From: Luteimonas wenzhouensis
GTDB taxonomy: Bacteria; Pseudomonadota; Gammaproteobacteria; Xanthomonadales; Xanthomonadaceae
Direction: 5' to 3'
NCBI RefSeq assembly: GCF_007859305.1
Contig: NZ_VOHE01000005.1
Span: forward strand, 62,001-126,000
Length of the DNA stretch: 64,000 bases
Shown: positions 1 through 64,000 of the stretch, piece after piece
How the letters are laid out: each line of letters opens with the position of its first letter
Position numbering within the stretch: position 1 is the first letter of the stretch
The notes under the pieces: model-generated
The model's database searches: none
Seen by the model: the letters and a program-made list of their open reading frames with translations, nothing else
Told to the model about the DNA's origin: nothing
Made by a program: the position numbers and the translations under genes

Positions 1-1
1 C

Positions 2-2458
2 ATGGATGAATCGGTCAGCGTGCACCTGTATGCGGGTAACAGGGCAGGTAGTGGAGGAACCTACGTCGGAGCGTACACTGCGAATGTCGCCAGCGAGAGT
101 GCGGTGGGCACGGCCTGTGATTCCAGAGGCAGTGCACACCGCTTCATGATTCCTTTGACCAATGCAGTTCAACAGCAGCATGGTGGAAAGGCAATCTATG
201 TGCACGGGATCTCTCCCGTCGGCACCGGGAGCATGAACCTTCTGCTGACCAGGTCTGGAGTGTTCACCATCCCTGGCGGGTCGTCCGCCAACTCGGCCGC
301 CGTGTCCTGCTTTGGACAGGCGTGCGCCGACGACGTAGACCTCGGGTTCGAAACGATGCACGACGTCGGAATCATGGCGGCGCCGCCGGGGACAATGACG
401 CACCGGGCATTTGCCGATTACGATGAGTTGAATCGTGTCCGCGCACGTCGGGGCAACAACGGCCAGCTCGAAACCTACGTCTATGACCACAACAGCAACC
501 TGACCAGCTTCAGTCGGGGCAGCTCAGGCGGGGTGCGGACGACGACATTCAGTTACGACGCATTGGACAGACTGGTCAGGAGCACCGCACCGGGGAATCG
601 CGTCACCAGTTTCGTCTACGACAAAGCGGATCGAATCGTTCGCGTCACCGATCCAAGGGGCAGACAAACCAACTACACCTACGACGGATTCGGCCAGCTG
701 TGGCGCCTTGTCAGTCCAGACACCGGCACCACCAACTTCCAGTATGACGCGCGTGGCCTGCGCACCCGAATGACTCGCCAGAATGGTGTCGCCACGAGCT
801 ACAGCTATGATGGCCTGGGGCGCATGACCAGTGCGACTGCCGGGGGACAAACACAGACCTTTGTCTATGACAGCTGCAGCAATGGGATAGGCCGCCTTTG
901 TCGTGTGAATGATCCGACCGGCAGCGTAAGCTACACCTATACGCCACACGGGCAGCTCGCCAGCCAGGCCAGCACCTTGCCGGCGGGTGGTTCGGCCAGC
1001 TATGCGTACACGTACGATAACCTGGGCCGCCTGTCCGGCATTGGCTATCCGGGAGGCGTGGGAGTCGGCTACGGCTACGCCAGCGGCAGGCTCTCTGCAA
1101 TGACGGTAACGATCGGCGGGGTTGCCCGTAACGTGGCCACCGGCATGCAGTACGAGCCATTCGGTTCGGTGAAGAGTTGGACGTGGGGTAATGGCTTGAG
1201 CCACGGGGCGATCTACGATCTGGACGGGCGGCTGACCGAACTCCACACGAAGAACGGCAGCGCCTTCCTGCAGAAGCTCAACTACACCTATACGCCGCAC
1301 GACGAGATTGCCGCAATCAGCAACCACGCTAATCCGGCGTTGAACCAGACCTATAGTTACGATCCACAGTCGCGGTTGGTGTCGGTAATCGCGAGCGGAG
1401 CAAACCAGAGCTTCGCCTGGGATCCTAACGGCAACCGGACCAGTCACACCTGGGACGGTGCGATCGACAGCTACGTCACGCCGTCGGCCAGTAACCGGTT
1501 GAGCGCCATCACCGGTTCACGGGCAACCAGCTACACCTACGACGCAAACGGCAACACCCTGACGGGTGAAGGCTCGAGTTACACCTACAACTCGTTCAAC
1601 CGGATGGCCACCGCGACCAAAGGGGGCGCCACCACGACCTACGCGATCAACGCACTCGGCCAGCGGGTGCACAAACGCACCGGAACCGGGCCCGATCACT
1701 GGTTCACCTACGGCCCAAGTGCCCAGATGCTGGGCGAGTATCGTGGTAGCTGGACGCACTACGTGTGGATGGGCGGGGTCCCCGTGGCGCGCGTGAAGGG
1801 CAACGAGCTTCTGATGATCCATAGCGATCATTTGGGGAGGCCCGAGATCGTGACCAACAGCGCGAAGGCCGTCGTCTGGCGCGCGAGCAACTATGCATTC
1901 GACCGGAAGGTGACTCTGGACGGCGTTGGGGGATTGAACCTCGGCTTTCCTGGACAATACTGGGATCAAGAGACTGGCCTCTGGTATAACCTCAACCGGA
2001 CCTATAACCCGCGAACTGGACGGTACTTGGAAAGCGATCCGATCGGTTTGGCTGGCGGCCTGAATACATATGCCTATGTTGGAGGAAACCCAGTTAACTT
2101 CATCGATCCGCTGGGCCTGCTAGGGGGGCGCCCTGGTAGGCCTAGAAGTCAATGGAATAGATTCCAACAGCAGAATGGCGGAACCGGTTTGACCCAAGCT
2201 CAGATGCGGTGGATCTACAGGCAGCTGCAGCTTCAAGAAATCGGGAGAAATCGTGATCTCCTTGAAGCAGGTGAGAACGCACCGGAGCCGTGGGGCGGGG
2301 TGACAGTGCAAAGTTGTGACGCATATTTTTGTAACGTGGAGGTTATGCAGTGCGCCTGCCCTGAGTCGAATTATTGTCCAAATCCGTCAAATCCGCCGCG
2401 GCAGGAGAGCTGTCCCTGCAGCCCAGTACAAGTTCGAGTGATTTCACCTCCCAGCTAA
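2..2458 (+). CDS. RHS repeat-associated core protein, C-terminal part (5' end outside window)
   Basis: The reading frame is open from the first bases, so the true N-terminus probably lies upstream. The visible 818 residues carry many YD repeats (motifs such as YDALDRL, YDGLGRM, YDANGN) and then the RHS core end, with [13 protein letters not shown] and DPLGL (Asp at about residue 702). RHS proteins build a beta-shell that encloses a variable C-terminal toxin tip, released after the DPxGx(n)DPxGL core. Here the tip is about 110 residues, has no family I recognise, and is unusual for seven cysteines in its last 60 residues (SCDAYFC, QCAC, SNYC, ESCPC). Base composition turns AT-richer from about 2100, as is typical for exchanged tips. 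Two small membrane proteins follow directly and are immunity candidates. The RHS identity is certain; the toxic activity is inferred from the family only. Confidence 0.93.
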
Positions 2459-2468
2459 GGTGATCTGC

Positions 2469-2873
2469 GTGAAACTAGATATCGCTTACCGAGCATGCGT
2501 TGTCGCTCTCCTGATCGGCCAGTTGCTCTGGTTTCTCTTTCCGTGGGCGAGCCTGTACGGTGAACAGTCTGTAGCTGCATTGCTCTTCTATGGAGCGGAT
2601 TCCATACTGGGGGAGCAGGCATTGAATGTAGCCAGCCATTTCATCTTTGCGCTGTACTTAGTGACTTATGCTGGCATGTACTTTTTCATGCGGTGGGCGC
2701 GTAACTTCCTTCTAGTTTTGTTGCTGTTGGGAGGGCTCTGGATTCCCGTGAATGGGATTGCCGTTCAATCCGGATATGAGGCAATGCTCGGCTATTTTCT
2801 GACTCTCGGGGACGGCTTTCTTATTGGCATTTCCTTTTTCTCAAGGGTAAGCCAGGGATTCTCTAGATCATGA
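2469..2873 (+). CDS. small four-helix membrane protein behind the RHS tip (possible immunity protein)
   Basis: This encodes about 134 residues with four hydrophobic segments (around ACVVALLIGQLLWFLF, FIFALYLVTYAGMYFF, FLLVLLLLGGLW and LGYFLTLGDGFLIG), so it should sit in the inner membrane. A GTG at 2460 also opens the frame. I prefer the GTG at 2469 because AAGGTGA at 2457-2463 overlaps the RHS stop and is correctly spaced from it. It starts 10 bases after the RHS stop and overlaps the next gene by ATGA, so the three genes are probably one transcript. No family is recognised. Its position right after a variable RHS tip, and its lower GC than the flanks, make an immunity role plausible but unproven. 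Confidence 0.7.
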   Translation: MKLDIAYRACVVALLIGQLLWFLFPWASLYGEQSVAALLFYGADSILGEQALNVASHFIFALYLVTYAGMYFFMRWARNFLLVLLLLGGLWIPVNGIAVQSGYEAMLGYFLTLGDGFLIGISFFSRVSQGFSRS

Positions 2874-3202
2874 ACCAGGTGATGCTCATATTGCTTGCTC
2901 TTGGTTGGGTGGTCAGTCTGATCCTTATGGTCAGGCTTTTACGAAGCGGCAAGGGGGTTGCCGAAAAAATTGGAGGATGTGCGCTGCTTCTTGTGCCATT
3001 TTTTGGCCCCCTTCTGTATCAGTTCGTAGTTGATCCCCCGCCCGCGAAACATCCGTTGCTGCAAGCTCGTGGTCCCAGAGGGGAATACGCGCACAAGTGG
3101 ATCGCCGTTCGGCCTGTTCTGGAAGACGGCCTGAAGCAAAAAGGCGAGCCTGAGGAAGCGGCCAAAGGCGAGCTTGATGGCGGCGGCTCACGGGGATCGT
3201 AG
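2870..3202 (+). CDS. small two-helix membrane protein, second gene behind the RHS tip
   Basis: The 110-residue product has two N-terminal transmembrane segments (VMLILLALGWVVSLILMV at about residues 4-21 and GGCALLLVPFFGPLLYQFVV at about 35-54), followed by a charged, probably soluble tail. It starts inside an ATGA overlap with the preceding membrane protein, so the two are translationally coupled. The pair may form one membrane complex or be two stages of an immunity module. The tail ends in a Gly/Ser-rich stretch only a few bases before an orphan RHS core fragment, so the last residues may come from recombination. No homologous family is recognised. Confidence 0.6.
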   Translation: MNQVMLILLALGWVVSLILMVRLLRSGKGVAEKIGGCALLLVPFFGPLLYQFVVDPPPAKHPLLQARGPRGEYAHKWIAVRPVLEDGLKQKGEPEEAAKGELDGGGSRGS

Positions 3203-3212
3203 GTCCTGGGTA

Positions 3213-3257
3213 TATGCCTATGTTTGCGGAAATCCGATTAGCTTGATTGATCTGTAA
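3213..3257 (+). pseudogene. orphan RHS core end fragment
   Basis: These 45 bases read YAYVCGNPISLIDL followed by a stop. They match the sequence [16 protein letters not shown] at the core end of the upstream RHS gene, which is the boundary where tips are exchanged. There is no start codon and no tip behind it. It is best explained as the remnant of an older displaced RHS C-terminus (an orphan tip), left when a new tip/immunity cassette was acquired upstream. Confidence 0.75.
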
Positions 3258-3271
3258 TCCCAGACGTGTCT

Positions 3272-3507
3272 GCCGTGACGCCCCAAGCTCTCACGCGTTG
3301 GCGCCAGCGGCTGGGTGAGGCGGGGAAGAGCTGCTGACGCAAACCATTGCGGCGGCGCGGGTGATGAAGGCAGTCGATGCGCGGGAGCTGTCGAGGGTGG
3401 CCGTGGACACGACGGTGCAGGAGAAGGCGGTTTCCCACCAGACCGACAGCCGGCTGCTGGAAGTGGCACGCAGGAAGCTGGTACTGCTGAGCCGTCGTAA
3501 GGGATGA
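3272..3507 (+). pseudogene. IS5-family-like transposase fragment, frameshifted
   Basis: Reading from 3272 gives SAVTPQALTRWRQRLGEAG. One base is then missing near 3317, and the next frame continues EELLTQTIAAARVMKAVDARELSRVAVDTTVQEKAVSHQTDSRLLEVARRKLV to a stop at 3505-3507. VDTTVQEK and PTDSRLLE-like blocks are typical of IS5-family DDE transposases (first catalytic Asp in VDTTV). Only about 75 residues from the middle remain and no terminal inverted repeats are visible, so this is a dead remnant. Confidence 0.7.
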
Positions 3508-3607
3508 TGAGCCGACTGCTTGAAGACTGCACCATGGCGGCGCGTCGTATGCCGTGCATGCGGGGATGAGCCGGACTGACCATGACCGGAATGAGCCGCC
3601 TTGCCGC

Positions 3608-3763
3608 CTAGGATGCGCAGGCTAGGGATGTGTTCCGCGCGCATGCGAGGAAGAGCTGGCACCGGTCGGTTCTTGCAGCGTCGATTGAAGTGTGTGCGGC
3701 AGCCCGCGCGCGCAGCCGTGCCATCACTTCGTCGTCAAGATGCTGGATGGTCAACGTGGACAT
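3608..3763 (-). pseudogene. truncated ribbon-helix-helix (FitA-like) antitoxin
   Basis: A 51-residue minus-strand frame starts MSTLTIQHLDDEVMARLRARAAAH, the usual N-terminus of FitA/VapB-type ribbon-helix-helix antitoxins, whose first strand binds operator DNA. The following residues no longer resemble the family and no toxin gene follows. An in-frame ATG at 3778 could add five residues. It is probably a decayed toxin-antitoxin remnant in the same debris as the RHS and IS fragments. Confidence 0.5.
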
Positions 3764-3940
3764 GGAGCCCTCCGGCATGGCACCTCGAACGATCGTATTC
3801 CAATCCCTGTGCAGCGTCCGGGGCCGCCGACGCGATGCCTATTGCGGTTTGCCGGGGGAAAGGCCACGTGCAACGACGGAACCAAGGTCGAAGCTGGTCC
3901 GCAGCATGAGTGCGAAGGAATGGCCGGCGCGCGCAGTAGG

Positions 3941-3963
3941 AAAAAGCGCGGCTTTCGCCGCGC
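3941..3963 (-). terminator. rho-independent terminator of the minus-strand lipoprotein operon
   Basis: On the minus strand this is GCGCGGC, loop GAAA, GCCGCGC, then five T. A perfect 7-bp GC stem with a stable GNRA tetraloop and a T tract ends 27 bases after the lipoprotein stop. It is the clearest intrinsic terminator in the window. Confidence 0.85.
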
Positions 3964-3989
3964 CTTCCGGATGCGCGATGCGATCCGCG

Positions 3990-4463
3990 TCACCGCACCT
4001 CGAACTCGCTGCTGCTGATCACGTTGCCATCCTGGCTGATCTCGACCTGGTAGCGGCCGGTCGGCCAGCCGTCGGGGTTGCTGACGTGGAAGTGGGTGAC
4101 CTGGGCGCCGGCGGCGACGTCCTTGTGTTCTTCGGTCACCACCTGGTCGCTGTCCAGGTGGGTCCAGCGCGCGGTCAGGCGGCGGGCCTCGCCGTCGGTT
4201 TCCACCGAGGCATGGATGGTGTCGCCGCTGGAGAAGGCGTTGACCGGGGTGGCGATGCGGTTGTCGGCGCCGATCGCGTTGCCCAGGGTGAGGGGCGCGG
4301 TGCTGGAGGCCGGCGCCAGCACCGGTGCCGGCACGGTGGTGGCGGGCTGGGTGGCGGTGGGCGGCGGCACGACGGGGTCGGGCTCTTCCCTGCGGCAGCC
4401 GGCAAGCGCGGCGACGGCGACGACGGTAACCAGCAGGGCCTGGACGGAACGGTTCTGGCGCAT
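3990..4463 (-). CDS. small exported lipoprotein
   Basis: The 157-residue protein begins MRQNRSVQALLVTVVAVAALAGC, a signal peptide with lipobox LAGC (lipidated Cys at about residue 23). A Pro/Thr/Ala-rich linker follows, then a C-terminal domain of about 110 residues that looks like a beta-sandwich (alternating WTHLDSDQVV, TGRYQVEISQDG, SSSEFEVR). That end is reminiscent of domains in which a ligand or surface modulates an Ig-like fold, but I cannot name a family. It lies 31 bases behind the LysM gene on the same strand and ahead of a strong terminator, so it is the last gene of the M20-queF-LysM run. The likely place is the periplasmic face of a membrane. Confidence 0.8.
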   Translation of the reverse strand: MRQNRSVQALLVTVVAVAALAGCRREEPDPVVPPPTATQPATTVPAPVLAPASSTAPLTLGNAIGADNRIATPVNAFSSGDTIHASVETDGEARRLTARWTHLDSDQVVTEEHKDVAAGAQVTHFHVSNPDGWPTGRYQVEISQDGNVISSSEFEVR

Positions 4464-4494
4464 GGGATGTCCTCTTCGATGGGCGTGGGCGCGG

Positions 4495-4869
4495 TCAGGC
4501 CGCGGAGGGCGGCGGACCCTGGCCTTCGCCGTCTTCCTCGATCTCCGGCAGGGTGATCACCTGGCCGGGAAAGATGCGGTCGGGGTTGTCGAGCGTGGCG
4601 CGGTTGGCTTTGAAGATCTGCTGCCAGTAGCTGGCCTTGCCGTAGACGCGCCTGGCGATCGCCGAGAGCGTGTCGCCCTTTTCGATGGTGTAGCTGCGCG
4701 CGCCGATGCTGCCGGCGCCGCCCTGGCCGGCGGGCACGCTGTCGGCGCCGCTGACCACGTTGGAAAAATCCGGGCGCCCGCCCTGCAGCGGTGCCTTGCC
4801 GTCATCCGCGGGCTGGCTGCTGGCGCCGCTCTGGACCCGCGAGAAATCGGGTTTTCGTTCGTTGTTCAT
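4495..4869 (-). CDS. LysM-domain protein
   Basis: The 124-residue protein has a polar, low-complexity N-terminal half (KPDFSRVQSGASS, and the similar RPDFSNVVSGADS, an internal repeat) and a C-terminal LysM domain (YTIEKGDTLSAIARRVYG, then IFKANR, NPDRIFPGQVITLPE). LysM binds N-acetylglucosamine chains such as peptidoglycan. There is no signal peptide, as in cytoplasmic YgaU/Kbp-like LysM proteins, which it resembles in length and domain position. The start at 4869 (MNNERKP) is preferred over an in-frame ATG at 4899, because the extra residues are Arg/Pro-rich and non-conserved in character. It is colinear with queF and the lipoprotein. Confidence 0.82.
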   Translation of the reverse strand: MNNERKPDFSRVQSGASSQPADDGKAPLQGGRPDFSNVVSGADSVPAGQGGAGSIGARSYTIEKGDTLSAIARRVYGKASYWQQIFKANRATLDNPDRIFPGQVITLPEIEEDGEGQGPPPSAA

Positions 4870-4953
4870 CGCGCTGCGCTCCCGTGGCAGGTGCGGCACG
4901 ACGTTGGCATGGGCGACGTTAAGGGCGCATCGCGATGGCGGCGGCCGGTCCGG

Positions 4954-5766
4954 CTATTGCCGGTGTTCGCGTCGCGGCGCCGGCGGGGTGGAGCCCGGCG
5001 TGGCGCGCCAGGGGTTGATGTCCAGCCCGCCGCGCCGGGTGTAGCGCGCTTCCACCGACAGCCATCGCGGCGCGCACCGCGCCATCAGGTCGATGAACAC
5101 CTGTTCCACGCACTGTTCGTGGAAGCCGGCGTGTTCGCGGTAGGACACCAGGTAGCGCAGCAGCGCGGCGCGGTCGATGCGCGGGCCGCGGTAGGCGATG
5201 TCGATCGTGGCCCAGTCGGGCTGGCCGGTGACCGGGCAGTTGGACTTGAGCAGGTGGCTGCGCAGCACCTCGTCGGCCTGGTCGCCGGGATCGGCGCGGA
5301 GCAGGCCGGGGTCGGGCGGGCCGTAGCGGTCGATGTCCACCTCCAGCGCGTCGATGCAGGCCGCGCCGTCGTCGCCGCCCATCGGCGGCAGGCCGAAGTC
5401 CACCGCCACCGGGCCGCCGGTCGCGCGCGACAGGTCGTCGGCGATGCGCCGGCGCACGGCTTCCGGCGCCTCGAACCGCTCGGCGTTGAGCGAGTTCAGG
5501 TAGAGCTTGAGCGACTTCGACTCCACCAGGTGCGGGGTAGAGGCGGGGACGCGCAGGGTGGCGGTGGCGACCTGCGGCTTGCCGCGCGCGTCCAGCCACG
5601 ACAGCTCGTAGGCATGCCAGCGGTCGTGGCCGGCGAACGGCAGCGCGTCGCCGAGGCCCAGCGCCGCGCGCGCCGGGGCGCGCGCGATCGGGAACAGCAG
5701 CGCCGGATCGTAACGGCGCGGATAGGCGACCTCGCGGCCGAGCAGCGAATCTTCCGGCGTGGACAT
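4954..5766 (-). CDS. queF: NADPH-dependent 7-cyano-7-deazaguanine reductase
   Basis: QueF reduces preQ0 to preQ1, the last step before queuosine is inserted into tRNA. The 270-residue size is that of the long E. coli-type enzyme with two tandem tunnel-fold halves. The catalytic Cys is C177 in [11 protein letters not shown], and the partner Asp is D184; the seven-residue spacing equals C190/D197 of the E. coli enzyme. The N-terminal half keeps [15 protein letters not shown], the preQ0/NADPH-binding stretch. The gene follows the M20 hydrolase by 33 bases and is probably cotranscribed, although no functional link is obvious. It acts in the cytoplasm. Confidence 0.96.
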
Positions 5767-5799
5767 CGCGCCATTCTAGGCGCGCGCGGCCGCGCCTGC

Positions 5800-7119
5800 T
5801 CAGCCGCCGGTCGCCCCATGCAGGTAGTCCAGCGACACCTGCAGCATCGCCCGCAGGCCCACGTCCAGCGCTTCCTCGTCGAGGAAGAACTCCGGCGAAT
5901 GGTTGCTCGGCGCGGTGGCCGGGTCGACGCCGCGCGGGGTGGCACCGACGAAGAAGAACAGACCGGGCACCTCGCGGGCGAAGAACGAGAAGTCCTCCGC
6001 GCCGGTGATCAGGCCCGGGTCGAGGACGTTGCCCTCGCCGACCGCCTGCGCGAGGCTGGGTCGCATCCGCGCCGCCAGCGCCGGGTCGTTCACGGTCACC
6101 GGGTAGTTGTGGTCGATCGGGATCCGCGCTTCCACCGTCGCCCCGTGCGCGGCGGCCACGTGTTCGGCGACGTTGCGCAGGTCGGCGAAGACCGCCTCGC
6201 GCATGCCGTCGTCGAAGGTGCGGATGGTGCCGATCAGCTCCACCTGGTCGGGGATGATGTTGTGGCGGATGCCGCCCTTGACCGCGCCGAAGGTCACCAC
6301 TGCCGGCAGCCGGGTGATGTCGGTGCGGCGGCTGACGATGGTCTGCGCGGTCGACACCAGGTCGGCGGCGGCGACGACCGGATCGACGCCGTTCCACGGC
6401 CGCGAGCCGTGCGTCTGCCGGCCCTTGACCGTGATCTCGAACGCGTCGGACGCGGCCATCAGCGGGCCCGGGCGCACCGCGATGCGGCCGACGTTGTAGC
6501 CGGAGCTCACGTGCAGCCCGAACACGGCGTCGGGCCGGAAGCCGTCGAATACGCCCTGGGCCAGCATCTCCTGCGCGCCGCCCACTTCGCCTTCCGGCGC
6601 GCCTTCCTCCGCCGGCTGGAAGATGAAGAGCACCTCGCCCGGAAGCTCGTCCCGCATCGCCGCCAGCGCCTCGGCCACCCCCATCAGGATCGCCACGTGC
6701 GCGTCGTGGCCGCAGGCGTGCATCACGCCCACGGTCTGGCCGCGGAAGGTGGCGGTGGCCTTGGAGGCGAACGGCAGGTCCACGCGCTCGGTGACCGGCA
6801 GCGCGTCCATGTCGGCGCGCAGCGCGATCCGGGGGCCGGGCCGCCCGCCCTTGAGCACCGCGGTGACGCCGGTGGTGGCGATGCCGGTCCTGGGCTCGAG
6901 CCCGAGCGATCGCAGGTGCGCGGCGACCAGCGCGGCGGTGCGCGTCTCGCGGTTGCCCAGCTCCGGGTGCTGGTGGATGTCGCGGCGCCATTCCACCACC
7001 CTGGCCTGCAGCGCCTGCGCCGCCTGCGCCACTTCCGGGCGCTGCTGCGCGGCGGCGGCCGACGGCAGGCAGGCGGCGATCAGGCAGGCGAGGGCGGTCG
7101 GCAGCAGGCGCGGATGCAT
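5800..7119 (-). CDS. exported M20-family amidohydrolase (first paralog)
   Basis: This is a 439-residue metallopeptidase/amidohydrolase of the M20D type (hippurate hydrolase, IAA-amino acid hydrolase family), which removes acyl groups from N-acylated amino acids. It carries DMDALPV, HACGHDAHVAILMG (metal-ligand Cys/His), QPAEEG (catalytic and metal Glu) and ITGAEDFSFFA (last ligand region). The N-terminus MHPRLLPTALACLIAACLPSAAAAQQ is a signal peptide, so it acts in the periplasm. The open frame extends further upstream, but that part is unlike coding sequence. The start at 7119 is chosen because the signal peptide begins there. A close paralog lies at 8009-9304, with a TauE permease between them. 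Confidence 0.93.
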   Translation of the reverse strand: MHPRLLPTALACLIAACLPSAAAAQQRPEVAQAAQALQARVVEWRRDIHQHPELGNRETRTAALVAAHLRSLGLEPRTGIATTGVTAVLKGGRPGPRIALRADMDALPVTERVDLPFASKATATFRGQTVGVMHACGHDAHVAILMGVAEALAAMRDELPGEVLFIFQPAEEGAPEGEVGGAQEMLAQGVFDGFRPDAVFGLHVSSGYNVGRIAVRPGPLMAASDAFEITVKGRQTHGSRPWNGVDPVVAAADLVSTAQTIVSRRTDITRLPAVVTFGAVKGGIRHNIIPDQVELIGTIRTFDDGMREAVFADLRNVAEHVAAAHGATVEARIPIDHNYPVTVNDPALAARMRPSLAQAVGEGNVLDPGLITGAEDFSFFAREVPGLFFFVGATPRGVDPATAPSNHSPEFFLDEEALDVGLRAMLQVSLDYLHGATGG

Positions 7120-7219
7120 CGGCGGTCTCCGGACAAGGACGTCCCGGGATGCTAACCGACCGCACGATGCGTAGACTCCGCGACTCCCGCGCGCCTTGCG
7201 CCCCCCACACCCTCTCCCG

Positions 7220-8005
7220 ATGCACGAACTTGCCCTGCAGCTGCTGGCGTGGCTGTTCCTGGCCGCGCTGCTGGCCGGCTTCATCGACGCGATCGCCGGC
7301 GGCGGCGGCATGGTCACGATCCCGGCGATGCTGCTGGCCGGGATCCCGCCGCTGCAGGTGCTGGGCACCAACAAGCTGCAGGCGGTGTTCGGTTCGGGCG
7401 CGGCCAGCTGGAGCTACGCCCGCGCCGGCCACGTCGACCTGCGCGGGCAATGGCCGATGGCGCTGGGCGCGGCGCTCGGGGCGGTGGGCGGCGCGCTGCT
7501 GGCCACCGCGATGCCCACCGACTGGCTGCGCGCGGTGCTGCCACTGCTGCTGGTGGCGATCGCGCTGTACTTCGGCGTCAAGCGCGACGTGGGCGAACTC
7601 GAACGCCACCGCCGGATCAGCCCGCTGCTGTTCGGGCTGCTGTTCGTGCCGGCGATCGGCTTCTACGACGGCGTGTTCGGCCCCGGCACCGGCTCGTTCC
7701 TGATGCTGGGCTTCGTCAGCCTGGCCGGCTTCGGCATCCTCAAGGCCACCGCCCACACCAAGTTCCTCAACTTCGGCTCCAACGTCGGCGCGCTGCTGGT
7801 GTTCGTGGCCGCCGGCGCGGTGTTGTGGAAGGTCGGCCTGGTGATGGGCGCGGGCCAGTGGATCGGCGCGCGGCTGGGGGCGCGCTTCGCGATGCGCCGC
7901 GGCGCGCGGGTGATCCGGCCGCTGCTGGTGGTGGTGTCGATCGCGCTGGCGCTGCGCCTGCTCGCCGACCCGGCGCATCCGCTGCGCCAGTGGGCGGGCG
8001 GGTAG
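7220..8005 (+). CDS. TauE/SafE-family permease (YfcA-like)
   Basis: The 261-residue polytopic membrane protein has the two-halved layout of the TauE/SafE (DUF81) family: LLAGFIDAIAGGGGMVTIPAMLLAG near the N-terminus and IGFYDGVFGPGTGSFLMLGF in the second half, with the Gly-rich GGGGM and GPGTGS signatures. Family members export or import sulfite, sulfonates or organic anions. The substrate here is unknown. It is encoded between two minus-strand M20 hydrolases, so a role in moving one of their products or substrates is possible but inferred. The start ATG at 7220 begins the first hydrophobic segment; an upstream in-frame start at 7196 adds only RPPHPLP-type residues. Confidence 0.93.
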   Translation: MHELALQLLAWLFLAALLAGFIDAIAGGGGMVTIPAMLLAGIPPLQVLGTNKLQAVFGSGAASWSYARAGHVDLRGQWPMALGAALGAVGGALLATAMPTDWLRAVLPLLLVAIALYFGVKRDVGELERHRRISPLLFGLLFVPAIGFYDGVFGPGTGSFLMLGFVSLAGFGILKATAHTKFLNFGSNVGALLVFVAAGAVLWKVGLVMGAGQWIGARLGARFAMRRGARVIRPLLVVVSIALALRLLADPAHPLRQWAGG

Positions 8006-8008
8006 GCC

Positions 8009-9304
8009 TCAGCCGCCCTCGAGGAAATCCACGGTCGCCTGCAGCAGCGCGCGCACGCCGAGCGCGAGCGCCGATTCGTCCGGCGCGTACAGCGGCGAGT
8101 GGTTCATCGGGGCCTCCTCCAGCGGCGTGCCGCGCGGCGTGGTGCCGACGAAGAAGTAGAAGCCCGGCACCTCGTTGGCGAACACCGAGAAGTCCTCGGC
8201 GATGGTGTAGCGCGGCACCTCGACCACGTTGCCGGCGCCGGCGGCCTTCGCCAGCGAGGGGCGCAGGCGCTCGAACAGGGCCGGATCGTTGCGGGTCGAC
8301 GGTGCGTTGCCGGCGACCTCGAGCTGCGCGGTCGCGCCGCTGGCCGCGGCGAAGTGGGTGGCGGTGGCGCGGAAACGTTCGATCACGTCCTCGCGCACCT
8401 GCGGGTCGAAGGTGCGCAGGGTGCCGACCATCGTGGCCTGGTCGGGGATGATGTTGAAGCGCGTGCCGCCCTGGATCTGGCCGGCGGTGAGCACCACCGG
8501 ATGCGCGGTGATGTCGACCTGGCGGGCGATGATCGCCTGCGTGCCCAGCAGCACCTGCGCCGCCACCGTGAGCGGATCGACCCCCGCCCAGGGCTGCGAG
8601 CCGTGGGTCTGGCGGCCGCTGATGGTCAGGGTCCACTCGTCGGCGCTGGCCATGAACGGGCCGCTGCGCACGCCCAGCTGGCCGGCGTGCAGCCGCGACC
8701 ACACGTGCAGGCCCAGCACCGCGTCGGGCCGGAAGTCGTCCCAGATCCCTTCGTCCAGCATGCGCTGCGCGCCGGCCACCTCGCCGGCCACCGGCGGCCC
8801 TTCCTCGGCGGGCTGGAAGATGAACATCACCTCGCCCGGCAGTTCCTCGCGCATGCCGGCCAGGGCCTGCGCCACGCCCATCAGGATCGCCACGTGCATG
8901 TCGTGGCCGCAGGCGTGCATCACCCCGACCGGCTGCCCGCGGTATTCGCCGCGCACGGTCGAGGCATACGGCAGGCCGGTGGCCTCGGTGACCGGCAGCG
9001 CGTCCATGTCGGCGCGCAGGGCGATGCGCGGTCCCGGCCGGCCGCCCTTGAGCACCGCCACCACCCCGGTCGGGCCGATCCTGGTGCGTGGCTCCAGCCC
9101 CAGCGCGCGCAGGTGGTCGGCGACGACCTGCGCGGTGCGCGTCTCCCGGTTGCCCAGTTCCGGATGCCGGTGCAGGTCGCGACGCCACTCCACGACTTGC
9201 GCCTGCACCCCGCGCGCGGCCGCATCGAGATCCGGCAAGCCGTCGGCCAGGCCGGGAACCGGCAGCAGGGCGAGCGCGAGCAGGGCGATGGCGGGACGAC
9301 GCAT
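8009..9304 (-). CDS. exported M20-family amidohydrolase (second paralog)
   Basis: This 431-residue paralog of the protein at 5800-7119 has the same order of motifs: DMDALPV, HACGHDMHVAILMG, QPAEEG, and TIAEDFSVFANEVPGFYFFVG. A signal peptide (MRRPAIALLALALLPVPGLA) predicts periplasmic hydrolysis of N-acyl amino acids or related amides. The start at 9304 is backed by GGAGGAGTC just before it on the minus strand. The two copies flank the permease gene and share long identical-looking blocks, so a local duplication followed by divergence is likely. The 3' end is only 3 bases from the convergent permease stop. Confidence 0.93.
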   Translation of the reverse strand: MRRPAIALLALALLPVPGLADGLPDLDAAARGVQAQVVEWRRDLHRHPELGNRETRTAQVVADHLRALGLEPRTRIGPTGVVAVLKGGRPGPRIALRADMDALPVTEATGLPYASTVRGEYRGQPVGVMHACGHDMHVAILMGVAQALAGMREELPGEVMFIFQPAEEGPPVAGEVAGAQRMLDEGIWDDFRPDAVLGLHVWSRLHAGQLGVRSGPFMASADEWTLTISGRQTHGSQPWAGVDPLTVAAQVLLGTQAIIARQVDITAHPVVLTAGQIQGGTRFNIIPDQATMVGTLRTFDPQVREDVIERFRATATHFAAASGATAQLEVAGNAPSTRNDPALFERLRPSLAKAAGAGNVVEVPRYTIAEDFSVFANEVPGFYFFVGTTPRGTPLEEAPMNHSPLYAPDESALALGVRALLQATVDFLEGG

Positions 9305-9398
9305 GGCGGACTCCTCCGGACGGATCCCGCATCGTATGCGACCCGGGAGGCCGGGGCGCCGCGTCCGAGGCCACGCCCCCGCGGCGGCAGCGCGCCCG

Positions 9399-10055
9399 CT
9401 AGGGAAAGTTGCTCGCCGCCGAACCGCCGCCGCCTCCGATGGGCAGCCGCGCCCCGCCGCCGTCGCCATCGCCCGACGGCTCCGGGAGCGGCGTGGGTGG
9501 CGGCTCGCCGCGCCAGCGCCGGGTGGCGCGCTGGAAGAACAGGCTGTTGGGCACCCGCAGCAGGCTCTCCCCGCCCCCCGCGTGGGTCTCGGCCAGGGTC
9601 ACGTAGACCAGGTTCATGTCCACCACCCGCCCGCGCAGGCCCGGCTTGTCGCCACTGTCCACCAGCTCGATGTGGTCGAGCAGCCGGAACGGCCGCGTCA
9701 CCAGGATCAGCAGCGCGCAGAACACGTTGGTCAGCACGCTCCACAGCGCGAAGAACGCGACCGCCGCCACCGTCGCGAACCCGGTGAACGCCCCCCACAG
9801 CACCCCGCCCGAGACCCCCAGCGCGCGCAGCACCAGCAGCAGCGCCGCGAAACTCACCACGAAGCTCAGCGTGCGCCGGGCGACGATCACGATCTGCGCC
9901 GGCAGGTCGTAGCGCCCGGCCAGGCGCCGGACCAGATGCAGCAGCAGCCAGCGCAGCAGCAAGGCCCCGAGCGCCACCACGACCACCTGCAACAGCACGG
10001 TGATCCCGCCCAGCCACTCCTGCAGCGACGGCGGCAGCAGCCGGCTCAGCGCCAT
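9399..10055 (-). CDS. small MscS-family mechanosensitive channel
   Basis: The 218-residue protein has three hydrophobic segments, the last being the Ala/Gly-rich pore helix (GFATVAAVAFFALWSVLTNVFCALLI), followed by the beta domain with RPFRLLDHIELVD and GRVVDMNLVYVTL. This is the MscS core, which vents solutes under membrane tension. It is shorter than E. coli MscS (286 residues): the C-terminal cage is reduced and replaced by a Gly/Pro-rich tail (GDGDGGGARLPIGGGGG). The start at 10055 has GAGGTGGG close upstream on the minus strand; the longer open frame beyond it lacks coding character. It is divergent from the citE-like gene. Confidence 0.88.
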   Translation of the reverse strand: MALSRLLPPSLQEWLGGITVLLQVVVVALGALLLRWLLLHLVRRLAGRYDLPAQIVIVARRTLSFVVSFAALLLVLRALGVSGGVLWGAFTGFATVAAVAFFALWSVLTNVFCALLILVTRPFRLLDHIELVDSGDKPGLRGRVVDMNLVYVTLAETHAGGGESLLRVPNSLFFQRATRRWRGEPPPTPLPEPSGDGDGGGARLPIGGGGGSAASNFP

Positions 10056-10274
10056 GCCACCCACCTCGGGCCGCGGCGGTGCTCGCCTCGCTGGGAATGC
10101 GCGCTCATGGAGGTCCACGCCCGGGCGGAGGGCCGGGTCGAAGCGGCGCCAGCTTGCACCAGCCCGGCGCGGGCGGGCAAGCGCAAACACAAGCAAAATT
10201 ATCTTCTGAACATCGCCACGCCGCCTTTGATCGCGGGGGGGATCACGCACACTGGCCCGATTGCGGGAGGCATG

Positions 10275-11147
10275 ATGCGCAGCAAGCTGTTCGTACCCGG
10301 CGCCCGTCCGGACCTGTTCGCCAAGGCCTGGTCCAGCGGCGCCGACGCGGTGTCCTTCGACCTGGAGGATTCGGTGGCCCAGGAGCGCAAGGCGCGCGCC
10401 CGCGCCGACGTGGCCGCGTTCCTCGCCTCGCGCCCGGACGCCGGCCCGCTGGCGATCGTGCGCATCAACGCCCCCGGCAGCGCGCACTTCGCCGCCGACC
10501 TGGCTGCGATCGTGCCCGCCCGCCCCGGCCTGCTCAACGTGCCCAAGCTCGAATCGGCCGCGCAGGTGCGCGAGGTGGTCGCGCACGTCGAAAGCGCGGT
10601 CGCACGCGCACCCGGCGCCGCCATGCCGCGCCTGCTGGTCAACATCGAAACCCCGCGCGGGCTGCGCCACGCCGCCGAGATCGCCGCCGCGCACCCGTGC
10701 GTGGCCGGCCTCCAGCTCGGCCTGGGCGACCTGTTCGAACCGCAGGGCATCCGCCGCGACGACCCGGCCAACCTGCACGCGGTGATGTTCCGCCTGGCGC
10801 TGGCCGCCGCCGAGGCCGGCGTGTTCGCCTGCGATGGCGCCCATCCCGACTTCCGCGACCCGGCCGGGTTCGAGCGCGAGGCGCGGATCGCCCAGGGCCT
10901 GGGCTTCATCGGCAAGAGCTGCATCCACCCGCGGCAGGTGGAATGGGCGCACGCGGTGTTCACCCCCGACCCCGAGGCCCTGGACTGGGCGCGGCGGGTG
11001 GTGGCCGCGGCCGCCGAGGCCCGCGCGCAGTCGCTGGCCGCGTTCGCGGTGGACGGCCGCATGGTCGATCCCCCCTACCTGCGCCGCGCCGAACGCCTGC
11101 TCGCGCAGGCCGGCGCGCCGGGCGCGGCGGATACCCCGGCATCGTGA
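10275..11147 (+). CDS. CitE-like (HpcH/HpaI) acyl-CoA lyase
   Basis: The 290-residue protein belongs to the CitE/malyl-CoA lyase group of TIM-barrel lyases, which cleave beta-hydroxyacyl-CoA thioesters to acetyl-CoA plus a 2-oxoacid (malyl-, citramalyl- or beta-methylmalyl-CoA). Visible blocks are MRSKLFVPGARPDLF, DAVSFDLEDSV (metal/substrate Glu and Asp), VRINAPGS, NVPKLESA, LLVNIETPRGL and LGLGDLF, then GKSCIHPRQV at the C-terminal lid. The ATG at 10275 is preferred to the adjacent one at 10272 because GGGAGG at 10265-10270 is better spaced. It overlaps the symporter gene by GTGA. A class III CoA-transferase at 25.2 kb could supply the CoA ester, but that link is speculative. Confidence 0.9.
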   Translation: MRSKLFVPGARPDLFAKAWSSGADAVSFDLEDSVAQERKARARADVAAFLASRPDAGPLAIVRINAPGSAHFAADLAAIVPARPGLLNVPKLESAAQVREVVAHVESAVARAPGAAMPRLLVNIETPRGLRHAAEIAAAHPCVAGLQLGLGDLFEPQGIRRDDPANLHAVMFRLALAAAEAGVFACDGAHPDFRDPAGFEREARIAQGLGFIGKSCIHPRQVEWAHAVFTPDPEALDWARRVVAAAAEARAQSLAAFAVDGRMVDPPYLRRAERLLAQAGAPGAADTPAS

Positions 11148-13543
11148 GCAGGACGCGACCGGCGTCCCGGCCGCGCCGCCGGGGGATCGTGGCCTGGCTG
11201 CTCCTGCTCAGCCTGGCCCTGGCCCTGGCCCTGGCGCCGGCCGCCCACGCCGAACAGGCCGAGGGCGTGGTGCTGACCAGCGACACCGGGCGCGCCCCGT
11301 TGCCGCCGGGCAGCGATCCGGCCTCGCTGCGCCTGGTCGCGGAGCGGGCAGTGGTCGAGGCCGGCGATGCCCTCTGGGCGCTGGACCCCGACGGCGACCG
11401 GTGGCGCCCGGCGCAGGACCCGGCGGCCGCCGGCCTGCAGGTGCTGGACACCGCCCGCCTGGGTGCGCGCGACTACCGCCTGCTGGGCCAGGGCCGGCGC
11501 CTGGAGCGGATCGAACAGGTGTCCTGGTCGGGCGACCGGCTGCAGGCGCAGGCGCTGCCGGCGCTGCCCGAGGCGCTGCAGGCGCCGCGGGCGGCCGTGC
11601 TCGGCGGGCGGCTGTACGTCGCCGGCCTGGCGGCCGACGGCCGGGCCCGGCTGTGGTCGCTGGACCCGGCTGGCACCGCGCCCTGGCGCGCGCACGACGG
11701 CTGGCCCGGCGACGCCGCGCCGGCGGCGCTCGCCGCGCAGCGCCTGGCGCTGTACCTGGCGACCGGGGACGGCGCGCTGTGGCGCTGGACCGCCGACGAT
11801 GGCTGGGCCGCCCGCGCCGCGCTCCCGGCACCGGTGGTCCGTGGCCAGGTCGTGGCGGTGGGCCAGGCGCACCTGCTGTGGCTGCTGGACGCCGGCGACG
11901 GCGAACGGCCGCGCCTGTACCACGTCATCACCGACGCCTGGTCGGACTGGCCCGGCGCCACGCCGGCCGGCGCGACCGGCCTGGCGCGCGGCAACGGCGT
12001 GCTCTGGGCCGCGCCCGGTGGCGGCCTGCGCGAGGTGCGGCTGGAAACCGGCAAGCACCTGCTGGGCGTGGCCGACTGGCTGGTGATCGCGCTGTACATG
12101 GCCGCGGTGCTGGGCATGGGCTTCTGGTTCTACCTGCGCGACCAGACCGCGAGCGCCTCCGACTACTTCGTCGGCGGCCGCAGCATCCCGTTCTGGGCGG
12201 CGGGCATCAGCCTGTACGCCACCAACACCAGTTCGATCAGCTTCATCGCCATCCCGGCCAAGGCGTTCGACACCAACTGGCAGTACATGACCAACAACCT
12301 GATGGCGGTCATCGGGCTGGTGTTCGTGGCGGTGTGGATCGTGCCGCTGCTGCGGCGGCTGGACCTGATGAGCGTGTTCTCCTACCTGGAGACGCGTTTC
12401 CACCCGGCCATCCGCATGCTCTCGAGCGCGCTGTGCATCGTGATGCAGATCGGCGCGCGGATGAGCGTGATCCTGTTCCTGCCGGCGCTGGCGATCTCCA
12501 CCATCACCGGCCTGGACGTGGTCTGGTCGATCCTGATGATGGGCGTGTTCACCATCATCTACGCCACCGTGGGCGGCTCGCGCGCGGTGATCTGGACCGA
12601 CGTGGTCCAGGTGCTGGTGATGTTCGGCGGCGCGCTGTTCGCGGTCGGCTTCGTGTTCTGGCAGTCCGGCGCCGAGCTGCCGCAGCTGATGGCCGCGGCC
12701 GCGGCCGAGGACAAGACCCGGCTGCTGGACTTCAGCTTCGACCTGACCAAGGCCACCGTCTGGGGCTTCGTGTTCCTGGTCGTGTTCGACGTGGTGCTGA
12801 CCTTCCCCAAGGACCAGGTGCTGATGCAGCGCGCGCTGTCGACCACCGACGACAAGGCCGCGGGCCGCTCGATCTGGGCCTTCGCCGCGATCATGATCCC
12901 GGGCGGGTTCGTGTTCTACGGCATCGGCACCGCGCTGTGGATGTACTACCGGGACAACCCCGAGCGGCTCAACCCGCTGCTGCCGGTGGACGCCACCTTC
13001 CCGCTGTTCATCGCTGCCGAGCTGCCGGTGGGCGTCACCGGGCTGATCATCGCCGGCATCTTCGCCGCGGCCATGTCCACGCTGTCGAGCATCATCAACT
13101 CGGTCGGCACCCTGGTTTCGGTGGATTTCTACCAGAAGCTGGCCAGGTCGCCGGACGAGAAGACCGCGGTGCGCATCGCCGAATGGTCCGGGGTGATGGT
13201 GGGCGTGGTCGGGATCGCGATCGCGCTGCTGATGAGCCGCTACGACATCCAGTCGCTGTTCGACGTCTCGATCGAGCTGGCCGGCCTGCTCGGCGGCGGG
13301 TTCGCCGGCGCCTACACCCTGGGCATGTTCACCCGCCGCGCCAACTCGCCCGGGGTGGCGATCGGGGTGGCCGGTTCGATCGTCATCACCCTGGCCTGCT
13401 GGTGGATGGACCTGGTGCATCCGTACTTCTACCTGGCGATCTCGATCGCGCTGTGCATCGTGATCGGCTACGTGGCCAGCCTGTTCTTCCCGCCGCCCTC
13501 GCGTTCGCTGGCGGGGCTGACGATCCACACCCCCGCGCGCTGA
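11144..13543 (+). CDS. beta-propeller / sodium:solute symporter fusion
   Basis: The protein has about 799 residues. An N-terminal signal segment (VAWLLLLSLALALALAPAAHA) is followed by about 260 residues of kelch-like repeats (LYVAGLAADGRARLWSLDP, ALYLATGDGALWRWTADD and similar), presumably a periplasmic beta-propeller. A complete SSS (solute:Na+ symporter, SLC5-like) domain of about 13 transmembrane helices then starts at LLGVADWLVIALYMAAVLGMG. SSS motifs include DYFVGGRSIPFWAAGIS, TSSISFIAIPAKAF and the STLSSIINSVGTL sodium-site helix. Fusions of this kind are known with sialic-acid or sugar-type symporters, where the propeller may bind or epimerise the substrate; that role is inference. GTG at 11144 overlaps the citE stop; an in-frame GTG at 11189 is an alternative start. 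Confidence 0.9.
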   Translation: MSRTRPASRPRRRGIVAWLLLLSLALALALAPAAHAEQAEGVVLTSDTGRAPLPPGSDPASLRLVAERAVVEAGDALWALDPDGDRWRPAQDPAAAGLQVLDTARLGARDYRLLGQGRRLERIEQVSWSGDRLQAQALPALPEALQAPRAAVLGGRLYVAGLAADGRARLWSLDPAGTAPWRAHDGWPGDAAPAALAAQRLALYLATGDGALWRWTADDGWAARAALPAPVVRGQVVAVGQAHLLWLLDAGDGERPRLYHVITDAWSDWPGATPAGATGLARGNGVLWAAPGGGLREVRLETGKHLLGVADWLVIALYMAAVLGMGFWFYLRDQTASASDYFVGGRSIPFWAAGISLYATNTSSISFIAIPAKAFDTNWQYMTNNLMAVIGLVFVAVWIVPLLRRLDLMSVFSYLETRFHPAIRMLSSALCIVMQIGARMSVILFLPALAISTITGLDVVWSILMMGVFTIIYATVGGSRAVIWTDVVQVLVMFGGALFAVGFVFWQSGAELPQLMAAAAAEDKTRLLDFSFDLTKATVWGFVFLVVFDVVLTFPKDQVLMQRALSTTDDKAAGRSIWAFAAIMIPGGFVFYGIGTALWMYYRDNPERLNPLLPVDATFPLFIAAELPVGVTGLIIAGIFAAAMSTLSSIINSVGTLVSVDFYQKLARSPDEKTAVRIAEWSGVMVGVVGIAIALLMSRYDIQSLFDVSIELAGLLGGGFAGAYTLGMFTRRANSPGVAIGVAGSIVITLACWWMDLVHPYFYLAISIALCIVIGYVASLFFPPPSRSLAGLTIHTPAR

Positions 13544-13639
13544 CCGGCCCGCCCGGCCGGCTGCGGCCCGGCCCCCGCGATGTCATCATGGCGGGGCACG
13601 ACCGGCACGTGCGCAGGTTGCCGGAACGGGTCGTACCAG

Positions 13640-14515
13640 TTGGACACGCAGTTTCTCTACACCTTCGTCAACGTGGTCGACCGCGGCTCGATGGCCGCGG
13701 CGGCGCGTTTCCTCAACATCACCCCGGCCGCGGTGGCGCAGCAGATCCGTACCCTGGAGCGCGAACTGGGGGTGCCGCTGGTCACCCGCGCCGGGCGCAC
13801 GGTGACGGTCACCGAGGAGGGCGCGCGGATCCTCGACCGGGTGCGCGCGGTGCTGCGCGACGTCTCCGACCTGCGCAGCATCGCCAACGACTGCTCGGTG
13901 GCCGGCGAGCTGCGGCTGGGCGCCTGCCCCACGGTGCTGGTGGGCATGCTCCCGGACGTGCTGGCGCGGATGGTCGCGCGGCTGCCGCAGATCAACGTGT
14001 TCATCAAGCCCGGGCACTCGGCCGAGCTGTACGCCGACGTCGAGCGCGGCGAGCTCGACGCCGCGCTGGTGCTGCAGGCCCCGTTCGAGCTGCCCAAGGT
14101 GTGCCGCTGGGAGCTGCTGCGTGAGGAGCCGCTGGTGGTGCTGGTGCCGGAGAAGTTCGCCCACCGCGACCCGCACGAGGTGCTGGCCAGCGAGCCGCTG
14201 ATCCGCTACGACCGCCACCAGTGGGGCGGGCGCCTGGCCGACGAATATCTGCGCCGGGTGGGGATCGTGCCGCGCGAGCGCTTCGAGCTCAATGCGCTCA
14301 ACTCGATCGCGGTGATGGTCGACCGCGGCCTGGGGGTGTCGCTGGTGCCGGACTGGCTGCCGCCCTGGCCCGAGGGCCTGCGCCTGGCCTGGCTGCGCCT
14401 GCCCGAGGCCAGCGAGACGCGCAGGATCGGCCTGGTGTGGTCGAACAGCAGCGTACGCGCGCGCGCGGTGGCTGCGCTGCGCGAGGAGTGCCTGCAGGTG
14501 TGCGCCGCGCGCTGA
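13640..14515 (+). CDS. LysR-family transcriptional regulator
   Basis: The 291-residue protein has an N-terminal winged helix-turn-helix (FVNVVDRGSMAAAARFLNITPAAVAQQIRTLERELG) and a periplasmic-binding-protein-like effector domain from about residue 90 (GELRLGACPTVLVGMLPDVLARM). TTG at 13640 gives the usual short LysR N-terminus (MDTQFLYTF). An in-frame ATG at 13580 would add 20 atypical residues. It lies 96 bases behind the symporter gene on the same strand and is the obvious candidate regulator of the citE-symporter pair. It could also act on the TonB-receptor locus beyond the phosphatase. The ligand cannot be told from sequence. Confidence 0.93.
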   Translation: MDTQFLYTFVNVVDRGSMAAAARFLNITPAAVAQQIRTLERELGVPLVTRAGRTVTVTEEGARILDRVRAVLRDVSDLRSIANDCSVAGELRLGACPTVLVGMLPDVLARMVARLPQINVFIKPGHSAELYADVERGELDAALVLQAPFELPKVCRWELLREEPLVVLVPEKFAHRDPHEVLASEPLIRYDRHQWGGRLADEYLRRVGIVPRERFELNALNSIAVMVDRGLGVSLVPDWLPPWPEGLRLAWLRLPEASETRRIGLVWSNSSVRARAVAALREECLQVCAAR

Positions 14516-14528
14516 GGCGGCGCGGCGT

Positions 14529-16214
14529 TCAGTCGCGGAAGTCGGCCGGGTCGGGCAGGTGCACCGGCACTCCGTCGGCGTCGCAGGTGCCGGCGGCGCA
14601 CAGGCGTTCGCGCAGCCGCGGGGTGGCTTGCACGATCAGGTGGTAGAGCACGTTCTGCTCCAGGGTGCCGCGGAACGCGGCGCTGCCCGGGCCCCGCGCC
14701 CAGACGCCCACGTCCTCGCCGCCGTGGGTCTCGTCGTGCAGCGGCACCAGCGCCTCCTGCAGGTAGTCGGGGTGGGTGGTGTCCACGCCGCGCAGGTCCG
14801 GCCGCCCGGTGGCCGGCGCATAGCGGCCGGGCGTGTGCGGCAGGCGCTTGGGGCCGGCCGGCTGGGTGGCGCTCTCGCCCACGTAGCCGGCGCCGTTGGC
14901 GTAGCTCAGGGTGGTGTAGGGCAGGCCGAGCTTGTCGAGCATCTGGGCATCCTCGTGGCCGGCCGCCGAGAGCCGTCCGCGCACCGTGCCCAGGATCGGG
15001 TTCCCGCGCGCGGGGTAGCCGGCGAAGCTGAGCGTGTGCGAGTGGTCGGCGGTGACCACGATCAGCGTGTCCCGGGCCGAGGTCGCCTCCAGCGCCGCCT
15101 CCACCGCGCGCGACAGGGCGATGGTCTCGTCCAGCGCGCGGTAGGCGTTGCCGGCGTGGTGGGCGTGGTCGATGCGCGCGCTTTCGACCAGCAGCACGTA
15201 GCCGCCGGGCTCGCGCGCGAGCCGCTCGATCGCCAGCCGCGTCATCTCGGCCAGGTCCGGGGTGCCCTGGTCGCCGCGGTCGCGGTCGTGGTGGTAGGGC
15301 AGGTGCCCGCTCGCGAACAGGCCCAGGATCGCTTCGGCGCCGGCGGCCGCGCGCAGCTGCGCGGTGTTGCGCACCACCACCCCGCCCGGGTTGCGCGCGA
15401 GCCACTCGCGGGTCAGGTCGCGGCCGTCGCGCCGCTGTCCCGGCGTCGCGCCGGCCCCGTCGCCGGCGGGCAGGAAGCGGCCCAGGCCGCCCCCCAGGGC
15501 CACGCGCGGCCCGCGCCCGGGGGCGAAATCGAGCAATTGCTGGGCGATGTCGCGGCAGCCGGCCGCGATCGCCTCGGCCGGCATGTCGCCGTCGCCCTCC
15601 CACTCGCGGTTGGGCGAATGCGCGTACGTGGCCGCGGGCGTGGCGTGGCTCAGGCGGGAGGTGGTCACGATGCCGGTGGCCATGCCGGCGCTCGCCGCCA
15701 GCCGCAGCCACGACAGCAGCCGGCGCGACTGGCTGCCGGCGCAGTCGTCCACCCGTCCGGCGGCCACGCCGATCGCCCCCATGTGGGTCTTCACCCCGGT
15801 GGCGATCGCGGTCATGGTGCCGGCCGAGTCGGGGGTCTGGTGGTCGGTGTTGTAGGTCTTGCTGAACGCGGTGTAGGGGAAGTCCTCCCAGGCCAGCAGG
15901 TGCTCCTCGCCCTTGAGGCCGCGACGCTGCCCGTCGAGGATCCGCGCGGCGGCGACCGTGGTCGGGCCCATGCCGTCGCCGAGGAACACGATCACGTTGC
16001 GCGCGGTGCCCGCGCCCGCGCCAAGCCGGTGCGCGTGCAACGCACCGTTGCGATACCACCACGCCGCACTCTCGGGTTCGGGTGCCGGAACCGCGCCGCC
16101 GGCGACCGGCGGCGGCGCTGCCGCCGGCGCCGCCGCGGGGACCGGGCGGGCGGCGCAGGCCGCGAGCGTGGCGGCCAGGAACGCGACGCAGGCCGCGCGC
16201 AGGCGAAGGTTCAT
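14529..16214 (-). CDS. exported alkaline phosphatase (lipoprotein)
   Basis: The 561-residue enzyme belongs to the alkaline phosphatase superfamily. NVIVFLGDGMGPTTV holds the first metal Asp, TPDSAGTMTAIATGVKT holds the nucleophile Ser, VESARIDHAHH and VTADHSHTLSFAGY hold further Asp/His zinc ligands, and THGGEDVGVWARGPGS holds the last His. It hydrolyses phosphomonoesters outside the cytoplasm. The N-terminus MNLRLRAACVAFLAATLAAC has a lipobox (LAAC), so it is probably anchored to the outer membrane. The start at 16214 has AGGAG upstream on the minus strand; the longer open frame is not coding-like. The gene is transcribed divergently from the TonB receptor across a 222-bp region and converges with lysR. 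I saw no convincing Pho box. Confidence 0.94.
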   Translation of the reverse strand: MNLRLRAACVAFLAATLAACAARPVPAAAPAAAPPPVAGGAVPAPEPESAAWWYRNGALHAHRLGAGAGTARNVIVFLGDGMGPTTVAAARILDGQRRGLKGEEHLLAWEDFPYTAFSKTYNTDHQTPDSAGTMTAIATGVKTHMGAIGVAAGRVDDCAGSQSRRLLSWLRLAASAGMATGIVTTSRLSHATPAATYAHSPNREWEGDGDMPAEAIAAGCRDIAQQLLDFAPGRGPRVALGGGLGRFLPAGDGAGATPGQRRDGRDLTREWLARNPGGVVVRNTAQLRAAAGAEAILGLFASGHLPYHHDRDRGDQGTPDLAEMTRLAIERLAREPGGYVLLVESARIDHAHHAGNAYRALDETIALSRAVEAALEATSARDTLIVVTADHSHTLSFAGYPARGNPILGTVRGRLSAAGHEDAQMLDKLGLPYTTLSYANGAGYVGESATQPAGPKRLPHTPGRYAPATGRPDLRGVDTTHPDYLQEALVPLHDETHGGEDVGVWARGPGSAAFRGTLEQNVLYHLIVQATPRLRERLCAAGTCDADGVPVHLPDPADFRD

Positions 16215-16436
16215 CGGGCACTCCTGGGGACGGGTCGGCCGGCGGCGGCAGCGCGCGCGCCGCCGTCCAGTGTTGCTGCATCGCCGCAAAGATTGCCTGA
16301 CATCAAAGACAACAAAAACTGTCGATTGAACGTAGTGTTTCGCGCCCCGTGGCGCGCCCGCGCCCACCTAACATCCTTTTCACACGTTCCTCACGGGGCC
16401 CGCGGCCCCGCAATCCCGAACCCACCGGAGCACCTC

Positions 16437-18593
16437 ATGGTCAAACCGCTTTCCCTCGCTGTCGCGGCGGCTCTTGCCCTCGGCACGTACCAGTCCGCAC
16501 ACGCGGCGGCCGCCACCGCCGAGAACGACGAGGCGACCAACGACGCGTCCACGCAGGCCGCCGAGGACGCGACGACCCTGGACCACGTGATCGTCACCGG
16601 TTCGCGCCTGCCACGCGCGGCCGACCGCATCCCCGGCGCGGTGAGCGTGATCACCAAGCAGGAGATCACCAACTCGCTCACCCTGACCGAGGACGCCACC
16701 GCGGTGCTGTCGCGGATGCTCCCGGGTTACTCCGAATCGACCCAGGCCCTGACCAACTCGGGCGAGACGCTGCGCGGCCGCATCGCGCTGCGCCTGTTCG
16801 ACGGCGTACCGCAGACCTCGCCGCTGCGCGAGACCAACCGCGCCGGCAGCTTCACCGACCTGGGCATCGTCGACCGCATCGAGGTCATCAACGGCCCGTC
16901 GGCCGCCGAGGGCATCGGCGCCGCGGGCGGCATCATCAACTACATCTCCAAGCGCCCGGTGCGCGGCACCGAAGCCACGCTGACCACGCGCTGGACCACC
17001 CAGGGCTACGACGACAGCGACGGCTGGAAGGTCGGCATGACCTTCGGCCACGGCGAGGACGACTACGACGTGCTGGTGTCGGCCTCGTTCGTCGACCGCG
17101 GCATGGCCTACGACGGCAACGGGCGCGCGATCGGCATGCGCGGCTCGGGCACGATCAACGACTCCGAGGCCAACAACCTGTTCCTGAAGCTCGGCCTGAA
17201 CTTCGGCGAGGACAACCTGCAGCGGCTGCAGGCCACCGTCGCCCGCTTCCACCTCGAGGGCAAGGGCAACTACACCGGCGTGGACGGCGACCGCGCCAAC
17301 AACATCACCAACACCGTGGTGCGCGGCACCCCGCTCGGCGCCCGCCCGGAGTTCAACGACTTCGACCAGATCCACCTGCAGTACCGCCACGACGACCTGT
17401 TCGGCGGCAGCCTGCTGCTCGACGCCTACCGCGCCGACCAGGCCATGCGTTACCCGGCCGAGAACGGCAGCGACCGCCAGGATCCGGAGATCGCCCCGAT
17501 CGGCGAGCTCTGGGACCAGTCCGAGGTCAACTCGGCCAAGCGCGGCGTGCGCGCGTCCTACGCCCGGCCCGATGCGTTCGGCATCGAGGGCCTGGAGGTG
17601 CGCGGCGGCGTCGACCGCGTCGAGGACACCACCGACCAGCGCCTGGCGCTGACCCGGCGCGTGTGGGTGCCGCCGATGGAGTACAACAGCACCGCGCCCT
17701 ACGTGCAGATGTCCTACGACCGCGACAAGCTGACCCTGAGCGCGGGCGTGCGCCGCGAGCGCGGCGAGCTGTCGGTCGACGGCTACACCACCACCTACTA
17801 CAACAACCGCGTGTACGTGGACGGCGGCACCCTCGACTACCGCGCCACCCTGCCGAACTTCGGCCTGGTGTGGCGGTTCACCGACCAGCTGTCGGCCTAC
17901 GCCTCGTACAGCGAGGGCTTCAGCCTGCCGAACGTCGGCATCCCGCTGCGCAACATCAACACCCCGGGGCAGAGCGTCGACGGCATCCTCGACCTGCAGG
18001 CGATCATCGTCGAGAACAAGGAGATCGGCTTCAACTACCGCGGCGACCGCCTGGTCGCGGGGATGTCGCTCTACCGCAGCTTCTCCGAGTTCGGCGTGTC
18101 GCTGAGCACCGATCCGGTCACCGGCGACTTCGTGATGAACCGCGGCCCGGTCGAGATCGACGGCATCGAGCTGCTCGGCAGCTACGCTTTCAGCAACGCG
18201 CTGAAGGTCAACGCGATGTATTCGCGCATCCTCGGCCGCACCTGGTGGACCGCGGGCGGCCCGCTGACCAAGCACATGGGCGCCGGCGACATCAGCCCCG
18301 ACAAGTTCGGCCTGAACGTGCAGTGGGGCTTCGCGCCCAGGGCCGAAGCGGTGCTCTCGTCCACCACCTACCGCGGGCGCACTCTCAACACCGGCGAGCA
18401 CACCTCCGGGCGCATGCTGCTGGACCTGACCGTGGGCTACGACACCGGCCGCTACGGGCGCCTGGCGCTCGGCATCGAGAACCTGCTTGACAGGCAGTAC
18501 ATCCTGTTCGGTTCCGAGTCGAGCACCAGCAACCGCGACTGGATGGCCGGCCGCGGGCGCATGTACTCGCTGACGCACACGATCACGTTCTGA
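16437..18593 (+). CDS. TonB-dependent outer-membrane receptor
   Basis: The 718-residue protein has a signal peptide (VKPLSLAVAAALALGTYQSAHA), a TonB-box-like TLDHVIVTGSRLPR, a plug domain (IPGAVSVITKQEI, VDRIEVINGPSAAEGIGAAGGIINYISKRP) and a 22-strand barrel ending in the aromatic terminus YSLTHTITF. Such receptors import large ligands (siderophores, cobalamin, oligosaccharides) using TonB energy. The plug resembles siderophore-type receptors, but the downstream ribokinase, GH127 and barrel/SUMF1 genes make a carbohydrate ligand plausible. No Fur box was recognised in the 222-bp promoter region. ATG at 16437 follows CCGGAG at a suitable distance. Receptor identity is certain; ligand is open. 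Confidence 0.95.
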   Translation: MVKPLSLAVAAALALGTYQSAHAAAATAENDEATNDASTQAAEDATTLDHVIVTGSRLPRAADRIPGAVSVITKQEITNSLTLTEDATAVLSRMLPGYSESTQALTNSGETLRGRIALRLFDGVPQTSPLRETNRAGSFTDLGIVDRIEVINGPSAAEGIGAAGGIINYISKRPVRGTEATLTTRWTTQGYDDSDGWKVGMTFGHGEDDYDVLVSASFVDRGMAYDGNGRAIGMRGSGTINDSEANNLFLKLGLNFGEDNLQRLQATVARFHLEGKGNYTGVDGDRANNITNTVVRGTPLGARPEFNDFDQIHLQYRHDDLFGGSLLLDAYRADQAMRYPAENGSDRQDPEIAPIGELWDQSEVNSAKRGVRASYARPDAFGIEGLEVRGGVDRVEDTTDQRLALTRRVWVPPMEYNSTAPYVQMSYDRDKLTLSAGVRRERGELSVDGYTTTYYNNRVYVDGGTLDYRATLPNFGLVWRFTDQLSAYASYSEGFSLPNVGIPLRNINTPGQSVDGILDLQAIIVENKEIGFNYRGDRLVAGMSLYRSFSEFGVSLSTDPVTGDFVMNRGPVEIDGIELLGSYAFSNALKVNAMYSRILGRTWWTAGGPLTKHMGAGDISPDKFGLNVQWGFAPRAEAVLSSTTYRGRTLNTGEHTSGRMLLDLTVGYDTGRYGRLALGIENLLDRQYILFGSESSTSNRDWMAGRGRMYSLTHTITF

Positions 18594-18722
18594 TCGTCCC
18601 CGGCGCGGCGGTCCTCTCCCCGCCGCGCACCCGCCGGGCCCCGTGCCCGGCGGCCCTCTCCCCGGCGGGGCCGCACCGCATCGCTTCGCCCTCCCCTCGA
18701 GCAGCGGTGCGGCTCCTGCCTT

Positions 18723-19949
18723 TTGCATGCGATCGTGCTGACACTGCTTCGTCTCCTGCTGTTGCTCGTGGCGTGGCCGGCCGCCATGTCCGTCGCGGCC
18801 GCGACCCCGCCCGCGCCGGACGCCTGGGTGCAGGCGGCCGTGCTCGACGCCGGCTACCCCGGCGCGCGGCTGCTGGTGGCGACCGCCGACGAAGTGTTGG
18901 TGGACGTGGCCGCGGGGCACGCCGACGTGGCCCGCACCCGGCCGCTGCGCGCGGACGCGATCTACCGCATCCGCTCGATGACCAAGCCGATCGTCTCGGC
19001 CGCGGTGCTGCGACTGGTCGGCGAAGGCCACGGCGCGCTCGACGATCCGGTCGCCAGGCACCTGCCCGAACTGGACGGGCTGCAGGTGCTGGAGGACGGG
19101 CGGCTGCGGCCGCCGGCGCGGCCGGTCACCGTGCGCCACCTGCTCACCCACACCGCCGGGTTCGCGGTGCTTGAACCCGGGCCCCTGCGCCTGCGCGAGG
19201 CGCAGCGCCTGGAGGACAGCGCCGACCTGGCCGACCTGGTGGCGCGCGCCGCGCGCGTGCCGCTCGAGCGCGACCCCGGGACGCGCTTCGTCTACGACGG
19301 CCTGGCCACCGACGTGCTGGGCCGGCTGGTGGAGGTCTGGAGCGGACGTCCGCTCGAGGCCTACCTGCAGCAGGCCTTCTTCGAACCGCTGGGCATGCGC
19401 GACACCGGCTTCTCGGTGCCGCCGGACCAGCGCCACCGCCTGGTGGAGCCGAGCGAGGTCGATGCCCAGGGCCGGCTGGTGCCGGCCGCGCTGCCGGCCG
19501 GCCACGTGCCGGGCATGCCGCTGCGGCCGTATGCCAGTGCCGCGGGCGGGCTGTACTCCACCGCCCGCGACTACCTCGCCTTCGCGCGCATGCTGCTGGC
19601 GCGCGGCCGCCACGGCGAACGGCAGCTGGTGCCGGCCGGGCTGGTGGACGCGATGTTCCGCGACCAGCTGGCGCCGATGGGCCTGGCCCATCCCTGGATC
19701 GAGGCCGGGCGCGGCCGTGGCTTCGGGCTCGGACTCTCGGTCCTGCTCGACCCGGCGGCGATCGGCCGAGACGGCGCGCCGGGACAGGTGGGCTGGACCG
19801 GCGCCTCGTCCACCTACTTCGTCATCGACCCCGCCGCCGGCGGCATCGGCCTGCTGCTGCTGCAGCACCGGCCCCGCGACGGCGGCCACGATCTGCCGCG
19901 GGTCGCGCTGCCTTTCTACAACCACGTGCAGCAGGTGCTGGCGCGATGA
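18723..19949 (+). CDS. exported serine hydrolase (class C beta-lactamase family)
   Basis: The product has about 408 residues with a signal peptide (LLRLLLLLVAWPAAMSVAAA) and the penicillin-binding-protein/beta-lactamase fold. The SxxK nucleophile is S85-M-T-K88, the YxN-like Tyr is Y191 in FVYDG, and the third motif region reads VGWTGASS. Family members are esterases, D-aminopeptidases or beta-lactamases. In a sugar locus a deacylating esterase is a reasonable guess. The start is uncertain: TTG at 18723 or GTG at 18735, neither with a strong ribosome site. It overlaps the kinase gene by ATGA, which argues for joint expression. Confidence 0.88.
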   Translation: MHAIVLTLLRLLLLLVAWPAAMSVAAATPPAPDAWVQAAVLDAGYPGARLLVATADEVLVDVAAGHADVARTRPLRADAIYRIRSMTKPIVSAAVLRLVGEGHGALDDPVARHLPELDGLQVLEDGRLRPPARPVTVRHLLTHTAGFAVLEPGPLRLREAQRLEDSADLADLVARAARVPLERDPGTRFVYDGLATDVLGRLVEVWSGRPLEAYLQQAFFEPLGMRDTGFSVPPDQRHRLVEPSEVDAQGRLVPAALPAGHVPGMPLRPYASAAGGLYSTARDYLAFARMLLARGRHGERQLVPAGLVDAMFRDQLAPMGLAHPWIEAGRGRGFGLGLSVLLDPAAIGRDGAPGQVGWTGASSTYFVIDPAAGGIGLLLLQHRPRDGGHDLPRVALPFYNHVQQVLAR

Positions 19950-20869
19950 GCACGAACGCGTCCCCCCGGGTGTTGGTGGCCGGGTCGGCCAACCTCGATT
20001 TCGTGGTGCGCGCGCCGCGCGTGCCGGCACCGGGCGAAACCGTGCTCGGCGGTGGCCTGCAGACCTTCCCCGGCGGCAAGGGCGCCAACCAGGCGGTGGC
20101 CTGCGCGCGCGCCGGCGGCGCGCCGACCACGATGCTGGTGGCACTGGGCGCCGATGCCCAGGGCGAACGCCTGCGCCGGTCGCTGCGCGAGGCCGGGGTC
20201 GAGCTGGTGGAGAAGCCGGTGGAGGACGCCAGCGGGGTGGCCTTCATCTGCATCGCCGATTCCGGCGAAAACGCGATCGTGGTCGCGCCCGGGGCCAACG
20301 AACGGCTGCGCCCGGACGACCTGCCGCCGCTCGATGGCGTCAGCCACCTGCTGCTGCAGCTGGAAACGTCGCTCGACAGCGTGACCGCCTGGGCCGCGCG
20401 CGCGCGCGCGGCCGGGGTGGCCGTGGTGCTCAACGCGGCGCCCGCGCAGGCGCTGCCGCCGGCGCTGCTGGAGGCGGTGGACCTGCTGGTGGTCAACGAG
20501 GGCGAGCTGGCGATGCTCGCCGGCGATGCCGGCGACCTGGAGGCGGCGCTGCGCCGGCTGCCGGTGCCGCGCGCGATCGTGACCCTCGGCGGCGAGGGCT
20601 GCGTGGCGCGCGACGGCGACGCGATCCTGCGCCAGCCCGCGTTCGCGGTCGAGGTGGTCGATACCACCGCCGCCGGCGACACGTTCTGCGGCGCCCTGGT
20701 GGCCGCGCTCGCACGCGGCGACGCGCTGGCGCAGGCGATGCGCGAGGCCAGCGCCGCTTCGGCCCTGGCCTGCACGGTCGCCGGCGCGCAGGCGAGCATT
20801 CCCGACCGCGCGTCGGTGCTCGCATTGCTCGACGGCGCGCCCGCGCCCGGCCGTGGGGGCGCGCGGTGA
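19946..20869 (+). CDS. rbsK: ribokinase-like PfkB-family sugar kinase
   Basis: The 307-residue protein shows both PfkB signatures. The first is FPGGKGANQAVACARAGG near residue 35. The second is DTTAAGDTFCGALVAALARG near 235, with the catalytic Asp in AAGD. The start LVAGSANLDFVVRAPRVPAPGETV and the motif VVNEGE are those of ribokinases, which phosphorylate ribose at C5 with ATP; deoxyribokinases and other pentose or nucleoside kinases share them. It is coupled to the serine hydrolase by ATGA. In this locus it may phosphorylate a pentose freed by the GH127 enzyme, although free L-arabinose is not a known RbsK substrate, so the true sugar is uncertain. Confidence 0.9.
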   Translation: MSTNASPRVLVAGSANLDFVVRAPRVPAPGETVLGGGLQTFPGGKGANQAVACARAGGAPTTMLVALGADAQGERLRRSLREAGVELVEKPVEDASGVAFICIADSGENAIVVAPGANERLRPDDLPPLDGVSHLLLQLETSLDSVTAWAARARAAGVAVVLNAAPAQALPPALLEAVDLLVVNEGELAMLAGDAGDLEAALRRLPVPRAIVTLGGEGCVARDGDAILRQPAFAVEVVDTTAAGDTFCGALVAALARGDALAQAMREASAASALACTVAGAQASIPDRASVLALLDGAPAPGRGGAR

Positions 20870-21034
20870 GCGCCCTCGCCATGGCCCCAGGCCGGCGCGA
20901 CCGCGGCCCGCTGCCGCGGGCCGGCCTGGTTCCCGGCTGAGCGCCGGGCGGCGCGCGCGCGTGGCGTGCGCCGCGACACGACGAGCGCGCCGCGAGCGGC
21001 GCGATGCCTGCGGCCCGGTCCGCATTCCCCTACG

Positions 21035-23248
21035 ATGCCCAAGTCCATGACTTCACGCTACGACATCCCCGACCACGACCCCGCGACCGCCGACTACGGT
21101 CCGGCCCCGGTGCGCACCGAGTACAAGTTCTCCCACGTCACCACCGGCCGCTACCTGCCCACTCCGGGCAAGGCGCCGCAGTGGCCGTTCGCCGACATCG
21201 GCCACTGGATGATCGACGCCAACGAGAGCTCGGCCGACTGGCTGGCCGAGCTGCGCGACTGGCGCCGCGAGCACCTGGTGCGCATCGGCTACGACGACGC
21301 CAACTACCGCCGCCCCGAGCTGCAGTGGGCGCAGCGCAACTTCGTCCACGCCCAGATGCTGGTCGAGGACCGCTATTTCTACGACGTCGAGACCGGCCAG
21401 TACACCGTCGACCGCTACCTCGACGACCTCGAGGAGCGCTTCGGCGGCCTGGACTCGGTGCTGATCTGGTACATCTACCCGAACATCGGCATCGACGACC
21501 GCAACCAGTTCGACCTCGCCCACGACCTGCCCGGCGGCCTGGAAGGCCTGAAGCAGGCCGTCGAGGCGTTCCACCGCCGCGGCGTGCGGGTGTTCCTGCC
21601 GGCCAAGCCCTGGGACCACGGCACCCGCGACCCCGGCTGCACCCACTGGGAAGGGCTGGCCGAGATCGTCAAGGCGGTCGGCGCCGACGGCATCAACGGC
21701 GACACCTTCAACGGCGTGCCGCGCGCGTTCTTCGACGCCTGCGACCGGATCGGCCACCCGGTGGTGGTGCAGCCCGAGTCCACGATCAGCGCCGAGGAAC
21801 AGCTGATCTGGAACGTGCAGAGCTGGGGCAAGAAGGCGCCCGACGGCCCGGTGCCGCCGGTGTCCAAGTGGAAGTGGCTCGAGCCGCGCCACATGGTCAA
21901 CTACGAGAACCGCTGGGGCCGCGACCGCACCCACGACCTGCAGTACTGCTTCCTCAACGGCATCGGCTACAACGCCTGGGAGAACATCTGGGGCATCTGG
22001 AACCAGTTCACCCCGCGCAACGCCGAGGCGCTGCGCCGCATCGCCACCATCTACCGGCAGTTCCCGTCGCTGGTGGTGAGCATGGACTGGGAGCCCTACC
22101 AGATCAGCGCCCAGCGCAACGTGTTCATCAGCCGCTTCCCCGGCGAGGGCCGGGTGCTGTGGACGATGGCCAACCGCAACGAGTACGACATCGACGGCGA
22201 GCAGTTCTCGGTCGAGCACGTGGACGGCACGCGCTACTACGACGTGTGGCACGGGCGCGAGCTGCAGCCGCGGGTGGTCGAGGGCCGCGCGCTGATCGAA
22301 CTGCCGATGGAGGCGCGCGGCTTCGGCGCGGTGCTGGCGCTGGCCCCGGGCGTGGAGGAGCCGGGCCTGGATGCGTTCCTGGCCCGGATCGCGGCGATGG
22401 CCGCCACCCCGCTGAACGCGCACTCCGCGGCCTGGCGGCCGCTGCCGCAGACGATCGTCGACGTCGCCCCCACCCGGCCGTGCGCCGAGGCGCCCGAGGG
22501 CATGGTCACCATCCCGGCCGGCGAGTTCCTGTTCAAGGTCGGCGGGATCGAGATCGAGGGCTTCAACTGGGCCGGGGTGGACGTACAGTACCCGTGGGAG
22601 AACAGCCCGCGGCGCCACCACTTGCGGCGCATGACGCTGCCGGCGTTCCACATCGACAGGCACCCGGTCACCAACGCGCAGTTCCAGCGCTTCCTCCAGG
22701 ACAGCGGCTACCGGCCGCGCGACGCGGCCAACTTCCTGCGCCACTGGGTGGACGGCGCGCCGCGCCCGGGCTGGGAGAACCGGCCCGTCACCTGGGTGTC
22801 GCTGGAGGACGCGCGCGCCTACGCGGCCTGGGCCGGCAAGCGCCTGCCGCGCGAATGGGAATGGCAGTACGCCGCGCAGGGCACCGACGGGCGCCTGTAC
22901 CCGTGGGGCAACGAGTGGGACGAGAGCCGCGTGCCGAAGGTCAACCGCGGCCGCCGCCTGCTGCCGCCCGACGAGGTCGGCCGGCATCCGCAGGGCGCTT
23001 CGCCGTTCGGCGTCGAGGACCTGGTGGGCCACGTCTGGCAGTGGACCGACGAGTTCGTCGACGAACACACCCGCGCCGCGATCCTGCGCGGCGGCAGCAA
23101 CTACCGGCCGCAGACTTCGCACTGGTACTTCCCCCAGGCCTACCGCCTGGACCAGCACGGAAAGTACCTGCTGATGGCCCCGTGCAAGGACCGCTCGGGC
23201 ACGGTGGGCTTCCGCTGCGTGGTGGACGCGGAGCCGCCCCGTGGCTGA
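21035..23248 (+). CDS. TIM-barrel glycosidase-like domain fused to a SUMF1-like domain
   Basis: The 737-residue protein combines two parts. Residues about 30-460 look like a (beta/alpha)8 glycoside-hydrolase-type barrel (DIGHWMIDANESS, LIWYIYPNIGIDDRNQF, VRVFLPAKPWDHGTRDPG, GADGINGDTFNGVP with a likely nucleophile Asp, PESTIS) with a C-terminal beta domain. Residues about 490-735 are a formylglycine-generating-enzyme (SUMF1) domain (GMVTIPAGEFLF, HIDRHPVTNAQFQRFL, WEWQYAAQG, LVGHVWQWTDEF, GTVGFRCV). The Cys pair needed for sulfatase activation is absent: where it should lie the sequence reads GGSNYRPQTSHWYF. The SUMF1 part is therefore probably structural or ligand-binding. No signal peptide is seen. 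ATG at 21047 is an alternative start. It overlaps the GH127 gene by 8 bases. Confidence 0.85.
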   Translation: MPKSMTSRYDIPDHDPATADYGPAPVRTEYKFSHVTTGRYLPTPGKAPQWPFADIGHWMIDANESSADWLAELRDWRREHLVRIGYDDANYRRPELQWAQRNFVHAQMLVEDRYFYDVETGQYTVDRYLDDLEERFGGLDSVLIWYIYPNIGIDDRNQFDLAHDLPGGLEGLKQAVEAFHRRGVRVFLPAKPWDHGTRDPGCTHWEGLAEIVKAVGADGINGDTFNGVPRAFFDACDRIGHPVVVQPESTISAEEQLIWNVQSWGKKAPDGPVPPVSKWKWLEPRHMVNYENRWGRDRTHDLQYCFLNGIGYNAWENIWGIWNQFTPRNAEALRRIATIYRQFPSLVVSMDWEPYQISAQRNVFISRFPGEGRVLWTMANRNEYDIDGEQFSVEHVDGTRYYDVWHGRELQPRVVEGRALIELPMEARGFGAVLALAPGVEEPGLDAFLARIAAMAATPLNAHSAAWRPLPQTIVDVAPTRPCAEAPEGMVTIPAGEFLFKVGGIEIEGFNWAGVDVQYPWENSPRRHHLRRMTLPAFHIDRHPVTNAQFQRFLQDSGYRPRDAANFLRHWVDGAPRPGWENRPVTWVSLEDARAYAAWAGKRLPREWEWQYAAQGTDGRLYPWGNEWDESRVPKVNRGRRLLPPDEVGRHPQGASPFGVEDLVGHVWQWTDEFVDEHTRAAILRGGSNYRPQTSHWYFPQAYRLDQHGKYLLMAPCKDRSGTVGFRCVVDAEPPRG

Positions 23249-25136
23249 GCGGACCGGTTGCGCGCAGGCCCTGGCCCGGCCGGGCCAGGTGCGCCTGGAC
23301 GGACTGCTCGGCGAGGCGCTGGAGGCCAACCGGCGCGGCCGGCTGTCCACGTTCATCACCGGGCCGGACAGCCCGGCGATCGCGATATTCGACCCCGCCC
23401 ACCGCGAGCACAACGAGGAAGGCGACTGGTACGGCGAGCACGCCGGCAAGTGGCTGGCGGCCGCGGCCAAGGCCGCCGCGCGCAGCGACGACGCGGACCT
23501 GCGCGGGCGCGTGCTGGCGGTGGCCGACCACCTGCTGCAGGTGCAGGCGGCCGACGGCTACCTGGGCACCTATGCGCCGGCGCGCCGGTTCATGGTGCCG
23601 CAGCCGCCCAGGCCCGAGAGCTGGAACGGCGAGCCGGCGCTGCGCACCTGGGACATCTGGACCCATGCCTACCTGCTGCTGGGGCTGATGGAGGTGCACC
23701 GCTGCTTCGGGCAGATCCGCCACCTCGACGGCGCGCGCCGCATCGCCGACCTGTGCTGGCGGGTGTTCTGCGAACAGGGCCTGGACATCACCAGCGTCGG
23801 CAACCACCACGGCATGTCGGCCACGGTGCTGCTCGACCCCGCCGCCGCGCTGTACCTGGAGACCGGCGAACCACGCTACCTGGAACTGGCCGAACGCATC
23901 CTCGAGCAGGCCAACGCGCAGCCGCGCCTGGCCCTGCTCGACCGCGCGCTGGCCGGCGCCGACCCGTCGGAGATCGCCACCGGCAAGGCCTACCAGCTGT
24001 GCTGGAACCTGGTCGGGCTGGCGCGGCTGTACCGCGCCACCGGCCGCGAGGACCTGCGCCGGGCGCTCGACCTGCAGTGGCAGGCGATCCGCGACCACCA
24101 CCTGAGCCTGGGCGGCGGTCCGTTCGGCGGCATCGGCCACCGTTCGCGCGAGGTGTTCAACCCGGCCGGCGTGTTCGATCCCGAGGCCTACATCGAGACC
24201 TGCTCGGTGCTGGCGTGGATCCAGCTCAACCGCGAGCTGCTGGCGATCACCGGCGACGTGCGCCACGCCGAGGAGATCGAGCGCAGCGCCTACAACGACC
24301 TGCTCGGCGCGCAGGCGCCGAACGGGGAGGACTGGGTCTACTACTCGTTCGCCAACGGCCGCCGCATCCACACCAACTACTGGCGCTGCTGCAAGTCCAG
24401 CGGCGCGATGGCGCTCGAGGAGCTGCCGGCGGTGGCCTGGGCGCACGACGAGCGCGGCGTGGTCGCCAACCTGCTCGGCCCCGGCCAGGCGCGGTTGCCG
24501 CTGCCCGGCGGCGGCCAGGCGCTGCTGCGCCAGCGCACCGGCTACCCGTTCGCCGGCAGCGTGCGCATCGAGGTCGAACCCGACGCGCCGGCGCGCTTCC
24601 GCCTGCGGGTGCGGGTGCCGGCCTGGGCCGACGGCGCGACCCTGGCGGTCGCCGGCGGCGCCCCGGCGCCGGTGGCGGCCGGCGCCTACGCCGACATCGA
24701 GCGCGAGTGGGCGCCGGGCGACGCGGTGGTGCTCGAGCTGCCGATGCGTCCCCGCGTGCACCGCCGGGTGCACCGCAACGTGCAGGAATCGCGCGCGCCC
24801 GACGGCTCGCCGGTGCGCCAGCAGGTGCTGCACAACGCCTGGCTCGCGCTCAGCCGCGGCCCGCTGGCCTACGCCACCGGACTGATCGACGGCTTCAAGC
24901 CGCGCGAGACCGTGCGCCTGCCCGGCGACGACGCGACGCTGCGGATCGAGGAACTGCCGCCTGCGGGCGAGGGCGCGGCCCCGGTGCTGCGCCTGCACTG
25001 CGAGGGCCGTGCGCCGCTCGACTTCGAGCCCTGGTACGCCGCCGGCGGCCGCCGCGACCGCTGCTGGCGGCTGACCTGGCTGCACCTGGCGCCGTCGCCC
25101 GACGGCCGCGCGCACGACGATTGCGGGGCGATGTGA
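23241..25136 (+). CDS. GH127-type glycoside hydrolase (beta-L-arabinofuranosidase family, DUF1680)
   Basis: The 631-residue protein has an (alpha/alpha)6-barrel region with WDIWTHAYLLLGLMEV and CEQGLDITSVGNHHGM. The zinc/catalytic set of GH127 is complete: E319-T-C321 (YIETCSVLAW) and C383-C384 (YWRCCKSSG), corresponding to E338, C340, C417 and C418 of Bifidobacterium HypBA1, where the last Cys is the nucleophile. The family removes beta-L-arabinofuranosyl units from plant hydroxyproline-rich glycoproteins, and relatives act on other sugars. It starts with GTG inside the upstream stop region (8-base overlap), so it is coupled to the barrel/SUMF1 fusion. There is no signal peptide, so cytoplasmic action on an imported fragment is likely. 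Confidence 0.92.
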   Translation: MAERTGCAQALARPGQVRLDGLLGEALEANRRGRLSTFITGPDSPAIAIFDPAHREHNEEGDWYGEHAGKWLAAAAKAAARSDDADLRGRVLAVADHLLQVQAADGYLGTYAPARRFMVPQPPRPESWNGEPALRTWDIWTHAYLLLGLMEVHRCFGQIRHLDGARRIADLCWRVFCEQGLDITSVGNHHGMSATVLLDPAAALYLETGEPRYLELAERILEQANAQPRLALLDRALAGADPSEIATGKAYQLCWNLVGLARLYRATGREDLRRALDLQWQAIRDHHLSLGGGPFGGIGHRSREVFNPAGVFDPEAYIETCSVLAWIQLNRELLAITGDVRHAEEIERSAYNDLLGAQAPNGEDWVYYSFANGRRIHTNYWRCCKSSGAMALEELPAVAWAHDERGVVANLLGPGQARLPLPGGGQALLRQRTGYPFAGSVRIEVEPDAPARFRLRVRVPAWADGATLAVAGGAPAPVAAGAYADIEREWAPGDAVVLELPMRPRVHRRVHRNVQESRAPDGSPVRQQVLHNAWLALSRGPLAYATGLIDGFKPRETVRLPGDDATLRIEELPPAGEGAAPVLRLHCEGRAPLDFEPWYAAGGRRDRCWRLTWLHLAPSPDGRAHDDCGAM

Positions 25137-25233
25137 ACACGCGCCCTGCAAGCAAGTTTCCCTGTGCGTTGAAGATAGGCGCCGGCGCTGTCCCGGCGCC
25201 GGGCCGTGGGCGAGACTTGCCAGACCCCCGACC

Positions 25234-26439
25234 ATGGACGAACCGCCGGAGGCCCCATTGAGCCCTGTGTTCCCCCAAGACCGCCGCGGCGACGCGGGCC
25301 CGCTCAGCGGCGTCCGCGTGCTCGACCTCAGTGCCTACATCGCCGGCCCCTACGGCTGCACGCTGCTGGCCGACCAGGGCGCGGACGTGATCAAGGTCGA
25401 ACCCCCCGGCGGCGACAACCTGCGCAACTACCCGTCCACCCTGGAGGCCGAGAGCCGTGCCTTCCTCGGCGTGAACCGCAGCAAGCGGGGCGTGGTGCTG
25501 GACCTCAAGCGCGAGGACGAACGCGCGGTGCTCTACCGCATGCTGCGCGAGGCCGACGTGCTGGTGCACAACTTCCGCCCGGGCGTGCCCGAGCGGCTGG
25601 GCATCGGCTACGAGACCCTCTCGGCCCTGCATCCGCGGCTGGTCTACTGCGCCGTCACCGGCTACGGCGAGACCGGGCCGATGAAGGACAAGGCCGGCTA
25701 CGACCAGGTGCTGCAGACCATGACCGGCATGTGCGCCATGCAGGGCAAGCGCGGCGGGCCGCCGGAGCTGATCTACGGATCGGTGGTCGACTACTACGCG
25801 GCGGCCCTGCTTGCCGCCGGCGTGGCCTCGGCGCTGTACGAGCGCGAGCGCAGCGGCCAGGGCCAGTACGTGGGCGTGTCGCTGCTGCGCGCGGCGTTGA
25901 CCATGCAGTCGGCGCGCATGATCTGGGCCCGGGGCGAGGGCCACGACATCAGCCGCGACATGCGCTCGGGCGGGGTGACCGGGATCCATCCCACCCGCGA
26001 GGGCTACCTGTACCTGTCGGCCAACACGCCGCGCTTCTGGCGCGCGCTGTGCGAGAAGACCGGGCTGGCCGAGCTCGCCGACGATCCGCGCCTGGACACG
26101 GTGCGCAAGCGCGCCAGCCACGCCGACGAGATCGTGCCGCGGCTGCGCCAGGCGCTGCAGGCGCACACCGCGCTGGAGTGGGAGCAGATCTTCGGCGACG
26201 AGGTGCCGTGCGCGGCCGCGCGCCAGGTCGAGGACATGTTCGACCACCCGCAGGTCCTGGCCGAGGGCCTGATCGCCGAGCTGCCGCACCCGGTGCTCGG
26301 CAGCTACCGCGGCGTGGCCTGGCCGATCCGCTTCGGCCGCACCCCGGGCCCCGAGCCCTTCGCCGCGCCGACCCTGGGCCAGCACACCGGCGAGGTGCTG
26401 GCGGCGACCGCCGGCGACGATCCCGACCCCGCGGCCTGA
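25234..26439 (+). CDS. class III (CaiB/BaiF, Frc-type) acyl-CoA transferase
   Basis: The 401-residue protein shows the family order [33 protein letters not shown], then [12 protein letters not shown], then [20 protein letters not shown], then [23 protein letters not shown], then [17 protein letters not shown], whose Asp is the likely acyl-carrying residue. These enzymes move CoA between carboxylic acids (formyl/oxalyl, carnitine, succinyl/citramalate). The substrate here is unknown. The ATG at 25234 has little upstream signal, whereas GGAGG at 25248-25252 is well placed for a TTG at 25258, so the shorter start is a real alternative. It follows GH127 by 97 bases. Together with the CitE-like lyase at 10.3 kb it could form an activation/cleavage pair, which is inference. 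Confidence 0.92.
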
Positions 26440-26567
26440 GCCTGCACGCCGCGGCGCGGGCCGCCCGCGTCCCTCGTGCGCGGCGGCGCCGGCGCGGCCG
26501 GCGTTCGCCGGCGGCTGGCGCTATCATCCCGGTTCCCGTCCCGCCACCGCACAGGAGAACCGACACC

Positions 26568-27458
26568 GTGGCCATCCACCCGCAGCAACGCGAACGCATC
26601 GCTTCCGGCAAGGGCTTCATCGCCGCGCTCGACCAGAGTGGTGGCAGCACGCCCCGGGCGCTCAAGCTCTACGGCGTCGACGAGTCGGCGTACTCGAACG
26701 AGGAAGAGATGTTCGCGCAGGTGCACGCGATGCGCGCGCGGATCGTCGGCAGTCCCGCGTTCGACCAGCGCATCCTCGGCGCGATCCTGTTCGAGCGCAC
26801 CATGGACGGCGAGTTCGCGGGCAAGAACGCGGTCGCCTACCTGTGGGAAGACAAGGGCGTGGTGCCGTTCCTCAAGATCGACAAGGGCCTGGCCGACGAG
26901 GCCGACGGCGTGCAGGTGATGAAGCCGATGCCCGGCCTGGCCGACCTGCTGGAGCGGGCCAGGGCGCGCGGCGTGTTCGGCACCAAGGAACGCTCGGTGA
27001 TCAAGGCCAACAACGCCAGGGGCATCGCCGCGGTGCTGGACCAGCAGTTCGAGGTCGCCCGCCAGGTGGTCGCCGCCGGACTGGTGCCGATCATCGAGCC
27101 GGAGGTGGACATCAAGGCCGCCGACAAGGCGCAGATCGAGGTCGCGCTCAAGCAGGGCCTGCTCGAGCGCCTGGACGCGCTCGATCCGTCCGGCCCGGTG
27201 ATGCTCAAGCTCACCCTTCCCGAGGTGGACGGCTTCTTCAAGGAGCTGGTGGAGCACCCGGTGGTGCTGCGCGTGGTCGCGCTCTCGGGTGGCTACAGCC
27301 GCGACGAGGCGAACGCCCGGCTCGCCCGCAACCCCGGCGTGATCGCCAGCTTCAGCCGCGCGCTGACCGAAGGCCTGACCGCGCAGCAGAGCGACGACGA
27401 GTTCAACAAGGCGCTCGACGCCTCGATCGAGTCGATCTACCAGGCCTCGATCACCTGA
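26568..27458 (+). CDS. class I fructose-bisphosphate aldolase
   Basis: The 296-residue protein matches the bacterial class I aldolase type found in Xanthomonas relatives, which cleaves fructose 1,6-bisphosphate through a Schiff base. It has [21 protein letters not shown] at the N-terminus, [20 protein letters not shown] in the middle, [10 protein letters not shown], and the likely Schiff-base lysine in [13 protein letters not shown], followed by [23 protein letters not shown] at 26568 is the start, backed by AGGAGAA at a proper distance. It stands 128 bases behind the CoA-transferase, so it may have its own promoter. It gives glycolytic or gluconeogenic capacity next to the sugar genes. Confidence 0.95.
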
Positions 27459-27518
27459 GTCCGCGCGCCGGCCCGCCCCGCCGCGCGCTGTCACCCTCCC
27501 GCGGCGGGCCCCGCCATC

Positions 27519-27618
27519 CCCCTCCCCCCGCGGAGCAGGGCCTGATTCATCCTCCCCCGCCTGCGGGGCAGGGCCGGATCCCCCTCCCCCGTCTGCGGGG
27601 GAGGGCCGGGGTGGGGGC
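27519..27618. repeat. three tandem units of the GC-rich hairpin repeat
   Basis: This intergenic stretch holds three successive copies of a unit built as CCTCCCCCGC, two variable bases, GCGGGGGAGG, GCCGG; the last copy ends in GGGGTGGGGG. Each forms a GC hairpin. The same unit recurs at 38.0 kb, 56.8 kb, 57.3 kb and 58.0 kb, so it is a dispersed REP-like element of this genome. Confidence 0.75.
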
Positions 27619-27660
27619 CAGCCGCCCCCCGCCCCTCCCCCTCCCCGTCACGCCCCCACG

Positions 27661-28305
27661 ATGCCCACGCCCCACCCCCCCACCACCGCCCTGCTGGTGA
27701 TCGACCTCCAGCCCGACTTCATGCCCGGCGGCGCGCTCCCTTGCCACGAGGGCGACGCGATCGTGCCCGGCATCGCCGACCTGCTCGCCTCGCGCGCCTA
27801 CCGCACCGTGGTCGCCACCCAGGACTGGCATCCGCGCGGCCACGCCTCCTTCGCCTCCAGCCACGCCGGGCGCCAGCCGTTCGAGACCATCGAACTGCAC
27901 GGCCATCCGCAGGTGCTGTGGCCCGACCATTGCGTGCAGGGCACCCCGGGCGCGGCGCTCGACCCGCGCGTGGACTGGAGCCCGGTGGACCTGGTGCTGC
28001 GCAAGGGCACCCGCCCGCAGGTGGATTCCTACAGCGCCTTCCGCGAGAACGTCGGTCCGGACGGCCGCCGCCCGCCCACCGGCCTGGCCGGCTGGCTGCG
28101 CGAGCGCGGCATCGAGGAAGTGCACCTGTGCGGGCTGGCGCGCGACTACTGCGTGCTGTGGTCGGCGCAGGATGCGATCGAGGCGGGCTTGCGCGCGAGC
28201 GTCCTGTGGGAGCTCACGCGGCCGGTGACGCCGGAAGGCGATGCACCCACGCGCGCCGCACTCGGCGCGGCGGGTGCATCGGTGGAACAGGTCTCGCCCC
28301 CATGA
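27661..28305 (+). CDS. pncA: nicotinamidase
   Basis: The 214-residue isochorismatase-fold enzyme hydrolyses nicotinamide to nicotinate and ammonia for NAD salvage. The catalytic triad is visible: D15 (VIDLQPDF), K115 (VLRKGTRPQ) and C164 (LARDYCVLWSA). The metal ligands lie in TQDWHPRGHASF and the start of LWPDHC. The gene stands alone, directly behind three copies of the GC-rich repeat, and converges on metE with a gap of only 12 bases. It is cytoplasmic. The assignment is firm. Confidence 0.95.
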   Translation: MPTPHPPTTALLVIDLQPDFMPGGALPCHEGDAIVPGIADLLASRAYRTVVATQDWHPRGHASFASSHAGRQPFETIELHGHPQVLWPDHCVQGTPGAALDPRVDWSPVDLVLRKGTRPQVDSYSAFRENVGPDGRRPPTGLAGWLRERGIEEVHLCGLARDYCVLWSAQDAIEAGLRASVLWELTRPVTPEGDAPTRAALGAAGASVEQVSPP

Positions 28306-28317
28306 GGGGCATGGACG

Positions 28318-30606
28318 CTAGGCGGCCGCCTGGTCCAGGCGCAACTCCTTGGCCGCCGCAACCATCGCCTCCAGGGCGGCCGTTGTCTCGGCCCAGCCGC
28401 GGGTCTTGAGTCCGCAGTCCGGGTTGACCCAGATCTGGTCGACCGCGAGCACCGACGTGGCCTTGCGGAGCAGGTCGCCCATCTCATCGCGATCGGGAAT
28501 GCGCGGGGAATGGATGTCGTAGATGCCCGGGCCGATGGCGTTGGGATAGCGGAACTGCGCGAACGCATCCAGCAGCTCCATCCGCGACCGCGAGGTTTCG
28601 ATCGAGATCACGTCCGCGTCCATCGCGGCGACCGCTTCGATGATGTCGTTGAACTCCGAGTAGCACATGTGGGTGTGGATTTGCGTCTCATCGTCCACCG
28701 GCGAAGTCGTGATGCGGAAGCACTCCACGGCCCATTCCAGATACGCGTCCCAGTCCTTGCGCAGCAGCGGCAGGCCCTCGCGCAGCGCGGGTTCGTCGAC
28801 CTGGATGATGCCGATGCCGGCCGCCTCCAGGTCCGCCACCTCGTCGCGCAGCGCAATCGCGATCTGCCGGCATGTGTCCGCACGCGGCTGGTCGTCGCGC
28901 ACGAACGACCACTGCAGCAAGGTCACCGGGCCGGTCAGCATGCCCTTCATCGGTCGTTGGGTCAGCGACTGGGCGTAGGTCGACCAGCGCACCGTCATCG
29001 GCGCGGGGCGCGACACGTCGCCATAGATGATCGGCGGCTTCACGCAGCGCGAGCCGTAGCTCTGGACCCAGCCGTTCCGGGTGAAGGCGAATCCTTCCAG
29101 CTGCTCGCCGAAATACTCGACCATGTCGTTGCGTTCGAACTCGCCATGCACCAGCACGTCGATGCCGATCTGCTCCTGTACCTGCACGCAGTGCGCGGTC
29201 TGCTGTTCGAGGAACTGGACGTACTGTGACTCGTCCAGCCGGCCGGCCCTGAACGCGGCGCGCGCCTTGCGCACCTCCGGGGTCTGCGGAAATGACCCGA
29301 TCGTGGTGGTCGGGAACGCCGGCAAGCCATAGCGGCGCTGCTGGAGCGCGCTGCGCTGCGCATATGGGCTCTTGCGGCGCGCATCGTCCGGGGTGAGGGC
29401 CTCGACCCTCGCAGCGACCTCGGCCCGGTGGACGCGCCTGGACCGGCGGCGTTGCTGGAGACGCTCGCGTGCGAGCTCGAGGGTCGCGTTTGCCGATGCC
29501 AGGCCATTGAGCGCATCGGCCACCACCCGAAGCTCGCTGAGCTTCTCCTTGGCGAAGGCAAGCCAGCCGCGAAGCTCCGTCGCCAGTCCGGTTTCGAGGC
29601 TCGCGTCGATGGGCACGTGCAGCATCGAACACGAGGGCGCCACCTGCAGGCGCTCCTTGCCGAGGCGGTCGGCGGCGCTGCGCGCGAGCAGCACGGCCCG
29701 GTCGAGATCGGCGCGCCAGATGTTGCGACCGTCCACCAGCCCGAGCGAGAGCACGCAGTCCTCGCGCAGCGCACCGAGCACCGCATCCAGCTGTCCGGGC
29801 GCACGCACCAGGTCCACGTGCAGGCCCTGGGCCGGCAGGGATGCGGCCCACGGCAGGTTGTGCTCCAGCGTGCCGAAGTAGGTCGCCAGCAGCAGCTTCG
29901 GGCCGGCCGCATCGGCAAGCGTGTGATAGGCCTCCTCGTATGCGCGCCGCTCCGCATCGCCGAGATCCAGCACCAGGCAGGGCTCGTCCAGCTGGACCCA
30001 CTGCGCGCCGGCATCCCGGAGCTGGGCAAGCAGTTGCGCGTACGCCGTAAGCAGCGCCGGCAACAGGTCCAGGGCCTGGCTGCCGTCCACGCACTTGGAC
30101 AACAGCAGGAAGCTCACCGGGCCCAGCAGCACCGGGCGTGCCCTGGCGCCGGCGTCGCGCGCTTCGATGAACTCCGCAAGCGGCTTGTCGCCACGCAGGC
30201 GGAACGACTGCCCGCGCTCCAGCTCCGGCACCAGGTAGTGGTAGTTCGTGTCGAACCACTTGGTCATCTCCAGCGCAGGCAGGTCGAGGCCGTCGTCCTG
30301 CCAGCCACGCGCCATCGAGAAGTAGCCGCGCAAGGGGTCCGCATCGAACAGGGGCCTGTAGCGTGCGGGAATCGCGTCGAACAGCACGGCCGTGTCCAGC
30401 ACGTGGTCGTACAGGGAAAAATCGTTGCAGGGCACGACATCGGCGCCTGCGGCGTGCTGCAGCTGCCAGTGCCGCAGCCGGAGCGCCCTGGCCTGGTCGT
30501 GCAGCTGTCCGGCGGTGGAGTCGCCGCGCCAGTAGGCCTCGACGGCCTTCTTCAGTTCGCGTCGCAGGCCGATGCGGGGAAAGCCCAGATTGCATACGGT
30601 GGTCAT
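28318..30606 (-). CDS. metE: cobalamin-independent methionine synthase
   Basis: The 762-residue enzyme transfers a methyl group from 5-methyltetrahydropteroyltriglutamate to homocysteine without B12. The catalytic zinc ligands are H646 and C648 (HTHMCYSEF), the Glu near 670 (ISIETSRS) and C731 (NPDCGLKTR); all are shifted by five from E. coli H641/C643/E665/C726. The N-terminal pseudo-duplicated barrel starts MTTVCNLGFPRIGLRRELKKAVEAYW. The true start is 30606; the open frame upstream runs through the riboswitch and is not protein. A cobalamin riboswitch and a palindrome lie before it, so it should be shut off when B12 is available and MetH can take over. Confidence 0.97.
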   Translation of the reverse strand: MTTVCNLGFPRIGLRRELKKAVEAYWRGDSTAGQLHDQARALRLRHWQLQHAAGADVVPCNDFSLYDHVLDTAVLFDAIPARYRPLFDADPLRGYFSMARGWQDDGLDLPALEMTKWFDTNYHYLVPELERGQSFRLRGDKPLAEFIEARDAGARARPVLLGPVSFLLLSKCVDGSQALDLLPALLTAYAQLLAQLRDAGAQWVQLDEPCLVLDLGDAERRAYEEAYHTLADAAGPKLLLATYFGTLEHNLPWAASLPAQGLHVDLVRAPGQLDAVLGALREDCVLSLGLVDGRNIWRADLDRAVLLARSAADRLGKERLQVAPSCSMLHVPIDASLETGLATELRGWLAFAKEKLSELRVVADALNGLASANATLELARERLQQRRRSRRVHRAEVAARVEALTPDDARRKSPYAQRSALQQRRYGLPAFPTTTIGSFPQTPEVRKARAAFRAGRLDESQYVQFLEQQTAHCVQVQEQIGIDVLVHGEFERNDMVEYFGEQLEGFAFTRNGWVQSYGSRCVKPPIIYGDVSRPAPMTVRWSTYAQSLTQRPMKGMLTGPVTLLQWSFVRDDQPRADTCRQIAIALRDEVADLEAAGIGIIQVDEPALREGLPLLRKDWDAYLEWAVECFRITTSPVDDETQIHTHMCYSEFNDIIEAVAAMDADVISIETSRSRMELLDAFAQFRYPNAIGPGIYDIHSPRIPDRDEMGDLLRKATSVLAVDQIWVNPDCGLKTRGWAETTAALEAMVAAAKELRLDQAAA

Positions 30607-30749
30607 GTACGTGTACTCCTCGGTTCGTGGTCGCCCCCTCGGGCGATGCGGAGCCGTGCGGACACACGCGAAGGCACGCGCCTTGGTTCGAAAGGCGCGA
30701 CCTTCCCGCGCCTCCCACGGGCGCCAGGTCGACGGAGATCGCTCTCCGG

Positions 30750-30912
30750 CCGAGGCAGGTCTTCGGGCTCGTGGACGCAGGACGGGGCGCGTCCTCCCTA
30801 CTGTTCGCCGCTTCCCGGGCAATGCCCAGTGCTTATGGCGAAGGTCGTTTCCACATACCGCTGCGGGGCAGCGCCGGCTTCGACCCGTGGGTCCTACCGG
30901 CTTCCCTTTCAA
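30750..30912 (-). ncRNA. cobalamin riboswitch controlling metE
   Basis: Reading the minus strand, the conserved parts appear in the right order: AGGGAAGCCGGT at the 5' side, GCCGGCGCTGCCCCGCAGCGGT, GCACTGGGCATT followed by GGGAAGCGGCG, and the B12 box AGCCCGAAGACCTGCC at 30754-30769. About 145 bases separate the aptamer from the metE start, room for an expression platform. In the family, adenosyl- or methylcobalamin binding shuts off the downstream gene, which fits a B12-independent enzyme. Confidence 0.95.
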
Positions 30913-30915
30913 ACA

Positions 30916-30941
30916 TATCGCTCTATCAAGATAAAGCGATA
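30916..30941. promoter_or_regulatory. 26-bp near-perfect palindrome before the metE riboswitch (probable operator)
   Basis: The left arm TATCGCTCTATC and right arm GATAAAGCGATA flank a central AA; 11 of 12 arm positions pair. It begins just upstream (minus strand) of the aptamer, where a promoter should be, and is much AT-richer than its surroundings. The arrangement fits an operator of a dimeric repressor or activator of methionine genes. From memory its ATC-AA-GAT core resembles operators of ArsR-type S-adenosylhomocysteine regulators (SahR). I could not verify that. Confidence 0.65.
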
Positions 30942-31175
30942 CGTACCTTGGCGGGCGGGACATTACGCCGGTCCAGGGGCGGGGTCAAGCGTCGGCGAGG
31001 CGGCTTCGGGCATCCTCCCGACGTCGGCCTCGCGGCTGGCGGAAGGGCCGCGGGAGATGTCGCGCTACGGCGGGCGTACCGGGCCAGGTGCCGGGATGCC
31101 GAGGCGATCGGATCGATCCGGCTGCAGGCGGCGGGCGCGCACCTGCATCGCCCCAGGGCATCCGGGAATGGCGGC

Positions 31176-32027
31176 TCAGCGGAACACGACCGTGCGGTGG
31201 CCGTTGAGCAGGATCCGGTGTTCGACGTGCAGGCGCACCGCGCGCGCCAGCACCCGCGACTCGATGTCGCTGCCGATCCGCGCCAGTGCCGCCGGCGTCA
31301 TCGAATGGTCCACGTGGACCACGTCCTGCTCGATGATCGGGCCCTCGTCGAGGTCCGGCGTCACGTAGTGCGCGGTCGCGCCGATGATCTTGACTCCGCG
31401 CGCATGCGCCTGGTGGTAGGGCTGGGCACCCTTGAAGCTGGGCAGGAAGCTGTGGTGGATGTTGATCACCCGCCCGGCCAGCGCCTCGCACAGCCCGGGC
31501 GAGAGGATCTGCATGTAGCGCGCCAGCACCACCAGGTCGACCTGCTCGCGCTCCACCAGGTCGAGGATCGCGCGCTCCTGCTCGGCGCGGTTCGCGGCAT
31601 CGACCGGCAGGTGGTGGAACGGCACGTCGTAGGAGCCGGCGAGCTGGGCGTAGTCGGGATGGTTGGACACCACCGCGGCGATGTCGGCGCGCAGCTGGCG
31701 GCTGCGGGTGCGGTAGAGCAGGTCGTTGAGGCAGTGGCCCTGGCGGCTGACCAGCACCAGCAGCCGCGCGCGCCGCTGCACGTCGTGCATCGCCCACTCC
31801 ATCCCGCAGGCCTCGGCCAGCGGCGCGAACGCCTCGCGCACCGCGTTGAAATCGCCGTCGGCCGGCACGTCGAAATGCACGCGCAGGAAGAACCGCCCCG
31901 ATTCGCCGTCGCCGAACTGCTGCGCGTCGAGGATGTTGCAGCCGTGTTCGAACAGCAGCCCGGAGACGCGGTAGACGATGCCGGGGCGGTCCGGGCAGGA
32001 GAGGGCGAGGATGTAGTCGTGGCGCAT
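31176..32027 (-). CDS. purU: formyltetrahydrofolate deformylase
   Basis: The 283-residue enzyme hydrolyses 10-formyltetrahydrofolate to formate and tetrahydrofolate, balancing one-carbon pools. The N-terminal 80 residues are an ACT regulatory domain (ILALSCPDRPGIVYRVSGLLFEHGCNI). The C-terminal formyltransferase fold carries VINIHHSFLPSFKGAQPYHQA and GATAHYVTPDLDEGPIIEQD, with the catalytic His and Asp. ATG at 32027 is the first sensible start. It lies next to metE on the same strand (570 bases apart, separated by the riboswitch region), a natural one-carbon/methionine neighbourhood. It may also be cotranscribed with the reductase gene upstream (53-base gap). Confidence 0.95.
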   Translation of the reverse strand: MRHDYILALSCPDRPGIVYRVSGLLFEHGCNILDAQQFGDGESGRFFLRVHFDVPADGDFNAVREAFAPLAEACGMEWAMHDVQRRARLLVLVSRQGHCLNDLLYRTRSRQLRADIAAVVSNHPDYAQLAGSYDVPFHHLPVDAANRAEQERAILDLVEREQVDLVVLARYMQILSPGLCEALAGRVINIHHSFLPSFKGAQPYHQAHARGVKIIGATAHYVTPDLDEGPIIEQDVVHVDHSMTPAALARIGSDIESRVLARAVRLHVEHRILLNGHRTVVFR

Positions 32028-32080
32028 AGGCGCGCCATGGTATGCGAGCGCGGGCCCCGCGCGGACGGCGGTTGCAGCTG

Positions 32081-33190
32081 TTACCGACCCCGGGGCGCGG
32101 CGAACACGCCCCGCGCCTGCGCCGGCTCGCAGCGCAGGTACTGCGGTGGCGCCTGCACCGAGGCGCCCAGCTCGGCAGCGGCATGCCAGGGCCAGCGCGG
32201 GTCGTAGAGGATGCCGCGGGCCAGGGCCACCGCATCGGCATGGCCCTCGGCGACCACCGCCTCGGCCTGGCGCGGCCGGGTGATCATCCCCACCGCGACC
32301 ACTGGCATCCGCACTTGCGCGCGGATCGCCGCGGCGAACGGCACCTGGTAGCCGGGGCCGGGCTCGATCCGCTGGCGTGGATCCAGGCCGCCGCTGGAGA
32401 CGTGGATGAAGTGGCAGCCGCGCGCGTCGAGCGCGCGCGCCAGGGCGATGCTCTGCTCCAGGTCCCAGCCGCCCTCGACCCAGTCGGTGGCCGAGATGCG
32501 CACGCCCAGCGCCATGCGCCCGGGCAGCGCTGCGCGCACCGCGTCGAACACCCGCAGCACCAGGCGCATGCGGTTCTCCAGGCTGCCGCCGTGGTCGTCG
32601 TCGCGCCGGTTGGACAGCGGCGACAGGAACTGGTGCAGCAGGTAGCCGTGCGCGGCGTGGAGTTCGACCAGGTCCAGGCCGATGCGCGCGGCGCGGCGGG
32701 CGGAGTCGACGAACGCATCCACCAGCGCATCGATGCCGGCCGCGTCCAGCGCCTGCGGCGCGGGATGCCGTTCGTCGTACGCCAGCGCGGAGGCGGACAC
32801 GGTGGTCCAGCCGCCGGGCTCGCCGGCGGCGATCGGGCCGCCGCCCTCCCACGGCCGCGCGGTGGACGCCTTGCGCCCGGCATGCGCCAGCTGGATGCCC
32901 AGCGGCATCGGCGACCAGCGCCGCAGCGAGGCCAGCAGCGCGGCCAGCGCCGCCTCCTGGTCGTCGTTCCACAGGCCCAGGTCGGCATGGCTGATGCGGC
33001 CGTCGGCCTGCACCGCGGTCGCCTCCAGGATCAGGAGCCCGGCCCCGGACAGCGCCAGGTGGCCCAGGTGGATGTGGTGCCAGTCCGACGCCACGCCGTC
33101 GTGCGCCGAGTACTGGCACATGGGGGCGATGACGATGCGGTTGGGCAGTTCCAGGGGGCCGATGCGGAGCGGCGAGAACAGCTGGCTCAT
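32081..33190 (-). CDS. YqjM-like NADH:flavin oxidoreductase (old yellow enzyme family)
   Basis: The 369-residue FMN enzyme has LFSPLRIGPLELPNRIVIAPMCQYSAHDG at the N-terminus (the Cys in APMCQYS is the redox-modulating Cys of the YqjM subgroup), QLAHAGRK, VELHAAHGYLLHQFLSPLSNRRDDDHGGSLENR with the substrate-binding His pair, and VGMITRPRQAE for phosphate binding. It reduces activated C=C bonds such as enones or nitro compounds, often in stress defence. The start at 33190 gives the classic N-terminus; an upstream in-frame ATG at 33235 adds atypical residues. It is separated from the broken chemoreceptor by a strong hairpin. Confidence 0.94.
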   Translation of the reverse strand: MSQLFSPLRIGPLELPNRIVIAPMCQYSAHDGVASDWHHIHLGHLALSGAGLLILEATAVQADGRISHADLGLWNDDQEAALAALLASLRRWSPMPLGIQLAHAGRKASTARPWEGGGPIAAGEPGGWTTVSASALAYDERHPAPQALDAAGIDALVDAFVDSARRAARIGLDLVELHAAHGYLLHQFLSPLSNRRDDDHGGSLENRMRLVLRVFDAVRAALPGRMALGVRISATDWVEGGWDLEQSIALARALDARGCHFIHVSSGGLDPRQRIEPGPGYQVPFAAAIRAQVRMPVVAVGMITRPRQAEAVVAEGHADAVALARGILYDPRWPWHAAAELGASVQAPPQYLRCEPAQARGVFAAPRGR

Positions 33191-33311
33191 GGGCGGTCGC
33201 ACGGGGGAAAGGCCCTGGCATTGCAACGCCGCCACCGTGTGGCTTCAACCCCGGTGGTGGATCGCAGCATCGCGCCGGCCTCCGGACCGCGACCACCGGC
33301 GACGAAGAACG

Positions 33312-33337
33312 GCGCCGGCCCCACGAGGGGCCGGCGC
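33312..33337 (-). terminator. 11-bp GC hairpin behind the chemoreceptor gene (likely terminator)
   Basis: GCGCCGGCCCC, loop of four bases, GGGGCCGGCGC: a perfect 11-bp stem about 40 bases after the receptor stop. On the minus strand it is followed by CGTTCTTCGTCG, only weakly T-rich, so it may act as a pause or mRNA 3' end rather than a canonical intrinsic terminator. Confidence 0.55.
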
Positions 33338-33377
33338 AGGTCGATCGCGTCGTGGCAGGCCCGGCCTGCGCGGCGTC

Positions 33378-35633
33378 CTAGAACTCGCGCCAGTCCTCGT
33401 CGCCGGCGATCGCCGCGTCCAGCACCGGCGCCGGGCGCGGGGCCGGGGCGGGTGCCCTGGGAGCCCGAGGGCGCGGGGGCGTGTCCGCCTGCGGGCGGAC
33501 GGGGGCGGCCGGAACCGGGGCCGCGGGGGCCGGCGTCTGGCCGGCCAGGCGGAACACCGACACCAGTTCGACCAGCTCGCTGGCCTGCTCCTCCATGGAA
33601 CGGGCCGCGGCGCTGGCTTCCTCCACCAGCGCGGCGTTCTGCTGGGTGGCCTCGTCCATCTGCACCACCGTCTGGCTCACCTGCTCGATGCCGGCGGACT
33701 GTTCCTGCGAGGCGGCCGAGATCTCGGCCATGATGCTGGTCACCCGCTCCACGCTGCCCACGATCTGGTGCATCGTGTCCCCGGCCTGGCGCACCAGCTC
33801 CGAGCCGTTGGCCACCTTCTCCACCGAGTCGTCGATCAGCTGCTTGATCTCCTTGGCGGCGCTGGCCGAACGCTGCGCCAGCGAGCGCACCTCCGAGGCC
33901 ACCACCGCGAAGCCGCGGCCCTGCTCGCCGGCGCGCGCGGCTTCCACCGCCGCGTTCAGCGCCAGGATGTTGGTCTGGAAGGCGATGCCGTCGATCAGCG
34001 AGATGATCTCGGCGATCTTGCGCGAGGATTCCTCGATCCCGGCCATGGTCTCGACCACCCGCACGGCCAGCTGGCCGCCTTCGGAGGCCACGCCGGTCGC
34101 GCCGATCGCCAGCTGGTTGGCCTAGCGCGCGTGCTCGGCGTTCTGGCGCACGGTGGAGGTCAGCTCCTCCATCGTGGCGGCTGTCTCCTCCAGGTTGGCG
34201 GCCTGCTGCTCGGTGCGGCGCGCCAGGTCGGCGTTGCCCGCCGAGATCTCGGCGGCGGAACTGTCGATGCTGCGCGAGGCCTGCTGGATGCGGCTGACCA
34301 TGGTGGTCAGGTGGCCCACGGTGGCGTTGGCGTCATCGCGCATCTCGGCGAACACGCCCTCGTACTCACCCTCCATACGCGCGCCCAGGTCGCCCCGGGC
34401 GATCGCCTTGAGCAGCTGCGAGATCGACTGCAGGCTGCCGTCGGTGGTGGCCATCAGGCGGTTGAGGTCCGCCACCATGTCGCGGAAGCCGAACTCGAAG
34501 CGGGCCTCGTCGCCGCGCAGGCTGAAGTCGCCGCGCGTCGCGGCCTGGCTGATCGTGCCGATCTCCTGGCTGAGCGCCAGCAGGCTCGCCTTCACGCTGT
34601 CCATGGCCTCCATCAGCACCGCCTTGCCGCCCGGCACGCGCGGGAAGTCCTCGCGCAGGTCGCCACGGGCATAGGCGGCGGCCAGGTGGCCGGCGTGCAG
34701 CGCGGCCTGGATGTGTTCGTGCATCACCGCGTTGATGACCGCGGTCAGGTGGCGGAACTCGCCCTGCACCGCCGTTTCGTCCAGGCGCACGGAGATGTTG
34801 CCCAGGTCGTGCTGGCGGCCGAGTTCGATCGCATCCGACACCAGGGTCTGCAGCGTCTCGCGGGTGGCCTGCACCGCGCGCAGCACTTCGCCGGCCTCGT
34901 CGGTGCCGCCCTCCAGCCGGGCGCCGTCGATGCGGCCGGCGGCCAGTTCGCGCGCGGCGGCCGCGGCCCGTGCCAGCGGGCCGGTCAGGCTGCGGGTGAA
35001 CACCACGCCCAGGAACACGCCCAGGACCACGGCGAACCCGAGCACGATGAACAGCGTGGTGCGCGCGGCGGCCGCGGCGGCCACCGCCGCCGTCCGCGCC
35101 TCGTCCATCATCGATGCTTCGCGCTGGAGGTAGGCGTCCACGCTCGCGCGCCACCGGTCGAGGCCGGCGGCGGCCTGGTCCTGGAGGTAGGCCACGGCCT
35201 CGTCGCGGCGGCCGGCGGTGGCCAGGCCGATCACCTCGTCGTTGAGCGGCGCCGCGGCGTCGTGGGCCGCGCCCACCGCCGCCAGCGCCTTGCGGCCGCC
35301 TTCGCGGGCCGGCATCGCCTGCAGCTGCTCGTAGGCCTGGCCGAACGCTTCGCGGGCCGCGGCGATGCCGGCCAGGGCCTGCCGCAGCCGATCCTCGTCG
35401 CCGGCCAGCAGCATGGCATGCAGGTGCAGGTTGAGATCGCCGGCCGAGCGGTACAGCGCGTCGGCCAGCCGGGTCTTGGTCACCCGTTCGACGGTGATCT
35501 TCTCGAGGTGCCCCTCGAGGGTGGACAGCGACCAGGCCGACACCACGGCGATGGAGGCCATCAGCGCGAGCATCAGGCCGAAGCCGGCAAACATGCGCTT
35601 GCCGACCGTGAAGCGTTGCAGAAAGTTGTTCAT
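33378..35633 (-). pseudogene. methyl-accepting chemotaxis protein interrupted by an in-frame amber codon
   Basis: The uninterrupted frame would give about 751 residues: a TM1 (MFAGFGLMLALMASIAVVSAWSL), a four-helix periplasmic sensor, TM2 (TTLFIVLGFAVVLGVFLGVVF), HAMP, and a signalling domain with the MCP hairpin tip ([39 protein letters not shown]). A TAG at 34122-34124 (codon 504) cuts it between ELTSTVRQNAEHAR and [16 protein letters not shown]. Both halves are in the same frame and otherwise intact, and related receptors have Gln (CAG) here, so a single C-to-T change explains it. The 503-residue product would lack the CheA/CheW-binding tip and be inactive. It is either a recent pseudogene, an amber-suppressed gene or a sequencing error. 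Confidence 0.9.
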
Positions 35634-35766
35634 GACTCACCTGGGGGGGAGGGTGCGCGCTTCACGAGGGGGCGCCGGGCCGTCCGTGGACACGCGAGGG
35701 GGGAGGGGGTGGCCCGGGCGCTGCCGGACGCGCCACCCGTGCCGAACTGCGCGTTCGGCAGTCCGG

Positions 35767-35793
35767 TTATCGGCCGGGCCGCCGCTTAAATGA
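35767..35793 (-). promoter_or_regulatory. FliA (sigma-28) type promoter of the chemoreceptor gene
   Basis: The minus strand carries a perfect sigma-28 -10 element GCCGATAA (35767-35774). A TCAT at 35790-35793 sits 15 bases upstream in the -35 position and matches the TAAA consensus only partly. Transcription would start about 125 bases before the receptor start. Flagellar-class control fits a chemotaxis gene. Confidence 0.6.
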
Positions 35794-35874
35794 GGATCCG
35801 GCCATTCGCGTTGCATATCGGATCGATTGACGCTGTGAATCGCATGCCCTTTCCCCACCCCTCCCCAAGCGGCT

Positions 35875-36255
35875 TCAGCCTTGCGGACGCCCGGTGCCGG
35901 TTCCGCGCACCACCGACGCAGGCCCAGGGGGCAGCCACCTGAGCACCGCCGCCGCGATCCGGGCCGGCGGCTGGAACCCGGGCAGGCGGCACCGCTCGAC
36001 GCCGTCGCCGACCAGCGACAGGGTGGGCGTCTGGCGCAGGCCGAGGCCGCGGAAGAAGTCCTCGCCCAGCGTTTCCAGCCGGGCCTTGAGCACGACCAGG
36101 CCGGCGGCCGCCGGTTCGCCGGCGAAGCGCTGCAGCGACAGGTCCAGCATCCGGCAGGCCGGGCAATCGTCCTTGTGGTAGTCCACCAGCAGGCGCGGAT
36201 GGGCGGAGATGGCCGCCCGCCAGTCGTCAGGCGATGCGGCGTGCAGGGTGTGCAT
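35875..36255 (-). CDS. thioredoxin-fold protein with CPAC motif
   Basis: The 126-residue protein has the thioredoxin layout: PRLLVDYHKDDCPACRMLDLSLQRF holds the redox motif CPAC (usually CGPC in thioredoxins), and QTPTLSLVGDG holds the cis-proline. It is cytoplasmic, with no signal peptide. The start overlaps the flavodoxin stop by 29 bases, making it the last gene of nrdA-nrdB-flavodoxin-redoxin. A role in electron supply to ribonucleotide reductase, like glutaredoxin-type NrdH, is the natural inference, although CPAC differs from NrdH CVQC. Confidence 0.85.
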   Translation of the reverse strand: MHTLHAASPDDWRAAISAHPRLLVDYHKDDCPACRMLDLSLQRFAGEPAAAGLVVLKARLETLGEDFFRGLGLRQTPTLSLVGDGVERCRLPGFQPPARIAAAVLRWLPPGPASVVRGTGTGRPQG

Positions 36256-36706
36256 GGGCAGGGCTCCCGAGGGTGTCGAGGACGTGGTCGGTCCATTGCG
36301 CGATCCGTTCGCTGTCGCGGCGACCGTGCGGCATCTGTTCGATCTCCAGGCGCGGATGCGGGGAATCGAAGAAGGCGGCGATGCGACGCACGGCGCCGCA
36401 GTAGTACTCCTGGCCCCACTGGGTCTCGCCGGTGCCGAACACCGCGACCTGCCGGGGCTTGCCTACCGCCTGCACCAGCTGCGCGATGAAGCGTTTCATC
36501 TCCGCCGGCGTGCGTCCGCCGTTGTCCGACCAGGCGCCGAACAGGTACAGGTCGTGGCGCGGATCGGGGCCGGCGGCGGACAGCTCGTCGATGCCGGTCT
36601 CTATCCAGCTGACCGCATGTCCGCGCGCCCGGCAGCGCTCGCGCACCAGCCGCGCCACGTCGCGGGTGTTGCCGCTGAGGGAGGTGAAGGCGATCAGGAT
36701 GCGCAT
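36227..36706 (-). CDS. flavodoxin next to nrdB
   Basis: The 159-residue protein starts MRILIAFTSLSGNTRDVARLV, the FMN phosphate loop of flavodoxins (T/S-x-T-G-N-T type), and continues with LYLFGAWSDNGGRTPAEMKRFI and VAVFGTGETQWGQEYYCGAV, the second FMN-contact region. Flavodoxins next to ribonucleotide reductase genes help assemble or repair the metal-radical cofactor (NrdI role in class Ib) or supply electrons. Here the reductase looks like class Ia, so the exact role is open. The start at 36706 is clear; the open frame upstream is not coding. It overlaps the redoxin gene. Confidence 0.88.
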   Translation of the reverse strand: MRILIAFTSLSGNTRDVARLVRERCRARGHAVSWIETGIDELSAAGPDPRHDLYLFGAWSDNGGRTPAEMKRFIAQLVQAVGKPRQVAVFGTGETQWGQEYYCGAVRRIAAFFDSPHPRLEIEQMPHGRRDSERIAQWTDHVLDTLGSPAHAHPARRIA

Positions 36707-36902
36707 GCGCTGGGGGCGCAGGCCGGTGCGGTTCCGCGACGACCCGGAACGGAGCCGGGCCGCAGGAGCGCGCCTGCGCGCGAGGTGCTTCGCGACCAGG
36801 GTCGCGCCGAGGCGGAGAATGTGCCGCCCGGCGCGGCCTGCGCGCCAGGGCTGCCCGCTGCGCGGCGAACGGCAAGAGGCCAGCCGGGGCAACGGCGCCG
36901 GC

Positions 36903-37979
36903 TCACAGGTCGTCGAAGCCGTTGTCGAGGTTGGTCTTCTTGTACGACGCGTTGCGCATCTCGAAGAAGTCGGTCTTGGTCTCGGTGAAGTTGTCGGCGT
37001 AGGCCCGGATCCACGGCATCACGTTGTCGGCGGTGTCCGGGTACAGGCTTTCGATGCCGAGCATCCCGGCCATCTTGTTGGCCCGGTACTTCACGTAGCG
37101 GATCATCTCGTCGATGTTGATGCCGTCGATGCCGTCGAGCACCTCGCCGGTCCACTGCACCTCCAGCTCCACCGCGTGCTCGAAGGCGCGGTGCACGTAC
37201 TCGGTCAGCTCGTCGGTCTGCAGCTCCGCGTTCTCGCCGACGATGGCGCGGATCACCTCGCTGATGAACTTGGTGTGGGCCAGCTCGTCGCGGTTGATGA
37301 AGCTGATGATCTTGCCGGTGCCGGCCATCCGGTTCTGGCGCACCAGGTTGTAGAAATAGGCGAAGCCGGAATAGAAATTGATGCCCTCCAGGATCGAGGA
37401 CTGGATCAGCGCGCGCAGCAGGGTCTCGGCGGTCTTCTCGCGCATGAAGTCGTCGTAGGAGCCCATGATCGGCGCGTTGCGCCTGAGGATCGTGGGGTGG
37501 GTGCGGGCGATCTCGAAGATCCGCTTCTGGTTGGCCAGGTCGGTGATCGAGGCCAGCACGTAGCTGTAGCTCTCGTTGTGGATCACCTCCTGCTGGCCGA
37601 TGATCGCCGCGTTGGCGTGCGCGGCCGGGTCGGTGATGTACTCGGCCACGTTGTAGATGAAGCGCGTCTGCGGCGAGTCCAGAGTGGCCAGCAGGCCGAT
37701 GATCGAATCGAAGGCGTGCTTCTCGCGCGCCGACAACTCGCCGTACTGGCGCGCGTCGCCCTTCATGTCGACCTCGTCCGGGATCCAGAAGTTGGTCGAG
37801 AGTTCCTTGTAGGCGCGGTAGAAGGACGGGTAGGGGATATCGTTCCAGTTGAGGATGCCGGAGGTGCGGCCGTTGATGATCCCGGTGGATCGGTTGGGAT
37901 GGCGCGGCTCCAGGATGCGGATGCGTTCGAGCGGCGTGGCGGTGCGGGGCGTGGCGGTCAGCGGTGCGGTGGCAGACAT
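36903..37979 (-). CDS. nrdB: ribonucleoside-diphosphate reductase, beta (radical) subunit
   Basis: The 358-residue ferritin-like subunit holds the diiron-tyrosyl cofactor. The ligands are visible: Asp in KHAFDSIIGLL, Glu and His in GQQEVIHNESY, with the radical Tyr four residues after that His, then Glu in SSILEGINFYSG, and Glu and His in RDELAHTKF. The C-terminal NGFDDL tail should dock on NrdA. It lies 153 bases behind nrdA, a gap filled by two copies of the GC-rich double-hairpin repeat, and 196 bases before the flavodoxin gene. It should be controlled by the cobalamin riboswitch upstream of nrdA. Confidence 0.96.
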   Translation of the reverse strand: MSATAPLTATPRTATPLERIRILEPRHPNRSTGIINGRTSGILNWNDIPYPSFYRAYKELSTNFWIPDEVDMKGDARQYGELSAREKHAFDSIIGLLATLDSPQTRFIYNVAEYITDPAAHANAAIIGQQEVIHNESYSYVLASITDLANQKRIFEIARTHPTILRRNAPIMGSYDDFMREKTAETLLRALIQSSILEGINFYSGFAYFYNLVRQNRMAGTGKIISFINRDELAHTKFISEVIRAIVGENAELQTDELTEYVHRAFEHAVELEVQWTGEVLDGIDGINIDEMIRYVKYRANKMAGMLGIESLYPDTADNVMPWIRAYADNFTETKTDFFEMRNASYKKTNLDNGFDDL

Positions 37980-38008
37980 GGTGTCCGGGTCCTCGATGTG
38001 GGTTCATG

Positions 38009-38121
38009 CTCCCTCCCCCGCGTGCGGGGGAGGGCTGGGGTGGGGGCGCGCACCGCAGGCGGGCGAAAAGCGGGCCCCATCCGGCCCTTCGGGCCGGCTT
38101 CCCCCGCAGGGCGGGGGAAGC
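38009..38121. repeat. two facing copies of the GC-rich hairpin repeat between nrdA and nrdB
   Basis: A short-form copy (38009-38046: CCTCCCCCGC, GT, GCGGGGGAGG, then GGGGTGGGGG) is followed by an inverted long-form copy. On the minus strand the latter reads CTTCCCCCGC, GCGGGGGAAG, then a second hairpin CCGGCCC-GAA-GGGCCGG and TGGGGCC. Facing copies in an operon spacer can stabilise or attenuate the mRNA between nrdA and nrdB; that effect is inferred. Confidence 0.75.
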
Positions 38122-38132
38122 GGGTCAGCGCG

Positions 38133-40649
38133 TCAACTCGAACACCATTCGCACTCCGCGATATCGATATCGTTCGAGCGCACGTAGTAGGTGGTCTTCA
38201 GCCCTTCCCGCCACGCCGTCATGTGCAGATCCAGCAGGGTCGAGGCACGGATGGTGGAAGGTACGTAGAAGTTGAAGCTGATCGACTGGTCGATGTGGCG
38301 CTGGCGGCGCGCGTTCTGCCGCACCGAGGCGAACTGGTCCAGCTTCCACGCGCCCTTCTCGTAGTACGGCCAGGTCTCCAGCGACAGCCCGGGCGCGGCC
38401 ACCGGACGCCGGTAGTCCTTCTTCTCCTCGTAGTAGAACGCCGAGTAGATCGGGTCGATCGACGCGGTACTGCCCGCGATCTGCGCGGTCGACATGTTGG
38501 GCGCCACCGCGAGCAGCCAGCCGTTGCGCAGGCCGTTGACCGCCACCTGGGCCGCCAGGTCCAGCCACGCCGGGCTGTTGTAGCCGCGCTCGCGGAAATA
38601 GGCGCCGGTATGCCAGTCGCTGCCGGCGAAAACCGGATAGGTGCCCTTTTCCTTCGCCAGCTCCATGCTCGCCTGCACCGCGAGGTAGTTGATGCGTTCG
38701 TACAGCGCATCGCTGAACTCCTCGGCCTCCGCCGAGTTCCAGTCGACGCCCTTGAGCGCCAGCAGGTGGTGCCAGCCGAAGGTGCCCAGGCCGATCGCGC
38801 GATACTTGCGATTGGTGATCGTGGCCTGCGGCACCGGCAGCTCGTTGAGGTCGATCACGTTGTCGAGCATGCGCACCTGGATCGGCACCAGGCGCTCGAG
38901 CACGTCGCTGATCAGGTCGCCCTGCCCCTCGGCCGCGACCACCGCGCGCCCCAGGTTGATCGAGGACAGGTTGCAGACCACGAAATCGCCGGCTTGCCTG
39001 GTGGTGACGATCTGGTCGCCGGAGATGACCTCCCGGATCATCCGGGTCGGGCCCTGGTTCTGCAGGATCTCGGTGCACAGGTTGGACGAGTAGACCATGC
39101 CGCAGTGCTTGTTCGGGTTCTTCCGGTTGACCTCGTCGCGGTAGAACATGAACGGGCTGCCGGTCTCCAGCTGCGACACCATGATTCGCTTGAAGATGTC
39201 GATCGCCTTGACCGTCTTGCGCGCGATGCGCTCGTCGTCCACGACTTCCTGGTACTTGCGGCGGAAAGTGCCGTCGCCGCGCGCCTCGTCGTAGAAGTCC
39301 TGCAGGTACCAGCCCTTGATCCGCTTCACTTCGTACGGGTCGAACAGGTACCAGTCGCCGCGACGCTCGACGGCCTCCATGAACAGGTCGGGAATGCAGA
39401 CCGCGGTGAACACGTCGTGCGCGCGCAGGCGCTGATCGCCGTTGTTGAGGCGCAGGTCGAGGAAGGCCTCGATGTCGCGGTGCCAGATGTCCAGGTACAC
39501 CGCCACCGCGCCCTTGCGCTGGCCCAGCTGGTCCACCGAGACGGCGGTGTTGTTGAGCTGCTTGATCCACGGCACCACGCCGCCGGAGGCGTTGGGCACC
39601 CCGCGGATCGGCGCACCGGCCGCGCGCACGTAGCCCAGGTACGCACCCACGCCGCCGCCGCCCTTGGACACGCGGGCGATGTCGGTGTTGGAGTCGTAGA
39701 TGCCCTGCAGCGAATCGTCCACCGTATCGATGAAGCACGACGACAGCTGGCCGCCGACCTTGCCCGCGTTCTGCAGGGTCGGCGTGGCCACGGTCATGTA
39801 CAGGTTCGACAGCGCCCAGTAGGCCTCGCCGACCAGCTGCATGCGCCGCTCGCGCCCGCCCTGTCCGGTGCCGCCCTCGTTCTGCATCAGGTACAGCGCG
39901 ATGGTCAGCCAGCGCTCCTGCGGCAGCTCGTAGACGTTGCGCGCGTTGTCGGTGGCCAGGTAGCGCGTGGCCAGCAGGTACAGCCCGTTGTATGTGAACA
40001 GCCGGTCGCGCCCGGGATCGATCATGCGCCCGGCCTGCTCCAGCTCTTCCTTGGAGTAGGCGTGCAGGATGTCGTTGGAGTAGATGTTGCGGTCGGCCAG
40101 GCTCTCCTGCAGGCCGACATACGAGCCGTACTTCTGCGCCGCGTCGTAGAAGCGGTTGCGGCTGGCGCGCTTGTACAGCCGGTGCAGGTAGATGCGCGCG
40201 GCGAAGTGCTCCCACTCCGGCGCGGTCAGGTCCACGCGTGCCTCGGCCTCGCGGATCAGGTGGTCGACCAGGTCGTCGGCATTCACCGCCGCCTTGCGCT
40301 CGACGAAGCCGAACACGCTGCGCTTGTAGTCGGCCACGTCCAGATGCGGGAACTCGGCGTGGATGGCGTCGATGCTGCGCTCGAGCCGGGCGCGGTCGAA
40401 GGGCAGGCGGCGGTTGCCGGCCTCCTTGGTGATCCAGGTATCCGCCGGTGCGGCCGGCTGCGCGGACCCCGTGGGGCGTTCGACCGGCGGTGGGGGGATC
40501 GCGTCGCAGGGGTTCGCGATGGATTGCAGGGGCGAGTGGCCGGTGGCGGGGCCGGCCGGCCCGGCGCCCGGCGCCGGCGGCGGAACAGGCGGCGACGGGC
40601 TTGCACTCGCGGCCGCGGGGGCGGCGCAGGTCGGGTCTGGGTGGGTCAT
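38133..40649 (-). CDS. nrdA: ribonucleoside-diphosphate reductase, alpha (catalytic) subunit, class Ia
   Basis: The 838-residue enzyme converts ribonucleoside diphosphates to deoxy forms without B12. Active-site residues are C305 (GGQLSSCFID), C559 (VVCNLSSINL), C525 with E527 (SNLCTEI), and the C-terminal shuttle pair C833/C836 (CEWC). An ATP-cone-like segment (WITKEAGNRRLPFDRARLERSIDAIH) follows an unusual Pro/Ala/Gly-rich extension of about 70 residues. The start at 40649 is set by GGAGG eight bases before the ATG. Open frame further upstream is leader RNA. A cobalamin riboswitch and a promoter candidate precede it, so NrdAB should be expressed when B12 is scarce. Confidence 0.96.
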   Translation of the reverse strand: MTHPDPTCAAPAAASASPSPPVPPPAPGAGPAGPATGHSPLQSIANPCDAIPPPPVERPTGSAQPAAPADTWITKEAGNRRLPFDRARLERSIDAIHAEFPHLDVADYKRSVFGFVERKAAVNADDLVDHLIREAEARVDLTAPEWEHFAARIYLHRLYKRASRNRFYDAAQKYGSYVGLQESLADRNIYSNDILHAYSKEELEQAGRMIDPGRDRLFTYNGLYLLATRYLATDNARNVYELPQERWLTIALYLMQNEGGTGQGGRERRMQLVGEAYWALSNLYMTVATPTLQNAGKVGGQLSSCFIDTVDDSLQGIYDSNTDIARVSKGGGGVGAYLGYVRAAGAPIRGVPNASGGVVPWIKQLNNTAVSVDQLGQRKGAVAVYLDIWHRDIEAFLDLRLNNGDQRLRAHDVFTAVCIPDLFMEAVERRGDWYLFDPYEVKRIKGWYLQDFYDEARGDGTFRRKYQEVVDDERIARKTVKAIDIFKRIMVSQLETGSPFMFYRDEVNRKNPNKHCGMVYSSNLCTEILQNQGPTRMIREVISGDQIVTTRQAGDFVVCNLSSINLGRAVVAAEGQGDLISDVLERLVPIQVRMLDNVIDLNELPVPQATITNRKYRAIGLGTFGWHHLLALKGVDWNSAEAEEFSDALYERINYLAVQASMELAKEKGTYPVFAGSDWHTGAYFRERGYNSPAWLDLAAQVAVNGLRNGWLLAVAPNMSTAQIAGSTASIDPIYSAFYYEEKKDYRRPVAAPGLSLETWPYYEKGAWKLDQFASVRQNARRQRHIDQSISFNFYVPSTIRASTLLDLHMTAWREGLKTTYYVRSNDIDIAECEWCSS

Positions 40650-40829
40650 GCATCCTCCACGGGTGGCGCACGGCCGGCCTGTCCCTCGCAGGCGGGCGTG
40701 GCGGCGGAGGCGGGGCGGGGAGCGGCGTCGCGGGACGGTGGACGCATGCGCGTCCACGGACCTGCTCCACCGGCCATCTCCCCCCGGAGATTCCGCGGCC
40801 GGCACCGCGCGGCGTGCATGCGCGCGGCT

Positions 40830-40993
40830 GTCGGCAGGTCTTCGGACTGACGGGTCCGGAAGGCCGTGGCCTTCCACCTCCCCCGCCGCTTCCCGGAGCG
40901 TTGGCTCCAGTGCTGGTGGCGGGTTCGTTCCCGATTACCGCTGCGGGGCAGTGCCGGACTGGCGCCAGGGGCGCGTCACCGGCTTCCCTTTTA
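40830..40993 (-). ncRNA. cobalamin riboswitch controlling nrdAB
   Basis: The minus strand shows AGGGAAGCCGGTGA at the 5' side, TCCGGCACTGCCCCGCAGCGGTAA, CAGCACTGGAGCC with CGGGAAGCGGCGG, and the B12 box AGTCCGAAGACCTGCC at 40833-40848, all in canonical order. About 180 bases separate it from nrdA. B12-riboswitch control of class Ia reductases is established in Streptomyces, where class II takes over with B12; this arrangement fits the same logic. Confidence 0.95.
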
Positions 40994-41030
40994 ATCCGGC
41001 CAGCTGCGGCTGGCCCGAACCGACGACCAC

Positions 41031-41060
41031 AAGGTAGTGGGGTGGGTCGGCTTCCGTCAA
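41031..41060 (-). promoter_or_regulatory. candidate sigma-70 promoter of the nrdA leader
   Basis: TTGACG (41055-41060) and TACCTT (41031-41036) are separated by 18 bases on the minus strand. Transcription would start near 41024, about 30 bases before the aptamer. The -35 is good and the -10 is weak (three of six consensus bases). Confidence 0.45.
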
Positions 41061-41142
41061 CCCATATCTTGTGTACGGCCCGACGGCGGGCGCCTGTTTG
41101 GCCGGCCTGCCTGCCGGCCGGTCCGGCGCAGGGCGGGCGCCC

Positions 41143-42288
41143 TCAGCCGCGGTGCTCGCGCGCCAGGTACTCGGCGCCCTGCATCTCGACCAGGCGCGAG
41201 GACGTGCGCTCGAACGCGGCGGCCAGGCGCTCGCCGGCATAGAGCGCGTGCGGGGGCGCGTCGGCGGTGCAGACCAGGTTGACCTGGCCGTCGTAGAGTT
41301 CGTCCACCAGGTGCACGAACCGGCGCGCGGCATCGTTGCGGCGTTCGTCGAACACCGGGATCCCGCCCAGCAGCACGGTGTGGAATTCGCGCGCGATCTC
41401 GATGTAGTCGGCGGTGCCGCGCGGGCCCTCGCACAGCGCGGCGAAGTCGAACCAGGCCATGCCCTCGCCGCGCGCGCGCACCGGGATCCGGCGGCCCTCG
41501 ATCTCGATGCCGGCGTCGCGATGGCCGTCGTCGCCGCCCAGTTCGTGCCAGCGCGATTCCAGCCACGCCTCCGAACCCGCGTCGAGCGGCGCGCGGTACA
41601 CCGGCGAGCGGGTCAGTGCGCGCAGCCGGTAGTCGGTGTCGCTGTCCAGGTGCACCACTTCGCAGTGGGCCTGGATGAGGTCGATCGCGGGCAGGAAGCG
41701 CTGGCGCTGCAGGCCATCGCGGTACAGGCCCGGCGGATCGATGTTGGACGTGGTGACCAGCACGATCCCCTCGGCGAACATGCGCTCGAGCAGGCGGCCG
41801 AGGATCATCGCGTCGCCGATGTCGCTGACGAAGAACTCGTCGAGCACCAGCACCCGCAGCCGGCGCCGCCAGCCGCGTACGATCGTGGCCAGCGGATCGC
41901 GCTCGCCCGGGTGCGCGCGCAGCTGCTCGTGCACCGAGCGCATGAAGCGGTGGAAGTGGGTGCGGCGCTTGCCCGGCGCGCCGCCGTCGCCGCGGACAAG
42001 GGTGTCGCCGCGCAGTTCGGGCAGCGGCAGGGCGCGGTGGAACAGGTCGACCAGGAAGGTCTTGCCGCGGCCGACGCCGCCCCACAGGTACAGGCCGCGC
42101 GGCGCCGGCGCCGCCTGCCCGCGCAGCCGCGCCAGCAGACCGGTGCGCGGCGGCTGCAGCAGCTCGCCGTGCAGCCGGTCGAGCGCCTGCAGCGCCGCGC
42201 GCTGGCGCGGGTCGTCGTCCCATTCGCCGCGTTCGACGCCGGCGCGGTACAGCGACGACGGGGGCGGCGCTGCGGCCGGCTCAGCCAT
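41143..42288 (-). CDS. zapE: ZapE/AFG1-family ATPase
   Basis: The 381-residue P-loop ATPase has Walker A GGVGRGKT (Lys about 76), Walker B VLVLDEFFVSD, and the family blocks FHRFMRSVHEQL, VTTSNIDPPGLYRDGLQRQRFLPAI and GPRGTADYIEIAREFHTVLLGGIPVFDE. In E. coli ZapE acts at the division septum under stress, and mitochondrial AFG1 handles misfolded proteins. The start at 42288 overlaps the end of the alpha/beta hydrolase gene by 8 bases, so the two are coupled. It is cytoplasmic or membrane-associated. Confidence 0.93.
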   Translation of the reverse strand: MAEPAAAPPPSSLYRAGVERGEWDDDPRQRAALQALDRLHGELLQPPRTGLLARLRGQAAPAPRGLYLWGGVGRGKTFLVDLFHRALPLPELRGDTLVRGDGGAPGKRRTHFHRFMRSVHEQLRAHPGERDPLATIVRGWRRRLRVLVLDEFFVSDIGDAMILGRLLERMFAEGIVLVTTSNIDPPGLYRDGLQRQRFLPAIDLIQAHCEVVHLDSDTDYRLRALTRSPVYRAPLDAGSEAWLESRWHELGGDDGHRDAGIEIEGRRIPVRARGEGMAWFDFAALCEGPRGTADYIEIAREFHTVLLGGIPVFDERRNDAARRFVHLVDELYDGQVNLVCTADAPPHALYAGERLAAAFERTSSRLVEMQGAEYLAREHRG

Positions 42289-42952
42289 CCGCGCCGGGGA
42301 GGTAGGGGCGCACACCGTGCTTGATCGCGCCGCGCAGGTCGATCAGCTTGCGGTGGAAGAAGTGGCTGGTGTCGGGCATGCGCACCAGCTCGGCCCGGGC
42401 GCCGCTGCGCTCGAGCCAGTCGTACACGTCCTGCGGATCGACCACCTCGTCGGCCTCGCCCTGGATCACCAGCCAGGGCATGGTCGGCAGCTCGATCGCG
42501 TCGAAGTCCCAGCGCCCGGCCGGGGGCGCGATCGACAGCAGCAGCCCGGGCTGCAGTCCGGCCGCCGCGCGCAGCGAGACGTAGGCGCCGAAGCTGAAGC
42601 CCGCCAGCCACAGCGCGTGGCCGGGGCGCTGCGCCCGGACCCAGGCCGCGACCGCGCGCAGGTCGTCGGTTTCGCCTTCGCCGTGGTCGAATTCGCCTTC
42701 GGAATCGCCGGTGCCGCGGAAGTTGAAGCGCACCGTGGTCGCGCCCAGTTCGCGCAGGCTGCGCGCGGCCATGGTCACGACCTTGTTGTGCATGGTCCCG
42801 CCCTCGGTCGGCAGCGGGTGGCAGACGATGGCCACCAGCGGCAGGGGCGCCGCGTCGCCCTCGGGCGGGTCGACCGCCACCTCCAGCCGTCCGGCCGGTC
42901 CGGGCAGCGACAGGGTGGTGGCCTGGTCGGGAAACGGAGGCAACCTGGACAT
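42281..42952 (-). CDS. alpha/beta hydrolase
   Basis: The 223-residue protein has the alpha/beta-hydrolase fold: nucleophile Ser in GFSFGAYVSLRA, Asp in GEADEVVDPQDVY, and His in DTSHFFHRKL. Upstream features are IVCHPLPTEGGTMHNKVV and VRFNFRGTGDSEGEFDHG, the oxyanion region of the small bacterial group often placed next to zapE. The substrate is unknown; an esterase or thioesterase role is likely. It overlaps zapE by 8 bases and starts 55 bases after the nuclease gene stop on the same strand. Confidence 0.9.
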   Translation of the reverse strand: MSRLPPFPDQATTLSLPGPAGRLEVAVDPPEGDAAPLPLVAIVCHPLPTEGGTMHNKVVTMAARSLRELGATTVRFNFRGTGDSEGEFDHGEGETDDLRAVAAWVRAQRPGHALWLAGFSFGAYVSLRAAAGLQPGLLLSIAPPAGRWDFDAIELPTMPWLVIQGEADEVVDPQDVYDWLERSGARAELVRMPDTSHFFHRKLIDLRGAIKHGVRPYLPGADG

Positions 42953-43007
42953 CGGCCCATGATACCGGGGCGCATGGCGGGCCCGGCGTGCAGGCCGGCC
43001 GATGGCG

Positions 43008-44765
43008 CTACAGGGCCAGCCCCACCAGCAGCGGGTCGTGATCGGAACTGCGCCAGGGCGTTGCCTGTCGATCGCCGACGTTCGCGCCGCGATCGCGGAC
43101 GTTCGCCGGCTCGTCGGCGTTGGCATGCCAGACCGCCGCGCCAGCCAGGTGGCGCGCCAGGGCGGGGCTGAGCAGGGCGTGGTCGAGGCGGCCGGCCAGG
43201 CCGTCGAACACGAAGCTGTGGGGGCCGCCGCGGTCGGCCGGCAGCGCGTCCACCCAGCCTTCGGCGCGCAGCAGGCGCAGCGGGTCTTCCTGGCTGTACG
43301 CGTTGAAGTCGCCGACGATCGCGGCCAGATCGGTGCCGGTTCCGGTCGGGTCGCTGGCCATCCACGCCGCCAGCCGGCGCGCCGAGTCGACCCGCGTCGC
43401 GTTCCAGCAGGCCTGGCCGTCGCCCTGGTCGGCGTCGGCGCCGGTGGCCTCGCCGCAGCCCTTGGACTTGAAGTGGTTGGCCACCAGCACGAAGGCCGGC
43501 CCGGCATCGCGGCCGCCGGCCTGCGGGACGAAGGCCTGGGCCAGCGGCACCCGGCTGCGGCGGCCGAACGGCCCGTCCTCGAGCGTGGCCGGCGCGCCCA
43601 GCGGACGCAGCCGCGAGCGGCGGTAGACCAGGGCCACCCGGATCGCGTCGCCGCCCGGCCCGTGCCCGGCATCGACGAAGGCCCAGTCCCCGCCGCCGGC
43701 GTTGAGCGCGGCGACCAGCTGGGCCAGGCTCGAGTCGGGGCCGTAGCCGTCGTTCTCCAGTTCCATCAGCGCCGCCACGTGCGGGTCGAGCCCGTGCAAG
43801 GTGGCGACCAGGGCATCGAGCTGGGCGCGCAGCTGGGCCGGGGTGCGGGCGCCGCGCGCGGTCGGGAAGCCGCCGCCGCGGCCGTCGCCATTGAACAGGT
43901 TGTGCAGGTTGAGCACCGCCAGGCGCAGGTTGCCCGGCACGGTGGGCGGCGGCGGCCGGTTGGCGGGCTCGATCCGCAGCGGCGCGGTGAGCTGCAGCCG
44001 CATCTCGCCCCAGCGCTGGTCGACGATGCCCTCGACGCCGCGGGCCACGCTGCCCAGCCGCGGCGGCGGCTGGCCGTCCAGGTACCAGGCCGGGCCCGGG
44101 TTCGTATCGGCCCGGGCGTCGTCGAGCGGCACCAGGCGGCGGGCGTTGTCGGCCGCCACCCGCGCGGCGCCTTCGCCGGGCGGCGCCAGCTCGGTCGGGG
44201 TGGACAGGCGTCCGCCGAAGCTCGCGTGCAGCACGCCGTGGCGCGACAGCTGGTGCTGGCCGCCAAGGGTGAGCGGCGCCTCGATCCGGACCCGCATGCC
44301 CTCGTAGCGCTCCCAGTCCGCCGGCGGCGCCTCGAGCACCACCGGCGCCACCGCGCCGCGGCCGACCACCTCGATCCGCCCGGCCTGCAGCGTGGTCAGC
44401 GTGCCGCGGGCGCGGTCGCCGTGCTCCACCACCCGGCCGTGCAGCCGGACCCGGTCGCCGGCGCGCAGTTCGGGGGCGTGGTCGGCGACCACGAACAGGC
44501 CGTCGGAGGTGGCCGGATCGCCGTCGCCCCCGTCCTGCACGAACCAGCCGCCGAGGTAGCGGGCGAAGTTGCCCGTGACCACGCCCTCGACGGTGACGTG
44601 CTGGTCGAGCAGGGGGCTGGCCTCGCCCGTGCCCTGGACGGCGCCGATCGCGAGCACGTCGCCCGGCGCCCGCGGCGCGGCGGGATCGGGCGGGAGCTCG
44701 CAGCCGGCGACCAGGCAGGCGGCCAGCAGCAGGGCGGGGAAACGGACGCGCGGGACGGCGTGCAT
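43008..44765 (-). CDS. exported ExeM-like endonuclease/exonuclease/phosphatase-family nuclease (lipoprotein)
   Basis: The 585-residue protein begins with a signal peptide and lipobox (RFPALLLAACLVAGC). Residues about 30-240 form OB-fold-like segments (VTVEGVVTGNF, RVRLHGRVVEHGD). The C-terminal half is an EEP-family nuclease with LNLHNLFNGDG, VAALMELENDGYG (metal Glu), ANHFKSKGCG, AIVGDFNAYSQEDPL and WRSSDHDPLLVGL (catalytic His). This is the layout of extracellular ExeM/NucH-type DNases that degrade external or biofilm DNA. It is separated from the cytochrome gene by a GC hairpin. Confidence 0.92.
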   Translation of the reverse strand: MHAVPRVRFPALLLAACLVAGCELPPDPAAPRAPGDVLAIGAVQGTGEASPLLDQHVTVEGVVTGNFARYLGGWFVQDGGDGDPATSDGLFVVADHAPELRAGDRVRLHGRVVEHGDRARGTLTTLQAGRIEVVGRGAVAPVVLEAPPADWERYEGMRVRIEAPLTLGGQHQLSRHGVLHASFGGRLSTPTELAPPGEGAARVAADNARRLVPLDDARADTNPGPAWYLDGQPPPRLGSVARGVEGIVDQRWGEMRLQLTAPLRIEPANRPPPPTVPGNLRLAVLNLHNLFNGDGRGGGFPTARGARTPAQLRAQLDALVATLHGLDPHVAALMELENDGYGPDSSLAQLVAALNAGGGDWAFVDAGHGPGGDAIRVALVYRRSRLRPLGAPATLEDGPFGRRSRVPLAQAFVPQAGGRDAGPAFVLVANHFKSKGCGEATGADADQGDGQACWNATRVDSARRLAAWMASDPTGTGTDLAAIVGDFNAYSQEDPLRLLRAEGWVDALPADRGGPHSFVFDGLAGRLDHALLSPALARHLAGAAVWHANADEPANVRDRGANVGDRQATPWRSSDHDPLLVGLAL

Positions 44766-44799
44766 GCGGGCGGCGGGGGCGTGCAGGGCCCGGATGCGA

Positions 44800-44823
44800 C
44801 GACGCCGCCCGGAGGCGGCGTCG
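44800..44823 (-). terminator. 10-bp GC hairpin between the cytochrome c and nuclease genes
   Basis: CGACGCCGCC, loop CGGA, GGCGGCGTCG is a perfect 10-bp stem 25 bases after the cytochrome stop. The minus-strand 3' side has no T run (CGTCGTCGCATCC), so termination would be rho-aided or partial. Confidence 0.45.
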
Positions 44824-44847
44824 CGTGGGCCGGGATGGGCGGCCAGC

Positions 44848-45363
44848 TTACTTCAGGTTGTCGAGCATCCAGTCGACCGTGGCCATCACCTGTTCGTCGG
44901 TCAGCGCCGGGTTGCCGCCCTTGGCCGGCATCACCCCGGAACTGCCGGTGAAGCCTTCGATCGAATGGCGGTAGAGGGTCTCGGTGCCCTGGGCGATGCG
45001 CGCGGCCCACTGGCCCGCGACCAGGGTCGGCGCGCCGCCGGCGCCCGAGCCGTGGCAGCCCGAGCACAGGTTCTGGTAGATGACCGAGCCGTCCAGGGTG
45101 CCGCCGTAGGCCACCTGCGACGCGGCGGCCGCGGCCGCCGCGGCGGCGGCCGCGGCCTTGGCGGCGGCACCGGTGCTGCCGGCGTAGACCGCGCCGACCG
45201 GCGCGATGCGGTTCTCCGTGCGCTTGGCGGCGGCCGGGTCGACCTCCGGCGGCAGGGTGCGGTGGATGGCGATCGAAGCGACGATCAGGCCCAGCGTGAT
45301 CGCGGCCAGGAAGGCGATCACCAGCGAGAAGCGCTTGAGGAACTCAAGGTCGTAGTTGCGCAC
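44848..45363 (-). CDS. membrane-anchored cytochrome c5-type protein
   Basis: The 171-residue protein has an N-terminal membrane anchor (FSLVIAFLAAITLGLIVASIAIH), a very long alanine run (about residues 90-105, AAAKAAAAAAAAAAAAS) and one class I cytochrome c domain with heme motif CSGCH and a distal Met in SGVMPAKGGNPALT. It should carry electrons on the periplasmic side, as cytochrome c5-like donors to terminal oxidases do. GTG at 45363 is preceded by AAGGTG; the longer frame upstream is not coding-like. The poly-Ala linker is unusually long and may be length-variable. Confidence 0.92.
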   Translation of the reverse strand: MRNYDLEFLKRFSLVIAFLAAITLGLIVASIAIHRTLPPEVDPAAAKRTENRIAPVGAVYAGSTGAAAKAAAAAAAAAAAASQVAYGGTLDGSVIYQNLCSGCHGSGAGGAPTLVAGQWAARIAQGTETLYRHSIEGFTGSSGVMPAKGGNPALTDEQVMATVDWMLDNLK

Positions 45364-46374
45364 GGAAGCACCTTTGCCCGCGGCAGACGGAGCCGCAGCT
45401 AGCCCCGCAGTATAAACACCAAAGCGCGCCGGACCCACCCCGGCTCATCCCGCGCATGACGGATGCAGCCGCCTAGGGGCCAGTCGGCCCCCCTGTCCGG
45501 CTACGGCGACAAACCCGGTGCAGCCCCAGCGGGCCGCGCCAACGCCTCGCATATCCAGAGGTGGCTGTGAACGGGGGCCGGACAAGTGCCTTCCCTCCGC
45601 CCTACCTGACGCGCCGGGGAGGGCGGGCTCCCTGCGGCGCACTCGCGCATTGCCCGCGCGGCAATGCCGGGATGTGCGCAGCCGGGGCCCTGCCACGCCG
45701 ACAGGCGTTTGGCTGGCGGCGACACCGGTGTCCGAAACAATACCCCGCTCCATGCCAGCCGACCGATGAACCGTTTTCCGTCAGACGCGGTGGCGGCTGT
45801 TCGCCAGAGAGCTGCGTACGATTGTGCCGAGGCCGAACCGATGGAGGCGAGGGTCGTACTCAACCGACGCAGCGCTGCGCCGCCGGCTGCACGCCACCTG
45901 GGGCAGGCATCGGGTCTGGCGGCAACCTCCAGTGCCTGCCGCCAACTTGATGCGGCGCGTGCCGGAAGCGAGCGTGCCCATCCGAGTGGGAGGATGTCGC
46001 CGCGCGGCGCCGCGCTACTGCACTTGCGCCGTAGATCGAGGTGGGCAGAAAAGCTTTCGGTAAGGTCTGGAAACGAAGGGGTTCCGCAGCGTCGGGCCCC
46101 CCCAGCGGCGACCGCCTCATGCGCTAACAGAATCAGTGTCCCGGTGGCCTGGTAACCCGGGCAACGTCGCCTCATCGGAACTGAGGATTTGCGCAGGACC
46201 TGAGAGCATGTCCGAATGGAGCATGCGCGCATGCCGTGCAGGCCGACCCAGAAGAGCACCGCCGGCGAAAGTTCGCGCGGCGCTCTACTGAGGTGAATGG
46301 GTCTGCCAGGGCGACGTCGGGGGTGGGCCGGATCACGCTGTGCGATCCCGCCCGGTGATGCGGCGGGCGGTTTC
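45364..46374. other. about 1 kb without a convincing gene
   Basis: Several open frames cross this stretch on both strands, but none has a good start, a recognisable domain or a consistent coding bias, and they overlap each other. The composition is more mixed than in the flanking genes. It looks like decayed or recombined DNA at the left edge of the accessory island. No tRNA, integrase, or inverted repeat pair was recognised. Confidence 0.6.
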
Positions 46375-47490
46375 CTATGCCGTAGGCACCGTTGCGGCCC
46401 TAGCCGCGACCGAGCTAAAGATCTCCCGTTCAAAATCATCCTTGAAGTGGTACATCAGGCGATCAAGCTCCCAACCACTGAGACCGGCCAGCCTTGCGGC
46501 CTCCAGAAAAAATGCCTCGTGCTCCTGGTAACTTTTGAACGAAACGCCTAAAGCCTCCGAGATCGATTTGATCCGTGCATCTACGGCGATGCTGTCGCGG
46601 AAATCCTCATGATAGACATCCATCATGATGTTCCTCGCATACTTTGGCCCTATCCCGGGGAACTGCAGGAGAAACTTGATCTTTCCATCCCGCCCTTCCT
46701 GAGCAAGCAGCCGGCTCCTGGCCTCGTTCAGTCCGCCCATGTCGCGGATAAGCCGGAAGCAGCCCAGAATGAAATCCGCTTTCTTGTCCGGCATCCTGAT
46801 CTTGGCCTTTCGGCAGACGGCCCGCACGGTCCTCTCCCTGTCCGCATCGTCCAGCCTGCTGAGCGCCTCGAATGTGACCTGGTCGTAGTTGCTCCTTTCT
46901 CCTATAAGACCTCGCCATCCAGACGACCTGCCCATGGTAGCGAAACTCTGCAACAGGAAATGCCACAAGAAGTCTTCGCGCTGCAGGCTCCGGTGTTCCA
47001 GCTTCAATCTTTCAAGCTCCTGCACGCGCTGCGCACCGATACGCTTCGCGATACAAGAAAGATTCTCCGCAATCTCGTTTATTGACATATCAAATAGCCT
47101 TCCATGTTGATCACTGTGGAGAAACGCGGATCCCCGGAAAGAAGCCATCGCAACTGAAGTATCGATGCTGAGCCAAGTGCACGCAGGCACCGGGGAAGCC
47201 GGGGAAGCCGGGGAAGGATACACGCAGAAATCTGCGACGACGCTCCTGCCACGTCTGCATCTGATGGCCTTGAAGCCAATCGCTTCCCATTTTGCCTTCA
47301 ACATAGCCATGTCGAACGGACTCATCGCCCCGTCGCGAAACAGGAGGCCATCGTGCCAACAAGCGCCGAACGAGGAGGGCTGCTCTTCCAGGCCATGGTC
47401 CGTGCGGCACTGCTTCCAACCGCCTGGATACTTGCGGTCGATGACATGGACAGGAACGATCAGATTCAGGAACTCGAGACGGATGGCCAC
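46375..47490 (-). CDS. two-domain protein with a C-terminal HhH-GPD DNA-glycosylase-like domain
   Basis: The 371-residue protein begins at GTG (47490) with MAIRLEFLNLIVPVHVIDRKYPGGWKQC. It has a first domain of about 115 residues (WHDGLLFRDGAMSPFDMAMLKAKWEAIGFKAI) that I know only as an uncharacterised small domain. The second domain is helical, with a helix-hairpin-helix LLQFPGIGPKYARNIMMDV followed by SIAVDARIKSISEALGV, whose Asp is in the place of the catalytic Asp of HhH-GPD glycosylases. DNA repair or restriction of modified DNA is possible. Codon use and composition differ from the neighbours. The link between domains contains a 9-bp tandem repeat (47190-47217) encoding SPASPASP and may be unstable. 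The gene is monocistronic on the minus strand of the island. Confidence 0.7.
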   Translation of the reverse strand: MAIRLEFLNLIVPVHVIDRKYPGGWKQCRTDHGLEEQPSSFGACWHDGLLFRDGAMSPFDMAMLKAKWEAIGFKAIRCRRGRSVVADFCVYPSPASPASPVPACTWLSIDTSVAMASFRGSAFLHSDQHGRLFDMSINEIAENLSCIAKRIGAQRVQELERLKLEHRSLQREDFLWHFLLQSFATMGRSSGWRGLIGERSNYDQVTFEALSRLDDADRERTVRAVCRKAKIRMPDKKADFILGCFRLIRDMGGLNEARSRLLAQEGRDGKIKFLLQFPGIGPKYARNIMMDVYHEDFRDSIAVDARIKSISEALGVSFKSYQEHEAFFLEAARLAGLSGWELDRLMYHFKDDFEREIFSSVAARAATVPTA

Positions 47491-47735
47491 GGCAGCACTG
47501 GATCTTCCCGGGGCGTCAGTATGCGCGGACTGAATCGCATTCTGTGAGACACGATGTTTCTATCTTATCGCTCAGGTGATCAAGGTCGGCGGGGGGCTAG
47601 TTCCGCCGTCGCTCCAGCCGGTCCGAGAGGCGTCGCCTGGGGGGACGGTCCCGCCGACCGCGGGTGACTCGTCTTGTCGCGCACACGCATCGCGTCGGAA
47701 AGGCTGCGACGTGGAAGGAATCAGGGGAGGCGTCG

Positions 47736-48323
47736 ATGTTGTCCCATGTAGAAGAAGGGGGCTTCTATCGCACATGCGATGGCGGCGTTTCATATGTCCT
47801 CCTTGACGAGGATGAGGAGGGCGACGCCTGGCTGATCGTACTTTCCGGCCGGTCCGAAGAGTTCGCGCCGGGCGACACCTACTTCTTGCGTCCAGACGGG
47901 TCCGTTCTCGGTCGGGAAGACAACGAGGCCGACCCGATGCGGCTGCGTGAAAGGCTCGACCTGCAGCTACCCGCCGGCGCGAAATGGCAGGCGTTTTACA
48001 AGAGTCAGGGCGCTGTCTACACGGCTTCGCGGTGGGAGTGGATCGATTTGATGTCGGACATGCAGCAGCTTCTTGAGCTGTACGCAGAGCACTCGCCCCC
48101 TGTGCCGGAAGCAGGCGCCTTTTACCTCACCTTGAATGGGAGCATTGCCTATGTGCTGGAGGTCGAAGATGAGGATGTCCATGTCGCCCTCCTCAAGGGG
48201 GGCGCGGCTGGACTGTCGGCGGGAGATGTGTACCGGCTTGCTGAAGATGGTTCGCCCGGCGGATTCAATCCGTTGGAGTTCGGCCTGGTGTTTCATGAGA
48301 AGCTGGAACTGGGATGGGAATGA
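47736..48323 (+). CDS. uncharacterised protein with an internal domain duplication
   Basis: The 195-residue acidic protein consists of two similar halves. Residues about 4-75 contain EEGGFYRTCDGGVSYVLLDEDE and FAPGDTYFLRPDGSVLG. Residues about 125-195 contain EAGAFYLTLNGSIAYVLEVEDE and LSAGDVYRLAEDGSPGG. Each half ends with a hydrophobic/acidic strand (LRERLDLQL and FHEKLELGW). No known family is recognised. ATG at 47736 follows AGGGGAGG at a good distance. It opens a run of four short overlapping or adjacent genes, and it may be an immunity or chaperone-type protein. Confidence 0.75.
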   Translation: MLSHVEEGGFYRTCDGGVSYVLLDEDEEGDAWLIVLSGRSEEFAPGDTYFLRPDGSVLGREDNEADPMRLRERLDLQLPAGAKWQAFYKSQGAVYTASRWEWIDLMSDMQQLLELYAEHSPPVPEAGAFYLTLNGSIAYVLEVEDEDVHVALLKGGAAGLSAGDVYRLAEDGSPGGFNPLEFGLVFHEKLELGWE

Positions 48324-48622
48324 ACGACCTGCAGGTACACGAAGCGCCGCAGGACGGCCTGCTTGCCGAGATCGCCGAATTGCTTTTCCGGCTTGATCCA
48401 GTCGGGTTGGCGGCCTGTGGCGCCCCAGCCGACGAGTATGTGCCCGAAGCCGGGACTATTGCACCCAAGCTGGTGCAGACTTCCTCGGTGGAGGATGTGC
48501 ATGCTGTGGTCTTCGCAGAGTTCTTGTCCTGGTTCGGTTCGGACGCCGGAACTTTCGAGCAGTACCGGGGCGTCGCCGAAGCCATCTGGGAGAGACTGCC
48601 CCGGAGGTCAGATCAATGCTGA
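48314..48622 (+). CDS. small uncharacterised protein, DUF1871-like
   Basis: The 102-residue protein overlaps the end of the preceding gene (ATG at 48314; an ATG at 48320 would overlap its stop by ATGA). LLFRLDPVGL, then PADEYVPEAGTIAPKL and VEDVHAVVFAEFLSWFG follow the pattern of DUF1871-type proteins (W/LDPIG, DEYD, short helical repeats), which often occur as immunity or cargo-accessory proteins. The match is by eye and weak. It is part of the four-gene run. Confidence 0.65.
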   Translation: MGMNDLQVHEAPQDGLLAEIAELLFRLDPVGLAACGAPADEYVPEAGTIAPKLVQTSSVEDVHAVVFAEFLSWFGSDAGTFEQYRGVAEAIWERLPRRSDQC

Positions 48623-48870
48623 TTCGGCTTGCGGCAGACCAGGAGCACAAATTGCTTCAGTGGGCAGGATCTTTCACGGAAGCCGAGGTCGACTCGGACG
48701 TGGAGCCCTCCGGCTACGAGCTCAGGATCAGCATCGTGCCAGGTCAAGGATGCTTCGCCGAGGCTATCAAGGGCGCTAGCGTGCTCGAACTTGGAGAGGT
48801 GGAACTGGTCCTCCAGATCAGCCGGTTACTGGAGAGGCCAGCGCAACCAAAGAACCGTCAGGAGCTATAA
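48616..48870 (+). CDS. small uncharacterised protein
   Basis: The 84-residue acidic protein (MLIRLAADQEHKLLQWAGSF, then GYELRISIVPGQGCFAEAIKGASVLELGEVELVL) looks like a compact alpha/beta fold, but no family is recognised. It overlaps the preceding gene by 7 bases and has a GGAGGTCA ribosome site inside it. It is the third gene of the short run and is probably coexpressed with its neighbours. Confidence 0.65.
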   Translation: MLIRLAADQEHKLLQWAGSFTEAEVDSDVEPSGYELRISIVPGQGCFAEAIKGASVLELGEVELVLQISRLLERPAQPKNRQEL

Positions 48871-49038
48871 ATGAATCATGCGCAAGTGAGGTATCGGTAC
48901 CGAAAGTCCGGCGGGCCATGGGCAGGCTCTTCATGGAGCGGAAACGTCCAAAGCCGAAGTGAGCAGCTGGTCATGCAGGTTTTGCGGAAGCGGCACCCAG
49001 GTTGTGATGTCGAGCTGGTCGACATCAAATGGAAATAG
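48871..49038 (+). CDS. 55-residue basic protein
   Basis: The frame starts at ATG 48871 immediately after the preceding stop, with AGGAG seven bases upstream, and reads MNHAQVRYRYRKSGGPWAG to a stop at 49036. It is strongly basic and aromatic, ending VELVDIKWK, and seems to be a short beta-hairpin/helix fold. It has a proper ribosome site and is packed behind three genes of similar character, so I consider it real. Function unknown. Confidence 0.55.
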   Translation: MNHAQVRYRYRKSGGPWAGSSWSGNVQSRSEQLVMQVLRKRHPGCDVELVDIKWK

Positions 49039-49170
49039 ATGGCGCGACGTATTTTGGAGGCTTGAGCCATATTTGGGAGCTTGCTGCACTATGAGCTTGT
49101 CGAGACGGCCCTGGGTGGAGCGCCCCGATGATGAGTCCCTGCCCGACATTGGTGTTGGGTGCGTTGAGCA

Positions 49171-49725
49171 ATGAGCGAAGCTGCGCTGGTTCGGATCGTA
49201 CGGGCGCAGTTTCGCCTTGATCAACGCGGCATCCATGGTGTCGCGCACTGGGCGCGTGTACGCTTCCACGGCGTGTTCCTTGCCCGCCAACTGGACCTTG
49301 ATGCGCGGGTACCCAGGTTGTTCGCGGTCCTGCACGACTCCCAACGGCGCTACGAGGGCGATGATCCGGAGCATGGGCTGCGTGCTGCAGATTACGCGGA
49401 TTGGCTATGGAGGAAAGGAAAAATTGAGATCGATGCCCCCGGGATGCGTCTGTTACGTGAGGCATGCGACGGGCACAGCGAAGGGCATCTCGATGCCGAT
49501 CCGGTCGTGCAGGTGTGCTGGGATGCGGACCGGTTGGATCTGGGCCGCGTAGGCATTCGCCCTGATCCACAGTTACTTTGCACCTCGCCCGCAAGGCAGT
49601 TCGAACATATCGAGCGCGCTTGGCACTGGTCCCGGCGGAATGCGCCGTCGACTGGCGACCGTGCCTCCCTTGTGCAGCCGTCTCGCAAAGTGCGACGGAC
49701 TGAATACAGTATCCCGGGTAGATGA
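49171..49725 (+). CDS. HD-domain-like hydrolase
   Basis: The 184-residue protein contains GIHGVAHWARVRFHG, AVLHDSQRRYEGDDPEHGLRAADYA and ACDGHSEGHLDADPVVQVCWDADRLDLGRVGI. These carry the His, His-Asp, His and Asp ligands expected of a small HD-superfamily phosphohydrolase. The substrate is unknown. Its final TGA overlaps the recC start (ATGA), so it may be cotranscribed with recCBD, though composition links it to the accessory island upstream. The last 30 residues are basic and atypical, which suggests that the junction with recC is secondary. Confidence 0.75.
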   Translation: MSEAALVRIVRAQFRLDQRGIHGVAHWARVRFHGVFLARQLDLDARVPRLFAVLHDSQRRYEGDDPEHGLRAADYADWLWRKGKIEIDAPGMRLLREACDGHSEGHLDADPVVQVCWDADRLDLGRVGIRPDPQLLCTSPARQFEHIERAWHWSRRNAPSTGDRASLVQPSRKVRRTEYSIPGR

Positions 49726-52700
49726 CTGTGTCCGCCGACTTCCGGCTCTACCATTCCAACGCGCTGGAGGTGCTGGCCGGCATCCTGGCCGACATCCTGC
49801 GCGCGCCCGCCGATCCGGGCCGTCCGCTGGCCGCGGACATCGTGCTGATCCCGCAGGTGGCGATGCGGCGCTGGCTGCAGGCGACCCTGGCCCAACGCCA
49901 CGGGGTCGCGGCCAACATCGAGTTCCTCACCCCGGGCGAGTTCGTCGGCCGTGCGCTGGAGGCCAACCTGGGGCCGACCGCCGACGAGCTCGATCCCGAG
50001 GTCCTGCGCTGGCACCTGTACGCCGCGCTTACCGATCCGGCCCTGCTGGCCCGTCCGGCGCTGGCGGCGATCGCCGGCTACGTGGACGACGGCGATCCGC
50101 TGCGCGCCTGGTCGCTGGCCGGCGAACTGGCCACGGTGTTCGGCAAGTACCAGGCCTGGCGCCGCGACTGGCTGCTGCGCTGGGAGGCCGGCGCCGACCC
50201 GGACGATCCGCAGGCCGAGCTGTGGCGGCGGGTGGCCCGTGGCCGCGCCCACCGCGCGCGCCGGATCCAGGACTACCTCGACCGCCACGAGCGGCGCGAC
50301 GGCCCGCTGCCCGCCGGCCTGCCGCCGCGCCTGTGCGCGTTCGCCACCCTCAACGTCTCGCCCGACGTGCTGCGGGTGATCGCCACCCAGGCCCGCGTCG
50401 GCACCCTGCACTGCTTCGTGCCCTCGCCGGTGAAGGACTACTGGGGCGACCTGCAGCGGGCGCGCGCGCTGCCCGAGGCGGCCTGGGCGGAAGCCGGCGC
50501 CGCCGCCCTGCTCGAGGACGAGACCCCGCTGCTGCGCGCCTGGGGCGCGGCGGGGGTGGACTTCATGCGCCTGGTGGGCACCTATGAAGTGGTGCACGCC
50601 TCGGCCGAGGTCCACGCCCACGCCGATCCGGGCGAGGGCGGGGGCCGGCTGCACGGCAGCCTGCTGCGGCGCCTGCAGTCCGACCTCTACCACCGCCGCG
50701 GCGCGCCCGGCTGGCCGCTGCGCACGGCCGTGGACCGGCGCGACCCCAGCCTGCAGCTGCACGCCTGCCACACCCGCCTGCGCGAGCTGCAGGTGCTGCG
50801 CGACCAGCTGCGCGCGCTGTTCGACGACGACCGCTTCGATCCGCCGCTGCAGCCACGCGAGGTGGCGGTGCTGGCGCCGGACATCGACCCCTACCTGCCC
50901 TACCTGGACGCGGTGTTCGGGGGGCACGGCCAGGATGACGCCATCCCCTACGCGCTGGCCGACGCCAGCCCGCTGGCCAACGAACCGCTGGCCGAGGTGT
51001 TCCTGCGCCTGCTGGCGCTGCCGGTCTCGCGCTTCGGCCTGCACGAGGTGCTCGACCTGCTCGCCAGCCCCGCGCTGGCCGCGGCCAACGGCCTGGATGC
51101 GCCGGCGATCGAGCGCCTGCAGGCCTGGCTCGGCGCCGCTGGCGCGCGCTGGGGCATCGATGCCGCGCACCGCGCCCGCTTCGACGCGCCCGCGGACGAG
51201 GCCTACACCTGGGCCTTCGCCCTGGACCGCCTGCTGCTCGGCCACGCCAGCGGCAGCGACGCGCCGATCGGCGCCGCCGACGGCCGCCTCGTCGCCCCGC
51301 TGCCGGACCTGGAAGGCAGCGCCCTGGACGCGCTCGACACCCTGGTCCGGCTGCTGCGGGTGCTGGCCCGGCATGCGTGGCTGCTGGGCGAGGCGATGCC
51401 GCCGGCGCAGTGGCGCGAGCGGCTGCTGGAACTGCTCGAGGCGGTGCTGCCGCGGCCGCCGGCCACCCCCGCCGGCCAGCGCGCGCTCGACCGGCTGCGC
51501 AGCCTGGTGGACGCGTTCGCCGGCAGCGCGCGCGAGGCCGGGTTCACAGCGCCCGTGCCGGCCGAGGCGGTGCGCGCGCATTTCGCCGCCGTGCTCGGCG
51601 AGGCCGACGTGCGCGCGCCGCTGCTCACCGGCGGCGTGAGCATCGCGCGCATGGTGCCGATGCGGCTGCTGCCGTTCCGGGTGATCTGCGTGCTCGGCAT
51701 GAACGACGGCGAGTTCCCGCGCCGCGACCCCGCGCCCGGCCTCAACCGCCTCGCCGCCGAACTGGGCACCGGACGCCGCCGGGCCGGCGACCGCTCCACC
51801 CGCGACGACGACCGCTTCCTGTTCCTGCAGCTGTTCACCGCGGCCCAGGACGTGTTCTACGTGAGCTGGCAGGGCGCCGACCCGCGCGACGGCAGCCGGC
51901 GCGAGCCGTCGGTGCTGGTGTCGGAGCTGCTCGAGGCCGCGGTGGCGCAGCATGCGCCCGGCGCCACGGAGGACGTGGCCGAGGCGCTGGTCGTGCGCCA
52001 TCCGCTGCAGCCGTTCTCCGCCGAGGCGTTCGGCGCCGGCGGCGACCCGCGCCGCTTCTCCTACGCCGCGCACTGGCGCGAGGCCGCCGCCGGGGCCGGG
52101 CGCCGGCGCGTGCCGTTGCCGCCGTGGTTCGAGGGCGAACCGCTGCCGGCGCCCGACGCGGAACCGGACCTGCCGCTGTCGGCGCTGCGCCGCTTCCTGA
52201 TGCGGCCGGCCGAGGAACTGCTGCGGCGCATGGACGTGCGCCTGGTCGGCATCGAGGAGCGCGGCGAGGACCTCGAACCGCTCGACGCGCCGGCGGGCGG
52301 GCTCGAGCGCAGCCGCCTGCAGCACGCGCTGTTCGAGGCCCTGCTGCAGGGGCACGACGACGCGCGCATCCACGCCCACCTGCGCGCACGCGGCCTGCTG
52401 CCGTCGGCCGCGCCGGGGCGGCGCGTGCTGGCCGAGGCGCGCCGGACGCTGGCGCCGTGGGTGGACGCGTTCTCGCAGTGGCGCGGCGATGCGCAGCCGC
52501 GGTCCGTGGCCGCCGAGGTGCAGATCGACGGGGTGCGCGTGCATGGCCGCATCGAAGGCGTGTATCCCGACGGCATCGCGCGCCTGCGCTTCGGCAAGCT
52601 CAACGGGCCGGCCGCGATCCGCCATGGCCTGGACTGGCTGCTGGCGCGCGCGGCGGGCCTGGACCTGCGCCTGGTCGAGTTCCACGACGCCGGCAGCGAC

Positions 52701-53108
52701 GGCCACGGCCCGCACGAATCGCCCGACCTGTCGCCGCAGGCCGCGCGCGCCGCCCTGCGCCGGCTGCTGGAGCTGCGCGCCATCGGCCTGCGCGAACCGC
52801 TGCCGTACGCACCCTACAGCGCCTGGGCCTACTTCAGCTGCGACAAGGATGAGGCCAGCGCGGTCGCCGCCGCGCGGGCGCAGTGGCATGGCGGCGGCAA
52901 CGGCGGCTATGCCGAAGGCGAGGAGGAGGCGATCGGCCAGGTGCTGCGCGGCCGCGATCCGTTCGCGGACGACGCACTGCTGCTGCGCTTCGCCGACCTG
53001 GCGATGACGGTGTTCCTGGCGCTGCGCAGGGGCGAGGCCTACGAAGGCGTCGATGCCGCCGCGCTCGCGGGGCTGGCCGCGCGCTTCGAGCCGGAGGAGG
53101 GCCAATGA
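49722..53108 (+). CDS. recC: exodeoxyribonuclease V, gamma subunit
   Basis: The 1128-residue protein is the RecC subunit, which recognises Chi and splits the duplex for RecB and RecD. Family blocks are ADIVLIPQVAMRRWLQATLAQRHGVAANIEFLTPGEF at the N-terminus, FATLNVSPDVLRVIATQA, LHCFVPSPVKDYWGD, VCVLGMNDGEFPRRDPAPGLNRLA and FLFLQLFTAAQDVFYVSWQGADPRDGSRREPSVLVSELL. It is an inactivated helicase/nuclease fold, so catalytic motifs are not expected. The ATG at 49722 overlaps the HD gene stop, and the stop overlaps the recB start, making a tight recC-recB-recD operon. Confidence 0.96.
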   Translation: MTVSADFRLYHSNALEVLAGILADILRAPADPGRPLAADIVLIPQVAMRRWLQATLAQRHGVAANIEFLTPGEFVGRALEANLGPTADELDPEVLRWHLYAALTDPALLARPALAAIAGYVDDGDPLRAWSLAGELATVFGKYQAWRRDWLLRWEAGADPDDPQAELWRRVARGRAHRARRIQDYLDRHERRDGPLPAGLPPRLCAFATLNVSPDVLRVIATQARVGTLHCFVPSPVKDYWGDLQRARALPEAAWAEAGAAALLEDETPLLRAWGAAGVDFMRLVGTYEVVHASAEVHAHADPGEGGGRLHGSLLRRLQSDLYHRRGAPGWPLRTAVDRRDPSLQLHACHTRLRELQVLRDQLRALFDDDRFDPPLQPREVAVLAPDIDPYLPYLDAVFGGHGQDDAIPYALADASPLANEPLAEVFLRLLALPVSRFGLHEVLDLLASPALAAANGLDAPAIERLQAWLGAAGARWGIDAAHRARFDAPADEAYTWAFALDRLLLGHASGSDAPIGAADGRLVAPLPDLEGSALDALDTLVRLLRVLARHAWLLGEAMPPAQWRERLLELLEAVLPRPPATPAGQRALDRLRSLVDAFAGSAREAGFTAPVPAEAVRAHFAAVLGEADVRAPLLTGGVSIARMVPMRLLPFRVICVLGMNDGEFPRRDPAPGLNRLAAELGTGRRRAGDRSTRDDDRFLFLQLFTAAQDVFYVSWQGADPRDGSRREPSVLVSELLEAAVAQHAPGATEDVAEALVVRHPLQPFSAEAFGAGGDPRRFSYAAHWREAAAGAGRRRVPLPPWFEGEPLPAPDAEPDLPLSALRRFLMRPAEELLRRMDVRLVGIEERGEDLEPLDAPAGGLERSRLQHALFEALLQGHDDARIHAHLRARGLLPSAAPGRRVLAEARRTLAPWVDAFSQWRGDAQPRSVAAEVQIDGVRVHGRIEGVYPDGIARLRFGKLNGPAAIRHGLDWLLARAAGLDLRLVEFHDAGSDGHGPHESPDLSPQAARAALRRLLELRAIGLREPLPYAPYSAWAYFSCDKDEASAVAAARAQWHGGGNGGYAEGEEEAIGQVLRGRDPFADDALLLRFADLAMTVFLALRRGEAYEGVDAAALAGLAARFEPEEGQ

Positions 53109-56100
53109 GCGCGTCCGACCCGTACCTGGCCCAGCCGCTCGAAGGCGTGTTCGCCATCGAGGCCTCGGCCGGCACCGGCAAGACCTTCACCCTCGCCACC
53201 CTGCTCGCGCGCCTGGTCATCGAGCGTGGCCTGGGCGTGGACGGGATCCTCGCGGTCACCTTCACCGAGGCCGCCACCCAGGAGCTGCGCGCCCGCGTGC
53301 GCCGGCGGCTGCTGCTGGCGGCCGAACTCGCCGCCGGCAACGAGTGTCCGGGCGCCGATGACGCGCCGCTGATGCGCCGGCTGATCGACGCGCACCTCGC
53401 CCGCGGCACCGAAACGCCGGCCGCGCTGCGCCGGCGCCTGCGCCAGGCCGCCGACGGCATCGACCTCGCGGCGATCTCCACCATCCACGGCTTCTGCCTG
53501 CGGGTGCTGCGCGAGCATCCGCTCGAAAGCGGGCAGGGCTTCGACCCGCCCGAACTGCTCGCCAGCGACTCGGAACTGCGCGCGGCCATCGCCGCCGACC
53601 TGTGGCGTGCCCATGCGCGCGACGTGGCCGCGGTCGAGGACCTGCACGCGCTGTGGCCGCAGGGCCCCGATGCGCTGGCCGCGGATCTTGCCCTGCTCAC
53701 CGGCGAGCCGGTGCTGCGGCCGCCGCCGCCCGCGGACCTGCCCGATCCCGGCCCGATGCTGCAGGCCGCGCAGCAGGCCTTCGCCGAAGCCGCGCGCACG
53801 CATGGCGACGCGTTCCGCGACGAGCTGCTGCGCGCGGTCGAGGGCAAGGTGCTGCACGGCGGCAGCTACCGGGCGGACTGGATCCAGGACCTGTTCGACC
53901 AGCTGCGCCGCTGGTGCAGCGGCGTGCCGGACGCTCCGTTCGAGCATGGCAAGCTCGGCCAGCTGCACCGCGACACGCTGCGCCTGCGCACCAGCAAGGC
54001 CGGCGCCGGGCGCACGCCCGACTCGCCGCTGTGCGATGCGGTCGAGGCCTACGCCCATGCGCTGGCCGAGGCGGGGCGCATGACCGGCGCGCGCCGCGTC
54101 GCGCTGCTGCACCGCGTCCGCGAAGACGCCCGCCGCCGGCTGGAGGCCCACAAGCGGCAGGCGCGGGTGCTCACCTACGACGACCTGATCGCGCGCGTCG
54201 CCGACGCGCTCGACGGCCCGCACGCCGACGCGCTGGTCGCGCGGCTGCGCGCGCAGTACCGCGTCGCCCTGGTCGACGAGTTCCAGGACACCGATCCGCG
54301 CCAGTGGCGGATCTTCCACCGCACCTTCGGCGCCGCCAGCCCGGAGCCGGCGCTGTTCCTGGTGGGCGATCCGAAGCAGGCGATCTACCGCTTCCGCGGC
54401 GGCGACGTCGAGACCTACCTCGACGCCGTCGCCACCGCGCAGGAGGCGCCGCCGCTGGCGCACAACTTCCGCTCGCGGCCCTGCGTGCTGCAGGGCATCG
54501 AGGCGCTGTACGCGCAGGCGCAGGCGGTGCACGAGGCGGACGCCGACAAGGTGCCGCCGCCCTTCATCGACGGCCGCATCCGCTTCCATCCGGTGCAGCC
54601 GGGCGGCAAGCGCGACGATGCCGCGTATCTGCGCAATGGCGCGCCGGCGCCGGCGGTGACGTTGTGGCGGGCACCGTTGCCGACCGAGGTGGACCGCAGC
54701 GGCAAACTCAAGCCGCACAGCGCGCCGGCGTCGCGCGAACTCGCCACCCGGGCCTGCGTCGCCGCGATCCATTCGGTCCTGCGCGACGCGCGCGAGGGCC
54801 GCGCGACGATCGGCGACCGTCCGGTCCAGCCCGGCGACATCGCGGTGCTGGTCCGCACCCACCGCGAAGCCACGCGCATGCGCGACGCGCTGGCCGCGGC
54901 CGGCATCCCGGCCGTCGCCGCCGGCCGCCAGAGCCTGTTCGCCACGCCCGAGGCGCACGAGCTGCACACCCTGCTGCAGGCGCTGGTGCACGGCGCCGAC
55001 GACCAGCGCCTGCGCGCGGCGCTCGCCACGGTGCTGCTGGGCCACGACGCGCACGCGATCGCCGCGCTCGCCCGGGGCGAGGCCCTGCAGCGCTGGCAGC
55101 TCGAGGCGCTGGGCTGGCGCGAACGCCTGCAGCGCGGCGGTCCGCTGGCGCTGGTCGGCGAACTGTGCGCGCAGGCCGCGCGGCGCCTGCTCGGCCTGGC
55201 CGACGGCGAACGCCGCCTCACCAACTACCTGCAGCTGGCCGAACACCTGCAGGAGGCGCAGCGCACCACGCTCGGCCTGCACGGGCTGCTCGACTGGCTG
55301 GCGCGCGCGATCGCCGGCGCCAGCGCCGACGACGAGGCGCAGCAGCTGCGCCTGGAGTCGGACGCGCGCCGGGTGCAGATCGTCACCCTGCACAAGAGCA
55401 AGGGCCTGGAGTACCCGCTGGTGTTCCTGCCGTACGCAGGCATCGGCGCACGCGCGCCGAGCCCGGGCCGCCGGGTCGTCGTCCACGACGGGCACGGCCG
55501 CACCCTGCACTGGAAGCTGCAGGAGGAAGCGAGCGGATGGGAACGGGCCTGCGAGGCCTGGCTGCAGGGCGAGCGCGCCGAGAACGCGCGCCTGCTCTAC
55601 GTCGGCCTCACCCGCGCCCGCGACGCGCTATGGCTGGCGACGGGCCTGTTCTACAACCATGCGCAGTCGCCGCTGTGGACCATGGTGTCCGACCTCGACG
55701 CGCTTGTTGCGCGCGCGCCAGACGCCATCGCCATCGATGCCGCGCCGCCGCCTGCGCAGCTGCCCTGGCTGGGCGCCGACGAAATGGACGACGTCCCCCC
55801 CGCGCGCGCGCCAAAGCGCCCGCTCGCCAGCGACTGGTGGGTCTACAGCTTCACCCAGCTGGCCAACGCCGACGCCGGCCACGACCTGTCCAGCGCCGCC
55901 ACCCAGCCCGCCCCGGGCGGCCGCGACGAGCCCGATCCGGACCCCGACGCCGCGCCCACCGACGCTACCGACACCGACACCGATATCGACGTCGACCCGC
56001 GCTTCGGCGGCACGCGCTTCGGTGTGGTGCTGCACGAAGTCTTCGAACATGCCGACTTCGCCGCCTGGCAGGGCTGGCACGCCGGCGACGACGCACCCGC

Positions 56101-56908
56101 AGGCGAACGCCGCAAGATCACCGAGGCCCTGGGCAAGGGCGGCTATGCGGCCGCAGACATCGATGACGGCGTGGCCCTGATCGTGCCCATGGTCGGCCAC
56201 ACCCTCAATACCCGCCTGCCCGAAGGCACCACCCTCGCGGCCGTGCCCGACGCGCACCGCCGCCCGGAGATCGAATTCCAGTTCGCCCTCGCCCCCACCC
56301 GCGTCGACGCGCTGCTGTCCCTGTTGCACCGCCACGGCCTGCTCACCGGCCGTCAGGGCTTCGGCCTGCGCCGCCGGCTGGAAGGCCTGATGACCGGCCT
56401 GATCGACCTCACCTACCTGCACGACGGCCGCTGGTACGTCCTCGACTGGAAATCCAACCGCCTGCCCGGCTACGCCCCCGCGCAGCTGCAAGACGCCATG
56501 GCCCACAACGAATACCACCTGCAGGCGTTGCTCTACACCCTCGCCCTGCACCGCTGGCTCCGCTTCCGGCTGGGCGAGGCCTACGACTACGCCCGTGACT
56601 TCGGCGGTGTCCGCTACCTCTTCTGCCGCGGCATCGACGCCACCCGCAACGATGGCCAGGGCATCCACGCCTGGCGCTTCGACCCGGACCTCGTCCACGC
56701 CTTGGACGCCCTGTTCGCCGGCGACTCCACGCGCTCCCACGCGGGTGGCCAAGGATCCGGACACGCGCCACCGGAGCCTGCCGGATGCGCTCCTTCCTCC
56801 GACCCCGGTGAAGGGCCGGGGCCGCAGACGCCGAATCCCGCCGGATCCGCTCCCTCCCCCGCCAGCGGGGGAGGGCCGGGGTGGGGGCCGCCGGAGCCGA
56901 CCAAATGA
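53105..56908 (+). CDS. recB: exodeoxyribonuclease V, beta subunit (helicase-nuclease)
   Basis: The 1267-residue enzyme unwinds DNA 3' to 5' and cuts it. Walker A is ASAGTGKT at residues 20-27, FHRTF follows VALVDEFQDTDPRQW (Walker B), and VTLHKSKGLEYPLVFLP and LLYVGLTRARDALWL are late helicase motifs. The nuclease triad is D1101, D1114 and K1116 (IDLTYLHDG and VLDWKSNR), with the same spacing as E. coli D1067/D1080/K1082. The C-terminal tail of about 60 residues is Pro/Gly/Ser-rich and derives from one degenerate and one good copy of the GC-rich repeat (56782-56889). The start codon overlaps the recC stop and the end overlaps recD. Confidence 0.97.
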   Translation: MSASDPYLAQPLEGVFAIEASAGTGKTFTLATLLARLVIERGLGVDGILAVTFTEAATQELRARVRRRLLLAAELAAGNECPGADDAPLMRRLIDAHLARGTETPAALRRRLRQAADGIDLAAISTIHGFCLRVLREHPLESGQGFDPPELLASDSELRAAIAADLWRAHARDVAAVEDLHALWPQGPDALAADLALLTGEPVLRPPPPADLPDPGPMLQAAQQAFAEAARTHGDAFRDELLRAVEGKVLHGGSYRADWIQDLFDQLRRWCSGVPDAPFEHGKLGQLHRDTLRLRTSKAGAGRTPDSPLCDAVEAYAHALAEAGRMTGARRVALLHRVREDARRRLEAHKRQARVLTYDDLIARVADALDGPHADALVARLRAQYRVALVDEFQDTDPRQWRIFHRTFGAASPEPALFLVGDPKQAIYRFRGGDVETYLDAVATAQEAPPLAHNFRSRPCVLQGIEALYAQAQAVHEADADKVPPPFIDGRIRFHPVQPGGKRDDAAYLRNGAPAPAVTLWRAPLPTEVDRSGKLKPHSAPASRELATRACVAAIHSVLRDAREGRATIGDRPVQPGDIAVLVRTHREATRMRDALAAAGIPAVAAGRQSLFATPEAHELHTLLQALVHGADDQRLRAALATVLLGHDAHAIAALARGEALQRWQLEALGWRERLQRGGPLALVGELCAQAARRLLGLADGERRLTNYLQLAEHLQEAQRTTLGLHGLLDWLARAIAGASADDEAQQLRLESDARRVQIVTLHKSKGLEYPLVFLPYAGIGARAPSPGRRVVVHDGHGRTLHWKLQEEASGWERACEAWLQGERAENARLLYVGLTRARDALWLATGLFYNHAQSPLWTMVSDLDALVARAPDAIAIDAAPPPAQLPWLGADEMDDVPPARAPKRPLASDWWVYSFTQLANADAGHDLSSAATQPAPGGRDEPDPDPDAAPTDATDTDTDIDVDPRFGGTRFGVVLHEVFEHADFAAWQGWHAGDDAPAGERRKITEALGKGGYAAADIDDGVALIVPMVGHTLNTRLPEGTTLAAVPDAHRRPEIEFQFALAPTRVDALLSLLHRHGLLTGRQGFGLRRRLEGLMTGLIDLTYLHDGRWYVLDWKSNRLPGYAPAQLQDAMAHNEYHLQALLYTLALHRWLRFRLGEAYDYARDFGGVRYLFCRGIDATRNDGQGIHAWRFDPDLVHALDALFAGDSTRSHAGGQGSGHAPPEPAGCAPSSDPGEGPGPQTPNPAGSAPSPASGGGPGWGPPEPTK
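56782..56889. repeat. GC-rich hairpin repeat forming the recB C-terminal codons
   Basis: Two copies in tandem: a degenerate one (about 56782-56822) and a clear short-form one (56851-56889: CCTCCCCCGC, GCGGGGGAGG, GGGGTGGGGG). Both are translated as the RecB tail, which explains its odd composition. The recD start follows 15 bases later. Confidence 0.7.
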
Positions 56909-58875
56909 CCCTCCTCAGTACCCTCCACCGAAGCGGCCACCTCCGCACCCTCGACCACGCTCTGGCCGAAAGCCTGCGCCGCCTCGACCCGGACACCCCC
57001 GACGCCGTCCTCGCCGCCGCCGCCCTGGCCTCGCTGGCCGTTGCCGCAGGCCACGCCGGCTTCGATCCCGCGCAGCCGCAACAGCTGGTCGACGCCCCGA
57101 TCGACTGGCCCTCGCACGAGACCTGGCACCAGGCGCTGGCCTCCTCGCGCTGGGTCGCCCGCCCCGACGCCGGCGACACCGAATCCCCCGCCGACGCGCC
57201 CCTCGTCCTCGAACACGGCCTGCTCTACCTGCGCCGCTACCGCGAGTACGAGCGCCGCCTGGCCTCCGGCCTGCGCCGCATCGGCGACAGCGCCCCCGCC
57301 GCACCTCTTCCCCCGCCTGCGGGGGAAGATGCCCGAAGGGCAGATGGGGGCCCGCCCGCGCCTCCTGCCGGCGACGAAGCCGCCCAGGTCCCCACCCCCC
57401 TGGCCAACCTCTTCGCCCAGCTCTTCCCCCAGGCCGCGACCGGCGGCGACCTCCAGGCCCAGGCCGCCGCCGCCGCGCTCCACCACCACCTGCTGCTGGT
57501 CACCGGCGGCCCCGGCACCGGCAAGACCACCACCATCACCCGCATGCTGGTGCTGCTGGTCGCGCAGGCGCTGCAGGCCGGCGGCGCGCCCCCGCGCATC
57601 GCCCTGGCCGCGCCCACCGGCCGCGCCGCCGAACGCATGGCCGAGAGCGTGCGAAACGCCGTGCAGACCCTGTCCGCGCTCGGCATCGACCCCGCGCTCG
57701 CATCCCACCTGCCCACCACCGGCACCACCCTGCACCGCCTGCTCGGCACCATCCCCGACCGCCCGGACTTCCGCCACCACGCCGACAACCCGCTGCCCTT
57801 CGACGTGGTGGTGGTCGACGAAGCCTCGATGATCGACCTGCCGCTGATGGCCAAGCTGGTCGAAGCCGTCCCCGACGGCGCCCGCCTGGTCCTCCTCGGC
57901 GACCCGGACCAGCTGCCTTCTGTGGAAGCAGGCGACGTCCTGGCCGGCATCCTCGCCGCTGCATCCAATCCGCGCGCCACATCCGACACCTCCCCCGCTC
58001 GCGGGGGAGGTCGCGCCGAAGGCGCGGGTGGGGGTGCTCTCCGACCAGCTGCCCATGCCCCCACCTTCCCCGTCCGCCACATCCACCTCGCCCGCGGCTA
58101 CCGCCAGAGCGCCGCCCTCGACGTGGCTCCCCTCGCCACCGCCGTCCGCAGCGGCGACGCCGACCGCGCACTGGCACTCCTGCGCAGCGGCCAGCTCTCC
58201 GGCGTCCATTTCCACGAAGGCGACACCGACCCCCTGCAGTCCCACCGCGACCACCTGCTCGCCCACTGGACCGCGCTTGCCGACACGACCGACCCGGCCG
58301 AAGCGCTCGCCCGCGCCAACCGTCTGCGCATCCTCACCGCCGTACGCGAAGGCCCCCAAGGCGCCCGCAGCCTCAATGCCCGTATCGAAGAACTGCTCGC
58401 CGGTACCCGACGCGGCGCCGGCCCGGCCTCGGCCGCCGGCCGCTACTTCCACGGCCGCCTGTTGCTGATCACCGAAAACAGCTACCGCCACCGTCTGTTC
58501 AACGGCGACATCGGCATCTGCCTGCGAAGCGAAGCGGGCACCGCGGCGCATGACGACAGCGGCAGCCTGATGGCTTGGTTCCCCGGCGACGACCCGCACA
58601 ACCCGCGCCCCTTCCACCCCGCCGCGCTCCCCGCCCACGACAGCGCCTTCGCCATGACCGTGCATAAGGCGCAGGGCTCGGAGTTCGGGGAGGTGTGGCT
58701 GGTGCTGCCGGAGCGTCCCAACCGCGTCCTGTCGCGGGAGCTGGTGTACACCGGCCTCACCCGCGCCCGCGATGCGCTCCACCTGCATGCGTCTGCGGCG
58801 ATCCTCAAGGACGCCCTGGCCCGTCACGCGACACGCTGGTCCGGGCTGAGGCAGCGGTTGTCCCTGGGCGCTTGA
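56905..58875 (+). CDS. recD: exodeoxyribonuclease V, alpha subunit (helicase)
   Basis: The 656-residue 5'-to-3' helicase of RecBCD has Walker A GGPGTGKTTT (residues about 201-210), AAPTGRAAERM, VVVDEASMIDLPLM (Walker B), LLGDPDQLPSVEAGDVL, MTVHKAQGSEF and LVYTGLTRARDALHL. The ATG overlaps the recB stop. Two in-frame insertions interrupt the family layout: residues about 135-149 (LPPPAGEDARRADGG) and about 362-377 (SPARGGGRAEGAGGG). Both are encoded by complete double-hairpin repeats, and both lie in loops outside the helicase motifs, so the enzyme may tolerate them. Confidence 0.96.
   Translation: MTLLSTLHRSGHLRTLDHALAESLRRLDPDTPDAVLAAAALASLAVAAGHAGFDPAQPQQLVDAPIDWPSHETWHQALASSRWVARPDAGDTESPADAPLVLEHGLLYLRRYREYERRLASGLRRIGDSAPAAPLPPPAGEDARRADGGPPAPPAGDEAAQVPTPLANLFAQLFPQAATGGDLQAQAAAAALHHHLLLVTGGPGTGKTTTITRMLVLLVAQALQAGGAPPRIALAAPTGRAAERMAESVRNAVQTLSALGIDPALASHLPTTGTTLHRLLGTIPDRPDFRHHADNPLPFDVVVVDEASMIDLPLMAKLVEAVPDGARLVLLGDPDQLPSVEAGDVLAGILAAASNPRATSDTSPARGGGRAEGAGGGALRPAAHAPTFPVRHIHLARGYRQSAALDVAPLATAVRSGDADRALALLRSGQLSGVHFHEGDTDPLQSHRDHLLAHWTALADTTDPAEALARANRLRILTAVREGPQGARSLNARIEELLAGTRRGAGPASAAGRYFHGRLLLITENSYRHRLFNGDIGICLRSEAGTAAHDDSGSLMAWFPGDDPHNPRPFHPAALPAHDSAFAMTVHKAQGSEFGEVWLVLPERPNRVLSRELVYTGLTRARDALHLHASAAILKDALARHATRWSGLRQRLSLGA
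57307..57350. repeat. double-hairpin repeat inside recD (copy 1)
   Basis: CTTCCCCCGC, CT, GCGGGGGAAG, then a small hairpin GCCC-GAA-GGGC, then TGGGGG. This is the long form also present between nrdA and nrdB, and it is translated in frame in the RecD N-terminal region. Confidence 0.8.
57989..58034. repeat. double-hairpin repeat inside recD (copy 2)
   Basis: CCTCCCCCGC, TC, GCGGGGGAGG, then a second hairpin CGCGCC-GAA-GGCGCG, then GGTGGGGG. Same architecture as copy 1 but with a different second stem, showing that base-pairing rather than sequence is kept. Translated as a Gly/Ala/Arg-rich loop. Confidence 0.8.
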
Positions 58876-58878
58876 GAA

Positions 58879-59000
58879 AAATCTAATTTGTGATTTAGAT
58901 TTCGGGAGGTGTCGACCGCTCGGGGCGAAATCTAAAATCCAATTTGGAAATCGCTTGATTCAGTCATTCCGCCCAAATAATCTAATTAGAACTTTAGATT
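58879..59000. promoter_or_regulatory. array of three dyads AAATCTAA-N8-TTAGATTT (operator-like)
   Basis: Site 1 is AAATCTAA at 58879-58886 and TTAGATTT at 58895-58902. Site 3 is AATCTAA at 58979-58985 and TTAGATT at 58994-59000. Both have exactly eight bases between arms. Site 2 has AAATCTAA at 58928-58935 and, after eight bases, the degenerate TTGGAAAT. The block is strikingly AT-rich in a GC-rich genome and lies between two convergent genes (recD and the NERD-helicase). Equal spacing and repeated half-sites point to a sequence-specific DNA-binding protein, phage or plasmid repressor operators, or a mobile-element remnant. No gene was found that it obviously controls. Confidence 0.6.
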
Positions 59001-59135
59001 GTTGGGGTGTTTGAACGCCAACAGCCTGAAGTTCCGGGACGCCGATTTCGATTGAGCCGCGAATGGGCATGACCACGCGCCGCCACCAGGACAGTGGCGC
59101 GCATTTCGGCAAGATCGTGCGCCTTCTTGCGTGTT

Positions 59136-61010
59136 TCAGGCAGCCAGCCGTCGCGACACGCCTTCCACCACGCGCCGGATCTGCTCCACCACTGCACCCT
59201 CCCCATGGTGCGACATCTCCAGCTGCCGCAGCGCTCGCGTCATGGCGACATAGAGCGCCCGCACCTGCTGCTGCTTCCGCCCGGCATCCTCGTCGTGGCT
59301 TGCAAGCTCGCAGACGCCGGGAATGAACACCGTGTCGAACTCCAGCCCCTTGCTTGAGTGCATGGTCATCACCTTGACCGAGGGTGGGCCGTTGAACATG
59401 GCGCGGCGCTGGCTGTCCGACGCCAGCAGCACGGCCAGGCCGCGCTTCTGCAGCTGCTTGGCGATCAGTCCGGCCAGCTGGTTGGAGTGGCACAGCACGG
59501 CGAAGTCGTTGGGACTGGCGCCGTTGGCGGTCGCGTCCTGGATGCGTTCGGCGATGATGTCCGCCTCGGCCCAGATGTTGCGCGCACGCCACAGTTCCGG
59601 CATCGGGCCGCGCCGGCCGGCGCTCTCGGGGGCGACCACGGGCACGTGGTCGTCGTCGGCGTCCTGGCCGGTCAGCACTTCCTCGGCGAAGGCCTTGGCG
59701 ACGGCCAGAACTTCCAGGGTGTTGCGGTAGTTCAGGCGCAGGATGGTGGTGCGGCCCTGGGCCTGGATGCCGACGCTGGCGAAGGAGAATCTGCGGCGGC
59801 CGGGGCCGCCGTACAGGCTCTGGGCGTCGTCGTAGAGCAGCAGCAGCGAATTCGTCTCAGGGTCCACCATCTGGGCCACGAGGCGCAGCCACTCGGGGGC
59901 GAAGTCGTGGCCTTCGTCGATCAGCACCGCACCGTACTGACCGCGCGGGATGGCGCTGGACTCCACGCCGTCGATCATCGACTGCACCAGCAGCTGGGCA
60001 TACGCGTCCGCGCTGTCCTGCCGCGGCGGCATGCGCAGGCCGTAGCTCTTGAGCTGTTCGCGACACCATTCGTGGAAGTTGCGCACGGCCACGCGGTCCT
60101 GCACGCCGTGCCCCTGCATGAGGTGCTCGAGCCGGCTGGCCAGCGTCTTGTTGTAGCAAAGCACCAGCACCGGCTTGTGCTGGCGGCGGGCCAGTTCCAC
60201 GCAGCGGTAGCCGAGGATCATGGTCTTGCCGGAGCCGGCGACGCCGTGGATCACGCGGTGGCCGTCGCCCAGCGAACGGGCGAGCTGCTCCTGTTGCAGG
60301 TCCATCACCCGGATGATGTCGGGAATCCCGACCGGCGCCGCTTCGTCCCTGGCCGGCGCCGCCAGCAGGTCGCCCTGCACCTGGATGCGCAGCTGCGGAA
60401 ACAGATGCCAGCGCACGCGCTCGATCTGCGGCAGGCTGAGCAGGCAGGGGAAGGGCATCAGGAACATGTCCCACAGCCGCTTCTGGAACTCCTCGGTGTC
60501 CACGCCCTCGGTCATCTCGTCGCGGCAGATCACACTGCCAGGGGGCAGGAAGTGCTCCAGCTCCATCAGCTCGAACTGGCTGCGGGTGATGCCAGTCAGC
60601 ACCACGCCGAAACCCCACGGCATCAACAACTTGCCGGCGCGCTTGTCTCCCGGGGGATGGCACAGCGCCGGGTCCTGCTGCAGCAGGCGGACAATCTCCA
60701 TCGCGTACTCGCGCGCCTGCCGCAGCGGGTTGGGCGCGGTGACGCGCCCGCGGTCGGTGTCGATGACGGCGCGGTCGCGATCGAGTTCGGCCAGGGTCTC
60801 CGCCTTCCAGTCCTTGACCTCGAGCACCAGGAAGCCGCGCGACGGATGCAGCACCACGAAGTCGGGGTGCCGGTAGCGCGGGCCGATCGGCACGTCGTAC
60901 CAGCACAGATACTCGTCGTCGAGCTTGTCGTCCAGGCGCGCGGAGAAGCGTCGTTCACCCGGCGTCATGCGCGACAGACAACTGCCGCGGTTCGGAATCA
61001 GCGTGGCCAT
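59136..61010 (-). CDS. NERD-domain UvrD-like helicase/nuclease
   Basis: The 624-residue protein starts with a NERD nuclease-related domain (about residues 20-75: HPDFVVLHPSRGFLVLEVKDWK, with the Asp and Glu-x-Lys of the restriction-like fold). A superfamily 1 helicase follows, with Walker A VAGSGKT (Lys 262), YGAVLIDEGHDF, LRLNYRNT and VMTMHSSKGLEFDTVFIPG. Such fusions are predicted DNA-processing enzymes, often found in defence or accessory islands. ATG at 61010 has GGGGAG five bases upstream on the minus strand. That start lies inside the 3' end of the truncated effector gene. The gene converges on recD across the AT-rich dyad array. Confidence 0.9.
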   Translation of the reverse strand: MATLIPNRGSCLSRMTPGERRFSARLDDKLDDEYLCWYDVPIGPRYRHPDFVVLHPSRGFLVLEVKDWKAETLAELDRDRAVIDTDRGRVTAPNPLRQAREYAMEIVRLLQQDPALCHPPGDKRAGKLLMPWGFGVVLTGITRSQFELMELEHFLPPGSVICRDEMTEGVDTEEFQKRLWDMFLMPFPCLLSLPQIERVRWHLFPQLRIQVQGDLLAAPARDEAAPVGIPDIIRVMDLQQEQLARSLGDGHRVIHGVAGSGKTMILGYRCVELARRQHKPVLVLCYNKTLASRLEHLMQGHGVQDRVAVRNFHEWCREQLKSYGLRMPPRQDSADAYAQLLVQSMIDGVESSAIPRGQYGAVLIDEGHDFAPEWLRLVAQMVDPETNSLLLLYDDAQSLYGGPGRRRFSFASVGIQAQGRTTILRLNYRNTLEVLAVAKAFAEEVLTGQDADDDHVPVVAPESAGRRGPMPELWRARNIWAEADIIAERIQDATANGASPNDFAVLCHSNQLAGLIAKQLQKRGLAVLLASDSQRRAMFNGPPSVKVMTMHSSKGLEFDTVFIPGVCELASHDEDAGRKQQQVRALYVAMTRALRQLEMSHHGEGAVVEQIRRVVEGVSRRLAA

Positions 61011-61518
61011 CGGACTCCCCGAGCCATGGGACACCGGTGCCGAAGTTACCCCAAACCGATGGGGAAGCGACGTTCCGCGGCAATCTGGCTGGAGGCAGCG
61101 GCAGCGGCAGCGAGCGACCGAGCTGCTGGCAGGGTCTGCCGTACGGTGCCCACCGCGTCCCGAATGTCTTGCCGGCAGCATCAAGCGCCTCGCATTCCTG
61201 AGCGCACGCGGCTGACGTTTCGTACTCGTCCGGTGCAAACTCCAATGCACGGTCGGGTTGCGTCGCCGCCCAGGCCTGGTAGTGGTCGAGCAGGTCGCGG
61301 GCCACCGCGGGATGCTGTCCGAGATCGACCTGCATCGTGCCGAACGAATAGCCACTGTTGGCCACCGGCCGCATACGGCCGTCCGGACCCACGTTACCGG
61401 CGAAGCTCAAGCGATAGGCAAGGTCGCGGCCGGCGATGCTCCCTTCCGAGGCCACACCCACGGCGAAGTAGGCCGCCGCTTGCAGCTCGTTCTCGGTCAG
61501 GGGATTTGCGTTGGTCAT
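60955..61518 (-). CDS. truncated lysozyme-like effector (X-Tfe-like)
   Basis: The frame gives 187 residues. The first about 115 (NELQAAAYFAVGVASEGSIAGRDLAYRLSFAGN and SGYSFGTMQVDLGQHPAVARDLLDHYQAWA) resemble the lysozyme-like peptidoglycan hydrolase domain of Xanthomonadales type IV secretion effectors, with a candidate catalytic Glu in ASEGS. From about residue 125 the sequence (TFGTRWAPYGRPCQQLG and onward) loses family character. The C-terminal XVIPCD secretion domain is missing, and the frame runs 56 bases into the helicase gene. It is best read as a 3'-truncated or frameshifted effector. Its upstream neighbour is a lipoprotein of the immunity type. Confidence 0.6.
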   Translation of the reverse strand: MTNANPLTENELQAAAYFAVGVASEGSIAGRDLAYRLSFAGNVGPDGRMRPVANSGYSFGTMQVDLGQHPAVARDLLDHYQAWAATQPDRALEFAPDEYETSAACAQECEALDAAGKTFGTRWAPYGRPCQQLGRSLPLPLPPARLPRNVASPSVWGNFGTGVPWLGESDGHADSEPRQLSVAHDAG

Positions 61519-61545
61519 GATCCATTTCCTTATGGGTCAGATCCG

Positions 61546-62103
61546 TCATGGCGCGTCGGACAGGCACTCCCGTACCCATGGCTCTGCCCGCAGCGCTTCC
61601 CACTCGCTTCGTAACGTGGGCGCCTGCTCGAAATCGGCGATACATGCGCCGTTTGCGCCTGCAAGATCGCCAAGCTTGCCGTTGCACAACAGCAGTGGCT
61701 TGTCGACGTGTTGCCATCCGCTGCCGCATTCGGTGTCGGTCTCCGAACCCGGACGGCCGCACACGTGGGTGCGTCGCGCTTCAGTCGAAGACGTGGCCCG
61801 CGCAACGACCCTGCCCTCGTACGATTCTCCGGAGGCGACGTAGGACCAGGTACCGCAGATCCGATCGCCTTGTTGTACCAGCACGTAGCGACTGCATTCC
61901 CCGGGCGAGGGCGCGTCCTCGCATGACTGCCAGACGCCGGTAAAGGTTCCGGCAGGTGAGGTTGCCCAGGTTTGCTCTCGGACCGAAATCGCCCACGGAC
62001 TTCCGTCCCTATCCGCGGGCGACGCGCGTCCGCCATCAGGCAATGCACCCGACCCGGCGCATGCTGCCAGCCCCAACCACGCCACCATCCCTAGTGTTCG
62101 CAT
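61546..62103 (-). CDS. Cys-rich lipoprotein, likely immunity protein to the lysozyme-like effector (X-Tfi-like)
   Basis: The 185-residue protein has a signal peptide with lipobox (MRTLGMVAWLGLAAC) and eight further cysteines in the mature part (WQSCED, GECSRY, RICGTW, THVCGR, TECGS, LLLCNG, GACIAD, VRECL), pointing to a disulfide-stabilised periplasmic domain. GGAGGG precedes the ATG on the minus strand. It ends 27 bases before the effector-like gene on the same strand, the immunity-then-effector order seen for Xanthomonas X-Tfi/X-Tfe pairs. These lipoproteins block peptidoglycan hydrolases in the periplasm. The assignment rests on context and export features, not on a recognised fold. Confidence 0.7.
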   Translation of the reverse strand: MRTLGMVAWLGLAACAGSGALPDGGRASPADRDGSPWAISVREQTWATSPAGTFTGVWQSCEDAPSPGECSRYVLVQQGDRICGTWSYVASGESYEGRVVARATSSTEARRTHVCGRPGSETDTECGSGWQHVDKPLLLCNGKLGDLAGANGACIADFEQAPTLRSEWEALRAEPWVRECLSDAP

Positions 62104-62266
62104 CCGGAATCCCTCCTGACGAGGGGTCTACCCTACGCCATGGGAAGGGGCGGCATTGATCGAAGTGGCCGGATTCCGTGGCCATAGAGAGCGAGATCGA
62201 TTTGGTCTCCGAGGGGGCCGCGCTCGGCGCATAGCGGTGCAGGCGGGGAGGGGTCCGCGCCGGAAA

Positions 62267-63244
62267 TCATGCGCCCGCGTGCATCCCCTCCCGCGTCCCA
62301 AACGTTCGCCGCCACTCCCTCGGACTCACCCGGTGCCGCTTCCTGAAGTGCTCGCGCAGCGACACCGGGGTCTGGAATCCGGCCAGGTCGGAGATCTTCT
62401 CCACCGGGAGTGAAGTGGTCTCCAGCAGCTCGCACGCGCGGCGCAGGCGTTCGTTGACCAGCCACTCGACCAGGGTCATGCCGGTGGCCTTGCGGAAGTG
62501 GCGGGTGAACGTGCGGCGGCTCATCGCGGTGCGCGCGGCCAGGTCATCGACCGTGTGGGGGGTGGCGAGGTGGGCGCGCAGGTGGTCGAGCAGGGCGTTG
62601 ATCTTCGCGTCGTGGGTGGACGCGGCCACCGGCTGTTCGATGAACTGGGCCTGGCCTCCCTCGCGGTGCGGGGCGATCACCAGTCCGCGCGCGAGCCGGT
62701 TGGCGACGCGGGCGCCATGCACCTGGCGCACGATGTACAGGCAGCAGTCGAGTCCGGCGCCGACGCCGGCCGAGGTGACCAGCCGGTCGTCCTCGACGTA
62801 CAGGGCGTTCGCGTCCAGCGCTACCCGCGGAAACCGGCGCGAGAAGTCGTCTTCGGCCATCCAGTGGGTGGCGGCGCGGCGTCCGTCCAGCAGGCCGGCG
62901 TAGGCCAGCGCGTAGGTGCCGTAGCACAGGCCGACCACGCGCGCGCCGCGGGCGTGGGCCCGGCGCAGCGCGTCCTGCAACGCGGCCGAGGGCGCCTCGT
63001 CCAGGGCGTGCCAGCCGGGCACCACCAGGATGTCCGCGGTGTCGGCCAGTTCCAGGCCGCCGTCGGGCTCCAGCGCCAGTGCCCGCTCGGCCCTCAGGGC
63101 TTGCCCGTCCGGCGCCACGATGCGCAGCTCGAACAGCGGCTGGCCCGGCGCGTGGGTGCCGAACACCATGTACGGCATGGCGAAGTGGAACGGGCTGAAG
63201 CGGGGATAGGCGATCAGCGCGACCACCGGGACGGGGGCGGACAT
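62267..63244 (-). CDS. GlxA-type AraC-family regulator with DJ-1/PfpI domain
   Basis: The 325-residue protein has an N-terminal DJ-1/PfpI-like domain (LVVPGWHALDE, VVGLCYGTYALAYAGLLDGRRAATHW, with Cys at the nucleophile elbow position) and a C-terminal double helix-turn-helix of the AraC type (DDLAARTAMSRRTFTRHFRKATGMTLVEWLVNERL and ISDLAGFQTPVSLREHFRKRHRVSPREWR). The start at 63244 is preferred, since the open frame beyond lies in the intergenic region. It is divergent from the metallo-hydrolase gene across about 107 bases, so it probably regulates that gene and itself. GlxA-type regulators often sense small metabolites. Confidence 0.94.
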   Translation of the reverse strand: MSAPVPVVALIAYPRFSPFHFAMPYMVFGTHAPGQPLFELRIVAPDGQALRAERALALEPDGGLELADTADILVVPGWHALDEAPSAALQDALRRAHARGARVVGLCYGTYALAYAGLLDGRRAATHWMAEDDFSRRFPRVALDANALYVEDDRLVTSAGVGAGLDCCLYIVRQVHGARVANRLARGLVIAPHREGGQAQFIEQPVAASTHDAKINALLDHLRAHLATPHTVDDLAARTAMSRRTFTRHFRKATGMTLVEWLVNERLRRACELLETTSLPVEKISDLAGFQTPVSLREHFRKRHRVSPREWRRTFGTREGMHAGA

Positions 63245-63351
63245 GGGTGCTCCGGTGGCCCGAAGGCATCGGTAATGGTCTCGTGGGCCAGTTATATGCG
63301 CCGCGGGGCGTTCCGACAATGGCCACCTGCCTTCCCTGACGGAGTCCCACG

Positions 63352-64000
63352 ATGAAGCCCACCGCCCTGCTGTCCACCCTTGCCCTGTCCCTTGCCCTGG
63401 CTCTGGGCGGGGCGCCCGCTGCCGCCGCCGAGCCCGCTGCGTCCGCTCCCACGGTGCAGATCCAGCAGATCCGCAACGCGACCCTGAAGCTCCAGTACGC
63501 CGGGCGTACCTTCCTGGTCGACCCGATGCTGGGCGCCAGGGGCGCCTACCCGGGCTTCAAGGGCACCTACAACCAGCACCTGCGCAACCCGCTGGTCGAG
63601 CTGCCGATGCCGGCCGCCGAGGTCATGCGCGGGGTCGATGCGGTCGTCATCACCCACACCCACCTGGACCACTGGGACGGCGGCGAGCACGCCTTCGTGC
63701 CCAAGGATCTCCCGATCTTCGTCCAGCACCAGGCCGACGCGGAGCAGGTCCGCGGCCAGGGCTATCGCGACGTGCGCGTGATCGAGGGCAGCGCGGAGTT
63801 CGAGGGCGTGCGCCTGACCCGCACCGGCGGCCAGCACGGCACCGACGCGATGTTCGCGGTCGAGCCTGTCGCCGGGCTGCTGGGCCAGGCCATGGGCGTG
63901 GTCTTCCAGGCCCCGGGCGCGGCCACCGTCTACGTGGTGGGCGACACCACCTGGCATGGCGAGGTGGAGCAGGCGCTGGCCGCGTTCAAGCCGGACGTCG
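63352..64000 (+). CDS. exported metallo-beta-lactamase-fold hydrolase (3' end outside window)
   Basis: At least 216 residues are visible, and the frame is open to the window end. A signal peptide (TALLSTLALSLALALGGAPAAAA) is followed by the UlaG/YtnP-like MBL fold: ATLKLQYAGRTFLVDPMLGARG, then VVITHTHLDHWDGGEH (metal motif HxHxDH), QHGTDAM (His ligand) and VYVVGDTTWHGEVEQAL (Asp ligand). It should act in the periplasm; lactonase or phosphodiesterase-like activity is possible. ATG at 63352 is preceded by GACGGAG. It is transcribed away from the GlxA-type regulator and is its likely target. Confidence 0.92.
   Translation, partial: MKPTALLSTLALSLALALGGAPAAAAEPAASAPTVQIQQIRNATLKLQYAGRTFLVDPMLGARGAYPGFKGTYNQHLRNPLVELPMPAAEVMRGVDAVVITHTHLDHWDGGEHAFVPKDLPIFVQHQADAEQVRGQGYRDVRVIEGSAEFEGVRLTRTGGQHGTDAMFAVEPVAGLLGQAMGVVFQAPGAATVYVVGDTTWHGEVEQALAAFKPDV

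Follow-up and report, generated by a model that had tools for sequence, protein, structure and literature searches.

A three-dyad array beside recD in Luteimonas wenzhouensis is very probably the orphaned operator of a lost hipBA toxin-antitoxin operon

Within the window, i.e. the whole 64,000-nucleotide stretch of Luteimonas wenzhouensis DNA analysed here, recD and an open frame for a NERD-UvrD helicase converge on a short block that carries three spaced dyads, O1 to O3. The features of the region, including those proposed below on comparative grounds, are as follows.

56881-58875, plus strand: recD (exodeoxyribonuclease V alpha; NCBIfam TIGR01447, E 7.9e-161)
58879-58902, no strand assigned: O1, AATCTAA-N8-TTAGATT, perfect (14/14)
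58928-58951, no strand assigned: O2, degenerate dyad (11/14)
58955-58983, plus strand: inferred old hipBA promoter (TTGATT, 17-base spacer, TAATCT), from alignment with 12 relatives
58978-59001, no strand assigned: O3, perfect (14/14), proximal to the expected hipB start, the orientation being taken from G003
59002-59135, no strand assigned: putative scar
59080-59119, plus strand: probable 3'-terminal remnant of a gene for a zinc-binding dehydrogenase (RHQDSGAHFGKIV in the window, RHQESGRHFGKIV in G029)
59136-61355, minus strand: convergent open frame with the NERD-UvrD helicase (Pfam NERD and UvrD_C)

The short form of the dyads is ATCTAA-N8-TTAGAT and the extended, 14-base form AATCTAA-N8-TTAGATT. 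O1 begins three bases beyond the recD stop codon (58873-58875); the cores of O1, O2 and O3 start at 58881, 58930 and 58980, i.e. at spacings of 49 and 50 bp, and the spacer within each is 8 bases. Compared with the pattern AAATCTAA-N8-TTAGATTT, O1 has no mismatches, O2 has three and O3 has two. Our results agree with the first-pass annotation in that the middle dyad is degenerate (10/12 core bases), whereas of the other two, which it describes as near-perfect, O1 is perfect and O3 has two mismatches, both on the outermost bases. In the block, which it calls strikingly AT-rich, the GC content falls to 0.500 (58800-58999) and 0.520 (58900-59099) against 0.605-0.780 in the other 200-base intervals of 56000-61999.

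The three dyads are real by statistical measures. None of 100 dinucleotide-preserving shuffles gave a dyad match, and a scan of the whole genome to which the window belongs (G000; 3,443,522 bases in 20 contigs) at up to 3 mismatches returned O1, O2 and O3 only, the reversed control pattern giving no matches in the same scan. A collection-wide search for the exact dyad, which matched at least 117 stretches, was set aside, because the matches listed came, by their titles, mostly from what we take to be AT-rich organisms. The first-pass annotation would have abandoned its site had the motif occurred at chance frequency with no conservation in relatives; with only O1 to O3 in 3.44 Mb the motif is far above chance, and it recurs in relatives, so that neither ground applies. 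Conservation at the recD locus itself is narrower. A recD match was obtained in 50 of 52 genus genomes, and in the downstream stretches scanned an array directly after recD is present in three, namely the window's own genome, that of its near twin (G002), and G003.

The helicase of the NERD-UvrD frame probably has its true start near residue 116 of the frame, the point from which it matches C3a187, a candidate defence protein in PADLOC (E 1.4e-170), and an orthologous stretch (89.6% over 396 aa) is also found downstream of recD in G027. When four open frames of the window were searched against PHROGs, the NERD helicase and RecD fell into helicase or nucleotide-metabolism-type families and the other two had no match, which lends no support to the suggested phage or plasmid immunity region; nor does a partition or replication-control site find support, the neighbours identified being recD and the NERD helicase, with no Rep or Par gene seen adjoining. 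Additional truncated copies of the RecD C terminus were seen near recD in three other genomes (G028:C46, G067:C78 and G032:C24), and look as if a mobile element had inserted at the recD 3' end.

Comparison with relatives reveals where such dyads normally stand. At no more than one mismatch, AATCTAA-N8-TTAGATT occurs in 7 of 52 genus genomes, and in four of these (G003, G029, G031 and G035) the dyads run straight into a small helix-turn-helix (HTH) gene that is followed by a HipA gene; the remaining three (G000, G002 and G067) have no HipB with the recognition helix termed SHV. The HipA proteins of G029 and G003 match HipA_C and Couple_hipA, that of G003 also matching solved HipA chains (e.g. 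4pu3, E 2.2e-40). The HTH proteins of G029 and G031 match TIGR03070 (couple_hipB) below its cut-off, and for that of G426, from another genus, the PDB match is Legionella HipB (8ezt, E 5.1e-8). HipB matches at E ≤0.001 were found at 27 places in 17 of the 52 genus genomes, the four strongest being those of G003, G029, G031 and G035. In these four alone of the 27 loci does the HipB frame encode a helix of the SHV type; loci in G025 (C1) and G030 (C7) are of the type termed SENFL, and the other 21 are of neither type. Dyads thus lie upstream of hipB-hipA in every genus genome with an SHV-type HipB (n = 4), and in other genera of the family as well. Three dyads at 49-51 bp intervals are present in the four intact operons, in the window and G002, and in G067, their weakest members having 8/12 core bases.

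The HipB search gave no match in G000 or G002, and G000 has a single HipA_C match, on contig C14, which is paired with a different HTH protein and lacks the array. Another hipBA of G002 (L155) is preceded by a weak pair of sites, which was rejected as being a different sequence. The array of G067 (L143:4880-5003) is a second three-dyad array with no HipB-type gene found beside it; its last dyad shares bases with the end of a frame that matches ParE_toxin (E 6.1e-5), and the HipB match of that genome is weak (E 1.2e-5) and lies elsewhere. A tblastn search of plasmids with the G029 HipB returned two weak Delftia matches.

The recD neighbourhood provides a partial parallel. The first dyad of G003 overlaps the stop codon of recD, with hipBA next; in G426 about 420 bp separate recD from the hipB start downstream. 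Judged by RecD tails, G003 (74% identity) is not the nearest relative, other genus members having 66-81%, and the adjacency to recD in G003 and in the window may therefore reflect separate events.

To relate operator to regulator we used a family set in which 31 of 395 genomes had a HipB match at E 1e-8, 30 being made into loci; by recognition helix 15 of these are SHV, 8 SENFL and 7 others, with L316 (from G416) counted as SHV despite a broken hipB, and L324, which has no helix match, counted among the others. An array was scored where at least two dyads, each matching 10/14 bases, lay 48-52 bp apart upstream of hipB. AATCTAA-N8 arrays were found at 12/15 SHV loci, 0/8 SENFL loci and 0/7 others, and AATCCTT-N8 arrays at 0/15, 8/8 and 0/7, respectively, counts that are descriptive and not independent tests, since the motifs were derived from the same loci. 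The three SHV-type loci below the threshold (L306, L308 and L316) count against a strict association. With spacers of 6, 7, 9 and 10 bases, AATCTAA gave 2, 5, 1 and 1 of the 15 SHV loci, and AATCCTT gave 0, 0, 6 and 0 of the 8 SENFL loci. Six of eight scrambled half-sites gave zero everywhere, and the other two, which have most of their bases in common with the real half-site, gave 5/15 and 9/15. At the 11/14 level, a step of 50 bp accounts for 18 of the 20 distances between successive AATCTAA dyads and for 11 of the 18 between successive AATCCTT dyads, with five more of the latter at 49 or 51 bp. The AATCCTT-N8-AAGGATT arrays, also of about 50-bp register, represent a second operator class, seen at L304, L307, L309, L311-L314 and L317. 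Within this family, the type of HipB helix goes with the half-site class, and a simple specificity rule is suggested, in which an SHV helix corresponds to AATCTAA and a SENFL helix to AATCCTT, both with an 8-base spacer and a register of about 50 bp.

Alignment of the window with 12 SHV-type loci (L303, L305 and L316 being left out) also suggests a promoter. A TTG lies at -25 or -27 from the core of the proximal dyad in 12 of the 13 arrays, the exception being L299, where it lies at -22; those with TTG at -27 would require a 19-base spacer for the same -10. In the window the candidate -10 (TAATCT) lies over the left arm of O3. A consensus promoter scan gave a different site (58872-58901) and did not report 58955-58983, and the hipBA promoter, together with any activity it has or once had, is thus proposed from the alignment. 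In relatives with an intact operon, the two to four AATCTAA-N8-TTAGATT dyads, about 50 bp apart, would be occupied by dimers of HipB, by themselves or together with HipA, and because the hipB-proximal dyad would cover the -10 box, the operon would repress itself.

The 134 bp to the right of the array (59002-59135) yielded no hipB or hipA remnant in tblastn or profile searches. The segment at 59080-59119 resembles the 3' end of the G029 zinc-binding dehydrogenase gene (40 bp, 82.5%, E 4.1e-5 against the loci compared), of which a protein search found no match in G000. Matches to the dehydrogenase tail (at least 79%) lie in the same direction about 6-11 kb downstream of recD in G016, G017, G027 and G029, and on contigs other than that of recD in G003 and G033. 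The open frame is short in G027 (88 aa) and G033 (69 aa), so that these copies may be broken; in G029 the dehydrogenase gene is placed before the hipBA operator, not after hipBA. The combination of a probable dehydrogenase remnant with no detectable hip remnant gives the block the look of a deletion scar. The case for a former hipBA at this place is accordingly built on the comparison with G002 and G003 and on the identity of the array.

Other genomes display apparent intermediates of such a loss. The exact core dyad is found in 21 of 395 family genomes. In nine it adjoins an open hipB (G003, G029, G031, G035, G097, G284, G317, G380 and G399) and in four, of genus g37, hipB fragments (G092, L345; G345, L347; G354, L344; G409, L342); three carry an array for which no hip gene was found (G000, G002 and G067), four a single dyad for which none was found (G188, G281, G283 and G391), and the remaining one, G138, is marginal. 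Fragments of HipA are also present in G354 and G409, with profile support for G354; the HipA C-terminal remnant in G138 (E 0.0048) was not taken as a case of decay. G416, outside the 21, combines one weaker dyad with a hipB that is broken. The proximal dyad is perfect in all four fragment loci, as it is in the window, which makes a gene-less array a plausible end point; the g37 loci differ from the window in still carrying hip fragments. At the single-dyad loci of G188 (L338) and G283 (L339), the perfect palindrome spans all 20 bases; the locus of G281 is L340.

On the overall results, a hipBA type II toxin-antitoxin operon very probably stood downstream of recD at one time and was later deleted, leaving the block as its operator-promoter. 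The hipBA genes would have been lost at the site of O1 to O3 and the array left behind; with the genes gone and no cognate HipB found in the genome, it is probably unbound and may well be functionless. The pattern of a cooperative operator, the lack of a gene beside it and the possibility of a relic, all raised in the first-pass annotation, are supported, the last as most likely, and an undescribed regulator need not be invoked, since in relatives matching arrays precede antitoxin genes of the HipB family, so that a named and testable regulator takes its place.

An array of hipBA origin might instead have been kept for a function, either because transcription from an open promoter toward the NERD helicase gene yields a small or antisense RNA, or because the sites repress or titrate an incoming hipBA. 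The perfect O1 and O3, the survival of a promoter-like arrangement and the further gene-less array of G067 would all fit such a role, which we nevertheless consider improbable: no HipB to bind the array was found in G000, and between G000 and G002 the dyad block differs at 1 of 123 bases (at O2, 58935 A to G), within the range of recB, recD and the NERD gene (0.6-1.1%), which gives no sign of constraint, this being a weak test of low power by which selection is neither shown nor excluded. It is similarly doubtful that orphan HipB operators are in general kept as still active elements, with the window and G002, G067 and the decaying g37 copies having converged on that state.

That the dyads serve another regulator of G000, unrelated to hipBA, could be argued from the lack of a matching HipB in this genome and from the single dyads of the four genomes with no hip gene, which are also a counter-point to a hipBA origin. 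Half-sites, 8-base spacer and register of about 50 bp, however, are all those of hipB promoters, it would be unusual for a living regulator with genes of its own to lack a second site, and the hipBA-type operon on C14 has no array; this possibility is very remote. A bidirectional terminator would suit the position between convergent genes and arms that can form hairpins, but no terminator-like site was found at 58800-59300; chance is excluded by the shuffles and the genome scan, and the occurrence of the same arrays upstream of genes in relatives speaks against both, leaving them next to no credibility. We thus prefer the reading of an orphaned hipBA operator. On that reading, the array is a genetic fossil that also illustrates how hipBA switches are built in related bacteria, and it offers a signature for recognising dead toxin-antitoxin loci whose genes are no longer visible.

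With respect to what has been described, topic searches of open literature (main texts) found no account of the AATCTAA half-site class or its register of about 50 bp, and none that joins 'orphan operator' with toxin-antitoxin; the matches listed for Stenotrophomonas, Xanthomonadaceae and Lysobacter included no hipBA work, and those for solitary, remnant or decoy toxin-antitoxin operators were unrelated, as judged by titles and the beginnings of abstracts. In E. coli, HipB binds four TATCC-N8-GGATA sites cooperatively (PMC3376134, PMC3920265), two of which are 28 bp apart as counted from the printed O1O2 oligonucleotide (PMC3376134). The window resembles these operators in its short inverted half-sites, 8-base spacer and several copies, which in E. 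coli lie in the promoter region, and differs in its half-site (AATCTAA instead of TATCC), its spacing (about 50 bp versus 28 bp) and its lack of hipBA genes. As the half-site varies with the type of HipB, the absence of TATCC excludes the E. coli subtype and not the kind. In Caulobacter, the hipBA1 and hipBA2 promoters are each reported to have three palindromic sites proposed as HipB targets (PMC8545095, PMC7029023); the number of sites is the feature shared with the window, whereas the genes are intact. The closest counterparts are the SHV-type promoters of G003, G029, G031, G035, G426, G317 and others, which share with the window half-sites, 8-base spacer, register and inferred promoter position, but keep open hipB and hipA genes downstream. 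A place directly upstream of hipB is thus found in the relatives and not in the window, and hipB and hipA of SHV type were not found in G000; the window array is, by its design and its relatives, best classed as HipB-operator-like and not as a hipBA system, and its half-site class and register as a probable variant of the HipB operators.
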